Shown here one piece after another: positions 1 through 64,000 of a DNA stretch of 64,000 nucleotides. Origin of the DNA: Gracilibacillus oryzae (GTDB lineage: Bacteria; Bacillota; Bacilli; Bacillales; Amphibacillaceae). Location: contig NZ_ML762424.1 in assembly GCF_009498735.1 (NCBI RefSeq), forward strand, positions 330,441 to 394,440. Reading direction: 5' to 3'. The notes beneath the pieces were generated by a model, which saw nothing but the letters and a program-made list of their open reading frames with translations, did no database searches and had not been told where the DNA came from. The translations under genes and the position numbers were made by a program. The stretch's first letter is position 1. Each line of letters opens with the position of its first letter.

Positions 1-1172
1 ACTTTAATAATTGATGCTAAAGCGGTATCTTTCCCTACCTTTGTTGCTTCCATCTGTAATGTTCCATTTTTATTGATAGTAGATCCAATTAGATTATCCC
101 CAATACTCTTTTCAATCGGAATGGATTCTCCAGTAATCATTGATTCGTCAACTGCAGATTTTCCAGAAAAAATTGCTCCATCTACAGGTATCTTTTCACC
201 GGGTTTAACAATAATTTTGTCTCCGGCAACAACCTGTTCTAATGGCACTTTCATTTCTTTACCATTCCTAATAACAGTTGCATCTTTTGCTTGGAGACTC
301 AATAATTTAGAAATAGCTGCAGTTGTCCTTCCTTTCGCCATTGCCTCAAAAAGTTTCCCAACTAAAATAAGTGTGATTAAAACCGCACTAGTTTCATAAT
401 ACAAATGTGGCTCATAACCGGGATTAACACTTGCTCGAATTCCTTCAACCAAACTGTAAAAGTATGCAGCAGATGTACCTAAAGCAACAAGGACATCCAT
501 GTTTGCACTTTTGTTCCTTAGATTCTTATATGCACCAACATAAAATTGCCAACCAACATAGAATTGAACTGGTGTAGCAAGTAGAAACTGTACCCATTGG
601 TTCATTAGGAATTCAGGCATTGGCAATCCCAAGTTCCATGGAAGGTGTCCAACCATCGAATAAAGAAGCGGTAATGTTAAGATGGTTGAAATCAATAATT
701 TAACTTTTTTATCATGAATCTCTTCTTCTTTATGGTTTCGTTGTTCCTCACGGCTTTGACTAAGTTTTGCTTCATAACCGAGTTTAGCGGCTCTTTCGCT
801 GATTTGATCTACAGTCACAAGGCTAGGTTCATATTCAACCTGACCTTTTTCTGTTGTTAGATTTATGGACGCATTAACACCGTCCATTTTATTTAATGTT
901 TTTTCAATACGTGTAGAGCAAGCTGCACACGTCATACCATAAATATCAAATTCAGCCTTTTCCTTCTGCACACCATATCCAAGTTTTTCAATACGTTTAG
1001 AAAGGTCATGAGGAGAAACTTTTTCCTCATCATATTGAATATTGGCTTTTTCTAGCGCTAGATTAACGTTCGCTTCTACTCCATCTATTTTGTTAAGTGT
1101 CTTTTCAATTCTATTTGAACAAGCAGCACAAGTCATGCCGGTAATTCCCATATATACATTTTTTGTAGTCAA
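1..1172 (-). CDS. copA: Copper-exporting P1B-type ATPase CopA, partial (C-terminal part beyond window)
   Basis: N-terminal ~390 residues of a Cu(I) exporter that uses ATP to pump copper across the cytoplasmic membrane. Two heavy-metal-associated domains carry GMTCAAC (about residue 13-18) and GMTCAAC (about 79-84), followed by membrane helices, the actuator TGES loop near residue 346 and the start of the following region; the CPC and DKTGT segments lie off the left edge. The start chosen is TTG at 1172, preceded by GTGAGG; no ATG fits better. It sits 19 bp downstream of csoR on the same strand, so the pair is probably one transcript repressed by CsoR through the operator at 1514-1532. Confidence 0.93.
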
Positions 1173-1191
1173 CTTTCCTCACCCCTGACAA

Positions 1192-1488
1192 TTACTTTGA
1201 AAATTGCTGTACAACTTTCATTAGTTCTTCGATAGATTCATCACCCGTTCCAGTATTAATGGCATGTGATACGCAGTGGTGCATATGCCTTTCCATTAAT
1301 TGAAAACCTGTATTCTTTAATGCCGAATTAATAGCGGATATTTGAACTAATATATCAATACAATAACGGTCTTCCTCGACCATTTTTTGAATACCTCTAA
1401 CTTGACCCTCAATTCGTTTTAAGCGATTTATAACATTTTGCCTCTCATTTTCAGAACGTGGTTTAATAGGCTTTTTTTCTTGTTCCAT
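1192..1488 (-). CDS. csoR: Copper-sensing transcriptional repressor CsoR
   Basis: 98-residue all-helical DUF156 repressor that releases DNA on Cu(I) binding. The three Cu ligands of the family are present as C43 (in RYCID), H68 and C72 (RHMHHC), and the N-terminal half has the typical NRLKRIEGQVRGI segment. Typical length for the family. It precedes copA with a short gap, giving a csoR-copA operon. A palindrome starting 26 bp upstream of its start codon (1514-1532) and a second site at 1649-1663 match the CsoR-type operator pattern, so it likely autoregulates and controls the divergent membrane gene as well. Confidence 0.95.
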   Translation of the reverse strand: MEQEKKPIKPRSENERQNVINRLKRIEGQVRGIQKMVEEDRYCIDILVQISAINSALKNTGFQLMERHMHHCVSHAINTGTGDESIEELMKVVQQFSK

Positions 1489-1513
1489 TTTCCCACTCCT
1501 TTTCTTTTATATT

Positions 1514-1532
1514 AATACCCTACCATGGTATT
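1514..1532. promoter_or_regulatory. Putative CsoR operator of csoR-copA
   Basis: Perfect inverted repeat AATACC-N7-GGTATT with the core TACCCTACCATGGTA, resembling the GC-centred TACCC...GGGTA pseudo-palindromes bound by Bacillus CsoR. It lies just upstream of csoR. Confidence 0.7.
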
Positions 1533-1648
1533 GTATTCATTTCAATAATAAAGTGTTACTTTTTTCTAACGTTCTATTCCTATTATTTCAATTAGCATAT
1601 TCCTCTATACCTCAATGATCCCTTACCTATTTGAAGTTAACACCTAAA

Positions 1649-1663
1649 ACCCTACAGGGGTAT
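1649..1663. promoter_or_regulatory. Putative CsoR operator of the divergent membrane protein gene
   Basis: ACCCTACAGGGGTAT closely matches the Bacillus copZA-type CsoR operator core (ACCCTACGGGGGTAT as I recall it). It lies about 65 bp upstream of the chosen start of the gene at 1727, which places that gene under copper control by inference. Confidence 0.7.
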
Positions 1664-1726
1664 GTCATATTGTCAATAAACCGTGAATACAATAAAAGTG
1701 GACAAATTATGATTGGAGTTGAAACC

Positions 1727-2269
1727 ATGTCACTTTCCTTAATTTTTATATTTGTACTGTGTACAATTCAAGTTGTCACAACCATATTTTATATGGCACA
1801 CTATCGTAAATTTGTAACAAAAATGAATGGAATGCTGATTTCGATGTCATTAGGGATGTCGGTAGGGATTCTAATGGGAACAATTCTTGGGGTATTACTT
1901 CATGGCAATTTATTTGAGTCCACCATATATTCTATTATGATTGGTTTGATAGTTGGGTTTATTGCTGGAATTCCAGTTGGATTACCAGCCATCATTGATG
2001 GTATGCTTTCAGGATTAATGGGTGGAATGATGGGAGCGATGCTTGGGGATATGGTTGCAATGAGTAAACCCAATGCAATCATTAACATAATGGCAATTAT
2101 CGTAACCATGATTTTGTTTCTTGTTTTATACGCAACTGAAGATTCAATTCGTAAAAAATCCAATCAAGACATTTTTTCTTTCTTTAAGCATCCATTCTTA
2201 TTGCTTTTTATAATAGTAATTTTGTTCATCGGATTTGATTATATTGATCCAGTGGTAATGGATAAGTAA
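1727..2269 (+). CDS. Polytopic membrane protein, likely copper-responsive
   Basis: 180 residues with about five to six hydrophobic segments. Segments 2-4 are rich in Gly and Met (for example MLSGLMGGMMGAMLGDMVAM), which could offer thioether ligands to Cu(I), but no catalytic motif is recognisable. The ATG at 1727 is preferred over upstream codons because GGAG lies 8 bases before it; the longer reading from 1631 would cover the CsoR-like operator at 1649-1663. Divergent from csoR-copA and followed by a hairpin terminator at 2335-2352. A copper-transport or copper-protection role is inferred only from location and operator. Confidence 0.75.
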   Translation: MSLSLIFIFVLCTIQVVTTIFYMAHYRKFVTKMNGMLISMSLGMSVGILMGTILGVLLHGNLFESTIYSIMIGLIVGFIAGIPVGLPAIIDGMLSGLMGGMMGAMLGDMVAMSKPNAIINIMAIIVTMILFLVLYATEDSIRKKSNQDIFSFFKHPFLLLFIIVILFIGFDYIDPVVMDK

Positions 2270-2330
2270 CAAAACACACATACCATAAACCCAAACTCAA
2301 ATTACCTTCTAATCTGTTTAATTCAAATAA

Positions 2331-2358
2331 AAAAGTCGTCCTAGTGGACGACCCTTTT
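2331..2358. terminator. Bidirectional intrinsic terminator
   Basis: GTCGTCC-TAGT-GGACGAC stem flanked by an A run on the left and CCTTTT on the right; it lies between the convergent genes ending at 2269 (+) and 2364 (-). Confidence 0.8.
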
Positions 2359-2363
2359 GCTAG

Positions 2364-2525
2364 TTATAGTAACTCACGACACGCTGCAATACACTCCTCT
2401 AAATCCTTTACAGCATGTTGCATTTTCTGTTGGTGACCATGTTGTGCACCCGTTAGTGCTTTATTCAAGTGTCCTAATGCGCTCTCACACTCATTAATAC
2501 AATTTTGTATATCATTGCTCGCCAT
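2364..2525 (-). CDS. Small Cys/His-containing helical protein (53 aa)
   Basis: Short gene below usual length cut-offs. ATG at 2525 is preceded by GGGAG nine bases upstream. The product has two paired-cysteine helices, CINEC near the N-terminus and CIAAC near the C-terminus, separated by a Gln/His-rich linker (GAQHGHQQKMQH). The CxxxC spacing is like that of cytosolic four-helix copper-storage proteins of the DUF326 group, but the protein is half their size, so it could dimerise; this is inference. Lies in the copper cluster with its own terminator. Family not recognised. Confidence 0.6.
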   Translation of the reverse strand: MASNDIQNCINECESALGHLNKALTGAQHGHQQKMQHAVKDLEECIAACRELL

Positions 2526-2697
2526 AGTACAAGGCTCCCTTCAAAAATAATACTTACAGATGTATTTTTAGTAATTAAACATTTATTATACATACCTCAG
2601 CAATGGCTGACCTCTTAAAAATAATTAGGCATCTTGAACAAAAATAATTCAAAATCATAAAGTATAAAGAGTTACTTTATTTATGGAAGGTGATTAT

Positions 2698-3225
2698 ATG
2701 GCATCTTTACCCGCTATAGACCTTGGGATTATGGCCGAACATTTATCTGCCCATGAGGGTATAATTAATAAATTGAATGTTTACCATGAGAAGGCAACAA
2801 ATATAGAATTAAAAGAAATTATTGCTTTTCAAGGAAACATGATGCGTATACATGTTAAGGTTATGCTAGCCCTAATAAACCCACATTATAACGATTATGT
2901 TGAAGTTCCAGACTTGAGTGTTTATAGTGGAAACGGTTATTATCAGAGAGATAACAAACATTGGGTTGATTATGACAATAAATGGATTGCATTGGAAGCA
3001 CATTCCACTGCCAAGCTTATGTCCAACGAAAATTACATCTCAGCTATTATGATGAAAGATAAAAATGCTAGAAATGCACATGTAGAAATGGCATTACAAC
3101 AGTTAGAAGCTCAGAAGAGATATTCGGAATTCATTAACCGAATGGGCTGGACATTTGTTCCCCACGTGTCTGTTCAGGATCAAGTCAATACCTATCAGCA
3201 CTTTCAACATATGTTAAATCAATAA
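2698..3225 (+). CDS. Ferritin-like/spore-coat CotF-like helical protein
   Basis: 175 residues, mostly helical, with repeated His/Glu/Met patterns (MAEHLSAHEG, HVKVMLAL, NAHVEMALQQLEAQKRY) like DUF3231/CotF-type four-helix proteins of Bacillaceae. The start at 2698 (MASLPAIDLG) is chosen because GGAAGGTG lies just upstream; the in-frame ATG at 2683 overlaps this ribosome site. A Tyr/Asn-rich middle segment (residues ~70-105) has no obvious motif. Followed by a terminator at 3230-3259. A role in the copper cluster is not evident beyond position; a coat-type or ferritin-like function is a guess from fold-like pattern. Confidence 0.6.
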   Translation: MASLPAIDLGIMAEHLSAHEGIINKLNVYHEKATNIELKEIIAFQGNMMRIHVKVMLALINPHYNDYVEVPDLSVYSGNGYYQRDNKHWVDYDNKWIALEAHSTAKLMSNENYISAIMMKDKNARNAHVEMALQQLEAQKRYSEFINRMGWTFVPHVSVQDQVNTYQHFQHMLNQ

Positions 3226-3229
3226 AATA

Positions 3230-3259
3230 AAATTAGGGTGCAGAATTACACCCTAATTT
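3230..3259. terminator. Intrinsic terminator
   Basis: AAATTAGGGTG / CACCCTAATTT stem with an 8-base loop followed by ATTTCTTTT, between the gene ending at 3225 (+) and the Cys-rich relic at 3273 (-). Confidence 0.8.
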
Positions 3260-3272
3260 ATTTCTTTTACTT

Positions 3273-3494
3273 TCAACCAGCCATTTGTTTACATTGTACA
3301 GCACACTCACGACATATTGCTGCACATTCTTGGCAATGCGTATCTTTCATTTGTTCACATTCTTGTGCACATTGTTCACATACTTTTTCGCACAGGCTAC
3401 ATAAGTCGGCAGAAAATGAACTATTCCTTGACATATATTGGGATGCTTGTCCACAAATTTCAGCACAGTCATTTAATGTTCGAATACTAAACAA
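3273..3494 (-). pseudogene. 5'-truncated Cys-rich DUF326/Csp-like copper-storage protein
   Basis: 73 codons with ten Cys in a CxxxC ladder (CAEIC, CSLCEKVCEQC, CQECAAICREC) typical of the C-terminal two-thirds of four-helix Cys-rich copper-binding proteins of the DUF326 group, normally about 105-120 residues. An in-frame TAA lies directly before the TTG codon at 3494 and no ribosome site or N-terminal helix is present upstream, so the first helix is missing. I take it as a decayed copy; a shortened translated form cannot be ruled out. Confidence 0.7.
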
Positions 3495-3544
3495 TTAGCA
3501 CTACATTAAAATCGGAGTAAATAAAAAACCCTGATACTAAATAA

Positions 3545-5668
3545 TCACGCTTTCAACAATTTCGCATTAATAGCAACAATAACCGTACTTAGACTCATTA
3601 ATACCGCGCCTAATGCTGGACTTAATACAATTCCAATTGGTGCTAGTACACCTGCAGCTAAAGGAATTGCAAAAATATTATATCCAGTTGCCCACCATAG
3701 GTTTTGTACCATTTTTCGATAGGTTTTTCTTGATAAATTGATTAGAGCCACTACATCTTTTGGATTACTCTTAACAAGAACTACATCGGCTGTTTCCATT
3801 GCTACATCTGTTCCTGCGCCGATTGCAATACCTAAATCTGCTGTTGCTAGTGCAGGGGCATCATTAACACCATCTCCTGTCATAGCAACTTTCCAGCCTT
3901 TTTCTTTTATCTTCTTCACTTGATCAGATTTTTCATTCGGTAGTACTTCTGCATAAACTTCATCGATATCCAATTGTTTCGCCACCCAATGTGCTACTTT
4001 TTCATTGTCTCCTGTGAGCATAATTGATTGAATACCATTATCTTTTAATACAGCAACTGCCTCTTTCGCCGTTTCGCGAACCATATCGGCAAGTGCTACC
4101 ATACCGATTAATTTATCATCTAGTAAAACAAATACAACTGTTTTTCCTTCAGCAGACATTTTATTAAAAGATTCACGATCATATTTCATATTGTTGTCAT
4201 TAACATACCCCGGACTAACAACATTTACTTTTTTCCCATCTATAGTTCCTTCAATACCTTTACCAGTTATTGAGTCAAATTCAGTTATTTTTTTTAATTT
4301 AATGTTTTTTTCCTTCGCTTCTTTAACTATTCCAGACGCTAATGGGTGCTCCGAGTTCTGTTCTAAGCTTGCCGACCAAGTGAGGACTTCTTCTTTTTCA
4401 TACCCTTCACTTGGTACAATATCTGTCACACCAAATTCACCCTTTGTTAAGGTTCCAGTTTTATCAAAAACAACGGCATTAAGATTTCTAGCACCTTCAA
4501 AATTAGCACGGTTCCTAATTAACAATCCTTGTTTTGCGGAAATAGAAGTAGATACTGCTATCACAAGCGGAGCTGCTAGTCCAAGTGCATGTGGACATGT
4601 GATGACCATTACTGTTACCATTCGCTCCAAGGCGACATCAAACGAATAACCAAGTATTAGCCAGATAAATAATGTTAAGAAACCCGAGAGCAATGCGACA
4701 TAAAATAACCATTTTGCTGCCTTATTTGTAATATCCTGTGTTCTTGATTTTGATTCTTGTGCTTCTTTAACCAACGTAATAACTTGCGATAAGTACGAGT
4801 CTTCTCCGGTTTTTTCAACTTGTATGGTAAGCGATCCTTCTTTATTTACAGAGCCACCTATTACTTCATCGCCTTTGAACTTTTCGGCAGGGACTGATTC
4901 CCCAGTAAGCATTGATTCATCTATTGTCGATTTTCCGTCCAAAATAGTTCCATCAACTGGAACCTTTTCACCCGGTTTCACAAGAATTTTATCATTGTTT
5001 TTCAAATCAGATACTGAAACATCCTGAACTTCATCATTTTGATCCAGTTTATGGGCTTCACTAGGCATAAGCTTAACAAGTTCCTCAAGTGCGTTAGATG
5101 CACCCATTACGGAACGCATTTCTAACCAGTGCCCAAGTAGCATAATATCAATTAAAGTGGCCAATTCCCAAAAGAAGTCTTTACCTTCCCAGCCGAAAAC
5201 GGTAAGTGAACTATAACCATAAGCAACAACGATAGCAAGACCAATAAGCGTCATCATTCCCGGATTCTTATCTTTTAACTCGCTAACTCCTCCTGTAATA
5301 AACGGCCAGCCACCATAGAAAAATACAAAGGTTGAAAGTGCGAACAAAATATATTGATCATTTGCAAATTGCCAATTGACCCCAATAAAGTCCTGTATCA
5401 TCGGAGATAAAACTAGAATAGGAATCGTAACGATTAATGAAATATAAAACCGTTTCTTAAAATCATTAACCATATCTCCATGATTGTGATGGCTGTGATT
5501 TTCGTGTCCTCCATGGCCATGCTTATCATGATTGTCATGACTGCCATGATTATGTGCATCGTCTTGCTCACGCTTTACATGATTTTGATGGTTTTGATGT
5601 TCGTGGGAATTGTGGTGCTCGTGATGCATATGTTGCCCATGTCCCTCTTTGTCATCATAATTTGCCAT
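3545..5668 (-). CDS. copB: CopB-type copper-translocating P1B ATPase (CPH motif)
   Basis: 707-residue heavy-metal P-type ATPase. The first ~70 residues are extremely His-rich (HGQHMHHEHHNSHEHQNHQN and similar) instead of Cys-type HMA domains. The membrane metal site is CPH (TCPHALGLAAP, about residue 357), not CPC; CPH is the signature of the P1B-3/CopB branch, reported to export Cu(II) or Cu(I). Actuator TGES, phosphorylation DKTGT (about 402), and GDGVNDAP are all intact. Start ATG at 5668 follows GGAGAG. It stands alone as a transcript between the Cys-rich relic and a 330-base non-coding stretch. Confidence 0.93.
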   Translation of the reverse strand: MANYDDKEGHGQHMHHEHHNSHEHQNHQNHVKREQDDAHNHGSHDNHDKHGHGGHENHSHHNHGDMVNDFKKRFYISLIVTIPILVLSPMIQDFIGVNWQFANDQYILFALSTFVFFYGGWPFITGGVSELKDKNPGMMTLIGLAIVVAYGYSSLTVFGWEGKDFFWELATLIDIMLLGHWLEMRSVMGASNALEELVKLMPSEAHKLDQNDEVQDVSVSDLKNNDKILVKPGEKVPVDGTILDGKSTIDESMLTGESVPAEKFKGDEVIGGSVNKEGSLTIQVEKTGEDSYLSQVITLVKEAQESKSRTQDITNKAAKWLFYVALLSGFLTLFIWLILGYSFDVALERMVTVMVITCPHALGLAAPLVIAVSTSISAKQGLLIRNRANFEGARNLNAVVFDKTGTLTKGEFGVTDIVPSEGYEKEEVLTWSASLEQNSEHPLASGIVKEAKEKNIKLKKITEFDSITGKGIEGTIDGKKVNVVSPGYVNDNNMKYDRESFNKMSAEGKTVVFVLLDDKLIGMVALADMVRETAKEAVAVLKDNGIQSIMLTGDNEKVAHWVAKQLDIDEVYAEVLPNEKSDQVKKIKEKGWKVAMTGDGVNDAPALATADLGIAIGAGTDVAMETADVVLVKSNPKDVVALINLSRKTYRKMVQNLWWATGYNIFAIPLAAGVLAPIGIVLSPALGAVLMSLSTVIVAINAKLLKA

Positions 5669-5996
5669 ACATGTCTCTCCTTTTCAATTATTATTACCTA
5701 ATGTTTTTAAATAATATTTCTGGTTATACATTTCATTTTTTGAAAGCCTTTCTTGATAGTAAAAGTATTCTCCAATGAGTACTATGGAATATCCCATCCT
5801 GTTTCTCCGAAAATTATTCCTCACATAATCACCTTTCCTCACTACATTACCCTAGTACCGTATTTCTTAACCATTTAAATTTACTAAAATAAAAAAGAAC
5901 TATCCCCAATTCAGATAGTCCCAGTCATTCAAAAATATAGATCATTTTCTTAAAATGTTGCTTACATTTTCCTAGTCATTTTTCATACCCAAAAAA
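5669..5996. other. Intergenic stretch, no gene seen
   Basis: About 330 bases upstream of copB. AT-rich, with no ORF carrying a ribosome site. A TACCCTAGTACCGTA segment at about 5849-5863 resembles only one half of a CsoR site, so no operator is claimed. It ends in the terminator at 5897-5922. Confidence 0.5.
5888..5925 (-). terminator. Intrinsic terminator of the small secreted protein gene
   Basis: On the minus strand GGACTATC-loop-GATAGTTC is followed by TTTTTTATTTT. Confidence 0.7.
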
Positions 5997-6188
5997 TCAA
6001 CCATGACACTCCTGATACATTTGTTTCATGTCCTGTTGATCCATCTTTGGATGCATCTCTTTCATTAAATGTAACATCTCTTCAAATCTCCAACCTTCAT
6101 TACCTGAATCATTGTGTGCAAAAACCACATTTCCTACGCCCAAAACCATAGTAACTGCGAATAATAATGATATTATCTTCTTTTTCAT
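5997..6188 (-). CDS. Small secreted Met/His-rich protein
   Basis: 63 residues with a clear signal peptide (KKK then a hydrophobic core ending VFA-H) leaving a mature chain of about 39 residues that begins with His and contains four Met-x-x-Met/His-type positions (MLHLMKEMHPKMDQQDMKQMY) and one Cys near the end. Such Met/His content suits extracytoplasmic copper binding, and the gene is the last one downstream of the two-component system at 6275-8331. A similar secreted Met-rich protein is encoded at 23448-23711. No family recognised; copper binding is inference. Confidence 0.65.
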   Translation of the reverse strand: MKKKIISLLFAVTMVLGVGNVVFAHNDSGNEGWRFEEMLHLMKEMHPKMDQQDMKQMYQECHG

Positions 6189-6274
6189 TTATAATCCTCC
6201 CTTCACATACAATTGTAAGAAAGGAATTTCGAGAAAATATCAAGATACTGTTACAAATTATTGAATGTAGAATG

Positions 6275-6949
6275 CTAGGTTTGGTTTATCCATTTATAAC
6301 CTACTCCCCAAACTGTTTTAAAATGATCGTCAATTGGAAATCCAACAGACCTAATTTTGTCCCTCATATTTCTTACATGCGAATCAACTGTTCTTCCCTC
6401 TGTATCTGAATTATAGCCCCAGATTATTTCAATCAACTGCTCTCTAGTAAATACTTGATTAGGGTTCCGCATTAAATGGCCAATCATTGCAAATTCTTTT
6501 GGAGTTAGTTTTATTGGTTGATTAAGGTAAGTAAGTTCGTACTGTTTTTCATTCCATAACAGATCATTTACCTCAATGCGATTCGTGGGGAACCTTCTTC
6601 GTAATAGTGCTTCCATTCTAGCCAGCAATTCACTCTCATCAAAAGGCTTAGTAATATAGTCATCAGCACCTAATTTCAAGCCCTTAACAATATCATCCTG
6701 TTGACCGCGAGCGGTAACCATAATAATTGGCACATCTGAAGTCTGCCTTATTTCTTGGCAAAGTTCCCAACCATTCATTTCTGGCATCATAATGTCCAGC
6801 AAAACGATATCAAAGGGTTCATCTTCTATATAAGATAGTGCCTCATCAGCCCCTTGTGCTTTTTTACAGGTGTAGTTATGTGGTTTTAAATACAACGCTA
6901 ACAAATCCAGCATACGCTTTTCATCATCTACTAACAGGACTTTATACAC
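6275..6949 (-). CDS. OmpR/PhoB-family response regulator
   Basis: 224 residues: receiver domain (about 1-120) with acidic pocket DDE, phospho-acceptor in LLDIMMPEMNGWE, TAR and K in ITKPFDESE, then a winged-helix DNA-binding domain (about 130-220; LTPKEFAMI, REQLIEIIWG, VDSHVRNMRDKIR). Start is GTG at 6949, which shares one base with the stop codon of the kinase gene, indicating translational coupling. Kinase-before-regulator is the less common order. Position among copper genes suggests envelope copper or thiol stress sensing, but the stimulus cannot be read from sequence. Confidence 0.92.
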   Translation of the reverse strand: MYKVLLVDDEKRMLDLLALYLKPHNYTCKKAQGADEALSYIEDEPFDIVLLDIMMPEMNGWELCQEIRQTSDVPIIMVTARGQQDDIVKGLKLGADDYITKPFDESELLARMEALLRRRFPTNRIEVNDLLWNEKQYELTYLNQPIKLTPKEFAMIGHLMRNPNQVFTREQLIEIIWGYNSDTEGRTVDSHVRNMRDKIRSVGFPIDDHFKTVWGVGYKWINQT

Positions 6950-8331
6950 TATGTCCCACCTCTTTTTAATCGAATGATCACATTCGTCCCTTTTCCTTGT
7001 TTACTATTAATCTTGATGGTTCCTTCATGGGATTCTACAATTTCCTTAGCAATTGCGAGACCTAAGCCCGTTCCCCCACTTTGTCTTGAACGTGACTTTT
7101 CAACCCGATATAAACGATCAAATATGTATGGTAAGTCCTCTTTAGGTATCCCTTCTCCATTATCTGTGATTATAATACTGGTCTCTTGATCACTCTGATT
7201 AACACTAAGTGAAACCTGCCCACCATTAAAGGTATGTTTTCTGGCATTATCCAAAATATTAATTAGGACTTGTTGAAAGCGCTCTGGGTCAACACAAGCA
7301 ATTATGTTTCTGGGACAACTGGTTGTTAAATCAATATTCTTTTCTTCATAAACAGGACTAATACGGTCAATTACAGTATGAATTAACTCATGCAAAATAA
7401 CTTCTTCTTGCTTAATTGTAAATTTATTTTGATCCATTTTAGCCAACTCAAATAAATTCTTAATTAATAAAGCTAGTTGCTCTGTTTCTTCACGAATAAT
7501 AGAAATGTATTCTTTTTTATCTTTTTCAGACGTATCTTGACGATTAACTATATCAGCATATCCCTTGATATATGTTAATGGTGTCCTAAGTTCATGTGAG
7601 ATATTTGCTAAAAATTCGTTTCTTGCCATTTTTAACTGTTCCAAATCATTTGAAAGTTTAGTGATGGCGTTTGCTAACTCCCCTAATTCATCTTTCCGTT
7701 CAGTGTGTAGTTCAACTTTGTTCATTCCCAAACTCAATTGCTCCGTTGCTTCTTTCATCTTTACTAAAGGAATTGTTATAAACCTAGATAAAATAAAAAC
7801 AGTTAAAATCGTTAGAATTACTGTAATAATACCAACCACTATGAACTGACTGTTAAGCTGTTCAACAATTTTCCTAACTGTACCTGTATCTGCAAACATG
7901 AAGACATGCCCTTTATGTTCACCATCAATTGTAATTGGACTTTCTGTAGCAATATATTCTTTCTGTTTCCATCGATCTTCAATTATTTTACCCTCCGATG
8001 GTACAACTTCTCCATCTACATGATTAATTACCCTCAACATTTCCTGTTCAACTGGATCAGAAGAAACAATTACATTGCCACTATCATCAGTTATAATGAC
8101 AATATAACTAGATGTAGATTCCATAATCCCAACATGCCTCATAGTTGATCGATTATAATTATCTTCTAAAACGTCTCGGTGTGTATTTCCACGAGCTAGT
8201 ATGCTTTCCATTACTTCGTCTATTCGATCATTTACCAGATTGGTATACAAGACAAAAAACAGAACCGATTCAATGATTAAAATAAAGATAAAAAATAATA
8301 ATCCAATTTTAAATGAGAGTTTATTTAACAT
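6949..8331 (-). CDS. Membrane sensor histidine kinase
   Basis: 460 residues: transmembrane helix ~10-30, extracytoplasmic sensor domain ~31-160 (PAS-like mixed a/b, with YIVIITDDSGNVIVSSDP), second helix ~165-185, HAMP ~186-235, HisKA with NISHELRTPLTYIKGY (about residue 240-256), and an HATPase domain with N box NILDNARKH, G1 DNGEGIP and G2 GGTGLGLAI. It is 12 bp downstream of the CcdA-like gene and overlaps the response-regulator start by one base, so all three are probably co-transcribed with the lipoprotein gene at 9098. No His/Met cluster in the sensor domain points clearly to copper. Confidence 0.92.
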   Translation of the reverse strand: MLNKLSFKIGLLFFIFILIIESVLFFVLYTNLVNDRIDEVMESILARGNTHRDVLEDNYNRSTMRHVGIMESTSSYIVIITDDSGNVIVSSDPVEQEMLRVINHVDGEVVPSEGKIIEDRWKQKEYIATESPITIDGEHKGHVFMFADTGTVRKIVEQLNSQFIVVGIITVILTILTVFILSRFITIPLVKMKEATEQLSLGMNKVELHTERKDELGELANAITKLSNDLEQLKMARNEFLANISHELRTPLTYIKGYADIVNRQDTSEKDKKEYISIIREETEQLALLIKNLFELAKMDQNKFTIKQEEVILHELIHTVIDRISPVYEEKNIDLTTSCPRNIIACVDPERFQQVLINILDNARKHTFNGGQVSLSVNQSDQETSIIITDNGEGIPKEDLPYIFDRLYRVEKSRSRQSGGTGLGLAIAKEIVESHEGTIKINSKQGKGTNVIIRLKRGGT

Positions 8332-8343
8332 TGTATAACCTCT

Positions 8344-9075
8344 TTAGCCCCAGTAAGTAAGAGTATCTAAAATACCAATTAACAGAATTAATATACCAGC
8401 CAGTTTCTGGATAGTTGCCCCGACTTTCCTACTTTTCTTCAAAATGGCACCACTTGCTCCAAAATACCATATTAAGAATATGACAATTATTAGCGGTAGA
8501 GAGGTTCCTAATGCAAAAACAGACGGCAAAACAACTCCATATGAAGAAACCAACACCACTGGCATTAGTGTAAATAAAAATAATATAAACATTGTTGGAC
8601 AAAATGCTAATGTAAAACTTACTCCCATTAGGAAACTTCCAAGATGACTATCTTTAAATACCTTAGTGGGAAGTTGAAAAAATCGCCATGTTCTTTTCCA
8701 ACGGAATAATCCTATCATAAATAATCCTATTAGGATAAGTAACGGCCCTATTAACTTTCTTAATACAGGTAAAATCTGCGAAAGTGTACCATAAACCCCT
8801 TGACCCACCAGCCAGATTACTAAGCCTAATATGGAAAAGACAAAAATTTTACCAAGTATAAATAGTAATACATGTAGCCATGGAACCTTCTCAACTAATG
8901 ATTTATTACCATAAATGGTGATTGCGCTAATATTACCAGTGAGTTGGCACGGTGCAACCGCACCAACAACACCAATAAAGAATGCAAATAACAAAGGTAA
9001 ATGTTCAAGACCATATGCTATATCCATAATTGGACCACTTAAAGTACTACTAATTTGATTAAACAGATCAAACAT
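8344..9075 (-). CDS. CcdA/DsbD-type membrane thiol transporter
   Basis: 243 residues, about six transmembrane helices. Two single-Cys signatures, GAVAPCQLTGN in helix 1 and LAFCPTMFILF in helix 4, match the redox-active Cys pair of the CcdA/DsbD transmembrane domain and the related TauE/SafE-like UreH group, which passes electrons from cytoplasmic thioredoxin outward. Located between a lipoprotein and a histidine kinase gene in one operon, it may supply reductant to an extracytoplasmic copper or thiol protein. Distinct from the CcdA paralogues at 18339 and 37386. Confidence 0.8.
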   Translation of the reverse strand: MFDLFNQISSTLSGPIMDIAYGLEHLPLLFAFFIGVVGAVAPCQLTGNISAITIYGNKSLVEKVPWLHVLLFILGKIFVFSILGLVIWLVGQGVYGTLSQILPVLRKLIGPLLILIGLFMIGLFRWKRTWRFFQLPTKVFKDSHLGSFLMGVSFTLAFCPTMFILFLFTLMPVVLVSSYGVVLPSVFALGTSLPLIIVIFLIWYFGASGAILKKSRKVGATIQKLAGILILLIGILDTLTYWG

Positions 9076-9097
9076 ATTGTTTCAGCTCACCTTGCGT

Positions 9098-10003
9098 TTA
9101 TTTTACCTTTCCATTCTCTACAATTTGTTGCCATGACTCTGTTCCATCTTTGGTTATATATGCTTGGCCTTTTGTCGTATAGATTGCAAATCCCTGACTT
9201 TCTTGAGGGTTTTGTGCAATATAAACAGGTCCATCTTCATTTAAATCAGGTAAATTCAAAGATTCTTTTTCTTCACTTTTAAGATTATATTTAACTAAAT
9301 CTGGACCAGCTTTATAGGTTGCATAATATAAGTTTTCGTCATTAAAATATACTGCAGTTCCTTGTGATGCCTCAGTAATTAATTGAAAACTTTCTCCCCC
9401 ATCATCCGAAAGATAAATTCCATTAGTTGTCGCAGCTGCAGCAATGTTTGAGTTAGTCGGATGTATTGCTAAAGCAAACACTTTACCTTCCAAGCCTTTA
9501 CCATCAACACTTTCCCATGATTCACCATCATCCGAGCTTGTATAGAGTCCTGTTTCTAACTCTGAATTTTTCGCTGGATTCATTAGAAAAATATCATGGC
9601 TGTTATAACCTACTGCCATTGCGTGGAAATCTGTTTCCCCTTCAAACTTTAGACTTTCTAGTGTCTTACCGCCATCAAAACTACGTTGAATTCCAATTGG
9701 GTTGGGTAAATCAGAATCTTTTCCGGGATGTCCTGAAGTATAAAATCCTTTATCGACTGCACTAAACCCCATATAATCATTTAAGTTCTTCGACGTCTTA
9801 TACCATTCGCCTTCACGATAAATTTTCAAACCAGTGTGAGATGCAAAATATAATCCACCGTCATTTCCAGCATAGCCCATTCCATGTACATGCTCCAAAT
9901 TTCCATCATAAGAAACTTCGAACGGTTTATCGGTGCTATTACTGCTACACCCTGCAATTAGTAAACCTGTAAGAATTGTTACAACAATCATTAATCTCTT
10001 CAT
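9098..10003 (-). CDS. Beta-propeller lipoprotein (sortilin/BNR-repeat, F510_1955-like)
   Basis: 301 residues with an N-terminal lipoprotein signal (LLIAGC, Cys at about 19) and repeated Asp-box motifs S-x-D-G-G-x-(S/T) (RSFDGGKTLE, TSSDDGESWE, LSDDGGESFQ, ITKDGTESWQ), giving a BNR-type beta-propeller. The N-terminal HVHGMGY and SHTGL segments are typical of a group annotated as F510_1955 family glycosylhydrolase; glycosidase activity is not shown by visible catalytic residues. ATG at 10003 follows GGAGG. First or second gene of the operon running to the response regulator. Surface copper-binding or sensor-accessory role is conceivable but unproven. Confidence 0.8.
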   Translation of the reverse strand: MKRLMIVVTILTGLLIAGCSSNSTDKPFEVSYDGNLEHVHGMGYAGNDGGLYFASHTGLKIYREGEWYKTSKNLNDYMGFSAVDKGFYTSGHPGKDSDLPNPIGIQRSFDGGKTLESLKFEGETDFHAMAVGYNSHDIFLMNPAKNSELETGLYTSSDDGESWESVDGKGLEGKVFALAIHPTNSNIAAAATTNGIYLSDDGGESFQLITEASQGTAVYFNDENLYYATYKAGPDLVKYNLKSEEKESLNLPDLNEDGPVYIAQNPQESQGFAIYTTKGQAYITKDGTESWQQIVENGKVK

Positions 10004-10111
10004 GTTCGTTTATCCTCCAAATAATAAATATCTTTTTGTCGGTATCATATTAAAAAAATACCCATTTTTTGTGCAGATAGTATGATAATAATACTTTCTG
10101 CAACTTTCCGT

Positions 10112-10324
10112 CTATTTCTTTAAAATAGATTTTAATTGTTCATACTCCTCTTCATCAATTTCACCTTTGGCTAATCGCTCCTTGATAATTTTTTGTGGAT
10201 TTTTCCTGCTTCCGCCTCGAATGAAATTTGCAACTAGTAAAACTCCAAGAATAATTAATCCTAACCAAATAATCATCATTAATATCATTGGCCAATATGA
10301 ACCATATCCATGCATAAAGTGCAT
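10112..10324 (-). CDS. SHOCT-domain small membrane protein
   Basis: 70 residues: a Met/His/Tyr-rich start (MHFMHGYGSYWPM), one transmembrane helix (~12-35), and a C-terminal SHOCT motif (IIKERLAKGEIDEEEYEQLKSILK), a short domain that mediates protein contacts and often sits at the end of membrane-anchored stress proteins. Such proteins are common next to copper genes of Bacillaceae. Transcribed toward the lipoprotein gene at 9098 with a 108-bp gap that contains an imperfect palindrome. Confidence 0.82.
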   Translation of the reverse strand: MHFMHGYGSYWPMILMMIIWLGLIILGVLLVANFIRGGSRKNPQKIIKERLAKGEIDEEEYEQLKSILKK

Positions 10325-10513
10325 TTTGCCACCCTCTTAAACAGTTTCCACTAGTATACAGATAATTTATCAAGAAACTTTGCATGTAGTAAGGTTATCA
10401 AAAAATAATTAATTGAGAAATAATATTTAACAAAGATGTCATAAACACTGCAAAAAATTTGCATACTTTTGAGGTAGAGTATTCATGAATTGCAAAATGA
10501 AAGGAGCATAAAG

Positions 10514-11101
10514 ATGAAAGGTAAAAAAATAATGGCTGGAATGGTTTCTGTAATCGCAGCATTTACGTTATCAGCGTGTTCTGGAAATAATGATGAAACT
10601 ACTCCAGAAGAAAATCAAGATAAGGAAATGGAAATGGAATCTGGTTCAGATGAACATATGGAGATGGATCATTCTGGGTCAGGGGAGGTTCCTGAAAATC
10701 TAACAGTTGCTGAAAATTCAACCTATGAAGTGGGAAGTAAAGCGATTATAACCTCAGATCACATGAAAGGTATGAAAGGTGCTGAAGCAACTATTGTAGG
10801 CGCATATAATACCACAGTCTATACAGTATCTTACACCCCAACAAATGGTGGAGAAAGAGTTGAAAATCATAAATGGGTCATCCATGAAGAAATTGCAGAC
10901 GCTGGCGAAGAACCATTAGAACCCGGAACAGAGGTAACAATAGATGCTTCCCATATGGAGGGAATGGACGGTGTAACTGCAGTAATTGATTCAGCCAAAG
11001 AAACTACAGTATATATGGTAGATTATATGCCAACAACTGGCGGTGAAAAGGTGACAAATCATAAATGGGTAACAGAAAGTGAGTTATCTCCTGTCGAATA
11101 A
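10514..11101 (+). CDS. ydhK: YdhK-family (DUF1541) copper-associated lipoprotein
   Basis: 195 residues: lipoprotein signal (LSAC), an acidic Met/His linker (EMEMESGSDEHMEMDH), then two tandem DUF1541 repeats of about 55 residues, each with a SDHMKGMKGAEATI / ASHMEGMDGVTAVI motif followed by TVY.V.Y.PT.GGE...NHKWV. The repeats' conserved His/Met suggest metal binding at the cell surface. Start at 10514 is fixed by AAAGGAG; the reading from TTG at 10490 would include that site. Monocistronic, ended by a strong terminator. Divergent from the SHOCT gene. Confidence 0.85.
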   Translation: MKGKKIMAGMVSVIAAFTLSACSGNNDETTPEENQDKEMEMESGSDEHMEMDHSGSGEVPENLTVAENSTYEVGSKAIITSDHMKGMKGAEATIVGAYNTTVYTVSYTPTNGGERVENHKWVIHEEIADAGEEPLEPGTEVTIDASHMEGMDGVTAVIDSAKETTVYMVDYMPTTGGEKVTNHKWVTESELSPVE

Positions 11102-11125
11102 GTTCAAGTGTTTCACCCATAACTT

Positions 11126-11162
11126 AGGGCTGTCTTGAATTGACAAGACAGCCCTTTATTTT
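11126..11162 (+). terminator. Intrinsic terminator of ydhK
   Basis: Perfect 12-bp stem AGGGCTGTCTTG / CAAGACAGCCCT followed by TTATTTTT. Confidence 0.9.
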
Positions 11163-11210
11163 TAAAAATTCCTGTTAACCATACTAATTTTCTTTCATAT
11201 CAGTCTATTG

Positions 11211-11462
11211 CTAAAGCACTTTTAAGGTACCCTGTATGCTTTCTAATTTGATCAAGTTACCTTTAATAACATTTTCCAAAAGAAAAATTTTAGCATCAAG
11301 AAAATCATCAAAAATCGCTGCTTCTACCATAACAAACTCATCTTCAAACATTTGTGCAATACAAGCACCATATTTATCACTTTCATCAAACTTCAAAATT
11401 GCTAATCGTATTACAATGCCACGAAAATCAATGTCGTCTTGCCATATAAAATCATTATTCAT
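11211..11462 (-). CDS. Small protein of unknown function, acidic
   Basis: 83 residues with strand-rich start (FIWQDDIDFRGIVIRLAIL), a central FEDEFVMVEAAIFDDFLDAKIFLLENVI and no known motif. Start at 11462 is chosen for the AAGGGGG seven bases upstream; the in-frame codons further upstream cover that site. A TTGACA element lies upstream on the minus strand. It is the first of three consecutive small minus-strand genes; the other two (11643, 12051) look related to each other, and this one shares the same strand-strand-helix pattern (FDDFLDAKIFL) only loosely. Confidence 0.6.
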   Translation of the reverse strand: MNNDFIWQDDIDFRGIVIRLAILKFDESDKYGACIAQMFEDEFVMVEAAIFDDFLDAKIFLLENVIKGNLIKLESIQGTLKVL

Positions 11463-11624
11463 GTGGATTCCCCCTTTCCACATGAACAATTAAACATTTA
11501 AATAACTTTTCCTTTGTCAATAGTCATAAATCTTGTTAAATATCTAGATGGTTTTTATCATGTTACATGCTTTTAGCGGGAAAGAAACATCCTAAGATGC
11601 TGTAGCTCACTGTCACTCATAACC

Positions 11625-11662
11625 AAAAAAATAAGCAAGGGATTATCCCTTACTTATTTTTT
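11625..11662 (-). terminator. Intrinsic terminator overlapping the stop of the 11643 gene
   Basis: Near-perfect 18-bp hairpin AAAAAATAAG-C-AAGGGAT / ATCCCTT-A-CTTATTTTTT with U tract on either strand. Confidence 0.85.
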
Positions 11663-11966
11663 CAAACGCTAATCGGTTTGTTGTACTTATTATACTCTCT
11701 ACAAGTCTTTCATCAAATACATAATCCGATAAAATTGCGGACAGATATTTTATTGTTAAACCAATAGTTGTAAAAACCCTTAAGTGTAATACTTGTTGTC
11801 GTTCTACTCCCATATCTTTTTCTATCATTACATAAAAGAGTGGTTCAGATGAACTTTTCCCCATCCATCCATAACCAGTTTCCTTAGAAATGACAATGTT
11901 GTAATCACCGAAAAATGAATAAACCAAATTGTCTTCTTGTAGTACTCGATCCTTATACTTATCCAT
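11643..11966 (-). CDS. Small protein of unknown function, paralogue of the 12051 gene
   Basis: 107 residues, no signal peptide. Pattern: N-terminal strands (NLVYSFFGDYNIVISKE), a YVMIEKD strand, a basic/polar LHLRVF turn, then VFTTIGLTIKYLSAIL and a closing helix (ERLVESIISTTNRLAFEKI). The same order of elements is found in the 12051 protein (VVIVNEEDL, FFNTGHLARFLLSVI, KKIIKETYDAIQELI). The VF-T-T...L-x-I segment also aligns with C-terminal segments of the large proteins at 12691, 14114 and 26616 (YF-D/R/Q-S...L-I). ATG at 11966 follows AAAGGGAG. Function unknown. Confidence 0.6.
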   Translation of the reverse strand: MDKYKDRVLQEDNLVYSFFGDYNIVISKETGYGWMGKSSSEPLFYVMIEKDMGVERQQVLHLRVFTTIGLTIKYLSAILSDYVFDERLVESIISTTNRLAFEKISKG

Positions 11967-12050
11967 GTAAATCTCCCTTTCTAGAGTAAATTATCTACAC
12001 TATTAACTTATATTTACCAAGCCGAATCCCTTGTTTCTAGGAACCAAATC

Positions 12051-12353
12051 TCAATCTTTTCTGGCAATTAACTCCTGAATGGCATCATAGGTTTCTTTAA
12101 TAATTTTTTTCTCCACAAAGTATTCCGGGATCACAGATAATAGAAATCTAGCAAGGTGGCCGGTATTGAAAAACCTTTGCAATATAACATCCCTTTGCTC
12201 ACCTTGTAGGTCTTCCTCATTAACAATTACTACATAATTACTGTCACTTATGAAATTGTTAACTTTTACTACCGAAACATAATACTGGTCACTCTGTGCC
12301 AAAACCATACTATCATCAGTATAGACAATTCTTGCTTCCGTTCTTGTGTTCAT
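12051..12353 (-). CDS. Small protein of unknown function, paralogue of the 11643 gene
   Basis: 100 residues, soluble, with alternating strands (ARIVYTDDSMVLAQ, YYVSVVKV, YVVIVNEED) followed by RFFNTGHLARFLLSVIPEYF and a final amphipathic helix. It resembles the 11643 product throughout and the C-terminal module of the large 417-438-residue family nearby. ATG at 12353 follows GGGAGAGG. Lies back to back with the first large family member (12691 +), with 340 bases between them that hold the latter's promoter. No known family recognised. Confidence 0.6.
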   Translation of the reverse strand: MNTRTEARIVYTDDSMVLAQSDQYYVSVVKVNNFISDSNYVVIVNEEDLQGEQRDVILQRFFNTGHLARFLLSVIPEYFVEKKIIKETYDAIQELIARKD

Positions 12354-12690
12354 TTCCTCTCCCTCTTTCGTATAGAATTTTTATCATGATGATATTCCAT
12401 ACAGGAACGGTAAAACCTGTTTAAACGCACTAATATTTAAGGGTAAATTGCCCCTAAAATCAACGTTATGAAAATATTAATATGATTATATAGGCCGATA
12501 CTAACATGCTCAATTACTATAAAAGTTTGTATAGCTGCAAAAATAAATCAAAAAAAGTGCTCTATAGATTTGATTCAATAATTTATTTGTTTTATAAATA
12601 GATTGTAGGACATTAGCATAACAATCATAACAACCAATCATAATACAATTCGTAATCGGCCTACCACACAAATTAAGGAGGTTGATTCAT
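12354..12690. other. Intergenic region holding the promoter/leader of the 12691 gene
   Basis: Non-coding stretch of 337 bases. It contains the conserved promoter at 12570-12598 and a leader with GTAGG near the presumed 5' end and CCTAC shortly before the ribosome site. No other gene seen. Confidence 0.6.
12570..12690 (+). promoter_or_regulatory. Conserved promoter and leader, copy 1
   Basis: TTGATT (12570-12575), 17-base spacer, TATAAA (12593-12598) fits a SigA promoter. The element and its flanks (TATAGATTTGATTCA ... TTTGTTTTATAAATAGATTGTAG) recur before the genes at 14114 and 26616. The leader ends AAGGAGGTTGATTCAT before the ATG. GTAGG at the presumed transcript start is complementary to CCTAC near the ribosome site. 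Confidence 0.75.
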
Positions 12691-13935
12691 ATGAAAAATG
12701 AAAAGAGAAGTTTTAAAGAAAGGTACAGTAATAATTGGATTTGTACACTGAAGCGGGGGAAGGAACTCAAAAAAATCTTACTCTCAAATTCTACCGAAGA
12801 GGTTAAATTTTGGTCGGATGGTATATGGGTAAGTAGGAAGCAAAATGAATTTCGGAATGATAATGAAGACCCATTGTTTATACTTACAAAGGATGAGATC
12901 CGATTTATAAACCAAGATACAATTGATAATTCACTCTATAGTATTTATCATTTGATTTTTGGTTTGGATCACCCTGTAAGTGATCTAGATATTCAAGAAT
13001 ATCTATTAGAAGGAAAAAACACTGATATTAAAAGTTTTATACAAAAAGATTTGTTCGAGCAAAATTCTCACTCCTACAATTTTGCGTTTACATACGATAA
13101 CCTTGATTTTAACTGTATTATTGAGTGGGAAAATTCTAGTCGCTTTTTGAGAGTTATACTGGATGATGGAACAATTGGAATTGCGGACGGTATAAGGTAT
13201 ATCATAAACTATCTATTCGATCTCTCAGATGAGATAAGTGATGAATGTCGGGCCTTTGCATTATTTTGTAAGGAGATTAGGGAATTCGAAGCGTTTTATA
13301 GCAATTCAATGAATGAGTCTAAGTCTCAAACAACAACACCCACAGAAGTACTCATGTTGCGAGGTGAAATGGCCCTTTTTGGCTATTACATTAAAGTAGC
13401 GGACCTGATAAACCACTTTCAATTGAATATACCTATTGCCAAAAGAACCGATCAAGAAAAATATGTTGATTTCAACCATTTATTTGACCATTATCATGAC
13501 CTCTACGGTTATATGGATGTTGGAGCCATTGAAGACTACATTTTTTGGTTTATTGAAAACAATACTTTAGAACCCTTTGATATTAGAAAAGAAAAATGCA
13601 TCTACACCAAAAGTTATAAGATTTTTTTAGACAAAGAGTACCCCATAGAATGGAATTACCTTGAAGAATGCTTCAGGATAAAAAAAGCAGATGAGAGTTA
13701 TAAATACTTTGATTCTGCTGGGTCATTAATTGATTATCTTCTTTCAATAGTCTCAGATTTAGATAAAGATATTAAGGATGTTTATAATAAGCAAATTGAA
13801 CAATTGGCTTATGTAATCTGTGAAAACTTGGATGATAATCATGTATATAACTATTTATTGAATTTGATTACAACCTATGAAGAGACAAAACTGTGGAGAA
13901 ATAGCCTACTAAATGACCCTGACTTACCATTCTAG
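12691..13935 (+). CDS. Unknown protein, large family member 1
   Basis: 414 residues, soluble, acidic and aromatic-rich; no signal peptide, no catalytic motif recognised. It is homologous to the 14114 and 26616 products, sharing the N-terminal WxxTLxRxxELxxxLL, HSYxF, FCKEIREFE, TEVxxL, VADLINHFxLxI, EPFxIRKEKCxY, SYKI...EW.YLEECFR.KK and the extreme C-terminal LPF. A probable internal duplication pairs residues ~130-180 with ~310-370 (SYxF/I strands followed by EW, then a YLL helix). Start at 12691 is fixed by AAGGAGG nine bases upstream. Monocistronic with a shared-type promoter. Confidence 0.75.
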   Translation: MKNEKRSFKERYSNNWICTLKRGKELKKILLSNSTEEVKFWSDGIWVSRKQNEFRNDNEDPLFILTKDEIRFINQDTIDNSLYSIYHLIFGLDHPVSDLDIQEYLLEGKNTDIKSFIQKDLFEQNSHSYNFAFTYDNLDFNCIIEWENSSRFLRVILDDGTIGIADGIRYIINYLFDLSDEISDECRAFALFCKEIREFEAFYSNSMNESKSQTTTPTEVLMLRGEMALFGYYIKVADLINHFQLNIPIAKRTDQEKYVDFNHLFDHYHDLYGYMDVGAIEDYIFWFIENNTLEPFDIRKEKCIYTKSYKIFLDKEYPIEWNYLEECFRIKKADESYKYFDSAGSLIDYLLSIVSDLDKDIKDVYNKQIEQLAYVICENLDDNHVYNYLLNLITTYEETKLWRNSLLNDPDLPF

Positions 13936-13942
13936 TAACCGA

Positions 13943-13975
13943 TATAGCAGCATGTTTGACAGCTGCTAAAAATTA
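13943..13975 (+). terminator. Weak terminator-like hairpin
   Basis: TAGCAGC-N10-GCTGCTA followed by AAAAATTAAT just after the 12691 gene; the U tract is poor. Confidence 0.4.
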
Positions 13976-13998
13976 ATATTAATAATAGTTTTATGGAT

Positions 13999-14113
13999 TT
14001 GATTCAATTATTTTTTTGTTTGTATAAATAGATTGTAGGCATTACTATAACGATTAAAAGAATCCATCACACCACTATTTATAATCAGCCTACCACAAAG
14101 GAGGTAGATGATT
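13999..14113 (+). promoter_or_regulatory. Conserved promoter and leader, copy 2
   Basis: TTGATT (13999-14004), 18-base spacer, TATAAA (14023-14028), in the same sequence context as copies 1 and 3. GATTGTAGG follows and CAGCCTACCACAAAGGAGG precedes the start, keeping the GTAGG/CCTAC complementarity of copy 1. Confidence 0.75.
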
Positions 14114-15409
14114 ATGACAAATCAAGAAGAAATACTAGATATGAAAAATAACGAATGGATGGCGACTTTGGAGAGGGTTGAGGAATTAAGGACACTTCTT
14201 ATAAAGATCCAGAGCGGTGATATTTTATTTTGGATAAATGGTGAATGGCATTATAGAAGCAATGAGTACAATTTCCCTAAGGGTTTTATTACTCCCCATT
14301 TTATCCTTAATTCAGAAAGTCTAGGAAATATCGATGAAAAAAATGTAGAGAATGTTATCTTAAATATTCTTAGATTGCTAAATTTATATAATACGTACGT
14401 TATTTTTCATTATGACAGCGGCATTAGTTTCGAGGATTATTTAAGGAAAGAAGAAAATAGTGATATTTCAACTATTTTACATGATAGAGCACACAATAGT
14501 TTATGCCATTCCTATAGTTTTTACGTACATAATGACAAGATTGCATTCAATTATATTTCTTCATGGAATGAGAATGGGAAAGGTATTCATATAGTTTTTA
14601 ATAATTCAAAGTACGGGTTTACATACTTTTACGATTTGACAATGTTCCTTTTAGAGGAGTCATGGGGAATTGCAGATTATGGAACGTACACCCAGTTCTG
14701 CAAGGAAATGAGAAAATTTCAACGTCACTATTACAAAACCACTTCGAATACTGAGGGAGTGTTATTTACCTCTTTTACTGAGGTTGAGTTGCTAAACCCA
14801 GAAAACAGGGTAAAACGTTTTGACTCTAAAGTAGGTTCTTATATGGTGAATACTGCAGTCAGGATTGCAGATATTATTGATTATTTTAATTTGGATATTA
14901 AAGTAACCGATGAAAAATTAATGGAAAAGTATATTGATACACACTATCTATATACTCAATTTGGGTACTATGAATTTTTCAATAATATAACAGTCCCAGA
15001 AGTTGAAGCAATAGTTATGGATACAATTGAAGATATCTTTCCAGAGCCATTCTCGGTAAGAAAACATAAATGTACGTATATAAACAGTTATAATTTTAAG
15101 ATTAATAATGGAACTAATCAAATGGAATGTCTTGCAGAATGGCACTATCTAGAGGAGTGTTACAGGTTTAGAAGGGGAGAAAATGCTTATACATACTTTC
15201 AATCATACGATTTACTAATACATCACATACTTAGAGCATTCAGAAACGAAAAAAGTATTAATTGGGAACAACTTATAGAGGAATGCGTACATTTAATCAA
15301 AGCGATTGAAAAGTCTTCAACAGTGGATACTAGCCTAGAATATCTAATTAATGACATTAAAGACCCTAAAGGGTTAGAACATATACTTTACAACGATTTC
15401 CCCTTCTAA
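14114..15409 (+). CDS. Unknown protein, large family member 2
   Basis: 431 residues. Clearly close to the 26616 product along its whole length (for example ENVI.NI.RLL..YNTY, NNSKYG.T.FY.LT.FLL.ES, DIKV...K..EK.IDT.YL, ITV..VEAIV..T.ED...EPF) and more distant from the 12691 product. Ends FPF. No transmembrane helix or signal peptide. ATG at 14114 is preferred to ATG at 14108 because GGAGG to 14108 is only three bases. Head-to-tail with the 12691 gene, own promoter, terminator at 15442-15475. No known family recognised. Confidence 0.78.
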   Translation: MTNQEEILDMKNNEWMATLERVEELRTLLIKIQSGDILFWINGEWHYRSNEYNFPKGFITPHFILNSESLGNIDEKNVENVILNILRLLNLYNTYVIFHYDSGISFEDYLRKEENSDISTILHDRAHNSLCHSYSFYVHNDKIAFNYISSWNENGKGIHIVFNNSKYGFTYFYDLTMFLLEESWGIADYGTYTQFCKEMRKFQRHYYKTTSNTEGVLFTSFTEVELLNPENRVKRFDSKVGSYMVNTAVRIADIIDYFNLDIKVTDEKLMEKYIDTHYLYTQFGYYEFFNNITVPEVEAIVMDTIEDIFPEPFSVRKHKCTYINSYNFKINNGTNQMECLAEWHYLEECYRFRRGENAYTYFQSYDLLIHHILRAFRNEKSINWEQLIEECVHLIKAIEKSSTVDTSLEYLINDIKDPKGLEHILYNDFPF

Positions 15410-15441
15410 TGTTGTCACCTTGTTATTTTAGAGCCCACTTA

Positions 15442-15475
15442 AAAACTGCCCTTTGCAACAGCTTAGGGCAGTTTT
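15442..15475. terminator. Bidirectional intrinsic terminator
   Basis: AAAACTGCCCT / AGGGCAGTTTT 11-bp stem between the 14114 gene and the hsdR relic. Confidence 0.85.
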
Positions 15476-15478
15476 ATA

Positions 15479-15910
15479 TTATAATGGATTATTTCCATCA
15501 AACCGATAATCCATTTCAAACATTTTATCTGTGTACCATTCACGGAACTCTTCATTCTCAGTAAATTTCTGATACATATCAAATTGATCAAACATATAAT
15601 CTTGAAACACTTCCTGCATAATACGTTTGAAAGCAATTTTTGCATTTTGACGATCAGAATGGCTTTTCGTGTTCTGGTACTCTTCTTTTTCAACTACTTT
15701 TTGCGGAAGCTCTTCCATCATAAATTTTCGAATGGAGTCATTTTCGGCCATGTCTTTACCAAACTTTTCATTAAAGTCCCGAACAATTTCACTTAAATAC
15801 TCTAATTGCGGGTCTTTTATGATACTAGATCCACCAGTAGAAGTGGGATCTAGTTCTGTATTTCCTTCCAATGTTATGTTCTGCTCTCTTTTTGGTCTAC
15901 ACGGTAACTA
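15479..15910 (-). pseudogene. hsdR: 3' relic of a type I restriction enzyme R subunit
   Basis: The open frame (130 codons from a TTG, about 13 more readable upstream) encodes only the C-terminal domain of an HsdR-type protein: IVRDFNEKFGKD, EEYQNTKSHSDRQNAKIAF, EVFQDYMFDQFDMYQKF, EEFREWYTDKMFE all match the helical C-terminal end I recall from one HsdR subfamily of about 1000 residues. No nuclease or helicase part is present, and its 5' edge abuts the stop of the arsenite permease gene at 15914, so a recombination joined the two. Not functional as restriction enzyme. Confidence 0.72.
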
Positions 15911-15913
15911 TCT

Positions 15914-16873
15914 TTAAAGCATATCATCTGGCTCCTTAACCAATTTTAAAATCAGATACGATATTAAAGATAACAATGGTAATTCAACTAATGGTCCAAT
16001 AATTAATACTAAAGCAATTAGCGGTTCTTGAGGAAAAGCTGTCATAGCAATAGCCAATGCAATTGGAGAATTTCTCGCCAGTGTCGTTAAGTTTAAACTT
16101 GCTGTGTTAGCAATATCAAACTTAAATAATCGGCCTATAATCCGCCCAATTATAAAATTAATGATAAAGAACCCAAGTATTGGTACCAGTAATTGTAGTA
16201 ATAAATCCAAGTTATCTAGTAATAATTTTCCTTGTGAAGCAAACATTGCTACGATAGCCATGAATAAGAATACAACTGGTAATGAACTAATTTTTTCTAG
16301 TAGTTTCTCTTCCCTTGATTTCTTCTTTAAAAGATAAGATCTTGTTATATAAGCTGCAGTGAAAGGAAGTATCAATACAAATAAGACACTCTCCACAACA
16401 ACGGAAAAATCAACGACACCCAGAGTGCCTGAAAACAAGTAGAGGTATAATGGTAACAATAATAATTGTAAAATTAAATTTAGTGGTAGTACACTTGTTG
16501 ATAATGCAACATTTCCTTTTGCAAAACCAGTAAAGATAATATACCAATCCGTACATGGTGTAACCATTAGCATGATAAAACCAAGCCATAATGCTGGATT
16601 ATCTGCTAAAAATGTTGCTGCAAGCATCCATGCCAATAGTGGTGTAAGAATAAAATTCATACCTAAACTTATCAATGTAAATTTTCGATTTGAAAAAGAA
16701 CGTTTAATATCTTTCACTGGTATTTGTAAAAAGGTTATATATAACATGATAATTAATAACGGGAGGATAATCTTATCAGCGAATATTTCAATTCCATCTA
16801 CTTGTCAAATGATTAATCCAATCAAAACGGAAGAGATAATTAAAACCGTATATAATTTTTCCAATAAACCCAA
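15914..16873 (-). pseudogene. Arsenite-type permease (ACR3/bile-acid symporter superfamily) interrupted by TGA
   Basis: Reading from TTG at 16873 (after AAGGTGATAACT) gives LGLLEKLYTVLIISSVLIGLII, a TGA stop at 16805-16807, then QVDGIEIFADKIILPLLIIM and a continuous 277-residue membrane protein. Together 319 codons, the usual length, with ten hydrophobic helices and the VTPCTDWYIIFTGFAKGN segment of the arsenic-resistance branch of the superfamily. One base change (for example GGA to TGA) explains the stop. Translation might restart at ATG 16747 but would lack the first helix. Follows the arsO-like gene by 29 bp, so one operon. Likely inactive. Confidence 0.8.
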
Positions 16874-16902
16874 AGTTATCACCTTACTTCTTCTTGAACT
16901 AA

Positions 16903-17943
16903 CTAGTTATTCTTCTGAATATGTTTCATTAAATATTCTGCATCATTCCCGACACCTTGCAAAAGTGCAGAACCCCGTCTAAATTGCCAAGGTAAACCTA
17001 AAAAATATAAACCTTCTATATTGGTAATACCTCTATTATGGACAGGTTTCCCTTTCTCGTCCAATACACCTGATATATCTAACCAAGAATAATTAGATTC
17101 GAATCCTGTAGCCCATATTATGTTATGGACATCAAGAAACGTGTTGTCTTGGAATATAACCTTATTTTCCTTACCATCAATTGATCTATTTGTAATGACA
17201 ACATCACCATTTCGTATAGCGTACTTCAATTCAAGACCAAAGATTGGATCCCCTCTTTTTTGAATTAGTTTTCCATAAAATGAATTTGAAGTTGCCTTTA
17301 ATACTCCAACCTTGTCAAACCACCAAAATATACTTTTATTTTTAATTGTCAAAGGCAGAAATGTTAAACGTTTACCAGTTGATAGATAAGTCTTCTTTTC
17401 TTGAGAAACTTCTACAGCTATCTGCGATCCACTATTTCCACCACCAACTACTAACACATTTCCTTCTTTTAATTGAGAAGGGTTTCGATATTCGGAAGAA
17501 TGTAACTGAACAATCTCCTTTGATAACTTGTTCGCAAAAGCAGGTATTCTTTGCTTCTGAAAAGGACCCGTTGCTATTATGATATTCTCTGCCTTATATT
17601 CCATATGCTCAGTCGAAATGTGAAAAGTATTATTCTTTTTTCGAACACTAGTTACGTTTGTATTATGTTTAATCGGTAGTTTAAAAGATTCCGCATAGAC
17701 CTTCAAATATTGTGATATTTCATCTTTTGTAGGAAAGCCTTGAGCATTCCCTTTGAGTTTTAGCCCCGGTAACGAACTGTATGACCTTGGAGTAAATAAA
17801 ACTAATGAATCGTATCGCCTATCCCAAACTTCTCCTACTTTTTGGTTTTTATCTAATATGAGAAAAGAATGATTTGATTGTTTTAAGTGATACCCCATTG
17901 CTAACCCTGCTTGACTGGCACCGATTATAATTGTCTGATACAT
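16903..17943 (-). CDS. arsO: Flavin-dependent monooxygenase, ArsO-like
   Basis: 346 residues of the FAD/NADPH Baeyer-Villiger/FMO superfamily (CzcO/ArsO group). FAD-binding GASQAGLAMG at residues 8-17, NADPH-binding VGGGNSGSQIA at about 166-176, and the ATGFESNYSWLD near the C-terminus are intact. Such proteins are coded next to arsenite permeases and have been named ArsO; the reaction is not established from sequence. Start ATG at 17943. Upstream of the broken permease in the same direction. No arsR or arsC is seen beside it, so this is a reduced arsenic locus. Confidence 0.8.
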   Translation of the reverse strand: MYQTIIIGASQAGLAMGYHLKQSNHSFLILDKNQKVGEVWDRRYDSLVLFTPRSYSSLPGLKLKGNAQGFPTKDEISQYLKVYAESFKLPIKHNTNVTSVRKKNNTFHISTEHMEYKAENIIIATGPFQKQRIPAFANKLSKEIVQLHSSEYRNPSQLKEGNVLVVGGGNSGSQIAVEVSQEKKTYLSTGKRLTFLPLTIKNKSIFWWFDKVGVLKATSNSFYGKLIQKRGDPIFGLELKYAIRNGDVVITNRSIDGKENKVIFQDNTFLDVHNIIWATGFESNYSWLDISGVLDEKGKPVHNRGITNIEGLYFLGLPWQFRRGSALLQGVGNDAEYLMKHIQKNN

Positions 17944-18045
17944 GGTTTGTCACACCCCAAATTAATATAGGGTAATATTACCACATTAAAACAATTATCC
18001 ACAAAAGAAATTAGTTAAATATTTTTTGAAGGTGGAAATAAATTA

Positions 18046-18237
18046 ATGCCTACTCTCTCCCTTTTTGCGCTAGTTTGGGCACTATCTTTGGCAACAAATG
18101 TTAGCCCTCCTAATATACCACAAGCAAAAACAATGGATCTGGAAATAATGGCCTATTCCAAATATAAAATAAAACACACTTTGATACCTTTTATTCTTTC
18201 TATCGCTTTAAATGCAGCTCCATCATTTATTTTTTAA
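18046..18237 (+). pseudogene. Short hydrophobic ORF, possible 3' fragment of a permease
   Basis: 63 codons with two hydrophobic stretches and a polar middle (PPNIPQAKTMDLEIMAYSKYKIKH) that looks like the loop and last helix of a larger transporter. GAAGGTGG lies about ten bases before the ATG, so it may be translated. No family recognised; isolated between the arsenic and cytochrome modules where other relics also occur. Confidence 0.3.
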
Positions 18238-18338
18238 TTATAGAAAAAGCATATAGAGTTATGATAAAAATAATCATTTCCCGATATGCTTATTAAATGT
18301 ATTAGATATCATTAGTAAATCTAAATGAAAATTTAGGC

Positions 18339-19046
18339 TTAAAAACCAGTCCATCCACCAAAAAGGTAATTTGTTAAAAATGATATAATTGTTGTCATCC
18401 AATCAAAGTATAGTACAACTCCCATTACAAGCATTAAATAGCCACCTATTTTCATAATACGTTGACTATACTTATTTATCCATTTAATCTTCCCAATAAA
18501 GAAGGTTAAAAGGATAAATGGAAGTGAAAATCCTATTACATACCACATCATGTAAAATAATCCAGCGCTTGGGTTTGTTATACCTAATGCAATTACAGCA
18601 GCTAAAATCGGCCCTGTACATGGTGTCCATCCAGCTGCAAATCCCATCCCTATCAAAACGGTCCCTAGATAACCTGATGGTTTTCTTTTAAATTTTATCC
18701 TTTTTTCTGTCATAAGAAAATCCAGATTTAGAATACCTGTAATCACGAGTCCAAAAAAGAAAATAAGAATGGCACCTATCTGACGTAAGAACTCTTTATT
18801 TTGAACGAAGAAAGAGCCTATGAAAGACCCAGATAATCCTAAAGCTAAGAATATAATGGAAAATCCAACTAGAAAAAATACAGAATGCAATAAGGTAACC
18901 TTCCGAACACTTTTTTTATTACTTAAATCTTCAACTGACATACCGGTTATGTAAGACATAAAGGCTGGATAAATAGGTAACGTACAAGGTGAAAGAAAAG
19001 ATAATAAACCAGCTCCGAAAGCAAATAGAACATTTAAATCCTGCAT
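18339..19046 (-). CDS. ccdA: Cytochrome c biogenesis protein CcdA
   Basis: 235 residues, six transmembrane helices. The two redox Cys lie in LSPCTLPIYPAF (helix 1) and GWTPCTGPILAAV (helix 4), the hallmark PC-T-x-P pairs of CcdA, which carries electrons from thioredoxin across the membrane to ResA and spore thioredoxins. Placed 21 bp downstream of resA on the same strand, as its direct electron donor. Part of a System II cytochrome c maturation set (CcdA, ResA, ResC, ResB) present here inside the island. Confidence 0.93.
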   Translation of the reverse strand: MQDLNVLFAFGAGLLSFLSPCTLPIYPAFMSYITGMSVEDLSNKKSVRKVTLLHSVFFLVGFSIIFLALGLSGSFIGSFFVQNKEFLRQIGAILIFFFGLVITGILNLDFLMTEKRIKFKRKPSGYLGTVLIGMGFAAGWTPCTGPILAAVIALGITNPSAGLFYMMWYVIGFSLPFILLTFFIGKIKWINKYSQRIMKIGGYLMLVMGVVLYFDWMTTIISFLTNYLFGGWTGF

Positions 19047-19067
19047 AAGATTAACTCCCTTTAAAAA

Positions 19068-19601
19068 TCATGGTTTAATCAAGTTCATATATTTTTTTAC
19101 GTCTTGTTGAGTCATACTGCCTGTAATGATTTTTACTACTTTACCATTCTTATCAATTAGGAATGTAGTTGGAATAGGACCAATTTTATACTTTCCTGTA
19201 ACCTCACCGTCTCTATCCATCAGTATTGGAAAACTAAGATTAAACCTATCTACAAAATTTTGAACGATTAAATCTGATTCTTCAATGTTAACTGCAAGAA
19301 TTTCAACACCTTGATCCTTAAAATTCTTGTATTCTTCCTCCATATATGGCATTTCTCTTTCACAAGGTTTGCACCACGTTCCCCAAAAATTTAAAAATAC
19401 ACCTTCTCCTCTATAATCTTTTAGCTCAACACGTTCACCTTGAAGTGTTTCCAAGGAAAAGTTTGGAGCATAATCACCTTCTGAAACAACATATTTATCT
19501 TTAGAGATATTTGAAAAAAGCGTGTAAAGTACAATCGAGCACATAAATAGTAGCAAGATGGCTCGAAAATACCTTCTTTTTTTTCTATTAATTTTGTTCA
19601 A
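19068..19601 (-). CDS. resA: Thiol-disulfide oxidoreductase ResA
   Basis: 177 residues: an N-terminal membrane anchor (~13-28) and a TlpA/thioredoxin fold with the active site WCKPCERE (about residue 74-81) and cis-Pro loop GPIPTTFLID. ResA reduces the haem-binding Cys pair of apocytochrome c outside the membrane. Operon with ccdA downstream. In B. subtilis resA precedes resB and resC; here it lies after them and is separated from resC by a relic region, so the order is rearranged. Confidence 0.93.
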   Translation of the reverse strand: MNKINRKKRRYFRAILLLFMCSIVLYTLFSNISKDKYVVSEGDYAPNFSLETLQGERVELKDYRGEGVFLNFWGTWCKPCEREMPYMEEEYKNFKDQGVEILAVNIEESDLIVQNFVDRFNLSFPILMDRDGEVTGKYKIGPIPTTFLIDKNGKVVKIITGSMTQQDVKKYMNLIKP

Positions 19602-19639
19602 TTATTTTCACCTCTTATCTGTCTTGATTGGACCATACA

Positions 19640-19775
19640 GAAAGCTGTTCAAAAACCATTGAACAGCCCTTTGTATTTAATTATTCACCTCTCAAAAGAC
19701 ATAGTATATTTAAAGTTATGATTTTAGCAACCCCCGTATCAATTAGTACTGCCAACCAAGTGTTCTTTACATTGA
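19640..19775 (-). pseudogene. Decayed 3' end of a CadA-type P-type ATPase with its terminator
   Basis: On the minus strand TWLAVLIDTGVAKII matches the C-terminal LTLWMAVLSDTGAAIIVI of the CadA proteins in this window. The whole stretch aligns base by base with the 3' end and terminator of cadA at 38343-38450: terminator arm TGAACAGC, then a gap of similar length, then GCAACCCCCGTATCAATTAGTACTGCCA here against GCAGCCCCTGTATCGCTAAGTACTGCCA there when split in shorter blocks. The rest of the gene is absent. It marks a third cadA-like gene lost by deletion. Confidence 0.65.
19644..19667. terminator. Intrinsic terminator
   Basis: GCTGTTCA-N8-TGAACAGC between the ATPase relic and resA; the arms are the same as in the cadA terminator at 38320-38356. 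Confidence 0.6.
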
Positions 19776-19823
19776 AAACCCCTTATCAGATTTCTATATA
19801 TGTTAGTTGGGGGTTGCTAAAAT
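19722..19823. repeat. Perfect 15-bp inverted repeat around about 70 bases
   Basis: ATTTTAGCAACCCCC at about 19722-19736 and its exact complement GGGGGTTGCTAAAAT at about 19809-19823. The left arm is within the ATPase relic. It could be a short non-autonomous inverted-repeat element or a local inversion/duplication scar. Confidence 0.6.
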
Positions 19824-19880
19824 TGGTTTAACCAACATTCAGTAAGGAAAGAAAGAGCCCCTAATGAATGAAGTTCCCCT

Positions 19881-21071
19881 TTATGCGTATGAATGTAGAC
19901 CAGCCAACACAAGGTTCACTGCAATAAGGTTAAACATAATAATCGCGAATCCTCCAACCGCAAGCCAAGCTGACTTTTCGCCATGCCATCCTCTTGATAG
20001 TCGTAGATGTAAAAACGCCGCATAGAAGAAAAATGTAACTAAAGCCCAAACTTCCTTTGGATCCCAGCCCCAAAATCTACCCCAGGCCTCTTGTGCCCAA
20101 ATGGAAGCAAATATAATACCCCCTAATGTAAATACTGGGAAGCCAATAGCAATCGCGCGGTAGGATATTTCATCTAATAAATCAGGCTTTGTTTTCATTA
20201 ACTTTGGTTGTATTGCTGCTCCAATTCGTTTACGAAGGACTAGTCGCAACAGACCGTACAGGGCTAACCCCACAAACACAGACCAAATTAATGTATTAAA
20301 CTTCCTTCCTGCATCTGCCCCATGCATCCATGAAGGAGCATCAAACCATGGTTGCATAACTCCATCGGTAATCAATACACCTTCATAAGGAGAAACAATT
20401 GCTGGTAACTGGTATTCAGTTGTCATCGTTACATTATTTGCAGTGTATTCAAACTGAGCGCTATAACCAGTGACATTGAAGATTACACTAATCAAGCTGA
20501 AGCCGATAAAAATAAGTAACGAAAACAATACAATCTCTAACCATGTAGTTCGTTTACTGCTTTTCGTTTGATCAATCGTACGTACCAAATAAATTAGCCC
20601 AACAACAAAACTAATGGATAATATCGCTTCACCTATTGACACTGTTGTAACGTGAATATATAGCCAATAGCTTTGTAAGGATGGTACTAATGGTGAAACT
20701 TCAGTTGGAAACATGCTTGCATAAGCAATAACAATTAGTGCAATTGGCAATGCAAACACACCCAAGACACTCATTTTGTATATGAAATATAAAATGATAA
20801 ACCCTAACACTATTGACATACCAAAGAATGTAACAAATTCAAACATATTACTTACAGGTACATGTCCACTAGCAATCCATCTGGTAATAAAATACACGGT
20901 TTGGGCTAGAAATCCAATTATTGTAATAGTAATACCAATTGTTCCAGCTTTACTTTCTTTACTTTTATTTCGCTTGTCACGAATCGTTGCTCCAAAGAAA
21001 AAGGTAGCAAGCAAATACAAGATAAATGCCACCAATAACATTGTACTACTTATATTAAGTAACGTATCCAT
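19881..21071 (-). CDS. resC: Cytochrome c synthetase subunit ResC/CcsA-type
   Basis: 396 residues, about eight to nine transmembrane helices. The tryptophan-rich haem-handling signature WGRFWGWDPKEVWALV (about residue 330-346) and conserved His (HGADAG, GWHGEKSAW) are intact. With ResB it forms the System II haem transporter/lyase that attaches haem to apocytochrome c on the outer face. 26 bp downstream of resB on the same strand. Full length for the family. Confidence 0.93.
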   Translation of the reverse strand: MDTLLNISSTMLLVAFILYLLATFFFGATIRDKRNKSKESKAGTIGITITIIGFLAQTVYFITRWIASGHVPVSNMFEFVTFFGMSIVLGFIILYFIYKMSVLGVFALPIALIVIAYASMFPTEVSPLVPSLQSYWLYIHVTTVSIGEAILSISFVVGLIYLVRTIDQTKSSKRTTWLEIVLFSLLIFIGFSLISVIFNVTGYSAQFEYTANNVTMTTEYQLPAIVSPYEGVLITDGVMQPWFDAPSWMHGADAGRKFNTLIWSVFVGLALYGLLRLVLRKRIGAAIQPKLMKTKPDLLDEISYRAIAIGFPVFTLGGIIFASIWAQEAWGRFWGWDPKEVWALVTFFFYAAFLHLRLSRGWHGEKSAWLAVGGFAIIMFNLIAVNLVLAGLHSYA

Positions 21072-21097
21072 AAAAATCCTCCTTTAAAACAAACTAT

Positions 21098-22732
21098 CTA
21101 ACCCGGTAATTCTTGCTGATCCTTGACCATATTAACATTTGTATTAGCTATAGCTTTTTCAATATCGGTTTTTACCCCATGCCAATTCTTGTTTGTATGT
21201 GCAGCCAACAAGAGTTTTCCATTTTTCGGATTGATCCAAATCCTTCTATGGTGCCAATACATGCCTTGTATGACACCAATCATAAAGATTACCCCACCAA
21301 GGAAAAATAACGGCAATGTATAGTCCCTTATTACCATAATCCCACTTACGTCCCGCATTTCAAAGTCTTGTAACCCTAGCTTATACTCATTTTCTCCAGT
21401 TGCGTCAATGTTTTTGCGAATACCCACAAAACTTACTTCGGGGTCATCACTATTTGGTGGGTAGATAAAGAATACAAATGCTGGATTTTTAGGATATTTC
21501 GACTTTGATCTAGGTTCTCCATTGTCCAAGTAATAATCTGGAAAATATTGGTCAATCACTACGCGTAATCCATTGTCTAGTTTGTACTCTGACTTTGGTG
21601 ATGTTAAATCAATGGTAATCGAACCAATTGCAGTTTCATTTGGATCATCTGTTTCATGAACTTTAAATGACATGCTGGAAAATTCATTACTTTGGTACCC
21701 TGCTTGATATAAAGCATAACCGTCAAACTTCATTGGATGATTCAACCGAGTACTGCCTTCTTTTAATTTTTCTAATTTCGGCTCAGCACCGGTAGCTGAC
21801 GTTTGGTCCTTATAGATCACTAACTCCGTTTCAAAGTTTTTAGCAACTACGCCTTCTTTTTTAATAGCTTCTTCAAAACGTTGGTTATCTTTGTCATAGG
21901 TTTCAAGAATAAAGTCCTTATTTTTCGCATAATATTCTCCATTGGTACCCGGGATAACTGTCCGTTCCCCTTCTCGGATCCACATATATTCATCTATGTA
22001 CATTGGTGTTGTCATGCGTAAAACGGCCGCAATTAATACGATAATTAATCCAATATGATTGACATAAGGACCCCATCTAGAAAATCTACCCTTCTCAGCT
22101 AAAATATGGCCATTCTCATCACGAACACTGTAACGTTGTTTTTTCAATGATTTGATAATTTGTTGCTTTTCCTCTTTTGATACGTTGTCTGATTCGCTGT
22201 ATAAACGTTGACGACTTAGGAACGTTTCATGCCTTTTTGCTTTCTGATTTTTTAACGCTTTATAAAGTGGCACAAAACGATCAATGCTACAGATAACTAA
22301 CGAAATACCAATAAGTGCAACTAATAGGAGGTACCACCATGAACTATAAAGGTCATAGAACCCTAACTGGTAGTAAATTTGTCCGAAAATCCCATATGTA
22401 CTTTCGTAGTAAATTGCAGGATCTCTAGAAACTGCATTTGCGGGAATCCACTGTTCCTGCGGAAATATTGTCCCCATTGCCGATGCGACTAATGTTAAAA
22501 CAATAAGCCATACTCCTACTTTCACAGAGGAAAAGAAATTCCATATCTTATCGATTATGGATTTTTTGTATGTTTGTGACCGGCGAGCGCTCCCATCATA
22601 TCGCATGTTTAATAGTCTTGTTTTATCATTTCCATCAATATGTTGGTTTCCTTCAATTGGCTTCCCGCAGGCTTCGCAAAGGACTGTACCTTCATGATTT
22701 ACGTGCCCACATTCACATTTAATTTTATTCAT
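21098..22732 (-). CDS. resB: Cytochrome c biogenesis protein ResB
   Basis: 544 residues. N-terminal zinc-ribbon-like CECGHVNHEGTVLCEACG, as in B. subtilis ResB, then ResB-family transmembrane helices (about 55-75, 110-130, 200-225, and a last one near 470-490) with a large external domain between the third and fourth. Start ATG at 22732 is chosen because CGAGGG lies just upstream; the longer reading from TTG at 22759 covers it. First gene of resB-resC. A direct-repeat motif at 23061-23081, 330 bp upstream, may link it to the two-component system at 24043-26128. Confidence 0.93.
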   Translation of the reverse strand: MNKIKCECGHVNHEGTVLCEACGKPIEGNQHIDGNDKTRLLNMRYDGSARRSQTYKKSIIDKIWNFFSSVKVGVWLIVLTLVASAMGTIFPQEQWIPANAVSRDPAIYYESTYGIFGQIYYQLGFYDLYSSWWYLLLVALIGISLVICSIDRFVPLYKALKNQKAKRHETFLSRQRLYSESDNVSKEEKQQIIKSLKKQRYSVRDENGHILAEKGRFSRWGPYVNHIGLIIVLIAAVLRMTTPMYIDEYMWIREGERTVIPGTNGEYYAKNKDFILETYDKDNQRFEEAIKKEGVVAKNFETELVIYKDQTSATGAEPKLEKLKEGSTRLNHPMKFDGYALYQAGYQSNEFSSMSFKVHETDDPNETAIGSITIDLTSPKSEYKLDNGLRVVIDQYFPDYYLDNGEPRSKSKYPKNPAFVFFIYPPNSDDPEVSFVGIRKNIDATGENEYKLGLQDFEMRDVSGIMVIRDYTLPLFFLGGVIFMIGVIQGMYWHHRRIWINPKNGKLLLAAHTNKNWHGVKTDIEKAIANTNVNMVKDQQELPG

Positions 22733-23400
22733 TTTATCCCTCGCAATAGTATTGTTCAAAATTTATTCTGGTTAAACTTTTTATAAATAACCTTCTAATC
22801 AGTTTTAAAGCACCAACAGCACTTTCCACCACCTTCACCTCATGGATTAATAAAACATAGTGGGAATAGGCCCTATACCGTATAAATCCCTTACTTGGCC
22901 AAAAATATTAAACATACTGATCTATGAATTGAATAGATAACCAAGACTGTTGCGTCTAGACTAACTGCAACAATTTCAATCCCTTTTATCTTTATACTTG
23001 GATTTGGAAAATCAAAAGGAACATTCCCGAAATTTTAGTCTTTATAGATTATAGTCAAAAATTGTGTAGATTTTGTGAGGAAAATCATTTTTCCATATTC
23101 CGTACAATTCATAGCCCTTATTAGTGCAAAAATAGATTCAGCAATATCTTTGATATCGGGTTCTCTCTTCTCTTATAAAGAAAAATAATTAAAGGTACGA
23201 GAGTACTTTGATAACTTTGTGAACTAAATGAATAGTTACAGAAAGTGAATGTTATCAAAGATATACTTTTCACTGTTGTTCTATCCACTATTGATTTACC
23301 TATTCATAGATATATCTTGATTCATTTTATTTTTAATAAATAAATCGAGGGAAACCATTTTTCCATTGTTCGTTCACCCCTAGAGGATCCATATAGATTA
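22733..23400. other. Long non-coding stretch upstream of resB
   Basis: About 670 bases without a supported gene. AT-rich. It carries one copy of the TTGTG direct-repeat motif (23061-23081) and two related GGAAA(A/C)CATTTTTCCAT-type stretches at about 23079-23095 and 23350-23364. Nothing resembling a tRNA or riboswitch was recognised. Confidence 0.5.
23061..23081 (+). promoter_or_regulatory. Putative response-regulator binding site, upstream of resB
   Basis: ATTGTGTAGATTTTGTGAGGA: TTGTG repeated with 11-base spacing (23062 and 23073). 20 of 21 bases recur at 26304-26324. Direct repeats with about 10-11 base period are typical of OmpR-family regulator sites. Confidence 0.5.
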
Positions 23401-23430
23401 AAAAAAGGCCTCAACTGGAGGCCTTTTTTT
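23401..23430. terminator. Intrinsic terminator
   Basis: AAAAAAGGCCTC-N5-GAGGCCTTTTTT, 12-bp stem, after the 23448 gene (-). Confidence 0.9.
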
Positions 23431-23447
23431 ATAGAGGGGGAGTATGG

Positions 23448-23711
23448 TTACTTTTCTTCTTTATTCTTACCAAAGGACTCCATGAAATCACTACAGGCGT
23501 TCATCATCTTTTGCCCTTCAAATGAATTCATTGCTTCCATCATTTGAGACATGTTTCCATTTTTCATCATGTCCATCATTTCGTTACCATTGCCGTTCAG
23601 CATGTTACCCATTCCATTGTAATCTGGTTCTTGGGCAAATGCTGTTGTTCCTACTACTAATAGAGCGGCAATAGCAAGTGATAATACAAATGGCACTTTT
23701 TTGAGTTTCAT
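23448..23711 (-). CDS. Secreted Met/Asn-rich protein
   Basis: 87 residues: signal peptide (KLKK, hydrophobic core, TAFA-QEP), then a mature part of about 60 residues with 12 Met in motifs such as MGNMLNG, EMMDMMKNGNMSQMMEAM and one Cys (NACSDF). Met clusters are common in extracytoplasmic Cu(I)-binding proteins; a similar small secreted protein is coded at 5997. ATG at 23711 follows AAAGGGG. A direct-repeat motif related to those before resB and the response regulator lies 55-75 bp upstream. Function inferred only from composition and context. Confidence 0.7.
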   Translation of the reverse strand: MKLKKVPFVLSLAIAALLVVGTTAFAQEPDYNGMGNMLNGNGNEMMDMMKNGNMSQMMEAMNSFEGQKMMNACSDFMESFGKNKEEK

Positions 23712-23764
23712 ATCTCCGTCCCCTTTCTAATCATTATTACTAGGACAACTATAGTATAGACTAC

Positions 23765-23787
23765 AAATTTGTTGAAATTGTGAGGGA
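23765..23787 (+). promoter_or_regulatory. Putative response-regulator site, upstream of the Met-rich secreted protein
   Basis: AAATTTGTTGAAATTGTGAGGGA resembles the 23061 and 26304 motifs, with TTGTT and TTGTG half-sites 9 bases apart; a weaker match. Confidence 0.35.
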
Positions 23788-23826
23788 ATATAATTTTTTA
23801 TCATCAAAATCTTTTTATTTTATACT

Positions 23827-24033
23827 TCACTTGTCCTTTCTTTTTTTTATAAAAACAAAATAGACAATTCCTATTATTGAAATCGGTAAACACATCCAAA
23901 AACAAATCTGTATAAATGTTTTTAAATAGGACTCTATTGATTCAGTTCCCCACATCATTGTGCCGGAAACAGTCAGACACATTAAACCCATTGCAATCAA
24001 TAGTACGACAATCAACCATTCTATCTTTTTCAT
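23827..24033 (-). CDS. Small two-helix membrane protein
   Basis: 68 residues with two transmembrane helices (~7-27 and ~38-60), a short external loop (WGTESIESYLKTF) and a Lys-rich cytoplasmic tail (KKRKDK). ATG at 24033 follows AGGAGG. It lies 9 bp after the kinase gene, so it is co-transcribed with that two-component system and might be an accessory subunit. No family recognised. Confidence 0.65.
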   Translation of the reverse strand: MKKIEWLIVVLLIAMGLMCLTVSGTMMWGTESIESYLKTFIQICFWMCLPISIIGIVYFVFIKKRKDK

Positions 24034-24042
24034 ACTACCTCC

Positions 24043-25419
24043 TTACTCAGCTGCAGGAAAACTTAGCTGAAATCTCGTACCTTTGCCCACTTGGCTATTC
24101 ACCGAAATAGTCCCATTTTGTAGTTCAACCAAATTCTTTACAATGGCCAAACCCAGTCCAGTCCCTCCAAGCTCTCTTGAACGAGATTTTTCAACTCGAT
24201 GAAAACGTTCAAAAATGAGAGGAAGATCTTCCACGGGAATCCCAATACCCGTGTCCTCAATAATTACATGTACTTTGTTAAGTGCACTCCAAATTTTAAC
24301 ACTCACTGATCCCTTTTCTGTATACCGAACCGCATTCCTCAGCAAATTTGTAAATATTTGTTCTAAACGGATACCATCACCCTCAATGTAAGGAACGTTC
24401 CTGTCTAATTGGCTTTTTAACGTTAATCCTTCTTTTTTGAGGTCAATTCTGACTTTAAAAAGGGCTGTTTCTATTACATCTGTGAGATCAATGGCATTCA
24501 TCTGGAGATCTATTTTACCTTCTTCCATTTTTGATAACTCAAATAAATCATTGATTAACCTAATCATCCGTTCCGTTTCATCATCAATGATTTTTAAATA
24601 CTGCTGTCTTTCCTCTTCTGTTTGGTAAAGATCCTGTTTTAGTACTTCAGCATACCCTTTTAGGTATGATATAGGTGTACGCAATTCGTGAGATATATTT
24701 GCAAAAAACTCTCTTCGGTTAGAACGGTATCTATTTGTTTCTAGTGCAAGATCGTTAATTGCTTTTCCTAATGAACCTATTTCATCGTTTGAAGGAATAC
24801 TTACCCTTATGTCTAAATTTCCCTTTGCAATTTCCCGAGTTGCTCTTTCCATTTCTAAAAGTGGGTCTGACATTTTCTTAGAGAGTACAAATGTGAACCC
24901 AAGTGCTAAGAATAATGCACCTGCTGCAGATAATATTAGTAAATCTCTGATTTTCCCCACTGGTTCTTGCACATCACTTATTGGTGCTAAAACAAAAATA
25001 GCCCCTTTGAAAGTCCCTGATTGAATAATAGGATGACCAGAGCCAAGGTACGTAACTTCTGCTTTATCATCACGTAACATTTTTTTTACGGTTTTCCCTT
25101 GAGATAATTGACCTACATCATTACTTGAAAGGTTCATTATTCGCACACCAGAGTCTGACACAACATCTCCATTTGCATCAATAATATAAACTTCTTTATT
25201 GGTTAAATCAGCCAGTGTTTTAAACATAATTAATATTTTCTCATCTTCAATAGAAGTAATAGTAAGAGCATACTTTTGAGAAAGTTCACTAATTTCATCA
25301 GTAACTTGACTATAATAAAAATTAGTGAATATTAGATTAGCTACATAACCTAGAGGAAACAATACGACTAAAAACAAGACCATAATGGTTCCACCGAGTT
25401 TCAAAACTATTTTATTCAT
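24043..25419 (-). CDS. Membrane sensor histidine kinase
   Basis: 458 residues: helix ~10-32, external sensor domain ~33-160 with PAS-like VYIIDANGDVVSDSG, helix ~165-185, HAMP, HisKA with NISHELRTPISYLKGYAEV (about 235-253), ATPase with NLLRNAVRYT, DTGIGIP and GGTGLGLAI. The gene begins one base after the stop of the response-regulator gene (TAACATG), so the pair is coupled. It resembles the ResE/YycG type in architecture; being upstream of resB-resC, a link to cytochrome c or envelope redox state is suggested, not shown. Confidence 0.92.
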   Translation of the reverse strand: MNKIVLKLGGTIMVLFLVVLFPLGYVANLIFTNFYYSQVTDEISELSQKYALTITSIEDEKILIMFKTLADLTNKEVYIIDANGDVVSDSGVRIMNLSSNDVGQLSQGKTVKKMLRDDKAEVTYLGSGHPIIQSGTFKGAIFVLAPISDVQEPVGKIRDLLILSAAGALFLALGFTFVLSKKMSDPLLEMERATREIAKGNLDIRVSIPSNDEIGSLGKAINDLALETNRYRSNRREFFANISHELRTPISYLKGYAEVLKQDLYQTEEERQQYLKIIDDETERMIRLINDLFELSKMEEGKIDLQMNAIDLTDVIETALFKVRIDLKKEGLTLKSQLDRNVPYIEGDGIRLEQIFTNLLRNAVRYTEKGSVSVKIWSALNKVHVIIEDTGIGIPVEDLPLIFERFHRVEKSRSRELGGTGLGLAIVKNLVELQNGTISVNSQVGKGTRFQLSFPAAE

Positions 25420-25420
25420 G

Positions 25421-26128
25421 TTATGTTTGTTCCTCTTGTGTATTAAATTTGTATCCTACACCCCAAACCGTTTTGATTGGATTAAAGGAAAGTCCTTCTT
25501 TTCGAAGTTTTTCCCGGATATTTTTCACATGTGTATCAATCGCTCGCAAATCGCGAATTTCATTAGAATCCCAAATCTTATCTAATAATATCTCGCGAGT
25601 AAATACCCTTTTTGGTTGGCTCGCTGCTGAATAAAAAATATCAAATTCTTTTGGAGTGAGCTCAACTGGAGCCTCTTTAACCTTGACTTCTCTACTTTCA
25701 CTATCGATTGATAATTCTCCAAAACACATTAAAGTCTCAGTAGTTTCCTCTTTTTTAACATTCTGCCGGCGAATCAAGGCTTTAACACGGGCAACTAATT
25801 CCTCTGCGGCAAATGGTTTTATTAAATAATCATCGGCACCAAGATTCAAGCCCTGTACACGATCCTTAACATCACTTCGAGCAGTTAACATCAAAATAGG
25901 TATAAGACTCGTCTTGCGAACGGTTTTGCACACTTCCCAACCATCAATATCCGGCAGCATGATATCTAAAATCATTAAATCGTAGGAGATTTGTTGAGCC
26001 ATTTGTATAGCTTCTTTACCATCAACTGCTTCTGCAACTTGAAAATTTTTTTTAGATAAATAAATCTTAACTAAGTTTCTCATGTTCCATTCATCATCAA
26101 CAACCAGAATTTTTTTTTTCATATACAA
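25421..26128 (-). CDS. OmpR/PhoB-family response regulator
   Basis: 235 residues: receiver domain with DDE pocket, phospho-acceptor in MILDIMLPDIDGWE, TARSD and LIKPFAAEE; winged-helix domain with LTPKEFDIF, REILLDKIWD and DTHVKNIREKLRKEG. First gene of an operon with the kinase and the small membrane protein. A motif with two (T/C)TGTG half-sites 11 bases apart lies 175 bp upstream (26304-26324), matching one upstream of resB, which suggests autoregulation. Similar in style to ResD but not assignable to it by eye. Confidence 0.92.
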   Translation of the reverse strand: MYMKKKILVVDDEWNMRNLVKIYLSKKNFQVAEAVDGKEAIQMAQQISYDLMILDIMLPDIDGWEVCKTVRKTSLIPILMLTARSDVKDRVQGLNLGADDYLIKPFAAEELVARVKALIRRQNVKKEETTETLMCFGELSIDSESREVKVKEAPVELTPKEFDIFYSAASQPKRVFTREILLDKIWDSNEIRDLRAIDTHVKNIREKLRKEGLSFNPIKTVWGVGYKFNTQEEQT

Positions 26129-26499
26129 CCCTCATTTTTTGATTGCACTATTCATCTTAGCTCAAAAATTTGTATCACTTTGGGATTCTTTATTCTCTTT
26201 TTACTTTTCCGATATTTAGCAATTATACATGCGGAAATCATTGTACTAGAAATATGTGGGTTAGGGATTATTGCCTTTATATTTCCTGATATCTTATCAT
26301 TTAATTGTGTAGATTCTGTGAGGATTTGGTTACCATTTTATAATTCGTATAAATATTCATCATGATAATGTTTAATACTAGGTAAGTGAAACCTATATAA
26401 ACACTAAAATAACATATAATATATATCCACTTATATAATAACTTGGACTATCTAAAGTATTTACCTAAGCTACAAAATATAAAAATATACTCTATAGAT
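26129..26499. other. Non-coding stretch between the response regulator and the 26616 gene
   Basis: About 370 bases. A 61-codon open frame (26180-26365) lacks a ribosome site and covers the direct-repeat motif, so I do not call it. The rest is AT-rich with no recognised feature. Confidence 0.45.
26304..26324 (+). promoter_or_regulatory. Putative response-regulator binding site, upstream of the two-component operon
   Basis: ATTGTGTAGATTCTGTGAGGA differs from the 23061 copy at one base; TTGTG and CTGTG half-sites are 11 bases apart. Confidence 0.5.
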
Positions 26500-26615
26500 T
26501 TGATTCAGTCATTTTTTTGTTTTATAAATAGATTATAGTTCATTGAAACAATTAAAACATTCCATCAAAAAACCGATTATAATCAGCCCAATCAATACTT
26601 AGGGAGGTTGATATT
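26500..26615 (+). promoter_or_regulatory. Conserved promoter and leader, copy 3
   Basis: TTGATT (26500-26505), 17-base spacer, TATAAA (26523-26528), inside the same TCTATAGATTTGATTCA context as copy 1. The leader keeps ATAATCAGCC before GGGAGG, but the GTAGG/CCTAC pair of copies 1 and 2 is changed to ATAGT/CCCAA. Confidence 0.75.
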
Positions 26616-27932
26616 ATGTTAAATCATGATGAAAGTAATGTAAAACAATTAAAGTTAAACAGTAGCGAAAGGGTAGAAACATTGCAAAGGGTAGGGGAAT
26701 TGAAATATCTTCTTCTGGAAGTTCAATGCGGAGAATTTTTGTTTTTGTCAGATGGTAATTGGCTTTATAGAAAAGATAGAGAGGATTTGTCGAACATCAT
26801 CCCTTCTCCTCATTTACTTCTTACTAAGGAAATACTAGGAAAGATAACTAAAAAAAGTGTTGAGAACGTCATCTTTAATATTCAAAGATTATTAAGTTTC
26901 TATAATACTTATATTACACACGAATATTATAAAAAGACTAGTTTCGAGGAATATCTGCAAACAAAAGAGAACTTCGATATATCTTCTATTCTAAAAGGCA
27001 GTGTCCATGGAAGTTTTTTCCACTCATATAGTTTCCACGTTAAAAACGACAACGTTGAATATTCTTATATTTTTGAATGGAATAAAGCCGGAGAAGATAT
27101 TCGTTTTATTTTAAATAATTCAAAGTATGGATATACTGGCTTTTATGCTCTGACAAACTTTCTTTTGAAAGAGTCTTCAAGTATATATGACTATGAAACA
27201 TTCACACGATTTTGCAAAGAGATAAGGAATTTTCAAAATTATTTTTATAATACTATGTCAGAAGGTAATCCCAAGGGAGAATTATATACTTCAATGATTG
27301 AAGTAGAATTACTAAGCCCTCAAAATAGATACAGCATGTCTAATTTAAACAGGAGTCATTATGAAATAAATCCTGCAGTTAAGATTGGAGATATTATTAA
27401 CTACTTTGAATTGGACATTAAAGTAAACGATCAAAAACAATTGGAAAAGTGTATTGATACATCTTATCTATTTGATTTTTTCGCGTCTTATGAATACCTG
27501 GGTAACATTACAGTTTCAGATGTAGAGGCTATCGTTGTTGAGACTATGGAAGATAGACTTCAAGAACCCTTCCAAATACGGAAAGACAGATGCTCATACT
27601 ATAATAACTTTTCCATTAAGATTAAGGATAAAAATATTCAAATAGAGTTTTTGGTTGAATGGAATTGTCTAGAGGGGTGTTACAGGGTTAAGAAAGATTT
27701 ACTTCCATATGAATATTTTCGATCACCACAACTCTTAATTGATTCTATATTGTCTCAAATCCCAACCCCCTATCCATTCATCTGCAACAATAAAATTAAC
27801 GCTCTACTGTCAGATTTATTAAGGACCATTGAAAAATCATCTAACCATGGTATGGATTTAGATAATTTAATTAAAAGAGTAAATAGTGTGGATACACCTA
27901 AGAATATTTATGTCGATAATTTACCTTTTTAA
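26616..27932 (+). CDS. Unknown protein, large family member 3
   Basis: 438 residues, soluble, aromatic and acidic, no signal peptide or known catalytic motif. Close homologue of the 14114 product from end to end and more distant homologue of the 12691 product; ends LPF. Shared motifs include SVENVIFNIQRLL, HSYSFHVKND, FCKEIRNFQ, EVELL, KIGDIINYFELDIKV, EPFQIRKDRCSYYN and EYFRSPQLLIDSIL. ATG at 26616 follows GGGAGG by eight bases. Own promoter and own terminator (27952-27985), about 11 kb from the other two copies, so the family is dispersed as single-gene units. Confidence 0.78.
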   Translation: MLNHDESNVKQLKLNSSERVETLQRVGELKYLLLEVQCGEFLFLSDGNWLYRKDREDLSNIIPSPHLLLTKEILGKITKKSVENVIFNIQRLLSFYNTYITHEYYKKTSFEEYLQTKENFDISSILKGSVHGSFFHSYSFHVKNDNVEYSYIFEWNKAGEDIRFILNNSKYGYTGFYALTNFLLKESSSIYDYETFTRFCKEIRNFQNYFYNTMSEGNPKGELYTSMIEVELLSPQNRYSMSNLNRSHYEINPAVKIGDIINYFELDIKVNDQKQLEKCIDTSYLFDFFASYEYLGNITVSDVEAIVVETMEDRLQEPFQIRKDRCSYYNNFSIKIKDKNIQIEFLVEWNCLEGCYRVKKDLLPYEYFRSPQLLIDSILSQIPTPYPFICNNKINALLSDLLRTIEKSSNHGMDLDNLIKRVNSVDTPKNIYVDNLPF

Positions 27933-27951
27933 TATACACGTTATATTAAGT

Positions 27952-27985
27952 AAATAACCCCTCTGCTATGGCTAAGGGGTTATTT
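27952..27985 (+). terminator. Intrinsic terminator of the 26616 gene
   Basis: AAATAACCCC / GGGGTTATTT stem followed by GGTGCTTG; convergent partner cadD has its own hairpin. Confidence 0.8.
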
Positions 27986-28091
27986 GGTGCTTGAATATAA
28001 GGTTGTTTATTTAAATCAAAATACATTCAAAGTTAATAGATTAGTGTATTCATGGAATTATTTCAGAGGATGAATGTTTACTCTAAATATC

Positions 28092-28123
28092 AAAGTCCCT
28101 ACTGTTAACCAGAGGGACTTTTG
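28092..28123 (-). terminator. Intrinsic terminator of cadD
   Basis: AAAGTCCCT / AGGGACTTT stem close to the cadD stop. Confidence 0.75.
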
Positions 28124-28131
28124 AAAAATTT

Positions 28132-28794
28132 TTAATCCACTAAACTCCAAAGGGCACGTAAAGTTTCGTTCTCTACCATAATGTATATTCCTAATCCTAT
28201 AAACACAATTGGAATAATCCATCGGCCGTATTTCTCAAGTGTTTCAGAAACATATTTGAACCTCGCCAGACGATAGCCAATTAAACACCAAACAGCAACC
28301 ATTATAAAGAAAGTAACAACTGTAATTATCAGTTGGCTGTTATTTAAGGTAGAAAAGAATGGAACATAAATTCCAATATTGTCTCCGCCATTGGCGAATG
28401 TGATAAAGGCTACACTTAAATAGAACTTATTAAATTTGTTTAAGCTGGAAAGAATGTTACCTTCATCCTCATCTTCACCCTTTATAAAGAGTTTTACTCC
28501 TAGATAAATCGGTATTAACCCTAGCAAACCTACCCACTGATCAGGAATGAGTGTTACTCCAAATGTTGCTAAGAGACTGATTAAAACTAAAAGTGCAAAA
28601 CCAAGATATTGGCCAATGACTATATCTCTTGGAAAAATACGGTTTCCTTTCGATTCCATGCTAACTACTCCGCTGTTACTCGTTTGAGCTTGTGACCTTG
28701 CCTGAGAGAACAGCAACATCAAGACAAAAATATCATCGACATTGGTTACTATAAAAGAACCTAAAGCAGAGAGAATGGTTAAAATTAAATTCAT
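28132..28794 (-). CDS. cadD: CadD-family cadmium resistance transporter
   Basis: 220 residues with five to six transmembrane helices. FIVTNVDDIFVLMLLFSQ near the N-terminus and FANGGDNIGIYVPFF in the middle are the paired Asp-containing signatures of the CadD/LysE-like family that confers cadmium resistance in staphylococci and other Firmicutes. A polar insert (residues ~35-52, QAQTSNSGVVSMESKG) is longer than I expect. Single gene with its own terminator, adjacent to the lpd-like gene and cadA. Export of Cd(II) is inferred from family membership. Confidence 0.88.
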   Translation of the reverse strand: MNLILTILSALGSFIVTNVDDIFVLMLLFSQARSQAQTSNSGVVSMESKGNRIFPRDIVIGQYLGFALLVLISLLATFGVTLIPDQWVGLLGLIPIYLGVKLFIKGEDEDEGNILSSLNKFNKFYLSVAFITFANGGDNIGIYVPFFSTLNNSQLIITVVTFFIMVAVWCLIGYRLARFKYVSETLEKYGRWIIPIVFIGLGIYIMVENETLRALWSLVD

Positions 28795-28982
28795 TTATAT
28801 CAACTCCTTCATCGTTCATAAACAGTTAGAAAAACGATTGGATATATTTCATAATTTATATTAACCCAGTTCATTAGAGATTCATGAATAGTGATTAAAC
28901 CATACCATCCGGAATTTTATACAGTAATGCACCCATCAATACAAAATGTGCATGAATCTCCATCCTTTAATAAAAAATTCAA

Positions 28983-29004
28983 CCTGCACTATAAAAAGTG
29001 CAGG
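28983..29004 (-). terminator. Intrinsic terminator of the lpd-like gene
   Basis: CCTGCACT-N6-AGTGCAGG; on the minus strand it is followed by TTGAATTTTTT. Confidence 0.75.
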
Positions 29005-29018
29005 TCTGCCTGCATTCA

Positions 29019-30440
29019 TTATTGTTTTTTATTCAACATATGTATAGCATGTCCCATCACACCTTCTGCTGCCTCCATAAGTGGCTCCGGTAAGGTTGGA
29101 TGAGCATGAATCGTGAGGCTAAGATCTTCCGCATTTGCCCCAGCCTCAATCGCAAAAACGGCCTCTGCAATCAGAGAGGATACCTCCGGCCCTACCATCT
29201 GTACTCCTAACACTCTTTTCGTATTCTTTTCGGCTACAACTTGTACAAAGCCATCTGCATCCGAGACAGATAACGCCCTAGCATTTGCTTGGAATGGAAA
29301 ACGACTGGATACTGTTTCGTATCCTTTTTCCTTTGCTTCCTTCTCTGTTAAACCTGTATAGGCTACTTCAGGATCGCTGAAAATAACAAAAGGCATCGCT
29401 TGAAAATCAATCACACTGTTTTGACCGCTGATCACTTCTGCTGCTATCTTCGCTTCATAACTAGCTTTATGAGCAAGGAGGTCACCACCAGCACAATCCC
29501 CTATTGCATAAACATGGTCAACGTTTGTTTGACATTTGTTATTTATCTTAATAAAACCTCGGTCGTCTAACTCTACTCCGATATTTTCCAGACCGATTTT
29601 TCCTGTGTTTGGTTTTCTCCCAATAGAAACTAAGCAATAATCACCTTGAATATTTTCTTCCTTTCCATCAACTTGAACATGAACGTTAACTTCATCCCCT
29701 GTATTTTCCCCACCTTGAACTAGCGCATCTGTTATAACAGTGACTCCAAGTTCCTTTAAATGACGTTTTACCGTTTTTGTTAGGATAGGATCCGTCCCAG
29801 ACAAAATTGTATCCGATCCCTCAAGGATGGTCACTTTTGCCCCAAACTTTGCATAAGCAGTACCTAACTCTAATCCGATATAACCACCACCTACCACAAC
29901 TAAATGATTGGGTACCTCCTGTAGTTGCAATGCCTCGGTTGAAGAGATAATTCTTTTTTGATCAAATGGCATACTTTTTAACTCGACTGGCAAAGAACCT
30001 ATTGCAAGAATTAAATCTTTGTAAGAAAAAATTTGTTCTTCATTCTCTATTTTTATTTTTGCAATATGTGCTTCAGTGAGATAGGCTTCCCCATTGATGA
30101 CCTCTACACCATTTCCTTTTAACAAGGTGCGAATCCCATTTGTTAGCTTGTTAACGATTCCATCCTTCCACTTCACTACTTCTGGCATATCTATTTCAAT
30201 ATCTCCCGACACCTTGATGCCCATTGCATTGGCATGTTTAATATGTTTGACTCGTTCAGATGCACTAATTAGTGCCTTTGATGGTATACAGCCGCGATTG
30301 AGACAAACCCCTCCTAGCTCGGCCTTATCAACCAAGACCACTTTTTTTCCTAATTGAGCAGCACGTATAGCCGCCACATAACCTCCGGACCCTGCTCCTA
30401 TCACTAATAGATCTACATCTTTTTTCCCTTCCCTGGTCAT
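29019..30440 (-). CDS. lpdA: Dihydrolipoyl dehydrogenase-like flavoprotein
   Basis: 473 residues, complete pyridine-nucleotide disulfide oxidoreductase. FAD-binding GAGSGGYVAAIRAAQLG (~15-31), redox disulfide GGVCLNRGCIPSK (~42-54), NAD-binding VVGGGYIGLELG (~181-192), the second FAD motif YAIGDCAGGDLLAHKA, and the C-terminal catalytic HAHPTLPE. It has no mercuric-reductase HMA domain or terminal Cys pair. There are no E1/E2 genes near, so it is not part of a pyruvate dehydrogenase operon; its place between cadD and cadA suggests a metal or thiol stress role, which is inference. Confidence 0.9.
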   Translation of the reverse strand: MTREGKKDVDLLVIGAGSGGYVAAIRAAQLGKKVVLVDKAELGGVCLNRGCIPSKALISASERVKHIKHANAMGIKVSGDIEIDMPEVVKWKDGIVNKLTNGIRTLLKGNGVEVINGEAYLTEAHIAKIKIENEEQIFSYKDLILAIGSLPVELKSMPFDQKRIISSTEALQLQEVPNHLVVVGGGYIGLELGTAYAKFGAKVTILEGSDTILSGTDPILTKTVKRHLKELGVTVITDALVQGGENTGDEVNVHVQVDGKEENIQGDYCLVSIGRKPNTGKIGLENIGVELDDRGFIKINNKCQTNVDHVYAIGDCAGGDLLAHKASYEAKIAAEVISGQNSVIDFQAMPFVIFSDPEVAYTGLTEKEAKEKGYETVSSRFPFQANARALSVSDADGFVQVVAEKNTKRVLGVQMVGPEVSSLIAEAVFAIEAGANAEDLSLTIHAHPTLPEPLMEAAEGVMGHAIHMLNKKQ

Positions 30441-30607
30441 TCTAGTTTCCTCCTTTGATGAGTAAAAAATAATTACTACTATTTACACTTAAGAATATGG
30501 TTGTGCAATATATAACTAATACAAATAACTTTTTTCTTACTTTAACCTATTTTTCTTCACTTATTAGACTAAACTCGACATTTAAAAAAATTAACCTATA
30601 TTTGATG

Positions 30608-30644
30608 AAAAGGGCTTTCCAAATTATAAACGGAAAGCCCTTTT
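30608..30644 (-). terminator. Intrinsic terminator of cadA (first copy)
   Basis: AAAAGGGCTTTCC / GGAAAGCCCTTTT, 13-bp stem. Confidence 0.9.
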
Positions 30645-30648
30645 ACTT

Positions 30649-33057
30649 TTACTCTTTCACTCGCATAAGTCGTAAACCATTCAACGCTACAAGAAGGGTT
30701 GCCCCCATATCTGAAACGATAGCAATCCACAGTGTTAACCAACCAGGGATAACCAAAAGCAAAGCAATCAATTTAATTGCAATAGCAAAAGTAATGTTTG
30801 ACTTAATTATATTTAGTGCTTTACGACTAAGTTTTACAGTAAAAGGAAGTTTTGTTAAATCGTCCCCCATTAGAGCAACGTCTGCCGTTTCTAGTGCTGT
30901 ATCAGTGCCAGCACCCCCCATTGCTATTCCAACAGTAGAAGCAGCTAATGCAGGGGCATCATTGACACCATCTCCAACCATGGCTACATTGCTGTATTGA
31001 GATCTAAATTGTTTAATATAATCTAATTTATCTTGTGGCATCAGTTCAGCCTGAACATCCGATACTCCGACATGACTACCAATCGCATGCGCAGTACCTT
31101 TGTTATCACCTGTAAGCATAATAGTATTTTTGATGCCAAGTTGATGTAGTTTTTGAATGACTTCTTTACTTGATTCACGTACTTCATCTGCTACTGCAAT
31201 AATAGCTAGTATTTCTTTGTCAGTTCCAAAGACCATAGCAGTTTTCCCTTGATTTTGAAGTGCTGTAACTTTTTCCTCTAAATTATTATCAAAACTAGAG
31301 TTTGACAGTTCCTTAAATAGTTTTGGACTTCCAATATAATAGGTTTTTCCGTCCACTGTACCCTTAATTCCTTTTCCCGTAATGGAGGAGAAGTCATCTA
31401 CCACAACATCTGAATAAGAAATATTCGCCTCTTCTGCTCTTTTCATGATTGCTGATGCAAGAGGGTGCTGAGAACGATACTCTAATGCAGTAATGATGGA
31501 TAGCATTTCATTTTCATCTATCTGTTTGTTTAACACGTTAAAATCAGTTACAACAGGAACTCCTTTTGTTAGTGTACCCGTTTTATCAAATGCTATGGCT
31601 TTTAAGGCACCCATTTCTTCTAAATAAACGCCACCTTTTATAAGGACACCTTTTTTCGCTGCATTCCCGATAGCCGATACAATCGAAATCGGAGTGGAAA
31701 TAACCAACGCACAAGGACAGCCTACAACTAAAACAGCTAAACCTTGATAAACCCATGATTCCCAACTACCACCAAAGAATAATGGCGGGACTACCGCAAC
31801 TAACGCAGCAATAATCATAATGATTGGTGTATAATACTTCGCGAATTTTTCAACAAACGCTTGGGATGGCGCGCGTTCTCCCTGTGCTTCCTCTACAAGA
31901 TGAATAATTTTTGAAATGGTTGTATCTTCTACTAATTTAGTTATTTCTACTTCAAGTAATCCTTCTTCATTTATAGTACCTGCAAATACTTCATCGTCAG
32001 TCGTTTTTTCAACAGGGACTGACTCACCTGTAATGGCTGCTTGATTCACAGCAGAGTACCCACTTACAACCACACCGTCCATGGCAATCTTTTGACCAGG
32101 TTTGACAATCATAATATCTCTAACCGCAATATCATCTACATGGATCATCATTTCTTGACCATTTCGTCTAACAAGTGCCTCTTTAGGTGCAATGTCCATT
32201 AATGAACGAATCGATTGTCTTGCCTTATCCATAGAGAAACGTTCTAGAGCTTCACTTATCGCAAAGAGTATGACAACAATAGAAACTTCTGCCCATTCAC
32301 CTATAATGGCACCACCTATAACAGCCACTGTCATAAGTGTTTTCATGTCAAATTCAAAGCGCAACAAGTTTTGGAAACCGACTTTAAAGAGCGATAATCC
32401 CCCGATTAACATCGATGCTACAAATAATAATGTAGTAACAATGTTCTCATCCCCATTTACAAATGATGAAAGGTATCCGAAAACAATCAATAAGGTCGAA
32501 TAGAGTAAAGTACTGTGCTTTTTATAAAATGGCACTTTTTCTTCTTTTTCAACCTCTTTCTCCTCTTTAACCTCTTGTGTGGCTTGACGTACAGGTTTTT
32601 CCGGAGCCACTTTAAGGTTCTCGAAAGCACCTGCATCTTCTAATTCTTCAATCGTTGCTTCACCGTATACAGAAATTTTAGATGCTCCAAAATTCACTTT
32701 TGCATCCTCCACACTCGGAATTTTTTTAACATTTCTTTCAAACTTCCCTGCACAGTTTGCGCATGAAAACCCTTCAACACGATATATATTTTTGTCTTTT
32801 TTAGCCTCTTGCGGAGCCTGCCGCCTAGGTTTTTCTGGAGCCACTTTAAGGTTCTCAAAGGCACCTGCTTTTTCTAATTCTTCAACCGTTGCTTCTCCGT
32901 AAACGGAAATTTTGGATGCTCCAAAATTTACTTTTGCATCCTCTACTCCCGGAATTTTTTTAACATTTTTTTCAAATTTACCTGCACAGTTTGCGCATGA
33001 AAATCCATCAACACGATAGACATATTTCTCCTCTAATGGCTTCGTTGCTTCACTCAT
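30649..33057 (-). CDS. cadA: Cadmium/zinc/lead-exporting P1B ATPase CadA with two near-identical HMA domains
   Basis: 802 residues. Two HMA-type domains (residues ~10-80 and ~90-160), each with [12 protein letters not shown] and followed by the same [16 protein letters not shown] and [10 protein letters not shown] segments, indicate a recent internal tandem duplication. Then ATPase core: TGESVP, membrane metal site [12 protein letters not shown] (CPC near 447), DKTGTLTKG (near 493), [11 protein letters not shown]1B-2 type, exporting Cd, Zn and Pb. Monocistronic; two ArsR-type palindromes upstream (33144-33159, 33199-33214) match the CadC site at the cadC gene, so CadC repression is likely. 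Confidence 0.95.
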
Positions 33058-33143
33058 ATTTAATAACCTCCTTCTTAATTAACCATATCTTTTATCAATC
33101 AATGCATGTGGAATTCCTATTTTCTTGACCACCTCTCATTATG

Positions 33144-33159
33144 ATATTCATTTGAATAT
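33144..33159. promoter_or_regulatory. Palindrome upstream of cadA
   Basis: ATATTC-ATTT-GAATAT, perfect 6-4-6 inverted repeat, 87 bp upstream of the cadA start; ArsR/SmtB-type operator by form. Confidence 0.55.
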
Positions 33160-33198
33160 TACGTTATGTTGCTATTATATATCCACACATATAGATAG

Positions 33199-33214
33199 TC
33201 AAATGATTATTTGA
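33199..33214. promoter_or_regulatory. Putative CadC operator of cadA
   Basis: TCAAAT-GATT-ATTTGA, perfect 6-4-6 inverted repeat, nearly identical to TCAAAT-TATT-ATTTGT at the cadC promoter (34755-34770) and similar to the known staphylococcal cad operator. Confidence 0.65.
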
Positions 33215-33303
33215 TTGTATTTTAAATTTTTTTGCTAAGACTAAACTCAACTTTTCTGTTTAATTTCCTCAACTTATTATTCAAGGCTATTCCTTTAATA
33301 TTT

Positions 33304-34060
33304 TCATTCCAACCCAACAACTCCTATGATCCAAGAAGCTATATAGAAAACGGCTACACCAAGCAAAACGTAAAGACCAGTTTTTCGATTTTCAGATTGA
33401 TTAACAACTGGAAGTAAGTCCGTTGCCGCAACATATAGAAAAACACCTGCTGAAAAGGACAAAGCAATTCTTGCAAAAGAATCACCAAGTACTTCAGCTG
33501 CAAATCCTGTGTCACTAAGTAGCCATACTAAAGCTCCTCCAAATATAGTAGCCAAAGCCAGTACTGCAGAGGCAATAAACGCCTTTTTCCTGTCATAAAA
33601 TGCTGCAAGAACAATCGAAGAAATGGTTAAGCCATCTGGTATTTTATGAAGTAATACAGCAACAAACACAAGGAACCCTAATTCACTGCTTACTTCGAAT
33701 CCCGCAACAATGGAGACCCCATCAAAGAAACTATGAATGGTCATTCCGATGAAGGCACCTAAACCGCCCGTTTTTTTACTGAGTTTATCCTCATGTGTTT
33801 CAAAATGAGTTATGAGGATTCTTTGAAAAGCAAATAATACTAAAAATCCTGTTAATATATAAATTCCATTTTCAGGTGAATTTTCTAATCCTTCTGGCAT
33901 TAGATCAAGAATACCTATGGATAAAAGAAAACCTGCACTAAAAAGCCATTAAATATGTAAGAGCTTTGGGGGACCATTCTTTTCTCAGGACAATAAGTAC
34001 CCCAAAAAGATTGGCTGTACTTATGAGTAACACAAGAGATACTACAGTCCATGAGAACAT
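33304..34060 (-). pseudogene. ZIP-family metal transporter gene with one-base frameshift
   Basis: From ATG 34060 (AAGGAG eight bases before) 40 codons read MFSWTVVSLV...LTYLMAF and then hit TAG. Removing one base in the five-A run at 33940-33944 (plus strand) restores SAGFLLSIGILDLMPEGLE and joins the remaining 198-codon frame, giving about 251 residues, the ZIP family size, with MTIHSFFDGVSIVAG and LLHKIPDGL metal-site helices. So the break is a single insertion in a homopolymer: a real mutation, a sequencing error, or phase-variable slippage. ZIP proteins usually import divalent metals. Located between cadA and cadC. Confidence 0.8.
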
Positions 34061-34140
34061 TACAAACTCTCCTTACTTTGATTCATTCCATTTCACAAAT
34101 AATTCGGACCATCAGGTGACAATTCAGAGAAAAAACAAAA

Positions 34141-34170
34141 TTTAAGCCCCAGTGGATACCAGGGCTTAAA
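34141..34170 (-). terminator. Intrinsic terminator downstream of cadC
   Basis: TTTAAGCCC / GGGCTTAAA stem; on the minus strand followed by TTTTGTTTTTTC. Confidence 0.75.
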
Positions 34171-34314
34171 TCTCCTTAGATAATCATTTATCTGCTGGTC
34201 TTTTCTTAGGTGATTTTTATGGTTTACTTTTGAGTAACTGCATTCCATCATGTAAAGTGGAGGACTGTGTTGTTTGTAACATTTTAAACAGATTTTTACC
34301 AACACTCATTACAT

Positions 34315-34716
34315 TTACTTCTTTTCCTTCAACTGTAGTGCTTCTTGCATAAGGTGATGCACATGATTACTTACCAGCCTATAAAAAACCATCTTCCCTT
34401 TTTTACGGTACTCGGCGATCCCCATATTACGTAACATACGTAGGTGGTGTGAAGCAGTAGCATTTGTTGAACCAATAATCGTTGCTACGTCACAGACACA
34501 CATTTCATCTTCTTGCGTAAGTGCATAAACAATTTTCAATCGTGTATCATCCGCAAAAACTTTAAATAATTGTGACAAGCCATCCGTTTGACCGACTTCC
34601 TGCTGACGGCGCTCAACCTTTTCGGGGTCATATATAAATGTCTCACAAGCATCTTTCCCCCCTGATTTTACACCATCTAAATCATTTTCTTTTTTATTTA
34701 TGGAAGTAATACTCAA
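34315..34716 (-). CDS. cadC: ArsR-family metal-responsive repressor CadC
   Basis: 133 residues. N-terminal extension with Cys (KDACETFIYDPE), HTH region with EMCVCDVATIIG carrying the Cys-x-Cys of the CadC metal site and ATASHHLRMLRNMGIAEY recognition helix, then KMVFYRLVSNHVHHLMQ. This combination (N-terminal Cys plus CVC) is that of CadC, sensing Cd/Pb/Bi. Start TTG at 34716 is chosen for GGAGG seven bases upstream. It stands 1.3 kb from cadA instead of next to it, separated by the ZIP gene. Operators at its own promoter and before cadA. Confidence 0.9.
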   Translation of the reverse strand: MSITSINKKENDLDGVKSGGKDACETFIYDPEKVERRQQEVGQTDGLSQLFKVFADDTRLKIVYALTQEDEMCVCDVATIIGSTNATASHHLRMLRNMGIAEYRKKGKMVFYRLVSNHVHHLMQEALQLKEKK

Positions 34717-34754
34717 AACAAGCCCTCCTCTGTAAATATTGTATACAATGACAT

Positions 34755-34770
34755 TCAAATTATTATTTGT
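34755..34770. promoter_or_regulatory. Putative CadC operator of cadC
   Basis: TCAAAT-TATT-ATTTGT, 6-4-6 near-palindrome 38 bp upstream of the cadC TTG start; matches the cadA site at 33199-33214. Confidence 0.6.
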
Positions 34771-35010
34771 TTATATATTAGTATAAATTCTATAACGTTT
34801 TATTGCAACAATAAAATATACATTTGTGTGTTACATCGTTAACATAGTCTAAAAAGTATGATCATGAACGTAAATAATCAGCCACGTTTTTAATAGGTGA
34901 AATAATTTTGAAATATTATTTAACAGCTAATTCCCAAGGTTGATATTTAATATATCTTGTCGAGTGAGATTGGATTTTTGTGGACATTAAAATAGACTTT
35001 TAATAGTTAG
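34771..35010. other. Non-coding stretch with an orphan copy of the lspA promoter region
   Basis: No gene. It contains at 34809-34837 a 29-base stretch that matches 27 of 29 bases of 36741-36769 before lspA, in the same orientation, but here no plus-strand gene follows. Confidence 0.55.
34809..34837 (+). repeat. 29-base repeat, copy 1 (orphan)
   Basis: CAATAAAATATACATTTGTG followed by TGTTACATC; 27/29 identical to 36741-36769. Probably a duplicated promoter/operator segment. Confidence 0.7.
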
Positions 35011-35054
35011 AAGAAAAAGCATCTACCTCTAATAAAGGCAAATGCTATTTCTTC
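35011..35054 (-). terminator. Imperfect terminator of the aldehyde dehydrogenase gene
   Basis: Minus strand AGCATTTGCC / GGTAGATGCT with mismatches, followed by TTTTTCTTC. Confidence 0.6.
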
Positions 35055-36497
35055 TTAAACACTAAGTGATATATATTTCACTTCTAAATATTCCTCAATG
35101 CCTTCTTGCCCGCCTTCACGCCCAAAACCACTTTGTTTGATACCACCAAATGGTGCTTGTGCCGCTGATGGAATCCCATCATTCCATCCAACAATTCCGT
35201 ATTCAAGTCCCTCCGAGATACGGGTACCCCTTGATACGTTTTGTGTAAAGAAATAAGCTGCGAGACCAAATGGTGTATCGTTAGCTGCTTTTACTGCCTC
35301 ATTATCATAGTCATATTTTGCAATGGGAAGAATTGGTCCAAAGGTCTCTTCATTCATGATAATCATGTCATGATTGGAGTCGGCTATTATAGTTGGCATA
35401 TAGAAGTAGGTATCTTTTTCTGTATTTGCTTGCCCTTCACCACCAGTGGTTACCCTTGCTCCTTTTTCCTGAGCATCCTGTACGTGGCGTCCTACTTTTT
35501 CAAAGCCCTCCTTATTGATTAAGGGACCGACATCAATACCATCTTCCAATCCGTTACCAACGTTAAGCTTCTCAACTTCGGCAGTCATGCGTCTAACAAG
35601 TTCGTCGTAAATACCTGATTGAGCATAAACGCGGTTAGCCGCTATACAAGTCTGTCCGCTATTTCTAAACTTAGCGGCCATTAACATTTCAACGGTTTGA
35701 TCGAGATCTGCATCATCACATACTATTACTGGTGCATGCCCGCCAAGTTCAAGGGAAAGTTTCATGACTTGCTCGGCACCCTGTTTCATTAACAACTTAC
35801 CGACAGGCGTTGAACCGGTGAATGTCAATTTACGTACGCGCATATCAGACATAACCGTTTCTGAGAATTTTTCTGGATTTCCATTTACGACATTGATAAC
35901 CCCCTTCGGAATACCTGCTTCTTCGGCTAATTCTGCTAGTTTCATACACGTTAAAGGTGTTTCCTCGGGTGGCTTTACGATGAACGTACAACCTGCAGCT
36001 AGAGCTGGGCCAAGTTTCCTTGTAATCATAGCTGCTGGAAAGTTCCATGGTGTAATTGCCGCAACAACGCCAACAGATTGTTTAATTACCTTAATACGAT
36101 GGTTTTCCCTCTTACCAGGAATCATACGCCCATAGATTCGCTTACCTTCCTCGGCATACCACTCTATAAACGATGCTGCATATTGTACCTCACCTTTAGA
36201 TTCTTTTAATGGCTTGCCATTTTCTTTTGTCATGATTTCGGCGATCTCATTTTCATGCGTCATGATGAGATCAAAATATTTTCTTAGCACATCGCTACGA
36301 TCTGCTGCTGACTTCTTGGACCATTTAGGAAGCGCTTGAGACGCTGCTTCAATTGCTTGTTTGGCATGTTCTTCATCAGCGTCAGGGACCGATCCGATGT
36401 ATTCTCCTGTTGCGGGGTTGAATACTTTAATCTTTTTATAACTGTCACCAACCCATTCCCCATTAATATAGTTTAAATAGTCAAGTTGTTCTGCCAT
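35055..36497 (-). CDS. gabD: NAD(P)-dependent succinate-semialdehyde dehydrogenase-like aldehyde dehydrogenase
   Basis: 480 residues, full-length aldehyde dehydrogenase oxidising an aldehyde to its acid. ITPWNFPAAMITRK cofactor/substrate segment (~145), catalytic Glu in ELGGHAPVIV (~250) and catalytic Cys in RNSGQTCIAANR (~284), FGPILPI and the C-terminal FGGIKQSGFGREGG as in GabD. ATG at 36497 follows AAAGGAGGGG. Monocistronic. No GABA transaminase or metal motif near; its presence in a metal island may be cargo or detoxification of carbonyls formed under stress. Substrate not certain. Confidence 0.88.
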   Translation of the reverse strand: MAEQLDYLNYINGEWVGDSYKKIKVFNPATGEYIGSVPDADEEHAKQAIEAASQALPKWSKKSAADRSDVLRKYFDLIMTHENEIAEIMTKENGKPLKESKGEVQYAASFIEWYAEEGKRIYGRMIPGKRENHRIKVIKQSVGVVAAITPWNFPAAMITRKLGPALAAGCTFIVKPPEETPLTCMKLAELAEEAGIPKGVINVVNGNPEKFSETVMSDMRVRKLTFTGSTPVGKLLMKQGAEQVMKLSLELGGHAPVIVCDDADLDQTVEMLMAAKFRNSGQTCIAANRVYAQSGIYDELVRRMTAEVEKLNVGNGLEDGIDVGPLINKEGFEKVGRHVQDAQEKGARVTTGGEGQANTEKDTYFYMPTIIADSNHDMIIMNEETFGPILPIAKYDYDNEAVKAANDTPFGLAAYFFTQNVSRGTRISEGLEYGIVGWNDGIPSAAQAPFGGIKQSGFGREGGQEGIEEYLEVKYISLSV

Positions 36498-36812
36498 TAA
36501 AGCCCCTCCTTTTTGAAATATGCTTAAGTAATAAGCCTTTTATATATTTTCCATAATCTGCGTTTTTTCATGCGGTTTGTAGAGTTTTTCTTTGCGGAAT
36601 CTACGGTAACATTGAACTGATCTGTGATTTTTTGAAACTTAAGTGAAAAATCTAAGACATGATATCTCCTTTCCCGTCTAGTCCACTTGACAAATCACCC
36701 TATTTTTAATGGGATTCTATAAATAACATTTACTCCTTTTCAATAAAATATACATTTGTTTGTTATATCATGTTATACTTTGAAAAAATGAATTTTTGAG
36801 GAGGATAACCCG
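36498..36812. other. Divergent intergenic region of the aldehyde dehydrogenase and lspA genes
   Basis: About 315 bases. Holds the 29-base repeat at 36741-36769, a TATACT -10 element at about 36774-36779 and GAGGAGG before lspA. No gene. Confidence 0.55.
36741..36769 (+). promoter_or_regulatory. 29-base repeat, copy 2, at the lspA promoter
   Basis: CAATAAAATATACATTTGTT followed by TGTTATATC sits where the -35 and operator should be, with TATACT downstream. The second copy at 34809-34837 suggests that this is a regulatory unit. Confidence 0.5.
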
Positions 36813-37283
36813 ATGTACTATATCATTGCAGTCATTGTTCTAATCCTTGATCAACTATGGAAATCTGCGATTGTCAAATGGATGGAAGTAGGTCAAACAA
36901 TTCCTTTATGGGAAGGCGTATTCCATATTACATCTCTTCGAAATAAAGGAGCAGCATTTGGAATCTTGCAAGGTCAACGCTGGTTCTTTATTATTGTAAC
37001 GTTAATTGTTGTACTGGGTATCATTTATTATTTACAAACAGAAGGAAGGAAAAACCGACGAATCTCTTTTGCCTTATCACTGTTGCTAGGTGGAGCATTA
37101 GGGAACTTTTTTGACCGCTTGATTAGAGGAGAAGTAGTAGATAGCCTTGATTTTCGGCTTATTGATTATCCTATCTTTAATCTAGCTGATGTTTTCATAG
37201 TTTCTGGTGTTGCTTTAATGATATTGGATATGTGGTTGGAAACTCGTAAGGGGCAACAAAAACAGGAAAATGAAAAAGTATAG
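36813..37283 (+). CDS. lspA: Lipoprotein signal peptidase II, accessory copy
   Basis: 156 residues, four transmembrane helices. Catalytic aspartates appear in GALGNFFDRLIRGEVVDSLDF and FNLADVFIVSG, and the N-terminal ILDQLWKSAIV is typical (DQxxK). It cleaves prolipoprotein signal peptides. A chromosomal lspA is normally with rluD/pyr genes, so this is a second copy. LspA homologues accompany P-type ATPases in lead resistance loci (PbrC), and here it is near cadA, cadC and a CmtR-like sensor, so a metal-linked role is plausible. RBS GAGGAGG. Terminator shared with the convergent ccdA-like gene. Confidence 0.92.
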   Translation: MYYIIAVIVLILDQLWKSAIVKWMEVGQTIPLWEGVFHITSLRNKGAAFGILQGQRWFFIIVTLIVVLGIIYYLQTEGRKNRRISFALSLLLGGALGNFFDRLIRGEVVDSLDFRLIDYPIFNLADVFIVSGVALMILDMWLETRKGQQKQENEKV

Positions 37284-37340
37284 TTTAAAACGAGGATTTT
37301 TAGTGGAATTAGGAACACAAACAACCAAATATAAATGTAC

Positions 37341-37380
37341 AAAAAATCGGTTCATTCGTAATATAGAGAACCGATTCTTT
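37341..37380. terminator. Bidirectional intrinsic terminator
   Basis: AATCGGTTC / GAACCGATT stem with flanking A and T runs between lspA (+) and the ccdA-like gene (-). Confidence 0.8.
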
Positions 37381-37385
37381 AATAG

Positions 37386-38099
37386 CTATTCAAAAAAGAA
37401 ATACAAACCGACAAGAAATAATCCAACGCCAATTGCTTTACTCAAGAGTTTCTGCCACCGTACCATCCATCTGGTATTCTTCAATACCCTAGCCAACCAT
37501 CCAATGATCAAACAGGGCGTGCCATGTCCGATCCCATATACTAGTAACAAAAGGGTACTTTTAACTAATGACCCAGTAATTGATGCGAAGGCAATCATTG
37601 CAATAATCATAGGTGTTGTACATGGTGATGGTGTAAGGCCAAACAAGGTACCTAACGAGTAAGCCTTCAGTATAGGATTACGAGGTTTTTGTTGTTTATT
37701 TTCAGGTTTGGCATAAAAGGTAACAACTCTAAAAGGAAGTAACCCTAGAAAGTGATGAAACCTTAATCCGAGAACATAAAATCCAATAAATAAAAATAGG
37801 AAACCTAGAAAATTATGAAATAAATACTCATATTGTTCCGTCCATTTTAATACTTGCTCACTAAAAAGAATACTAACCACACCAAGAATCGTGAAAGTAA
37901 CTGTAAAAGAAATCATAAAGGACAAAGCGATGGGGAAAATGCTTTTGTTCTTGGATTCCTTAAAGGCAAAGATGCTTGTAGCCATCCCTAACATACAAGG
38001 ATTAAAGCTTGTCAATAATCCGACCGAAAAACTAACGATTAATGCAATAGAGAAATGTATATTTGCCAATTGGTCTATAATATGTGTCGCCCACTCCAT
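37386..38099 (-). CDS. CcdA/DsbD-type membrane protein
   Basis: 237 residues, six helices; LTSFNPCMLGMATS and LTPSPCTTPMIIA carry the two Cys of the CcdA/DsbD transmembrane domain. A third motif GHGTPCLIIG adds a Cys. Start ATG at 38099 is fixed by AAGGAGG eight bases upstream; a longer reading to 38168 passes through that site. It lies downstream (minus strand) of no gene closer than cadA, whose terminator intervenes, so it is likely its own unit. Probably a transmembrane reductant carrier; third CcdA-like protein of the island. Confidence 0.82.
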   Translation of the reverse strand: MEWATHIIDQLANIHFSIALIVSFSVGLLTSFNPCMLGMATSIFAFKESKNKSIFPIALSFMISFTVTFTILGVVSILFSEQVLKWTEQYEYLFHNFLGFLFLFIGFYVLGLRFHHFLGLLPFRVVTFYAKPENKQQKPRNPILKAYSLGTLFGLTPSPCTTPMIIAMIAFASITGSLVKSTLLLLVYGIGHGTPCLIIGWLARVLKNTRWMVRWQKLLSKAIGVGLFLVGLYFFFE

Positions 38100-38319
38100 T
38101 TCTTTCCCCTCCTTGTACAAGACTATGAGGGGAGGACAGGTATTATTCTTTAGAATTTTTGGGAACATTGAACTTAAAGTCTGACCCTTAACATTTCACT
38201 CGCACCTCTTTAAGGGGAAAGGTCATATTTCTTATTCTCTTGTTAAAATCTTTCTGAAGTCAATTATCTTAACCATGTGAGTATAAGTAGGAAGTTTACT
38301 TGATTTAAATGGGATAAAC

Positions 38320-38356
38320 AGAAAAGCTGTTCAATTTTCAACTGAACAGCTTTTCT
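38320..38356 (-). terminator. Intrinsic terminator of cadA (second copy)
   Basis: AGAAAAGCTGTTCA / TGAACAGCTTTTCT, 14-bp stem. Confidence 0.9.
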
Positions 38357-38358
38357 AA

Positions 38359-40917
38359 TCATCCTTTGACTTTTAAAAGTCGTAGGGCATTTAAAATTAC
38401 GATGATAGCAGCCCCTGTATCGCTAAGTACTGCCATCCAAAGTGTAAGCCAACCCGGAAATATAAGAATCAATGCTATAAATGTCACAATTAAAGAAAAC
38501 CAAATATTTTGTTTGATAATCGCTAATGCTTTTCTACTTAATTTAACCGTATGTGGCAATTTTTCCAGATTATCTGCCATCAAAACAATATCAGCAGTCT
38601 CCATTGCTGTATCGGTTCCTGCTCCGCCCATAGCGATCCCTAAATCAGATGTAGCGAGTGCAGGTGCATCGTTTATTCCGTCGCCAACCATTGCTACTTT
38701 ATGACCTTCGCTTTGCAATTGTTTAATTACATCCACTTTATCTTCTGGCAATAGTTCTGCAAAATAGCGATTGACATTCGTTTCATTTGAAATCATTTTG
38801 GCAGTACCCTCATTATCACCAGTTAACATGACAAGTTGATTTACACCTACCTGTTTCAATCCGTTTAATGCCTCTACAGTAGTTGTACGAATGGTATCAG
38901 AAACAGAGATAATCCCCATAATTTCTTGTTGCGTACCGACAATTACTACTGTTTTCCCCTGACTTTGTATTTCGTCTACTCTGGACTTTACATCATCCAT
39001 AGAAATATTCATTTCATCAAAAAGTTTTAGATTACCTGCATAATGAACTTCATTATCGATTGTTGCCTGAACACCTTTACCGACTATACTTTTAAATAAC
39101 TCTCCGTTTTTAGACCGAACTCCCTTATCTTTCGCATATTCAACAATCGTTTTTGCTATTGGGTGTGTTGAGTAATCTTCTAATGTAAACGCTAGTGATA
39201 CTAATTCGTCTTCAGAGGTCGTTAACGCTTCAATTTCAGAAACTTTTGGCTTTCCTTCTGTTAATGTCCCTGTTTTATCAAACGCTATCGCATTAATAGC
39301 ACCTGCTCTCTCCAGAAACGTTCCACCCTTTATTAAGACACCGTTCTTTGCAGCGTTTCCAATTGCTGAGACAATTGCAACAGGAGTAGAGATAACCAAT
39401 GCACAAGGGCATGCAACTACTAATAATGCAAGTCCTTTATAAACCCATTCTCCCCAAGTACCAAAACCGAAAAGTGGTGGTAGCACAATGACAACTAGTG
39501 CTAAAACGAAAACAATAGGTGTATAGATACTGGCAAACTTATCTATAAATGCTTGGGTAGGAGCCTTCTGTTCTTGTGCTTCTTCAACCAAATGAATGAT
39601 TTTTGCTATTGTTGTATCTTCGACTAACTTAGTGACTTTAATTTCAATAGAACCACTTTCATTGATTGTACCTGCATATACAGAATCTCCGATTAATTTA
39701 TCGACTGGAATTGACTCTCCAGTTATAGGTGCCTGATTAACGCTAGTCTCACCTTGAATAACTTCACCGTCTAATGGAATTCGATCACCGGGCTTAATAA
39801 CAACAATCTGACCAACTGAAACCTCTTCCACTTGCTTTTTAACTAATTCTGATCCAACTTTAATCCAAGCTTCTGATGGAGCCAAATCCATTAGATTGCG
39901 GATAGACTTTCTTGTTTGCTCAATTGATCTGTTTTGCAGGGCATTACCCAATGCAAATAACCATACTACTGTTGCACCTTCAAACCATTCTCCAATTAAT
40001 GCAGCTCCAATTGCTGCTGCTGACATTAGAACATTCATATCTAACGAACGACTTTTTATAGCATAATAGGCACTTCTCACTGGTTTAAAGCCACTTATAA
40101 CGATAGCAACAGCATATAAAATAGTTGTCATTATTGGAGAGACTCCATTGTAAGAACCAATAAAGCCAAGAACAATTAATATTCCAGTGAGGGTGATTAA
40201 ACCATACCCTTCCTTTCCTTTTGCAGTTTCTGTGGGTTTGCTACCTTTCTCGCGCTCAGAAGCTTTAAAACCAATTTTAGAAACTTCAGAAACGATTTCG
40301 TCAACACTATTTTCGTGTTCCACTTTCATTTTTCCAGTTGAAAAGTTTACACTTACATTAGTAACTGTTGGAATAGTATTTAAATGATTTTCAATACTTT
40401 TGGCGCAACTACCACAGTCCATCCCTTCAACATTATATATTCTCATATTTTTGTTTTGTTTCAGTGGTTCAGTCTTAAACCCTAACTTTTGGACTTCATT
40501 TTCTACACTGTCAAGGGACAGGGCATTATTGCCAACTACTTGCAATTTCGCAGTGTTATAATTTACTTTTGCTTCTTGTATGTTATCTAACCTACTTAAT
40601 CCCTTTTCTATGGTTAAGGCATAAGAAGGACAATCCATACCGTGTATCCGATATTCAACTTTTTCACCTTCAACAGGAGTTATATTATTAATTGGACTTT
40701 CTTCAATTTCACCACTACAACTGCTTGATTTCTCCGCATCTTTGCTACTGCAACAAGATTCTAATCCTTTCATTTCCTTACGTGCAGTAGAACAACAACT
40801 ATCTGTTTCTATCGCATTTGTAGAATCCACTTTTTCAGCCTGACTACTGCAACAGCCTTTTTCATTTTCAATAGTTATAAGTTCTTTTTTTTCTGAACCG
40901 CAGCATTTGTCTGCCAT
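38359..40917 (-). CDS. cadA: CadA-type P1B ATPase with Cys-Cys-rich N-terminal extension
   Basis: 852 residues. Residues 1-75 hold four CC pairs (KCCGSE, GCCSSQ, SCCSTA, SCCSSK) plus SSCSGE. Two HMA domains follow: the first has GMDCPSYALT, with the second Cys replaced by Tyr; the second has intact GMDCGSCAKS. ATPase core intact: [18 protein letters not shown] (CPC near 501), DKTGTLTEG (near 547), GDGINDAPAL. P1B-2 family exporting Cd/Zn/Pb. It lies 13 bp after the CmtR-like regulator gene, forming an operon with the operator at 41281-41308. Divergent in sequence from the 30649 copy, so not a recent duplicate. Confidence 0.94.
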   Translation of the reverse strand: MADKCCGSEKKELITIENEKGCCSSQAEKVDSTNAIETDSCCSTARKEMKGLESCCSSKDAEKSSSCSGEIEESPINNITPVEGEKVEYRIHGMDCPSYALTIEKGLSRLDNIQEAKVNYNTAKLQVVGNNALSLDSVENEVQKLGFKTEPLKQNKNMRIYNVEGMDCGSCAKSIENHLNTIPTVTNVSVNFSTGKMKVEHENSVDEIVSEVSKIGFKASEREKGSKPTETAKGKEGYGLITLTGILIVLGFIGSYNGVSPIMTTILYAVAIVISGFKPVRSAYYAIKSRSLDMNVLMSAAAIGAALIGEWFEGATVVWLFALGNALQNRSIEQTRKSIRNLMDLAPSEAWIKVGSELVKKQVEEVSVGQIVVIKPGDRIPLDGEVIQGETSVNQAPITGESIPVDKLIGDSVYAGTINESGSIEIKVTKLVEDTTIAKIIHLVEEAQEQKAPTQAFIDKFASIYTPIVFVLALVVIVLPPLFGFGTWGEWVYKGLALLVVACPCALVISTPVAIVSAIGNAAKNGVLIKGGTFLERAGAINAIAFDKTGTLTEGKPKVSEIEALTTSEDELVSLAFTLEDYSTHPIAKTIVEYAKDKGVRSKNGELFKSIVGKGVQATIDNEVHYAGNLKLFDEMNISMDDVKSRVDEIQSQGKTVVIVGTQQEIMGIISVSDTIRTTTVEALNGLKQVGVNQLVMLTGDNEGTAKMISNETNVNRYFAELLPEDKVDVIKQLQSEGHKVAMVGDGINDAPALATSDLGIAMGGAGTDTAMETADIVLMADNLEKLPHTVKLSRKALAIIKQNIWFSLIVTFIALILIFPGWLTLWMAVLSDTGAAIIVILNALRLLKVKG

Positions 40918-40930
40918 TCATTTCACCTCA

Positions 40931-41251
40931 TTAATCTATATGATTTTCACAACAAGCAACATCGTTTTGAACGTCCTCAAGCACAACATCGAACATGGTT
41001 AAAAGCTCCCGCACTAGTTGATTACGTACACGGTAATATACATATTTTCCGTCTTGTCTCCCAACAATAAGTCCGCACCCTTTTAAGCACGCTAAATGCT
41101 GGGATATGTTTGACTGATTACCATTAAGATCTTCAACTATTTGTGAAACTGTTTTTTCATCTTCCTTTATACTTTCGAGTATTTGGATTCTTGTTTTATG
41201 TGAAAAGCCGTGCATAAACTTCATTTTCGTATCAATATCAACTTTTAACAT
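40931..41251 (-). CDS. CmtR-like ArsR-family Cd/Pb sensor repressor
   Basis: 106 residues, winged helix. The sensing motif CLKGCGL (about residues 57-63) matches the CLxxCGL pair that, with a C-terminal Cys, binds Cd/Pb in CmtR; here the tail ends VACCENHID, supplying the extra Cys. ELR-like HTH: SQIVEDLNGNQSNISQHLACL. This sensor type differs from CadC (34315) and CzrA (45664). First gene of the operon with the second cadA. A palindrome in front (41281-41308) is the likely operator. Confidence 0.85.
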   Translation of the reverse strand: MLKVDIDTKMKFMHGFSHKTRIQILESIKEDEKTVSQIVEDLNGNQSNISQHLACLKGCGLIVGRQDGKYVYYRVRNQLVRELLTMFDVVLEDVQNDVACCENHID

Positions 41252-41280
41252 CTGTTATCCTCCCATTACATTAGACACCA

Positions 41281-41322
41281 CTAATATGTTTTGATATTAT
41301 CATATTAGCAATACCTAATATG
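41281..41322. promoter_or_regulatory. Putative operator of the CmtR-like/cadA operon
   Basis: CTAATATG (41281-41288) and CATATTAG (41301-41308) form an 8-12-8 inverted repeat; a further CTAATATG follows at 41315-41322, giving three half-sites. ArsR-type repressors bind such repeats. Confidence 0.65.
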
Positions 41323-41432
41323 TGTGTCAAACTTCTATTTGTGAAAAGTATTTGAACAATACTCTATTGACCCATTCAAAGAAAAGTTTAATGGTAAAAT
41401 TAATTTTACATAAGATATGGAGAGGTGTTTTG

Positions 41433-42110
41433 ATGAAAAGTAAAAATTCGCCATTTAAATTTGTTGTAATTATCACATTAGTGGTTGTTGCATTAATAGT
41501 TGCATTGGTTGTCATTAACAACAATAATTCCGAATCAAACGTAGGAAAAACGTTTGATAAACAGCCATCAATTGAAGGACAACCCACTTTAGGAGACCCT
41601 GATGCTCCAGTAACTGTTGTAGAATTCGGTGATTTTAAGTGTCCTTCATGTAAAGCATGGGGGGAAAATGTCTTCCCACAATTAGTAAGTGATTATGTTA
41701 ATACGGGAAAGGTTAAATTCTCGTTTATTAATGTATTATTTCACGGTGAAGAATCAAAGTTAGCTTCACTTGCTGCCGAATCAGTCTATAAGCAAAACCC
41801 CGATGCCTATTGGGAGTTTCACAAAGCGCTCTTTAAGGCGCAGCCAAGTGCGAATCATGACAGCAGCTGGGTTACAACAAAGAAGATTCTAGAAGTAGCG
41901 AGTGGTGTGTCAGGGATTGACACGGATAAATTAAAATCGGCACTTGAAAGTAATTCTGAAATGGATGAAGTAAATAGAGATACAGAGATGGTTACAGATT
42001 TCGAAGTACAACTCACACCAACTATTATGGTTAATGGAACAATGATTGAAGATCCCTTTGACTATGATGCTATTAAAAAAGCTATAGAAAATGCATTAGA
42101 GGAAAATTAA
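41433..42110 (+). CDS. bdbD: DsbA-like thiol-disulfide oxidoreductase BdbD
   Basis: 225 residues: N-terminal membrane anchor (~10-30), thioredoxin fold with helical insert, active site DFKCPSCKAWGE (CPSC) and cis-Pro loop QLTPTIMVNG. It introduces disulfides in exported proteins. Start ATG at 41433 is chosen over an upstream codon at 41322 because GGAGAGG lies nine bases before it and because 41322 is inside the operator of the divergent cad operon. bdbC follows after 3 bp. BdbCD pairs occur in many metal-resistance clusters, where they may reoxidise metal-damaged thiols; inference. Confidence 0.9.
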   Translation: MKSKNSPFKFVVIITLVVVALIVALVVINNNNSESNVGKTFDKQPSIEGQPTLGDPDAPVTVVEFGDFKCPSCKAWGENVFPQLVSDYVNTGKVKFSFINVLFHGEESKLASLAAESVYKQNPDAYWEFHKALFKAQPSANHDSSWVTTKKILEVASGVSGIDTDKLKSALESNSEMDEVNRDTEMVTDFEVQLTPTIMVNGTMIEDPFDYDAIKKAIENALEEN

Positions 42111-42113
42111 AGT

Positions 42114-42542
42114 ATGAATAAAGTAGATATCCGACAGTTTTCACTTTATGCGGCATGGTTAGTTTCCGTTATTGCCACACTTGGGAGTCTTTACTTTAGT
42201 GAAATACGCGGGTTTATCCCATGTGAACTTTGCTGGTATCAGCGTATTTTGATGTATCCATTATCTTTAATACTTGGAATAGCAACATTTCAAAATGATC
42301 GATCTGTTAAAAAATATGTACTACCTACTGTGGTCATTGGCTGGTGTATTTCACTTTTCCACTATTTAGAGCAAAAGGTTCCGGGTTTTGCAGAAATTAA
42401 ACCTTGTGCCAATGGTGTTCCATGTAGTGCTGAATATATTAATTGGCTTGGATTTATTACAATACCATTCCTAGCATTAATCGCTTTCACCTTAATTATC
42501 ATATTCATGCTACTTATTAAGAAGCCTAATAAAATACAATAA
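42114..42542 (+). CDS. bdbC: DsbB-like quinone-linked thiol oxidase BdbC
   Basis: 142 residues, four transmembrane helices. First Cys pair IPCELCWYQR and second pair KPCANGVPCSAEY are those of BdbC/DsbB, which reoxidises BdbD and passes electrons to quinone. Translationally coupled to bdbD (3-bp gap). A strong terminator follows. Confidence 0.93.
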   Translation: MNKVDIRQFSLYAAWLVSVIATLGSLYFSEIRGFIPCELCWYQRILMYPLSLILGIATFQNDRSVKKYVLPTVVIGWCISLFHYLEQKVPGFAEIKPCANGVPCSAEYINWLGFITIPFLALIAFTLIIIFMLLIKKPNKIQ

Positions 42543-42544
42543 TA

Positions 42545-42583
42545 AAAGAGGTGCAATTCATTAAGTAGGAATTGCACCTCTTT
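42545..42583. terminator. Bidirectional intrinsic terminator
   Basis: AAAGAGGTGCAATTC / GAATTGCACCTCTTT, perfect 15-bp stem between bdbC (+) and copD (-). Confidence 0.92.
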
Positions 42584-42606
42584 AAATAAAATTAACTCTT
42601 TGTAAC

Positions 42607-43752
42607 CTACTGAATCCCCATCATTATCCCAAAATAGATAGATAGAACCATTAATAATGAAGATAATGTAGAAACGAAAACGGACCTCTTCTTTACAGCT
42701 GCGAAAGTGGCTACCACCATAAATAGAAAACCTAATCCAAATAATAAGAAACTCTCAAAGCCAAAGGATGTCGTAACATTAATGATTTCCATACTCTTCG
42801 CATTTTGCATAGAATTTATTATTTCTCCGTCATATAATGCATTTAAATGCGGTGATGCACCATCTGTCTTTATTAACATATTAATTTGGTGTGGAGGCCA
42901 CGACTGCCCCATAAATGCTGTTAATCCGAATACAATTAATGCATAAACACTTTCTAATTTAGCCCATTTTAACGGATTGAATGAATCCTGATTATATTTT
43001 TTTCTAAATAGAATCCCATTAATCAAAGCAAACAATATTAGCGAAATAATAAATATATGCTTCAGAAGTAAGGCTTGTCCATAATTAACGACAAGACTAT
43101 TTTGATATTCTTGTAAAATTGTAGCATTAGGGTCAACATAAGAATTAATATCAATTTCCATTGTAAAGTAGCCTGCTACAATCGTGATAATAAGGCATAT
43201 TAGAGCGACAGGAGTGAACCATTTCAAAAAGGTTAACCAGTTCGATTTATTTTTGGAAAACCAACTAACAACTAAAAGAATACCTATCCATATTGTAATA
43301 GATAGAAAATGAAGGGTGTGAAAAACGAATCCTTGCCATTCTGTAATGGTGGCTGCATGACTTGAACTTGTATAACCAAAAAGCATTAATAAAGTAAGGA
43401 CTATAGCCCATGCCTTTAAATGTAATTTTGTCTTTAAATTTTTGGCTAGTAATACACAAATGAGAATAATTGATACAAAACTAATAAATAGCCAAGCATT
43501 CCCAATTTCAAAAGTTAATAGAACGTTTTTTAAAACTAACCAGAGGCTATATTCGCCTGCTAATATTTTAGCCACTTGGAATACTGGTAAAAAAGCTGCT
43601 ATAGGTATTAGACCCGCAGCTAAATAAAGAATTTTCTTAGGTATGTACATAGGAGGTTTCTTATTTTCGGGAACCATAAATAAAATCAAGGCACCGATAA
43701 GAATTGAGAAACAAATGTACAGTATAAACTCACTTAATGAGACTAAAAGCAT
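42607..43752 (-). CDS. copD: CopD-family copper resistance/uptake membrane protein
   Basis: 381 residues, about nine transmembrane helices. Conserved HTLHFLSITIWIGILLVVSW and LLKHIFIISLIL, with the His residues of the CopD family, and WPPHQINMLIKTDG in a loop. CopD works with CopC in handling copper across the membrane; direction (import or supply to an enzyme) is debated. Here it is 13 bp downstream of copC as separate genes, whereas YcnJ of B. subtilis fuses both domains. Part of a small copC-copD operon possibly starting at the short ORF at 44422. Confidence 0.88.
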   Translation of the reverse strand: MLLVSLSEFILYICFSILIGALILFMVPENKKPPMYIPKKILYLAAGLIPIAAFLPVFQVAKILAGEYSLWLVLKNVLLTFEIGNAWLFISFVSIILICVLLAKNLKTKLHLKAWAIVLTLLMLFGYTSSSHAATITEWQGFVFHTLHFLSITIWIGILLVVSWFSKNKSNWLTFLKWFTPVALICLIITIVAGYFTMEIDINSYVDPNATILQEYQNSLVVNYGQALLLKHIFIISLILFALINGILFRKKYNQDSFNPLKWAKLESVYALIVFGLTAFMGQSWPPHQINMLIKTDGASPHLNALYDGEIINSMQNAKSMEIINVTTSFGFESFLLFGLGFLFMVVATFAAVKKRSVFVSTLSSLLMVLSIYFGIMMGIQ

Positions 43753-43765
43753 CCTAATTCTCCTC

Positions 43766-44389
43766 CTATTTTTGTCGTTTACTAAACAACATCCAACCTA
43801 CTAATACTAAACCAGCAATAATCAGAAATATAATAATTCCATTTCCTAAAAAAGATTGCTCACTGTCATTCTTTGTCTGCTCATTAGAGGATTTCTGTTG
43901 TTCTCCATCTTGGTTACTCTGTCCAGTTTCTGTTTCGTCATCATTTTGTTTGTTTTTGTTCGTTGCGCTATTTTGATCATCTTCTGTTTGAGTGGTATTA
44001 TCTTCAGGCTCTTTTTTTTCAGGTTCTGCGATTGAGAAGGAATATTGATTTTCAATAAGGTGACCATCAGCCCCAACTATTTTCCAATTTACTTGATATG
44101 AACCCGGTTTGAGAGGGTCTTTAAATTTTGCTTCTAAAATGTCGTTGGTTAATTCAACGGATGTTGGTTCAATTTCCTCATCCTTATCATTTACTAGGTA
44201 AAGGGTACTTCCATTTTCAACTTTTGTACTGAAAGTTAATTCTATACTGTTTATGGTTTCCATCAGTTGTTCCCCATCTTTCGGTGTTGCTTCTACCAAA
44301 ACAGAATGTGCATTGGCTTCATTAATCGGAAATAGACTAAATAGCAATAATGATATTAATAGTAAATGGGAAATTCTAATTTTCAACAT
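43766..44389 (-). CDS. copC: CopC-domain copper-binding protein, membrane-anchored
   Basis: 207 residues: signal peptide ending ANA, so the mature protein begins with His (HSVLVEATPKDG), the N-terminal His that binds Cu(II) in CopC. The beta-sandwich continues with GADGHLIENQYSFSI carrying the second conserved His. Then a ~60-residue Asn/Gln/Glu/Lys-rich linker (about 120-180) and a C-terminal helix with KRQK. Presents Cu(II) on the outer face to CopD. ATG at 44389 follows GGAGAGGAAG. Confidence 0.9.
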   Translation of the reverse strand: MLKIRISHLLLISLLLFSLFPINEANAHSVLVEATPKDGEQLMETINSIELTFSTKVENGSTLYLVNDKDEEIEPTSVELTNDILEAKFKDPLKPGSYQVNWKIVGADGHLIENQYSFSIAEPEKKEPEDNTTQTEDDQNSATNKNKQNDDETETGQSNQDGEQQKSSNEQTKNDSEQSFLGNGIIIFLIIAGLVLVGWMLFSKRQK

Positions 44390-44421
44390 AAAATCTTCCT
44401 CTCCATTTAATTGTGCAATAT

Positions 44422-44550
44422 TTACTTTCTCGTTGTTAATCCGTACAGTTGTAATAATAGCATTAACTGTCTATAAAGTGATTCCTCACCCCTAAATGTA
44501 AGAAAATCGTCAAACATAAATTTTATATAACGCGAGTGATATTCAGACAT
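44422..44550 (-). CDS. Possible 42-residue ORF ahead of copC with hairpin-masked ribosome site
   Basis: ATG at 44550 has GGAGG seven bases upstream. The product (MSEYHSRYIKFMFDDFLTF, then a Leu-rich end LMLLLQLYGLTTRK) matches nothing I know. The ribosome site lies in the 3' arm of the 15-bp hairpin at 44553-44586. The ORF ends 32 bp before copC, so it could be a leader ORF. It may also be chance. Confidence 0.35.
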   Translation of the reverse strand: MSEYHSRYIKFMFDDFLTFRGEESLYRQLMLLLQLYGLTTRK

Positions 44551-44552
44551 AC

Positions 44553-44586
44553 AATAACCTCCATCGACTTCTCGGTGGAGGTTATT
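44553..44586. promoter_or_regulatory. 15-bp hairpin between czcD and copC
   Basis: Minus strand AATAACCTCCACCGA-GAAG-TCGATGGAGGTTATT, one G-U pair, tetraloop GAAG. No U tract follows, so it is a poor terminator for czcD; the GGAGG in the 3' arm is the ribosome site of the small ORF, so it can block translation. It may also protect the czcD mRNA 3' end. Confidence 0.6.
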
Positions 44587-44610
44587 TATGGTATTTTCAC
44601 TAAGTTGATT

Positions 44611-45561
44611 TTAATGTTCATGATTATGCGTATGGGATGATGAATCCTCATCATTTTGACACATTAGCGAATCATCGTGTGGATGTTCTTTACTTTCCAT
44701 TTGAATTGTTACATGACCAATACCTTTATGCTCTAATTCGTGTTCTATTGTTCGTAATAGTTCTTGACACTCATTAACGGATAAATCACCATCTACTACC
44801 GCATGACAGGAAAGAGCATTTTGTCCACTTGTTATACTCCATACATGCAGGTCATGTATACTAATAATACCTTTAGTTTTTTCCATAGAATTTATAATAT
44901 CATCCAATTCTACATTTTTTGGCGTACCTTCCATCAATACGTGAATAGCGTCTTTTGTAACTCTCCAACCACTTATTAATACAAGTATAGCCACAATTAC
45001 ACTCGCTAGTGGATCGGCCCAACCCCAGTTAAAAAATATAATTGATAATGACGCTACAATTGCACCAACGGAACCAAGTAAATCACCTAATACATGGAGA
45101 AAAGCGGCTCTTAAATTTAGATTCTCTTCTGTATCACCCTTCATAAGCATCCATGCAACAATAACATTTACTAGCAAGCCGATGGAAGCGATAATTAACA
45201 TTCCAGTTGAGGCTACCTCAGGTGGATTTGAAAACCGTTGGAAAGCCTCATAGAAAATGTAAATTGAAATTAATATAAGAGTGACCCCGTTAAATACAGC
45301 AGCCAGTATTTCAAAACGTTTATATCCATAAGTCTTACTATAGCTAGCCACCTTTTCTCCTAATGTAAAGGCTAACAACCCAACTCCTAATGATATAGAA
45401 TCACTTAACATATGTCCTGCATCTGATAAGAGAGCAAGACTGTTGGTTAGGAACCCTCCAATAGCTTCGACAATCATATACCCAGTAATAATAATAAAAC
45501 TAATCATCAACGCTTTTTTGTTTGCACCATGCGTATGGTCATGCCCATGATCGTGTCCCAT
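44611..45561 (-). CDS. czcD: CDF-family zinc/cadmium exporter CzcD
   Basis: 316 residues: His-rich N-terminus (GHDHGHDHTHG), six transmembrane helices with the metal sites LLSDAGHMLSDS (helix 2) and HVLGDLLGSVGA (helix 5), and a C-terminal ferredoxin-like domain plus a His-rich tail (SSSHTHNHEH). Exchanges cytoplasmic Zn/Cd/Co for protons. ATG at 45561 follows AGGAGG. Downstream of czrA with an own operator-like ATATGTTCATAT at 45601-45612. Confidence 0.94.
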   Translation of the reverse strand: MGHDHGHDHTHGANKKALMISFIIITGYMIVEAIGGFLTNSLALLSDAGHMLSDSISLGVGLLAFTLGEKVASYSKTYGYKRFEILAAVFNGVTLILISIYIFYEAFQRFSNPPEVASTGMLIIASIGLLVNVIVAWMLMKGDTEENLNLRAAFLHVLGDLLGSVGAIVASLSIIFFNWGWADPLASVIVAILVLISGWRVTKDAIHVLMEGTPKNVELDDIINSMEKTKGIISIHDLHVWSITSGQNALSCHAVVDGDLSVNECQELLRTIEHELEHKGIGHVTIQMESKEHPHDDSLMCQNDEDSSSHTHNHEH

Positions 45562-45600
45562 TTTTGTAATACCTCCTATAAATTATTTATATATATTCGC

Positions 45601-45612
45601 ATATGTTCATAT
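45601..45612. promoter_or_regulatory. Putative CzrA site upstream of czcD
   Basis: ATATGTTCATAT, 12-base palindrome-like, differing at one base from the 46111 copy and close to the ATGAACA-type CzrA half-sites known from staphylococci and Bacillus. Confidence 0.5.
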
Positions 45613-45663
45613 AATAATATTAATGATGTAGGTTATTATTCATAGTTAAAAGTGTTTAAAATA

Positions 45664-45993
45664 TTAACTATGACAAGCATGGTCAATCGTCTGCTTTAAC
45701 ATATGCATTACATGCTCATCATCATGAGAATAATATAATGTTGTTCCTTCTCTACGATATTTTACTAACCGAAGATTTTTCAGAAACCGTAATTGATGAG
45801 AAACAGTTGATTGTCTGAGCTGTAAATTCTCTGCTATCCCATTTACGGGGTATTCTTTATGAAAAAGTAAATGAAGAATTCGAATTCTGGTTGGATCACT
45901 TAATGCTTTGAATGTCTGTGATACTACAAATAATGTTTCCTCATCCAATTCTTTATCATTTTCTTTTCCCACATTTTCTTTGTGTTCTTCCAT
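45664..45993 (-). CDS. czrA: Zinc-responsive ArsR-family repressor CzrA
   Basis: 109 residues. The helix-5 zinc site is exact: Asp-x-His in DDEHVMH followed after ten residues by His-x-x-His in DHACH, the D84/H86/H97/H100 pattern of CzrA. DNA-binding helix [17 protein letters not shown]. Represses zinc exporters until zinc binds. It lies between czcD (same strand, downstream) and the divergent ZIP gene, with candidate sites on both sides. Confidence 0.93.
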
Positions 45994-46110
45994 TAATTTT
46001 CCCTCGCTTTTTAATTCTAATTCAAAATTTTATGTATAGCATACAACCTAACAGATCTTATATTCAGAAGAGTTCAAATAATATTCATTTGTATATCTGC
46101 ATATATTAAC

Positions 46111-46122
46111 ATATGCTCATAT
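46111..46122. promoter_or_regulatory. Putative CzrA site in the czrA/ZIP divergent region
   Basis: ATATGCTCATAT, flanked by further CATATATTAACATATG repeats (46100-46114). Lies 120 bp from each start. Confidence 0.5.
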
Positions 46123-46241
46123 TATATAAATATCAATTGTCATTGTCAAACAACAAATATATATTGATTTATACATGTATTATATTTGATTGTCACTAGT
46201 AATATAAAATTAACACAGTCTTTTTTATGAGGAGCGATTTA

Positions 46242-46967
46242 ATGAGTGCAGCATGGATGATTGGGGCGTTCGCTTCAGCTATTGGAATTGGTGTTGGCGG
46301 TGGACTAGCATGGATAATGAAAGGTGTTCAACGTGGTTTTAATTTTATTTATTCACTGTGTACAGGGCTGATAATGGGACTTTTATTTCTTGAAATGATA
46401 CCAGAAAGCATTAAATTAGGCGGATGGGTCGTGTTAGTATTCGGTATAATAGTTGGGTTGTTACTTTTTATATATATACATCGATTAATGGGTAAAATTA
46501 CGATTATTACCGACAGTCATCAAAAAGATATCTTTGTGCGTTCTGGTGTACTTTTAACAATTAGTATTGCGATTCACAACTTCCCTGTTGGCATTGCACT
46601 TGGACCTACAATAGGTACAGACATTGGAAATTTGATGTTAACAACACTTGTATTACATAACATACCAGAAGGAATTATTGTTTTCACACCACTGTTTTTA
46701 GCCGGATTTGGTTTCCTTACTTGGATTTTATTCACAACAATTATTGCGATCCCTATTGCATTAGGGGCGTTATTAGGACAATTTTTTGATATCGGAATGC
46801 CATTATCACTTGCGTTCATGATTAACCTTGCCATTGCTGTGATTTTTATGGTTGCAATAAAAGAGATTTTTGGAGAGGCAGTTAAGAATTCATCTGCATT
46901 ATATTGCTCAATTATTGGGGCATTTGGATTTGGGATTATCTATTTGTATTTAACTTTTATGACTTAA
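46242..46967 (+). CDS. ZIP-family (GufA/ZupT-like) metal transporter
   Basis: 241 residues, eight transmembrane helices, with metal-site helices ISIAIHNFPVGIALG (helix 4) and LVLHNIPEGIIVF (helix 5) that define ZIP permeases. Intact, unlike the ZIP gene at 33304-34060. Start ATG at 46242 is fixed by GAGGAG; the ATG at 46227 is part of that site. Divergent from czrA and sharing its intergenic operator, which would make it zinc-induced. That is odd for an importer and hints at a different substrate or direction. Confidence 0.88.
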   Translation: MSAAWMIGAFASAIGIGVGGGLAWIMKGVQRGFNFIYSLCTGLIMGLLFLEMIPESIKLGGWVVLVFGIIVGLLLFIYIHRLMGKITIITDSHQKDIFVRSGVLLTISIAIHNFPVGIALGPTIGTDIGNLMLTTLVLHNIPEGIIVFTPLFLAGFGFLTWILFTTIIAIPIALGALLGQFFDIGMPLSLAFMINLAIAVIFMVAIKEIFGEAVKNSSALYCSIIGAFGFGIIYLYLTFMT

Positions 46968-47247
46968 ACTCTAAGGTCAGCAAATGATTTAGACATAAAC
47001 AAGATATTCAATGAAACGATAATTGTAATAAATAATATGACTTTCTTCATGTATTAACACCTACCTGCTATGTAGATAATTTAGTGACTTCCCTGTTACA
47101 GTTTAAATTATTTTTATAAAGAAATTATAACTTTTCATTAGATGTAAAAAATATTTATTATTGTTAGTTGTTTGTAACAAGCAGAAATAGGAATACATCT
47201 TTACTTTGGATTACATACATATCAAATTGATAAAATTTTTTGATAAA
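46968..47247. other. Non-coding stretch after the ZIP gene
   Basis: About 280 AT-rich bases (to the hairpin at 47254). No ORF with a ribosome site and no RNA gene recognised. Confidence 0.5.
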
Positions 47248-47253
47248 AATGTA

Positions 47254-47297
47254 TATGAGCACATTATTCCTGAAAAAAAGTGAATAATGTGCTCATA
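47254..47297. terminator. Perfect 16-bp hairpin
   Basis: TATGAGCACATTATTC / GAATAATGTGCTCATA with a 12-base loop; on the minus strand followed by TACATTTTTATC. Probable terminator of the 47366 gene, unusually long stem. Confidence 0.7.
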
Positions 47298-47365
47298 CAT
47301 AAATTTCTTTCATTTAAATATTTTAATAGAAACATATTTTACAAGTGATACTAATGTAATTCTAA

Positions 47366-47629
47366 CTATCCATTTAGTTCCAACAGAAGACATTCAATAT
47401 CTTTTCTCTTAACTAAGACAAGCACATCCGACTCAAATTTAACAATTATATGGTTAGGAGTAATTTTGTTAATTACTCCTACTCTAGAACATTGCTCATA
47501 AACTTTACTATGTGAATAACTTTCTTTAATTAATGCTTTATATCCTACATGCACTTCCTTTAAATTAAAACTTCTCACCTTTATTAGCAGCTTGTCTCTT
47601 TCTTTAATGTAAAGACTTTTGTTTTCCAT
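47366..47629 (-). CDS. Small basic protein of unknown function
   Basis: 87 residues, Lys/Ser-rich, probably beta-rich (SRVGVINKITPNHIIVKFESDVLVLVKRKDI), reminiscent of SH3-like or KOW-like barrels found in small RNA/DNA-binding proteins, but no family is recognised. ATG at 47629 follows GAGGTGAGA. Belongs to the set of unknown genes near the recombinase. Confidence 0.6.
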   Translation of the reverse strand: MENKSLYIKERDKLLIKVRSFNLKEVHVGYKALIKESYSHSKVYEQCSRVGVINKITPNHIIVKFESDVLVLVKRKDIECLLLELNG

Positions 47630-47731
47630 TATTGAATCTCACCTCAAATGAATATGTTCAATATTTAGGCCCTTATCCTATATTATTACTTAATTATCAA
47701 ATGAATTATCTGGTCACGCTAAACAATTCTT

Positions 47732-48322
47732 TTAAGATCCTTCTTTGGCAAAACTGAAATCTCCAAACAAATAGTCTACAATATTTTTATTTAAATCCCT
47801 TAACTCTTTTATATCAAAACAATCTTGATTACTCATCGTTATACAACTATGAAACAGTGAGATTATTTCTGCAAATGTATCTTTTTTATTTGCAATTTCT
47901 TCTTCCGTTAGGTCTTCAAATGACCTCCCAGTTCTTGATAGTGTCATATAAGTTAATAATCCAAATAGTATTGGTTCTAGATTATCTTCATTAGGTATTT
48001 GTGTATTATGCCGATCCTCAAAATGGTCTTTAATTTTTTTTGATGAGTATTGAAAAAACTCTTCTAGGAAGTTAAAGTCCCATGTATCCAATACATACCC
48101 CGAATTTCCTACGATATAATCAACTGAGGTATTAAAGAATTTTGCATGTTGAACGATTTCTTCCAAGGTTGGTCTTTCTGCATTGCTTAAATATTTTTGC
48201 AGAGTCAATCGGTTAAAACCCAAATCCTCTAACAGAATATCTCCAGAAATATTAAAACCATTAATTTCTAACAAATGCTGTAGTTGATTTCCTATCATTA
48301 CTTTTGATACTTCGCTATTCAT
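47732..48322 (-). CDS. Xre/Cro-like HTH regulator with C-terminal domain
   Basis: 196 residues. The N-terminal 70 residues look like a helix-turn-helix domain of the Xre type (GNQLQHLLEIN, RLTLQKYLSNAERPTLEEIVQHAKFFNTSVDYIVGN); the ending FNTSVDYIVG is a common Xre hallmark. The remaining ~120 residues are helical and acidic, of unknown family. ATG at 48322 follows AAAGGGCGGG. Its place 1 kb from the recombinase makes it a candidate regulator of element transfer or excision. Confidence 0.75.
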   Translation of the reverse strand: MNSEVSKVMIGNQLQHLLEINGFNISGDILLEDLGFNRLTLQKYLSNAERPTLEEIVQHAKFFNTSVDYIVGNSGYVLDTWDFNFLEEFFQYSSKKIKDHFEDRHNTQIPNEDNLEPILFGLLTYMTLSRTGRSFEDLTEEEIANKKDTFAEIISLFHSCITMSNQDCFDIKELRDLNKNIVDYLFGDFSFAKEGS

Positions 48323-48436
48323 TTATATCCCGCCCTTTCACGTTTGTATCTCTCTTGTAATTATAAGGGGTCCTAATCAAGTATTTATAAAAATGAGACA
48401 CCCCCTTTGATGTTGTGGTAGATGTTTTAAAACCCG

Positions 48437-48949
48437 TTAACGAAGCATAAAATATCCCAGTATCAAAGAAATTGGGATACTAAACACCATAACCCTACCC
48501 TGCCAAGTAATCCCTTTGTCAAGTTCACTTTCTTTATAATCATTTTTTGCTAAAATATAGCCCCTCAGAATACAGAACCAAAAAAATCCTCCAGCCAACA
48601 AAAACAATAAATTATATACACTAAGAATAAAATTGTCTGTTAAAACAAGAATGACAAGACTTAATACAATATAGGCAATAAATTTGCCAGCAAAAGCCCT
48701 GATGACAATATACTTGGGGATGCACTCCTCTAATTCCTCTTCTTTTATTGGATAAATATTCAAAATCACATTGAATATCAACCCACCCGAAAACAATATC
48801 CCTAAAGAAAAAATATAATAATCTATAGCTGGTATACTGTAATGTAACCACATCATGGGTAAATAAATAGTTGTAAAAATTCCTGAGTAGTAAATCATTA
48901 AACCTAACAAAGCCAACTTATGCCATAGTGAGTCAATCACTTTCCCCAC
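48437..48949 (-). CDS. Polytopic membrane protein of unknown function
   Basis: 170 residues, five predicted transmembrane helices (about 10-30, 40-62, 85-105, 108-128, 148-168). No motif recognised. GTG at 48949 has GGAGG nine bases upstream and is preferred over GTG at 48955, which is only three bases away. Transcribed away from the recombinase gene. Confidence 0.6.
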   Translation of the reverse strand: MGKVIDSLWHKLALLGLMIYYSGIFTTIYLPMMWLHYSIPAIDYYIFSLGILFSGGLIFNVILNIYPIKEEELEECIPKYIVIRAFAGKFIAYIVLSLVILVLTDNFILSVYNLLFLLAGGFFWFCILRGYILAKNDYKESELDKGITWQGRVMVFSIPISLILGYFMLR

Positions 48950-49375
48950 GTCCACCCACCTCCGTTTTATTTAAAACTATTTTAACGCGTTTTCTCTAAT
49001 TTCTCCGCCAATAATATAAAAGAAGTTAAGACCCGTATCATTTTGAGTTTCATATTCTTTAATTTACGACATCCTTGGGTAGAAGAATAACTATTGACAA
49101 TCAAAATTTGCCATTCTAAATTTCGTCCAATTATCAAACTGGTAAATACGACTAATTCATTCTTTATCAAATTAGGAAAAAGGTAGTATAATTGTTTTAT
49201 CTGAAGTGTCTTCTTCGTACAAAAATTTTGTGCAAAAGACAAGGACAAAGTATTATAAAAAAGAAGCCTTGTAATCTTAATTAATTTTATACAAAGGTAA
49301 ATACATATTTAAGGTTATAACTCTTAATACAGAAGGGTTTTTACCCAAATTAATGGTGGAAATGGAGGTTATATA

Positions 49376-51313
49376 ATGAAACTAGGTGCCGCTTATATAC
49401 GAACAAGTGTAGATAAAACTGGAAACAAAATTAGTCCACAACAGCAATATAATGCAATTAAGGGCTTTGCAGATAACAACTCTATTACACTTGTTAATGA
49501 GGGTTATTACGATGAAGATGTTTCTAGTGAAAACTTTGAAGACCGTCCTGCTTTCCAACAACTGTTAGAAGATATTGATAAGTACAATATTAAGTACATT
49601 ATATTTTATGATAGCAGTCGTTACACTCGTGTGGTTAAGGATTTTATAAATATGACCACCAACTTACAGGAAAAAGGCGTTAAAATCTTCTTAGCAAATA
49701 GTGGCAAGGAAGTAAATCTCCTTGACTGGAACAATAACACAATGATGGATTTAATCCAGTCAATTTTTGACCAAAATATGCGTGAAGATGTGAGAAAGAA
49801 GGTGAAAGCCAATATAAATGAACTTGTAGATATGGGTTGCTATATAGGAGGGCCCATTCCGATTGGGCTTTCAATAGAAGAAGTAGAAATTAATGAAAGA
49901 AAAAGAAAAAGGTATTGTTTAGGGGATACAAAAGAAATTGAGTTGGTTAAAAATATTTTTAAATGGTATTTAGAAGATGATAAAAGCCTAAGTGAAATAG
50001 TACGTTTAGCAGATGAGCAATATGCCGATATTTTAAATGAAAATGATATAAAAAAATACCGTAAAAATGGGACTGAGAACCATTATAACGGAGTGTACTT
50101 TAACAGTAAGAAAATCTGGAGAATACTTAGAAATCCATCTTACACAGGTTATATGGTAAAGAACAGAAGAGAAAGAATAACTAAAAAGAAAAGAAAAGAT
50201 AATCCGATGGAAGAATGGTATTGGAGTAAAAATTTTAGAGAAGGAAAAGAACCTGATTTCACTCCAATTGTTTCATTTGAAACATGGGAGAAGGTTCAAC
50301 AAAAAATGCAAGCAAGAAAGCCTAAACAAGAGCACTATGATCCTCAAAGAGAAAATAGCCCCTATCTATTATCTAGCATGTTAAAGTGTAATGAATGCGG
50401 AAGGGCTATGAATGGTACTTATACAATGGGAAAAACAAAAAAAGATGGTACACGCTCAAAGTTTTATTACTATAAATGTGATGTAGCTATAAAAAGTAAA
50501 GGTCAAAACTGTAGTAATAAGAAAATGGTACGTTGTGAAAAGGTTGATAATATAGTTCTTGACATATTTGGTAATGCAACTGTACTGCTTAATGTATTAA
50601 AGACGTTATATAATTATCAAAAGGATGCATTAGAAAACAATACTGCATATCTCGAAAAAATTAATGAACTTGAAAACAAAATAAAAAAAGCGGAAATTGC
50701 AGAGCAGAATGTTATATCAAGTATTGGCGAGGTAACCGATCCAGATTTTAAGATGAAATTAATAAGTCAAGGTGAGGAATTATCAAAACAAATTAGACAA
50801 TTAAGAAAGCAGAAAAATGAATTAAATGATGAACAAGAAGAACAAAATATGAAAAAAGTTGAATTGCAGGAAGTCGTAGGGTTATTACTTCAGCCTGAAA
50901 CCCTTTATAAAAATCAAACAACTAAGCAAGTAAGAAATTATTTAAAACATGTGATAGAATCAATTGAGTATAAGCCAAATAAGGAAATTGTAATGAATTT
51001 AAAGTTTGCGAAGAAGTCAATGAGCATCGCCACCGTACCTACTGAAAAGTTTAAAGAATTAAAACAAGAAATAAAAACGGAAAAAGGAAGAGTTAGTAAA
51101 AAGAAAGTAAAAGAACAAAATCAAATAGTCCTATTTAGTCTTTTAGCTACCTTATGGGATAAAGATCCCAACAAAATTGGAAAAGATGAGGCTAGTATAA
51201 TAAACTTTATAATAGAGGCTTTAGATGAATTTAATGGGACGAATGAGGAATTTGCATACCCAAAGTATAGTGGTACGGTGGCACACGGGGGTTCATTCGT
51301 CCCTTCTGTCTGA
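49376..51313 (+). CDS. Large serine recombinase (integrase) of the island
   Basis: 645 residues. Resolvase domain 1-150 with nucleophile Ser11 (AAYIRTSVDK) and FYDSSRYTR; recombinase domain ~165-300 (LRNPSYTGYMVKNRRE); zinc ribbon MLKCNECGRAMN...YYYKCDVA...GQNCSNKK (~337-385); coiled coil ~415-500 (KINELENKIKKAEIAEQN, LSKQIRQLRKQKNELNDEQ); C-terminal domain to 645. Integrates DNA between short attB and attP sites. ATG at 49376 follows GGAGG. The last codons (about from 51277 on) are formed by the trpS T-box and the TGA stop lies in the terminator loop, so the protein C-terminus depends on integration. Confidence 0.95.
   Translation: MKLGAAYIRTSVDKTGNKISPQQQYNAIKGFADNNSITLVNEGYYDEDVSSENFEDRPAFQQLLEDIDKYNIKYIIFYDSSRYTRVVKDFINMTTNLQEKGVKIFLANSGKEVNLLDWNNNTMMDLIQSIFDQNMREDVRKKVKANINELVDMGCYIGGPIPIGLSIEEVEINERKRKRYCLGDTKEIELVKNIFKWYLEDDKSLSEIVRLADEQYADILNENDIKKYRKNGTENHYNGVYFNSKKIWRILRNPSYTGYMVKNRRERITKKKRKDNPMEEWYWSKNFREGKEPDFTPIVSFETWEKVQQKMQARKPKQEHYDPQRENSPYLLSSMLKCNECGRAMNGTYTMGKTKKDGTRSKFYYYKCDVAIKSKGQNCSNKKMVRCEKVDNIVLDIFGNATVLLNVLKTLYNYQKDALENNTAYLEKINELENKIKKAEIAEQNVISSIGEVTDPDFKMKLISQGEELSKQIRQLRKQKNELNDEQEEQNMKKVELQEVVGLLLQPETLYKNQTTKQVRNYLKHVIESIEYKPNKEIVMNLKFAKKSMSIATVPTEKFKELKQEIKTEKGRVSKKKVKEQNQIVLFSLLATLWDKDPNKIGKDEASIINFIIEALDEFNGTNEEFAYPKYSGTVAHGGSFVPSV
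51262..51300. other. Probable attachment junction (attR-like) inside the trpS T-box
   Basis: To the right, GGTGGCAC (51277-51284) and the terminator are typical T-box leader DNA. To the left, the sequence is recombinase coding sequence and the bases that should pair with TCCCTT in a T-box antiterminator (AAGGG expected) read GTACGG. The crossover is therefore placed near 51275-51280. The exact core and the other attachment site cannot be read without the left end. Confidence 0.6.
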
Positions 51314-51333
51314 AGGGAGAATGGGCCTTTTTT
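51277..51333 (+). promoter_or_regulatory. Truncated trpS T-box: T-box sequence plus terminator
   Basis: GGTGGCAC holds UGGC, able to pair with the GCCA end of tRNA-Trp. Then GGTTCATTC-G-TCCCTT / AAGGGA-GAATGGGCC forms a long hairpin (51290-51327) followed by TTTTTT (51328-51333), the T-box terminator. Specifier stem I and the upstream leader are missing at this position; they would be at the island's other end. T-box control of trpS is therefore broken here. Confidence 0.8.
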
Positions 51334-51352
51334 GTATTTAATAATTTTATGA

Positions 51353-52354
<1,002 letters not shown>

Positions 52355-52376
52355 TATGGAAACTAAATGAAATAAT

Positions 52377-52405
52377 AAAAAGAGCATTTATTGAATGCTC
52401 TTTTT
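52377..52405. terminator. Intrinsic terminator of trpS
   Basis: AAAAAGAGCATT / AATGCTCTTTTT stem. Confidence 0.9.
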
Positions 52406-52456
52406 GATTTCGAACAGCCTTTACAGCAGCAGACACCCCCACTGACCAGAGTCCCT

Positions 52457-53248
52457 TTATTTTACAGACTTTGTTGTCATATTGTTTTGTTCTTCTTCCA
52501 GTATGTTTTCATAAAAGGCTTGCCCTTTCATTATTTGCCTGCAGAAGTTTTCATGTTTGTTCGACCATCCTGTTACTAAATCATTGTACAAATGCTCCCA
52601 TGCTTGATTAAAATTCATTCTTTTTATTACAGAATAATTCTCAGGCTGCCATTCTGTAAGCCAATATCTGATTTCCTCAAGACATTGGGAAACTTGGAGC
52701 TGGTCCAGAGCGATCATGAGCAGCTGCTTTAATTGCCGTTCTCTTCTTGTCAGACCTGTCATAGATTCAGGAGGCAGTGAAAGGATATGGAATTCCTTTT
52801 CCTCTACATTATCAATATGATATGTTTTTGCTTCTCTTCCTTCAATTAACTCTAATACAAGCCTTTCCTGTCTTGGGATTAAGCGACTTTTCCTTATTGG
52901 TATTTGATACCCCATCGTATCAAAAGCAATAATAGCCTGACCATCTGTCACTATACATGCATATTCTAATACTTTTCTGTCTTGGTTTTTCCGTGTATAT
53001 GCACGCTTATAAATCTGGTCTAATATTTCCCGTGGTATGTCATGTAAGTCGTTCTCAATCGTATGAAAGGTTTTTTCATCAATATAAAGTACAGGGACTT
53101 GATCTAATATTTCAATACCATCAGAAGTCCGCCATTCGTGAAAAGAACAGATGTTATAACCATTCTCCTCGCCTTCAAACCAATTCACCCATACATCATG
53201 TAAATATAACATATGACAAACCCTCACTTTACGCTTTTTTCTTATCAA
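52457..53248 (-). CDS. yjbA: YjbA-family (DUF3603) protein
   Basis: About 263 residues, soluble, Trp- and Glu-rich, with LYLHDVWVNWFEGEENGYNICSFHEW near the start and LIPRQERLVLELIEG in the middle. In B. subtilis yjbA is next to trpS, and the same neighbour order here supports the call. The likely start is the ATG at 53212 (MLYLHDVW) or the upstream codon at 53248; no strong ribosome site separates them. Function unknown. Convergent with trpS. Confidence 0.8.
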   Translation of the reverse strand: MIRKKRKVRVCHMLYLHDVWVNWFEGEENGYNICSFHEWRTSDGIEILDQVPVLYIDEKTFHTIENDLHDIPREILDQIYKRAYTRKNQDRKVLEYACIVTDGQAIIAFDTMGYQIPIRKSRLIPRQERLVLELIEGREAKTYHIDNVEEKEFHILSLPPESMTGLTRRERQLKQLLMIALDQLQVSQCLEEIRYWLTEWQPENYSVIKRMNFNQAWEHLYNDLVTGWSNKHENFCRQIMKGQAFYENILEEEQNNMTTKSVK

Positions 53249-53289
53249 ACAGTATGACCAAATGAGGAAAATTTATTCTTTTGCTGTTA

Positions 53290-53502
53290 TTATTTAACAG
53301 ACATGACTGATAATTTATTTAAGGCAAACCCCATCATGATTAAGCCTGCTATAAAGAAATAGCATTCTATTTTAGTTTGGATAATGGATAAGTAATCAAG
53401 AAAAGTGAGACCTGCTGGGATAAAATTCAAGTATAAAATAATCGACATACCACCTGAAATAGCAAACCCAAATCCTAGTAAAAAAAATAATGCATAGATC
53501 AA
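53290..53502 (-). CDS. Small two-helix membrane protein
   Basis: 70 residues with two hydrophobic helices (~1-25, ~47-65) and a short loop (NFIPAGLTFLDYLSIIQTKIE). ATG/near-start at 53502 follows AGGTG. Conserved-looking small membrane protein between yjbA and fabF; no function known to me. Confidence 0.6.
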   Translation of the reverse strand: MIYALFFLLGFGFAISGGMSIILYLNFIPAGLTFLDYLSIIQTKIECYFFIAGLIMMGFALNKLSVMSVK

Positions 53503-53698
53503 CTTTATTCACCTGCTTGTCCTTAACTTTCTACTATGTATATGTACAAGCATTATTTGATAGAATGAAAAATTGTCGCTTGAATTGACACTAGTGTGCT
53601 AGTTAGGCACTGGTAATACGTAAAATTTATGTCTAACTATATTCTGTGTCTCCTTTTGATAATGGAAAGCTACTCTATTTATAAGATATGAACAATTA

Positions 53699-53734
53699 AA
53701 AAAAGCCCAAACTTTTCACAAAGTTTGGGCTTCC
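53699..53734 (-). terminator. Intrinsic terminator of fabH-fabF
   Basis: AAGCCCAAACTTT / AAAGTTTGGGCTT 13-bp stem with TTTTTT on the minus strand. Confidence 0.92.
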
Positions 53735-53754
53735 GCTCGTTTCATCATGTAATA

Positions 53755-54996
53755 TTATGCTTGGAACTTTCTAAATATCAAAGTTACGTTATGTCCGCCA
53801 AATCCAAGTGAATTGCTTAGTGTCACGTTAATTTCCTTTTGCTTCGCTTCATTCGGTACATAATTTAAATCACATGCAGGATCCGGTGTTTCATAATTGA
53901 TGGTTGGTGGTGCAATACTATCTTCAATTGCCTTCACACAGGCAATTGCTTCTACCGCTCCTGCTGCTCCGAGCAAGTGGCCAGTCATCGACTTAGTTGA
54001 AGATACGTCTAATTGATAAGCATGGTCACCAAATACTGATTTGATTGCTTGTGTTTCAAATGAATCATTATATTCTGTACTTGTACCATGTGCATTAATA
54101 TAATCAATATCTTCTAAGGCAACTCCTGCATCTTCAATCGCTTGTTTCATTGCACGGCCTGCACCTTCTCCTTCTGGAGCTGGTGAGGTAATATGGTAAG
54201 CATCCCCAGAGGCACCATAGCCGATAATTTCCGCATAAATTTTCGCCCCGCGTTTTTGGGCAGATTCCAATGTTTCCAAAATTAAAATACCTGCACCTTC
54301 ACCCATTACAAATCCGTCACGATTCTTATCAAATGGACGGCTTGCAGTTTTTGGATCATCATTAAAAGATAAGGCCTTTGCTGTAGAGAATCCGGCAAAT
54401 GACATTGGCGTTAATGGTGCTTCCGCTCCTCCAGTAATCATAAATTCAGCATCGCCACGCTCAATTACTTTGTAAGCATCCCCGATCGAGTTCGCTCCAG
54501 ATGCACAAGCAGTTACTGAACAGTTATTAATCCCTTTTGCACCTAACTGAATCGACACTTGCCCTGCAGCCATGTCAGGAATAAGCATCGGGACGAAGAA
54601 TGGACTTACCCGTTTATAACCTTTATCAACAAAGCGTCTGAACTGTTCATCATATGTCGCCATTCCACCGATTCCAGAACCAATCCAGACACCAACTTTT
54701 GGTGCAATCTCATCGGTAATCTCCAACTTTGCATCCTCTACTGCCATTTTGGCAGCAGCAACTGCATATTGTGTGAAAAGATCCATTCTTTTCGATTCTT
54801 TTTTCTCCATATATGCTGTCGGATCAAAGTCCTTTACTTCTCCTGCAACTTTTGCAGGAAATTCATCCTTATTCACTTTTGTGACATAATCAATTCCTGA
54901 TTGTCCAGTTTTTAATTTATCCCAAAATGTATCTACGTCATTTCCAAGTGGTGTGATTGCTCCCAATCCTGTTATAACTACTCTATTTTTAGTCAT
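53755..54996 (-). CDS. fabF: Beta-ketoacyl-ACP synthase II (FabF)
   Basis: 413 residues, thiolase fold, condensing malonyl-ACP with acyl-ACP in fatty acid elongation. Active-site Cys in [15 protein letters not shown] (~164), His in [11 protein letters not shown] (~303) and His in [15 protein letters not shown] (~340). ATG at 54996 follows GAAGGAGG. Second gene of fabH-fabF, 32 bp after fabH; probably under FapR control through the site at 55999-56017. Confidence 0.97.
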
Positions 54997-55028
54997 GCCC
55001 TTCTTCCTCCTTCATTCTGTATTTAATT

Positions 55029-55964
55029 TTATTTGCCCCACTTAAGTGCTACAGCACCCCAAGTTAAGCCGCCGCCAAAACCTACTAATACGACGAGATC
55101 ATTATCTTTTATTTTACCGTTTTTTACACCTTCAGACAAAGCAATTGGTATGGATGCAGCAGATGTATTTCCATACTTATTTACATTGACTGCAAGCTTT
55201 TCAGGTTCAATACCCAAACGTTGTCTTGCCGCTTCCATAATTCGAATGTTGGCTTGATGCGGGATTAAATAATCTACATCCTCTTTAGCATAGCCTGCCT
55301 TTTCTACAACATTCACGGAAGACTCCGGCATTTGGCGCACAGCGAATTTAAATACTTCTCTTCCGTTCATCACAATATGAGAACCTTCCTGTGCCAGGTG
55401 CTTGCCACCAGATCCATCAGAACCTAGCTCAAAAGATAAAATTCCTTTTTCTTCACTGACAGGCCCCATCACCGCTGCACCAGCGCCATCACCAAATAAT
55501 ACACAGGTATTACGGTCTGTCCAGTCTGTTATTTTCGATAATTTATCTGCACCTATAATCAGAACATGTTTATAAGCACCTGTTTCGATAAATTGTTTGG
55601 CTGTAATGACACCATACATAAACCCGGCACATGCGGCACTGATATCCATTGCTGCCGCTTTGTTTGCACCCAATCTGTCCTGAATCTTACAAGAAACTGT
55701 AGGAAAAGACTGATCTGGTGTTACGGTTGCGACCATAATCAGATCAAGATCTTCTGCTTTGATTCCAGCCTCTGTTAATGCATTTAATGCTGCTTTATAT
55801 GCTAAATCTGACGTATCTTCCTCATCTGAAGCAATGCGTCTTTCTTCAATTCCGGTTCTTGTACGGATCCATTCATCACTTGTATCCACAATTTTTTCCA
55901 TATCAAAGTTAGTTAATATCTTCTCAGGAGCATAATGTCCTGTCCCTAAAATACCTGCTTTCAT
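55029..55964 (-). CDS. fabH: Beta-ketoacyl-ACP synthase III (FabH)
   Basis: 311 residues. Starts fatty acid synthesis by condensing a branched or acetyl-CoA primer with malonyl-ACP. Catalytic Cys in [12 protein letters not shown] (~112), His in [11 protein letters not shown] (~237), Asn in [12 protein letters not shown] (~267). ATG at 55964 follows GAGAGGAAGG. First gene of the fabH-fabF operon with a FapR-type operator upstream. Confidence 0.97.
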
Positions 55965-55998
55965 CGTATCCTTCCTCTCAAAGGAATTATTATCAATT

Positions 55999-56017
55999 AT
56001 TAAGACTTGGTACTAAT
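55999..56017. promoter_or_regulatory. FapR operator upstream of fabH
   Basis: Minus strand ATTAGTACCAAGTCTTAAT matches the FapR consensus ATTAGTACCTnGTCTTAAT apart from one central base. FapR represses fatty-acid synthesis genes and responds to malonyl-CoA. Confidence 0.85.
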
Positions 56018-56120
56018 TTTAAGATATTTTACACTAATTTTCAAGTTTTTAATTTTTTATTTATTTCGTTTTTGTTGTGTACTATTTCTTTCACTTTTAT
56101 TCATGCTTTCCATAAAAGAA

Positions 56121-56150
56121 AACCATAGTCACACAATGCTGACTATGGTT
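56121..56150 (-). terminator. Intrinsic terminator of med
   Basis: AACCATAGTC / GACTATGGTT perfect 10-bp stem; minus strand continues TTCTTTTATGG. Confidence 0.8.
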
Positions 56151-57132
56151 GACTTGTTTCATTCAGTTGATATGGCAATAGGCCTGTTTCCATATAGTTA
56201 TCGATATTTTTCTGAATATCTTCCTGGATATGGGAAGGAACTTTGTCACTGAATGGGCCCATAGTGATCACTTCTTCCGCAAAACCAAAGTTATAGATGC
56301 CGCCTTCCAGATCGCCGTTGCTTATCTGTTCGACCGCATAAACATATAGTTTATCAACATGCTGAACGGTACTAGTCAATACAGATTGTCCACCAATCGG
56401 CTGCTGATCATTTACATATCCTATGGAAAAAATCTGATCAGACTGAGCTGCTTCTATAACTGGCACACTGTAAACGTCGCCTGTTGGATAGATGACATCA
56501 ACCCCGCTTTCGGCCATATTATGATAATACTCCATCGCTAATTCAGATTCATTCCAACTGTAAACATATTGGATATCCACATCAATATTATCATTTATAT
56601 ATTTTACACCTTCATAGAATCCTTCTACTTCCGGCTGCCATTCATAAGCTGCAATGAGTCCAACACGATTGCTTTCCGTCATCTCAGCTGCCAGCATACC
56701 AGCAAAATATCCCATTGCTAGTGAGTTGAAATTTAAGCTTGTCAGGTTTTCATCAGAATAGGCGCCGTTTACATAAAGAAAGTGGATATCAGGATATGAT
56801 GCTTGAATATTATGAAAAAACTCACCATAAATGCTGCTGTGACCAATTATCAGCTGTACACCCTGATTGGCGAATTCCTCTACCGCACGATTTACTTGCT
56901 GTTGTGTAGCAACACTCTCTCGAAAAAACACTTCCATGTCTAAATCATCTTGAATTTCAAGTAAGCCGCGATATCCTTTATTGCCCCAAGTCTGATCATT
57001 AATCGTTTGCTCGATTAACATCCCAACCCGATTGATTTCTTTATTATCTCCCAGCTGCATACAACCAGTTAATTGAATTGTCGTTAACAAAATTAGTATA
57101 TATATTCCAAATCGTTTTTTCAATCTATGCAC
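56143..57132 (-). CDS. med: BMP-family lipoprotein Med (competence regulator type)
   Basis: 329 residues: lipoprotein signal (TIQLTGC, Cys ~24), then a periplasmic-binding fold of the BMP/nucleoside-binding family (RVGMLIEQTINDQTWGNKGYRGLLEIQ; MGYFAGMLAAEMTESNRVGLIAA). In B. subtilis Med acts positively on comK and lies just before fabH, as here. The small comZ gene that follows med there is not seen in the 180 bases before fabH. Whether the competence role holds in this organism is unknown. Confidence 0.88.
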   Translation of the reverse strand: MHRLKKRFGIYILILLTTIQLTGCMQLGDNKEINRVGMLIEQTINDQTWGNKGYRGLLEIQDDLDMEVFFRESVATQQQVNRAVEEFANQGVQLIIGHSSIYGEFFHNIQASYPDIHFLYVNGAYSDENLTSLNFNSLAMGYFAGMLAAEMTESNRVGLIAAYEWQPEVEGFYEGVKYINDNIDVDIQYVYSWNESELAMEYYHNMAESGVDVIYPTGDVYSVPVIEAAQSDQIFSIGYVNDQQPIGGQSVLTSTVQHVDKLYVYAVEQISNGDLEGGIYNFGFAEEVITMGPFSDKVPSHIQEDIQKNIDNYMETGLLPYQLNETSQP

Positions 57133-57395
57133 TCCTTGGAAAAGCTGCTAAAATTCCTGCAAATGCCTTATAATGGATGTTCAAAAACACACACACTTAT
57201 AGCACTATTCTATCGCTTTGAACCCTAATCGTAAATAAAGAAAACATTACAATATGATTACAAGTGTGAATATTTACCTAAGATAAATATTCAGATAATT
57301 TTTTATTTATTTTACAGTCATTATTTGATAAACTAGAGAAGATGAATTTATATGTTAGAACCTTTACATAATTGCAGTAGAAGAGGTGATATTCA

Positions 57396-57569
57396 ATGAA
57401 ATATGTAATGACTATTTTTTGGGCACTTATCATAAGTTTAGTTGTCGGTTACGTATTAGCCAGCATGGAAGGAAGTTCGTTAAATGTGCCAGGAGCACTT
57501 GCTGTTGCAGCAATATTCAGTATTGTTGTCTTCATATTGGGTGACGGCATTCTTAAGGAAGAAAACTGA
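57396..57569 (+). CDS. yjzD: YjzD-family (DUF2929) small membrane protein
   Basis: 57 residues, two transmembrane helices (~5-22 and ~33-52) with loop ASMEGSSLNVPG. Below usual ORF length limits. GAGGTG lies seven bases before the ATG and a strong terminator follows. Position next to med and the yitW group matches B. subtilis yjzD. Function unknown. Confidence 0.8.
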   Translation: MKYVMTIFWALIISLVVGYVLASMEGSSLNVPGALAVAAIFSIVVFILGDGILKEEN

Positions 57570-57605
57570 TACGAAGTTGACAGCATTTTAGGCACATCTG
57601 GAAAT

Positions 57606-57638
57606 AAAAAAAAACGGACATTATCGTCCGTTTTTTTT
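57606..57638. terminator. Intrinsic terminator of yjzD
   Basis: ACGGAC-N6-GTCCGT inside A8/T8 flanks. Confidence 0.9.
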
Positions 57639-57659
57639 ATTAAGTAAAGAAAGTATAAA

Positions 57660-57812
57660 CGGAGATGTCTAGCTCCGAGCGCCAGAAACTAGGCGACTTC
57701 ACGAATCGCCCTACGATAAGTCATCATCGATTCGCAAGCTCACCGTCATTCCTTTATCTCAGTTGATTCGCTCCAGTCGCTACGTTTCTAAGAGGGCACT
57801 CTACGCTTTTCT
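57660..57812. repeat. Dispersed Bacillaceae intergenic repeat
   Basis: GATGTCTAGCTCCGAGCGCC, then CTACGATAAGTCATC, GATTCGCAAGCTCACCGT, CTTTATCTCAGTTGATTCGC and CGCTACGTTTCTAAG recall the frequent non-coding repeat with GTCTAGCTCCAGCGCCTAG and CTACGATAAGTC blocks found between genes in many Bacillaceae. It contains self-complementary parts and ends at the yitW stop. Higher GC than the surroundings. Confidence 0.7.
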
Positions 57813-57814
57813 TT

Positions 57815-58126
57815 TTAATCCGGAATTCCAAGGGCGATTTTCGCATAACGGGACATGCGATCTTTTGACCATGGCGGACTCCAGACAATATTTACATTGG
57901 TGTCCTTTACTTCTGGAATATCTTCCATTACTCGTTTAACATCTTGTTCAATATGACCAGCTAATGGACAACCCATAGCAGTTAACGTCATTGTTACTGT
58001 GGCAATCCCTTCATCATCAAGATCCACACCATAAACAAGACCAAGATTCACAATATCTATACCAAGCTCCGGGTCAATAACATTTTCCAGAGCTCCCATT
58101 AAATTCTCTTCTAACGCTTGATCCAT
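57815..58126 (-). CDS. yitW: MIP18/DUF59-family iron-sulfur assembly protein YitW
   Basis: 103 residues of the DUF59 (SufT/PaaD) family, which helps in Fe-S cluster assembly. Motifs DPELGIDIVNLGLVYGV and the conserved Cys in TLTAMGCPLAGHIEQD are present, and the tail PPWSKDRMSRYAKIALG is typical. ATG at 58126 follows AAGGAGG. Neighbour order with yitV and yitU matches B. subtilis. Confidence 0.9.
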   Translation of the reverse strand: MDQALEENLMGALENVIDPELGIDIVNLGLVYGVDLDDEGIATVTMTLTAMGCPLAGHIEQDVKRVMEDIPEVKDTNVNIVWSPPWSKDRMSRYAKIALGIPD

Positions 58127-58201
58127 TTGTATCCCTCCTTGTCACATTTAAAGCATATCCTTATTATAAACAAAAATCTCACTTTTTTAAAATGATATTT
58201 A

Positions 58202-58966
58202 TCACAGCCTGTACTCTAACCAGTTAACAAACTCTACAATTGCAAAACGACTTACTTTATGCCCACGTTTCATTTCTTTTAGGAAACGGATATTTTCCGG
58301 GTTTTTATAATGCTCAATCGCTTCCTCATAGAATTCATAAGCATGATCAAAAGGAACTACCTGATCATCCTCTCCGTGCCAGAAAAATAATGGTCGACCA
58401 AACAGTTTATCCAATTGCAAAGATAAATCAATTTCTTTCAAATCCTCTAACATAAATTCAATCTGGCTATCAGAAATTGGAAAATCCTGCACCTTTCTTT
58501 TGGTGTATTCAATTAATTGATTCGCATATGTCGTAAGTTTCGGTGAACCCATCAGGATACCAGCTGTATTAATCCAGGAAAACTGTGTCAAAGCAGCTGC
58601 AGTAGTAATCCCGCCCATACTGGTTCCTGCAAGGCCAAATCGATTGACTTCCACTAACTGTTTTGCCACCAGTTCTTCATATATTGTTTCAATATCATCT
58701 AAGTTTTGTTTTACTATATCAAAAAAGCGCATATCACGCTCTGCTTGAGAGATCTCTTCCTCTCGTTCCCCATGCAATAAACAATCAGGCAGAATTACAC
58801 GATATCCTTTTTCCGCAAGTAAATAAGCAATTGGTAAATTATGTTCTTTCGCACTGGTAAAACCATGCATATATGTAAGAGTTGGAAGGGATGTATCCTT
58901 CTTCTCATGATCCACTACATGCAAAATAGGGATGTCATTCCAATATTCTTTATTTACGATTATCAT
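58202..58966 (-). CDS. yitV: Alpha/beta hydrolase, YitV family
   Basis: 254 residues, serine hydrolase fold: oxyanion MHGFTSAKEH, nucleophile elbow GLAGTSMGGITTA (Ser ~117), Asp in HGEDDQVVPF and His in MKRGHKVSRFAIV. Probable esterase or prolyl-oligopeptidase-like enzyme; substrate unknown. Divergent from yitU, in the B. subtilis yitU-yitV-yitW arrangement. Confidence 0.9.
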   Translation of the reverse strand: MIIVNKEYWNDIPILHVVDHEKKDTSLPTLTYMHGFTSAKEHNLPIAYLLAEKGYRVILPDCLLHGEREEEISQAERDMRFFDIVKQNLDDIETIYEELVAKQLVEVNRFGLAGTSMGGITTAAALTQFSWINTAGILMGSPKLTTYANQLIEYTKRKVQDFPISDSQIEFMLEDLKEIDLSLQLDKLFGRPLFFWHGEDDQVVPFDHAYEFYEEAIEHYKNPENIRFLKEMKRGHKVSRFAIVEFVNWLEYRL

Positions 58967-59111
58967 ATAACTTATCCTTTCATTAAGAAGTTCCTACACA
59001 ATAATGATATATCTTTCCAATCTAACATGCAAAATATAGAAACAAAAATATACAAGATCTTTACATCTGTTCCCAACCTAGATAAACTATACTACAAAGT
59101 GAGGTGATGAT

Positions 59112-59963
59112 ATGGCGAAGGAAAAACATTTAATTGCACTGGATCTTGATGGGACACTGTTAACAGATCAAAAAGTAATAAGTCCCTATACCAAGAAGAT
59201 GGTGCAGCAAGCAATGAAAGAAGGACATATTGTAATAATAGCAACAGGCAGACCACACAGATCAAGTATTATGTATTATCATGAACTTGGTTTACATACT
59301 CCGATGGTGAATTTCAATGGAGCGCTAATTCACCACCCTAAAGATAAAAACTGGGACAGTATCCATTCCCCATTACCAAACCGGACTGCGAAGAAAATCA
59401 TCCAGACTTGTTATGACTTTGATGTGGAGAATATCTTTGCCGAGATTGAAGATAACATTTATCTGGATCAATATGACGAGGAAATTTTGGAGATTTTTAC
59501 AGAACCAGATCACCGAGACTTAATCACTATTGGCAGTTTAAAAAATCATTTACAAGAAGACCCTACTTCGATTCTGATTCACCCTAAAGATGATCATATC
59601 GAAGAACTAAGAAAATATTTAGATGAAGAACACGCCTCTGTTATTGAACACCGGAAATGGGGTGTCCCTTGGAATGTCATTGAAATTGTCAGAAAAGGAA
59701 TTAATAAAGCAGTCGGGCTGAAAAAGGTCGCTCATTATTATCATATCCCGCAACATAATATTATTGCATTTGGCGATGAAGATAATGACCTGGAAATGAT
59801 TGATTTCGCAGGTATAGGGGTTGCGATGGGCAATGCAATCAACGAATTAAAGCAATTAGCTAAGTATGAAACGAAAACGAACGAGAAAGATGGTATCGGT
59901 ACATTCCTGACAGATTATTTAGAATTAAGAGATGAACCGATTGGAAAAGATTTATCAGAATAA
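59112..59963 (+). CDS. yitU: HAD-superfamily phosphatase, Cof-type, YitU
   Basis: 283 residues. HAD motif I ALDLDGTLLTD (Asp nucleophile ~11), motif II IATGRPHRS, motif III Lys in GINKAVGLKK, motif IV FGDEDNDLEMI. Cof-type cap. B. subtilis YitU is reported to act on the flavin pathway intermediate ARPP; the same may hold here. Start ATG at 59112 after GTGAGGTGATGAT. Confidence 0.92.
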   Translation: MAKEKHLIALDLDGTLLTDQKVISPYTKKMVQQAMKEGHIVIIATGRPHRSSIMYYHELGLHTPMVNFNGALIHHPKDKNWDSIHSPLPNRTAKKIIQTCYDFDVENIFAEIEDNIYLDQYDEEILEIFTEPDHRDLITIGSLKNHLQEDPTSILIHPKDDHIEELRKYLDEEHASVIEHRKWGVPWNVIEIVRKGINKAVGLKKVAHYYHIPQHNIIAFGDEDNDLEMIDFAGIGVAMGNAINELKQLAKYETKTNEKDGIGTFLTDYLELRDEPIGKDLSE

Positions 59964-60036
59964 GTTTATCCGAAATTCTTATACTAAGCTTGATCATCTT
60001 TTGATGGTTAAGCTTATTTATTTAGGAGGGCTACCA

Positions 60037-60228
60037 ATGCGTAACAATATGTTTGAACAAGCAAAGAATGCAGTAGGAAATCTAATGAGCAGAAACAGTT
60101 TTAACGAACAGGACAAACAAGCTGCCCAGAATGCTATTCGATCAGCTTATACAAATGCAACTGCAGAAGAACAAAAAGAATTACAGCAGTTAGAACAACA
60201 GTTACAGCAGCAAAATGAATTAAAATAA
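60037..60228 (+). CDS. yizC: DUF3813 small protein YizC
   Basis: 63 residues, helical, Gln-rich (ELQQLEQQLQQQNELK). Start at 60037 is set by GGAGGG six bases upstream; a longer open frame overlapping yitU is not credible. Follows yitU as yizC does in B. subtilis. Function unknown. Confidence 0.85.
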   Translation: MRNNMFEQAKNAVGNLMSRNSFNEQDKQAAQNAIRSAYTNATAEEQKELQQLEQQLQQQNELK

Positions 60229-60234
60229 GCTTTT

Positions 60235-60263
60235 ATTACACCATCAATTTTTGGTGGTGTAAT
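60235..60263. terminator. Bidirectional terminator
   Basis: ATTACACCA / TGGTGTAAT stem between yizC (+) and the 60244 gene (-), overlapping the latter's last codons. Confidence 0.75.
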
Positions 60264-60672
60264 TTCTATTCCCACATGTGAACAACACCAGCCCGTAAAT
60301 AAGATGTCCAAGAAACCATAGGGTGATCGCAGTAAAATCATCGATCGCTGGCGTATCTTTTTTTGCCAGTAATGTCAACGGAAAATAACTGAATGCTGCG
60401 GCGATACTTATCAGAAATGCTGTGACAATCTGTTGACGCCTGGATAAACTTGATGGCAGAAGGAAGTAAATATAAGCAATAAGCCAAGCAATAAGCAAAT
60501 GAAAGAACCATTCTATGACAGGCGACAAAGATTTCCCTTCAAAGAACGGGATAAAATCCACATTCATTAATAATGTGTATACTTTTACATTTATTATTCT
60601 CTCGATTACCCACATAAAAGATCCCAATACTGTGCCGGAAATTGTTCCTAATATAATTGATCTCCTGATCAT
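60244..60672 (-). CDS. Four-helix membrane protein of unknown function
   Basis: 142 residues with four hydrophobic helices (~7-27, ~52-72, ~82-102, ~115-135), Arg/Lys at the start and no catalytic motif. It resembles YqhR-type membrane proteins in layout (GxLxGxxxWxxE near the start), which is a loose similarity. ATG at 60672. Monocistronic. Confidence 0.65.
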   Translation of the reverse strand: MIRRSIILGTISGTVLGSFMWVIERIINVKVYTLLMNVDFIPFFEGKSLSPVIEWFFHLLIAWLIAYIYFLLPSSLSRRQQIVTAFLISIAAAFSYFPLTLLAKKDTPAIDDFTAITLWFLGHLIYGLVLFTCGNRNYTTKN

Positions 60673-60776
60673 ACTTTATCATCCCTGTCTTCTCAACGTT
60701 AATAGCAAAAACTTTTTTATTATCAGTATTTCTGATATTATAGAAAGAAAGTACGGTGAAATGGGAGGAAATAAGC

Positions 60777-61040
60777 ATGGCTATTCATGTAGAAGCAACA
60801 CCAAATCCAAATGCAATGAAATTTACCAGTGACAAGATGATTTTTGATGGAAACAGCAGTGTCTCTGTAATGTCTGGGCAAACTAGTGAACATGAAATCT
60901 TAAATGAATTAATGAAAATTGATGGTGTTGATAATGTATTTGGTTTTCAGCATTTTATTACGGTAAATAAAAAAATGGATGCAGAATGGGATACTCTGAC
61001 AAACCAAGTGGAAGAGGTTATCAGTAACTTTGGTTATTAG
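60777..61040 (+). CDS. NifU/Nfu N-terminal-domain scaffold protein
   Basis: 87 residues consisting only of the Nfu N domain: VEATPNPNAMKFTSD at the start is the family hallmark, followed by IDGVDNVFGFQHFITVNK. The Cys-x-x-Cys cluster domain is absent, which is common for this short form. Likely helps Fe-S protein maturation. Start at 60777 is set by GGGAGG; the GTG at 60756 is upstream of this site. Confidence 0.88.
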   Translation: MAIHVEATPNPNAMKFTSDKMIFDGNSSVSVMSGQTSEHEILNELMKIDGVDNVFGFQHFITVNKKMDAEWDTLTNQVEEVISNFGY

Positions 61041-61074
61041 ATTGAAAAAATGCTCCAAACTATTTTATTGCGAT

Positions 61075-61107
61075 AAAACCCGAACTTTACTTAAAAGTTC
61101 GGGTTTT
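61075..61107. terminator. Intrinsic terminator
   Basis: AAAACCCGAACTTT / AAAGTTCGGGTTTT 14-bp stem after the Nfu-N gene. Confidence 0.92.
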
Positions 61108-61218
61108 TGTTTATGTGAAAAGTTGGTTCATATGTCGCTCTGTCAAAACTCTCCTGATTATCTTTTGTATGATGGGTTAACATTATTGGTTATAACCCGG
61201 TCTCTTCTTCTTATTAAA

Positions 61219-62082
61219 TTATTGGATTTGATCCAATTGAACAGGAACAACTTTTGATCGGTCTTCATTGAAAATTGTCATCAAAATAGTACCATTAAAC
61301 GGCAGATCCTCTTCAGCAATTGCTACATCAACTGTAAATGTACCCCATTGTTCTCCTTCAACTGGAATTTCTGTCTTTTCCACTAGATAATTATGTCCAT
61401 CTTCTACTTCATAATAAGCTGCACCAATGGATGAATGGATCTCACCGGTTACCTGGTAGTTGCCATTTTCGCCTGTTACTTCAATGTTACGGATTAACTC
61501 ATTACTATCTGATCCTGCTTCCTGTGCCTGATCTCCATTCTGTTCTGTATTTTCTCCAGCTGATTCCTCTGACATATCTGCAATTTGCAGTGTGAAAGTA
61601 TTGGCGAATCCTTCCGGGACTTCTTCTCCATTTATTTCAGACGGTACGAGCTGCATTTCCACATTATATTCCCCAGCTTCTACATCCTCGCCTATTTCCC
61701 ATACTTCTTCCCAAGTTGCTGACTCACCGCTTGGTATTGTTTCTTTTACGACAGCTTCTGTGAATAATTTATCTTCAGAAAACTGGTAGATTGTTTCGTC
61801 TCCTTTTTTCACTAAAATATCGTATTGTTTGCCTGACGGAAAAGAAACTTCTACGTCCTCTTCATGATGATTGATTAATTCAAAGTGAAAGTGAACTCCA
61901 TCTTCTTGCTGTTCCGCTTCTGTTACAAGTTCTAAGTGGTCAGTAATGGATTCATTTGTCTCATTTTCCTGGCTTCCCTGTGCATTGGCATCTTCATTTT
62001 CATTTCCTTCATTCCCTGTCCCACATGCGGCCAGGAAACCAACCATTAGTAAAATAAGTAGTGTTGCTAGTTTTTTCATCAT
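61219..62082 (-). CDS. Lipoprotein with BsuPI-like and Gmad2-like domains
   Basis: 287 residues. Lipoprotein signal (FLAACG, Cys ~20), an Asn/Glu-rich linker, a BsuPI-like beta-sandwich (~48-160: DGVHFHFELINHHEEDVEVSF, KQYDILVKKGDE, GESATWEEVWE) and a C-terminal Ig-like Gmad2 domain (~195-287: NIEVTGENGNYQVTGEIHSSI, WGTFTVDVAI). BsuPI is an intracellular protease inhibitor domain; in lipoproteins its role is unknown. ATG at 62082 (MMKK) after GGGGAGAGG. Monocistronic. Confidence 0.82.
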   Translation of the reverse strand: MMKKLATLLILLMVGFLAACGTGNEGNENEDANAQGSQENETNESITDHLELVTEAEQQEDGVHFHFELINHHEEDVEVSFPSGKQYDILVKKGDETIYQFSEDKLFTEAVVKETIPSGESATWEEVWEIGEDVEAGEYNVEMQLVPSEINGEEVPEGFANTFTLQIADMSEESAGENTEQNGDQAQEAGSDSNELIRNIEVTGENGNYQVTGEIHSSIGAAYYEVEDGHNYLVEKTEIPVEGEQWGTFTVDVAIAEEDLPFNGTILMTIFNEDRSKVVPVQLDQIQ

Positions 62083-62130
62083 AATCCTCTCCCCTTTTAC
62101 AACATTAGTCGTTTGACGAGAAAAAAGGTT

Positions 62131-62941
62131 TCAATCATTTTTTCGGAAAAACCCATAAACGCCTGCTGTCTGTACAACATTTGTGAAAGCATTCTCGTCA
62201 ACTTCTTTTATAATTTTTTCTAAATCATAGAGCTCATATCTCGTAATAACTAAGTATAACATGTGTTTCTCTTCTTTGGTATAAGCCCCTGTGACCGGCA
62301 GAATAGTTATACCTCTTATCATTCGTAACAATCATTGCAGTTACTTTCTCGTGACGTGTATGTATACCATCTATTACACGAGTGGTTACATAAAGACCTA
62401 CTAATGTATACAACGCATTTTCAGGTTCATTGAGCAGCCCTGCGATTAAAATAATCAGACCATTGATTGCCATCAAGTAGCCGCCAATTGGTTTATCCTT
62501 TAATCGGGACAGAACCATTGCCACAATATCCGAACCACCTGTCGAAGCCCCCCATTTTAAAGTGATCCCGACACCGACACCTGCAATAACTCCACCAAAA
62601 ACTGCATTTAAAATAATATCATCTGCAAATTTCACGACTGGAAGGATCTCGAGAAATAGAGAGGTGAAAATTACAGAGAGAAAACTGTAGATCGTAAATC
62701 CTCTGCCTACTTTGAACCAGCCCAGAATGGCAACAGGAATATTTAAGATAAATAAAAGAATACCTGTACTGATGCTCTCTATCCCAAAATAATCCGTAAA
62801 TACTGTTGATAAAATCTGTGATATACCAGTAAACCCACTGGCATAAACATTGGCACCTATTAAGAAAAAGTTAAGTGCTATGGCGTTAAGTATTGCCCCT
62901 ACTATAACAATAGCAATTCGCTTTGCTTCCATTAAAAACAA
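62131..62941 (-). pseudogene. yitT: YitT-family (DUF161/DUF2179) membrane protein with internal deletion and frameshift
   Basis: The first frame gives five transmembrane helices and GIHTRHEKVTAMIVTN and then leaves the family at 62311-62331; the second frame resumes with RGITILPVTGAYTKEEKHML and ends VQTAGVYGFFRKND, the DUF2179 domain. About a dozen family residues between TN and RGIT are absent, so a short deletion not divisible by three is likely, unlike a homopolymer error. Start: TTG at 62941 with GGAGGG seven bases upstream, or ATG at 62932. Matches yitT beside degV (yitS) in B. subtilis. Confidence 0.75.
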
Positions 62942-63185
62942 TAAAATCCCTCCAACCTGAACTATCTCCCAATTTTTTATATACCCTGTACTATTCTCTT
63001 TTAATCGGAAATACATTATGTATCATAGAGAAAATTACGTTAAAGCGTGTGTTTGAACATCCTCTTAAAAGTAAATCAATCTATTTTCTGTTTTACTTTG
63101 ACTCTAATTAGAGATATGCTTAAACTTATATTAGACTAAAACTGAACATACATACATATGAACGAAAAATAAAGGAGGCTTTTAT

Positions 63186-64000
63186 ATGACAGTAAAAATA
63201 ATTGCTGACTCTGCCAGCGATTTAGCCAAAGAAGATTATGAAAAATACAATATACAAATGGTGCCGCTTACAGTTCAATTAGACGGGGAAAACTATGAAG
63301 ATGGTATCACCATTTCATCAAAGAAAGTATATGATGCGATGCGTGAAGGCAAATCACCTAAAACAGCGCAAGTAAGTCCACAGACATTCCAGGACACTTT
63401 CGAAATGCATGCAAAAGAAGGAAATGAGGTTGTTTATCTTGCCTTTTCATCCGAATTATCGGGAACATATCAAACTGCTAAGTTAATGGAAAAGGAAGTG
63501 AAAAAATCCTACCCAGATTTTGTGTTACATGTTCTTGATACTAAATGTGCCTCATTAGGATATGGACTTGTTGTGTTAAAAGCAGCAGAAGCAGCAAATA
63601 ATGGAGCATCTGTTGAAGAAGTTGTATCAATAAGTAAACACTATTATGACAGCATGGAGCATATCTTTACAGTCGACGATTTAGAATACTTGTATCGTGG
63701 AGGACGAGTTAGCAAAACAGCTGCATTCGTAGGTACATTACTTAAGGTAAAACCATTGCTGCATATGGAAGATGGAAAATTAATTCCACTGGAAAAAGTG
63801 CGCGGTTCGAAAAAAGTTTTCAAGCGAATGATTGAATTAATGGAAGAACGCGGTGCAGACCTGGAAGATCAAGTAATTGCGATAAGCCATGGTGATGCAA
63901 TCGATACGGCAAATACACTTGCAGAAATGATTCGCGAAAAATGGAATGTAAAAGAAATTAAAATAAATATGGTCGGCTCTACTATCGGTGCCCATGCCGG
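63186..64000 (+). CDS. DegV-family lipid-binding protein, partial at right edge
   Basis: 271 codons are present, stop outside the window; about ten residues are missing. DegV fold binding fatty acids (FakB type): IIADSASDLAKEDY, VPLTVQLDG, KTAQVSPQTF, FSSELSGTYQTA, DTKCASLGYG, DDLEYLYRGGRVSKT and VGSTIGAHAG are all typical. FakB proteins hand fatty acids to the kinase FakA. ATG at 63186 after AAAGGAGG. Corresponds to yitS in the B. subtilis order. Confidence 0.92.
   Translation, partial: MTVKIIADSASDLAKEDYEKYNIQMVPLTVQLDGENYEDGITISSKKVYDAMREGKSPKTAQVSPQTFQDTFEMHAKEGNEVVYLAFSSELSGTYQTAKLMEKEVKKSYPDFVLHVLDTKCASLGYGLVVLKAAEAANNGASVEEVVSISKHYYDSMEHIFTVDDLEYLYRGGRVSKTAAFVGTLLKVKPLLHMEDGKLIPLEKVRGSKKVFKRMIELMEERGADLEDQVIAISHGDAIDTANTLAEMIREKWNVKEIKINMVGSTIGAHA

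Follow-up and report, generated by a model that had tools for sequence, protein, structure and literature searches.

Sequence analysis places the right end of a large-serine-recombinase island within the trpS T-box antiterminator of Gracilibacillus oryzae

In Gracilibacillus oryzae, the reading frame of a large serine recombinase runs straight into the regulatory leader of trpS, the gene for tryptophanyl-tRNA synthetase. How did an integration enzyme come to end inside a T-box, and what became of the control and expression of the gene behind it? We approached these questions from a 64-kb window (the whole stretch of DNA analysed; G000:C1:330441-394440), whose relevant features are collected in Table 1. 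Having passed GGTGGCAC (51278-51285), the recombinase frame enters the trpS leader terminator without interruption, and its TGA (51311-51313) falls in the loop of a hairpin at 51290-51327 that is followed by six Ts. On folding, which was done for this carrier only, the hairpin was stable (–24.6 kcal/mol, z –6.5), despite a simpler terminator scan of 49000-51500 listing no terminator. A first-pass annotation made from the letters alone had described this open frame and the position of its stop, and both descriptions hold.

The recombinase matches PF00239 (Resolvase), PF07508 (Recombinase), and PF13408 (Zn_ribbon_recom) above their Pfam cut-offs, in the order catalytic domain–Recombinase–zinc ribbon, with all three domains whole after integration and a C-terminal extension of ~100-130 residues past the matched models. 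Among NCBIfam models, CcrB, CcrC, and XisF come closest, each scoring far short of its cut-off; with 90.9 bits for CcrB and 85.6 for CcrC, where 900 is required, the protein falls outside the SCC cassette recombinases. The synthetase gene had a single match in this genome and in each of the other genomes that carry the recombinase (6/6 single).

Table 1 Features at the right end of the island (window positions).
Feature	Position	Strand	Basis or remark
196-aa protein, weak RstR-type repressor match	47732..48322	-	23.6 bits, cut-off 80
Large serine recombinase, integrated form	49376..51313	+	645 codons; 1-639 from the element, 640-645 and stop from the host trpS leader
62-nt block, proposed embedded promoter for trpS	50927..50988	+	identical in five genomes of four genera
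TGTGATAGAAT, extended –10-like box (TRTGnTAGAAT)	50950..50960	+	sequence; TRTGATARA kept in five of six relics
Left arm of attP (element side of attR), with T-box-like GGTGGCAC	51265..51289	+	symmetry, carrier identity
GG crossover core of attR	51290..51291	+	sole fit to attB, attL, and attR
Host half of the trpS T-box: antiterminator 3′ strand, terminator hairpin, T-run	51292..51333	+	comparison with empty sites, folding
trpS, tryptophanyl-tRNA synthetase, sole copy found in the genome	51362..52354	+

A split T-box and the recurrence of the island

If the island sits inside the trpS T-box, the missing half of the leader should lie at its other end, next to a short matching core. This is where we found it: left of the window, at G000:C1:314677-314872, a partial T-box (RF00230), which at 80.3 bits stays short of the Rfam gathering score of 93, comprises stem I, the specifier, the bulge GGGTGGCACC, and the first part of the antiterminator, with island sequence directly after. 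Within the 64-kb window itself, no T-box reached the gathering score. Core to core, the island measures 66,875 bp; instead of one continuous leader, the two halves stand 67 kb apart at opposite ends of the island, and trpS retains its terminator without stem I or specifier, as the annotation had proposed. Uninterrupted cores are present in relatives: nine of 16 members of the genus have a T-box core before trpS (seven do not), and these intact leaders read ...AGGGTGGCACCGCGGTTCATTCGTCCCTT..., with GGTGGTACC in G010 and G011.

The left end (attL) reads ...GGGTGGCACCGCGGGGCATGTGTCACG... and the right end (attR) ...GTACGGTGGCACACGGGGGTTCATTCGTCCC.... Because the GG just before TTCATT is the sole dinucleotide compatible with the attB, attL, and attR sequences, we place the crossover there, between the antiterminator strands of the T-box, in the succession ...GGTGGCACCGC, GG, TTCATTCGTCCC.... 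From T-box anatomy we take AAGGG/CCCTT to be the outer antiterminator strands, and attB therefore spans the antiterminator stem. On the element side, the two attP arms mirror each other at 17 of 25 positions (0 of 100,000 shuffles did as well), forming a pseudo-palindrome around the GG dinucleotide common to attP and attB; the attB arms are only weakly symmetric (8/18 positions, counted without a shuffle control). Positions 51269-51289 are identical in all six carriers, as is GGTGGCACACGGGG, while at 51267 the other five have T where this copy has A.

These observations bear on the origin of the right-end GGTGGCAC. The first-pass annotation had taken it, along with the last ~12 codons, as host DNA gained on integration, a version that has no place for a lost tail or a promoter, and GGTGGCAC is indeed the T-box core of host leaders too. 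Yet attL, on the left, accounts for the host copy of GGTGGCAC. The right-end copy lies seven bases from TTCATT rather than the five of the host, GGTGGCACACGGGG is the same in 6/6 carriers, and the copy lies within one arm of the attP palindrome; moreover, empty sites in element-free relatives contradict GGTGGCACACGGGGGTTCATTCG, the reading that a host-derived GGTGGCAC requires. Given the different spacing, the identity across carriers, and the mirrored arms, we assign the right-end GGTGGCAC to attP and regard the earlier version as almost certainly wrong on this point. A host-coded C-terminus stands, shortened to six codons, with host DNA beginning at 51292. The attP-arm octamer (51278-51285) sits 2 bp farther from the core than its counterpart in attB, which may be coincidence or may reflect shared recognition by the enzyme.

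We also considered that a functional antiterminator might be rebuilt at attR from the attP arm, and rejected this as the helices do not form by eye. Next to the left-end T-box lies an operon that, going by synteny with B. subtilis, we take to be opp-like. In six of seven same-genus stretches fetched, it is found on the upstream side of trpS, ~0.8-10 kb off; within the ~1.8-2.5 kb of host side fetched from other carriers, there was no opp-like gene at comparable identity.

The same arrangement recurs in relatives. Among family genomes, 6 of 159 had a recombinase match (E <= 1e-60, our own included). Four near relatives at 85-88% identity came from the genome_contigs set, namely Ornithinibacillus californiensis, Oceanobacillus bengalensis, Ornithinibacillus contaminans, and Cerasibacillus terrae; the sixth carrier, G092, has a partial gene at a contig edge and falls in the same identity range. 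In 6/6 carriers, recombinase coding sequence adjoins the trpS terminator, every copy found occupying the same site, a recurrence that speaks against a chance junction, and in none (0/6) does stem I stand directly upstream of trpS, an arrangement that would have spoken against the annotated insertion. The attB search motif GGTGGNACCNCGGTTCATTCGTCCC, with two bases left open, occurred once each in 74 of the 159 family genomes and in 0/6 carriers; in 12 of 12 of the 74 with trpS coordinates, it lay just upstream of trpS. Taken together, the sequences identify the locus as the right end (attR) of a large-serine-recombinase island for which the trpS T-box antiterminator serves as attB.

Beyond the family, sampled and overlapping sets of genomes from the order and the class returned only our own copy (1/397 and 1/398, E <= 1e-40). 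Phage and plasmid matches to the recombinase (179 and 117 records) were all below 60% identity, a scan of viral_contigs confirmed no close relative, and no stretch in that set represented a circular form. A search with the C-terminal extension and tail together brought nothing significant from phages (2 records, E about 9) and no plasmid match. A more distant recombinase clade using other T-boxes, which we had entertained, drew no support from the order and class samples, from viral_contigs, or from the phage and plasmid matches.

The cargo is that of a metal-resistance island. Pfam searches with 41 ORFs of our island (part of its total) identified four P-type ATPases (three carrying HMA domains), along with CopC, CopD, a cadmium transporter, and ZIP and cation-efflux proteins; a protein resembling mercuric reductase that matches HMA weakly, and Dsb-type proteins; and MerR-type and ArsR-type regulators plus a pair of two-component systems. 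Families of phage structure or conjugation were absent from these 41. The Cerasibacillus and O. contaminans islands measure ~32 kb and ~66 kb, respectively, by contig coordinates. The island further encodes an 883-aa protein with weak helicase matches (DEAD, Cas3-like, below cut-offs; L022:4677-7328) and a tyrosine recombinase (L022:11079-11942). Both are shared with the Cerasibacillus island, at 73-85% and 80% identity, and may be part of the element core. Close to the serine recombinase, the 196-aa protein of Table 1 recurs in three other carriers and its 172-aa neighbor in four; the two, which together span 47732-48955, are possible controllers of the recombinase.

An attP site within the recombinase gene

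Left ends were found for all five carriers searched (our own and the four named relatives; G092 was not among them), so that the two ends of each island could be joined. Read through this junction, the recombinase frame stays open in all five for 28 further codons up to a TGA, without a frameshift, placing attP within the gene of the enzyme; each of the two alternative frames meets a stop within 3-20 codons. In the Cerasibacillus attR, one base differs (GGGGA instead of GGGGG), and its tail frame therefore assumes a point change after integration. Nucleotide identity along the tail is 0.81-0.95 and drops to 0.28-0.39 directly past the stop in nine of ten pairs, the tenth (our own versus O. bengalensis) sharing its left end (0.98). 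We conclude from these joined sequences that the full-length recombinase would have 667 residues and that integration would swap its 28-residue tail.

The tail might instead not be protein at all: the left end would then be conserved solely for a terminator and the attP right arm, with the recombinase ending wherever host sequence allows. The attP arm takes up the first ~25 bp past the core anyway, the stop in our own copy is overlapped by a terminator hairpin, and replacement changes exceed synonymous ones in nine of ten pairs (with a tie in the remaining one), from which we take the protein-level constraint to be loose. Conservation nevertheless extends well beyond a 25-bp half-site up to the stop and ends there in nine of ten pairs, the tail has equal length without frameshift in 5/5, and the Cerasibacillus copy—which by eye has no such hairpin—keeps its frame to the same TGA. 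A purely non-coding left end thus appears distinctly doubtful to us, and we favor a translated tail, whose role in recombinase function may be considered with the mechanism below.

In the integrated form, the C-terminus gained in the exchange varies among the six carriers. With hairpins judged by eye except for our own, the stop lies in or beside the terminator loop in G. oryzae, G092, and Cerasibacillus, in the 3′ arm in O. bengalensis, and past the hairpin in O. contaminans. In O. californiensis, the frame continues through the terminator and is fused in frame with TrpS as one 995-aa ORF (L053:9998-12985). By eye, the terminator itself seems intact in most carriers. The annotated claim that the recombinase C-terminus is made from host leader DNA is thus borne out, and excision would, judging from the sequence, alter both this C-terminus and the regulation of trpS, as was also foreseen.

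A conserved block upstream of trpS and its relics

How, then, might a trpS gene severed from the front of its leader continue to be expressed? The longest identical run among the five full recombinase genes is the 62-nt block of Table 1; the partial sixth copy (G092) differs from it at one base. Averaged over 20-codon windows, the five full genes show a mean synonymous difference of 0.225, which falls to zero over codons 518-544 and 621-643, the latter stretch lying beside and within the attP arm. A run of 27 codons free of synonymous change, as in codons 518-544, was reached in one of 20,000 permutations of codon columns 1-615. The block contains an extended –10-like box (Table 1), and we consider it a candidate promoter supplied by the element to the single-copy, essential trpS gene. 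Such a frozen, promoter-like segment could explain the continued expression of the beheaded gene. A second run identical in the five full genes, of 41 nt, occurs at 51095-51135.

Traces of the block recur in genomes that lack the element. In five of the seven genus members devoid of a trpS T-box core, it aligns to the trpS leader with scores of 27-36 (shuffle maximum 20), as against 0/9 matches, with scores of 8-14, among the T-box-bearing members; the other two, G006 and G008 (L089 and L088), have neither T-box core nor recombinase relic at trpS. As a pattern with <=3 mismatches, the block was found in 11 of the 159 genomes—within the recombinase of the six carriers and in five trpS leaders (G002, G009, G014, G016, and G060)—and the G005 relic was seen by alignment rather than by pattern. 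G060, from another genus, retains ~130 nt of recombinase sequence that is decayed and contains stop codons, and its 3-kb trpS locus is devoid of a T-box core. The relic is always oriented towards trpS. It keeps TRTGATARA in five of the six relic genomes, the sixth having TGTGGTAGA. In the trpS tree, the relic genomes G002, G014, G009, and G016 form one well-supported clade with G005 elsewhere, the deeper branches being weak. Counting G060 as well, the six relic genomes would on the simplest reading represent three independent cases; our reading is that the promoter fragment probably stays behind when the rest of the element is lost.

The block might have been frozen for another reason—as a binding site for the recombinase or a directionality factor, or through strong constraint on the protein—with the relics being leftovers of dead copies. 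It has no clear –35 box, and a consensus promoter scan, which found 10 sites where shuffles led us to expect 11.1, did not list it. It also encodes a conserved protein segment (VRNYLKHVIESIEY), and G060 retains more than the block. Protein constraint alone, however, does not freeze synonymous sites, and the block is the sole recombinase stretch upstream of trpS in five of six relic genomes (blastn, E < 1e-4), always pointing towards trpS and with TRTGATARA conserved as described. On this evidence we judge another function of the block unlikely and keep to the candidate promoter. As a general promoter motif the block was rejected, since no genome had more than one match (<=1) and matches were confined to the recombinase or the trpS leader.

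Alternatively, trpS might be transcribed only from the promoter upstream of the recombinase, with translating ribosomes holding the terminator open and, at the extreme, making a fused protein. In all six carriers, the frame remains open at least as far as the terminator 5′ arm extends, and both the O. californiensis fusion and the O. contaminans stop past the hairpin would fit. By eye, however, none of the frames meets a stop within the 5′ arm, and openness of the frame is therefore no test. Moreover, read-through alone would tie an essential gene to the expression of the recombinase and leave the frozen block and its relics unexplained. Exclusive dependence on the upstream promoter thus seems improbable, and we retain an embedded promoter as the preferred source of trpS transcripts. 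By eye, we saw no conserved translation start from which ribosomes on a transcript of this internal promoter could cover the terminator.

Proposed mechanism and relation to known systems

We consider it probable that the island combines an attB in the T-box antiterminator, an attP within the recombinase gene, an exchange of the tail, and an embedded promoter for trpS. Recombination at GG would leave stem I, specifier, and bulge on the left and the antiterminator 3′ strand, terminator, and trpS on the right, cutting trpS off from its own promoter and sensor. On the circle, whose junction is expected to read CACACGGGGGGGCATGTG (or a homolog) and to carry the frame into the 28-codon tail, the enzyme would have its 667 residues; integration would replace the 28-residue tail by host-leader residues, six in G. 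oryzae. The promoter presumed to lie within the recombinase coding region, ~400 bp ahead of trpS, would keep the essential gene alive. Transcripts from either the recombinase promoter or the embedded one would have to get past the old terminator, and translation of the recombinase through its 5′ arm may help the polymerase do so. Where the element was lost and the promoter fragment kept, trpS would have passed from tRNA-sensing to simple promoter control.

A more far-reaching version, which we put forward tentatively and regard as not quite an even call, is that of a self-editing recombinase. Here, the tail swap would flip the activity of the enzyme, the full-length form integrating and the tail-less form being silent or excision-competent, the embedded promoter would rescue trpS, and dead elements would repeatedly convert tRNA-sensing to plain promoter control. 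A direction switch is the boldest reading of what the tail may do.

In the antiterminator of an RNA switch, this serine recombinase has for its attB a sequence present once per genome and common to several genera, akin to tRNA genes for tyrosine integrases. The locus would also provide a natural case of integration editing the C-terminus of a serine integrase, which bears on direction control in genome-engineering enzymes, and a concrete route by which a T-box may be lost and replaced by a mobile-element promoter, in seemingly three separate lineages. In the titles and abstract beginnings of open-licence literature, we found no report of a T-box as the site of a serine recombinase, or of a recombinase of this type whose own gene contains attP.

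The enzyme resembles the large serine integrases (phiC31, Bxb1, A118/LI; CcrB/CcrC) in domain order, in its use of a conserved host site, and in a short core with a crossover dinucleotide. With LI/A118 integrase it further shares a pseudo-palindromic attP with long half-sites, a length of 25 bp being reported for LI integrase (PMC3783163). It differs from these integrases in that attB is a T-box antiterminator, attP lies in the recombinase gene, a C-terminal extension of ~100-130 residues is present, and a promoter appears to be embedded in the gene.

Other elements likewise intervene in host genes. SXT/R391 elements integrate at the 5′ end of the housekeeping gene prfC (PMC2791158; PMC3715440). 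In that case, a tyrosine integrase targets a coding sequence, and no riboswitch is involved. SXT gives prfC a new promoter and 5′ end, and we know of no promoter inside the integrase gene of SXT/R391. In tRNA-dependent lysogeny, the element breaks an essential function at attB that a phage tRNA gene replaces (PMC10865867); in our island, a promoter would take the place of that tRNA gene, and the host gene itself would stay in use.

Closest in logic are systems in which integration alters a gene of the element itself. In the integration-dependent immunity of mycobacteriophages, attP is located in the repressor gene, the C-terminus of which is changed by integration (PMC9262239); there, the edited gene is a repressor, and a tyrosine integrase acts at a tRNA gene, whereas here it is the recombinase's own gene. 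The suicidal integrases of SSV1, pTN3, and pT26-2 carry attP in their own gene and are altered by integration; they are tyrosine recombinases split into int(N) and int(C), and are described as exclusively archaeal (PMC8371274). With these, the G. oryzae island and its four relatives share an attP within the integrase gene, and they depart from them in that the enzyme is a bacterial serine recombinase, undivided into N and C parts, whose catalytic portion remains whole and of which only the C-terminal tail would be exchanged.
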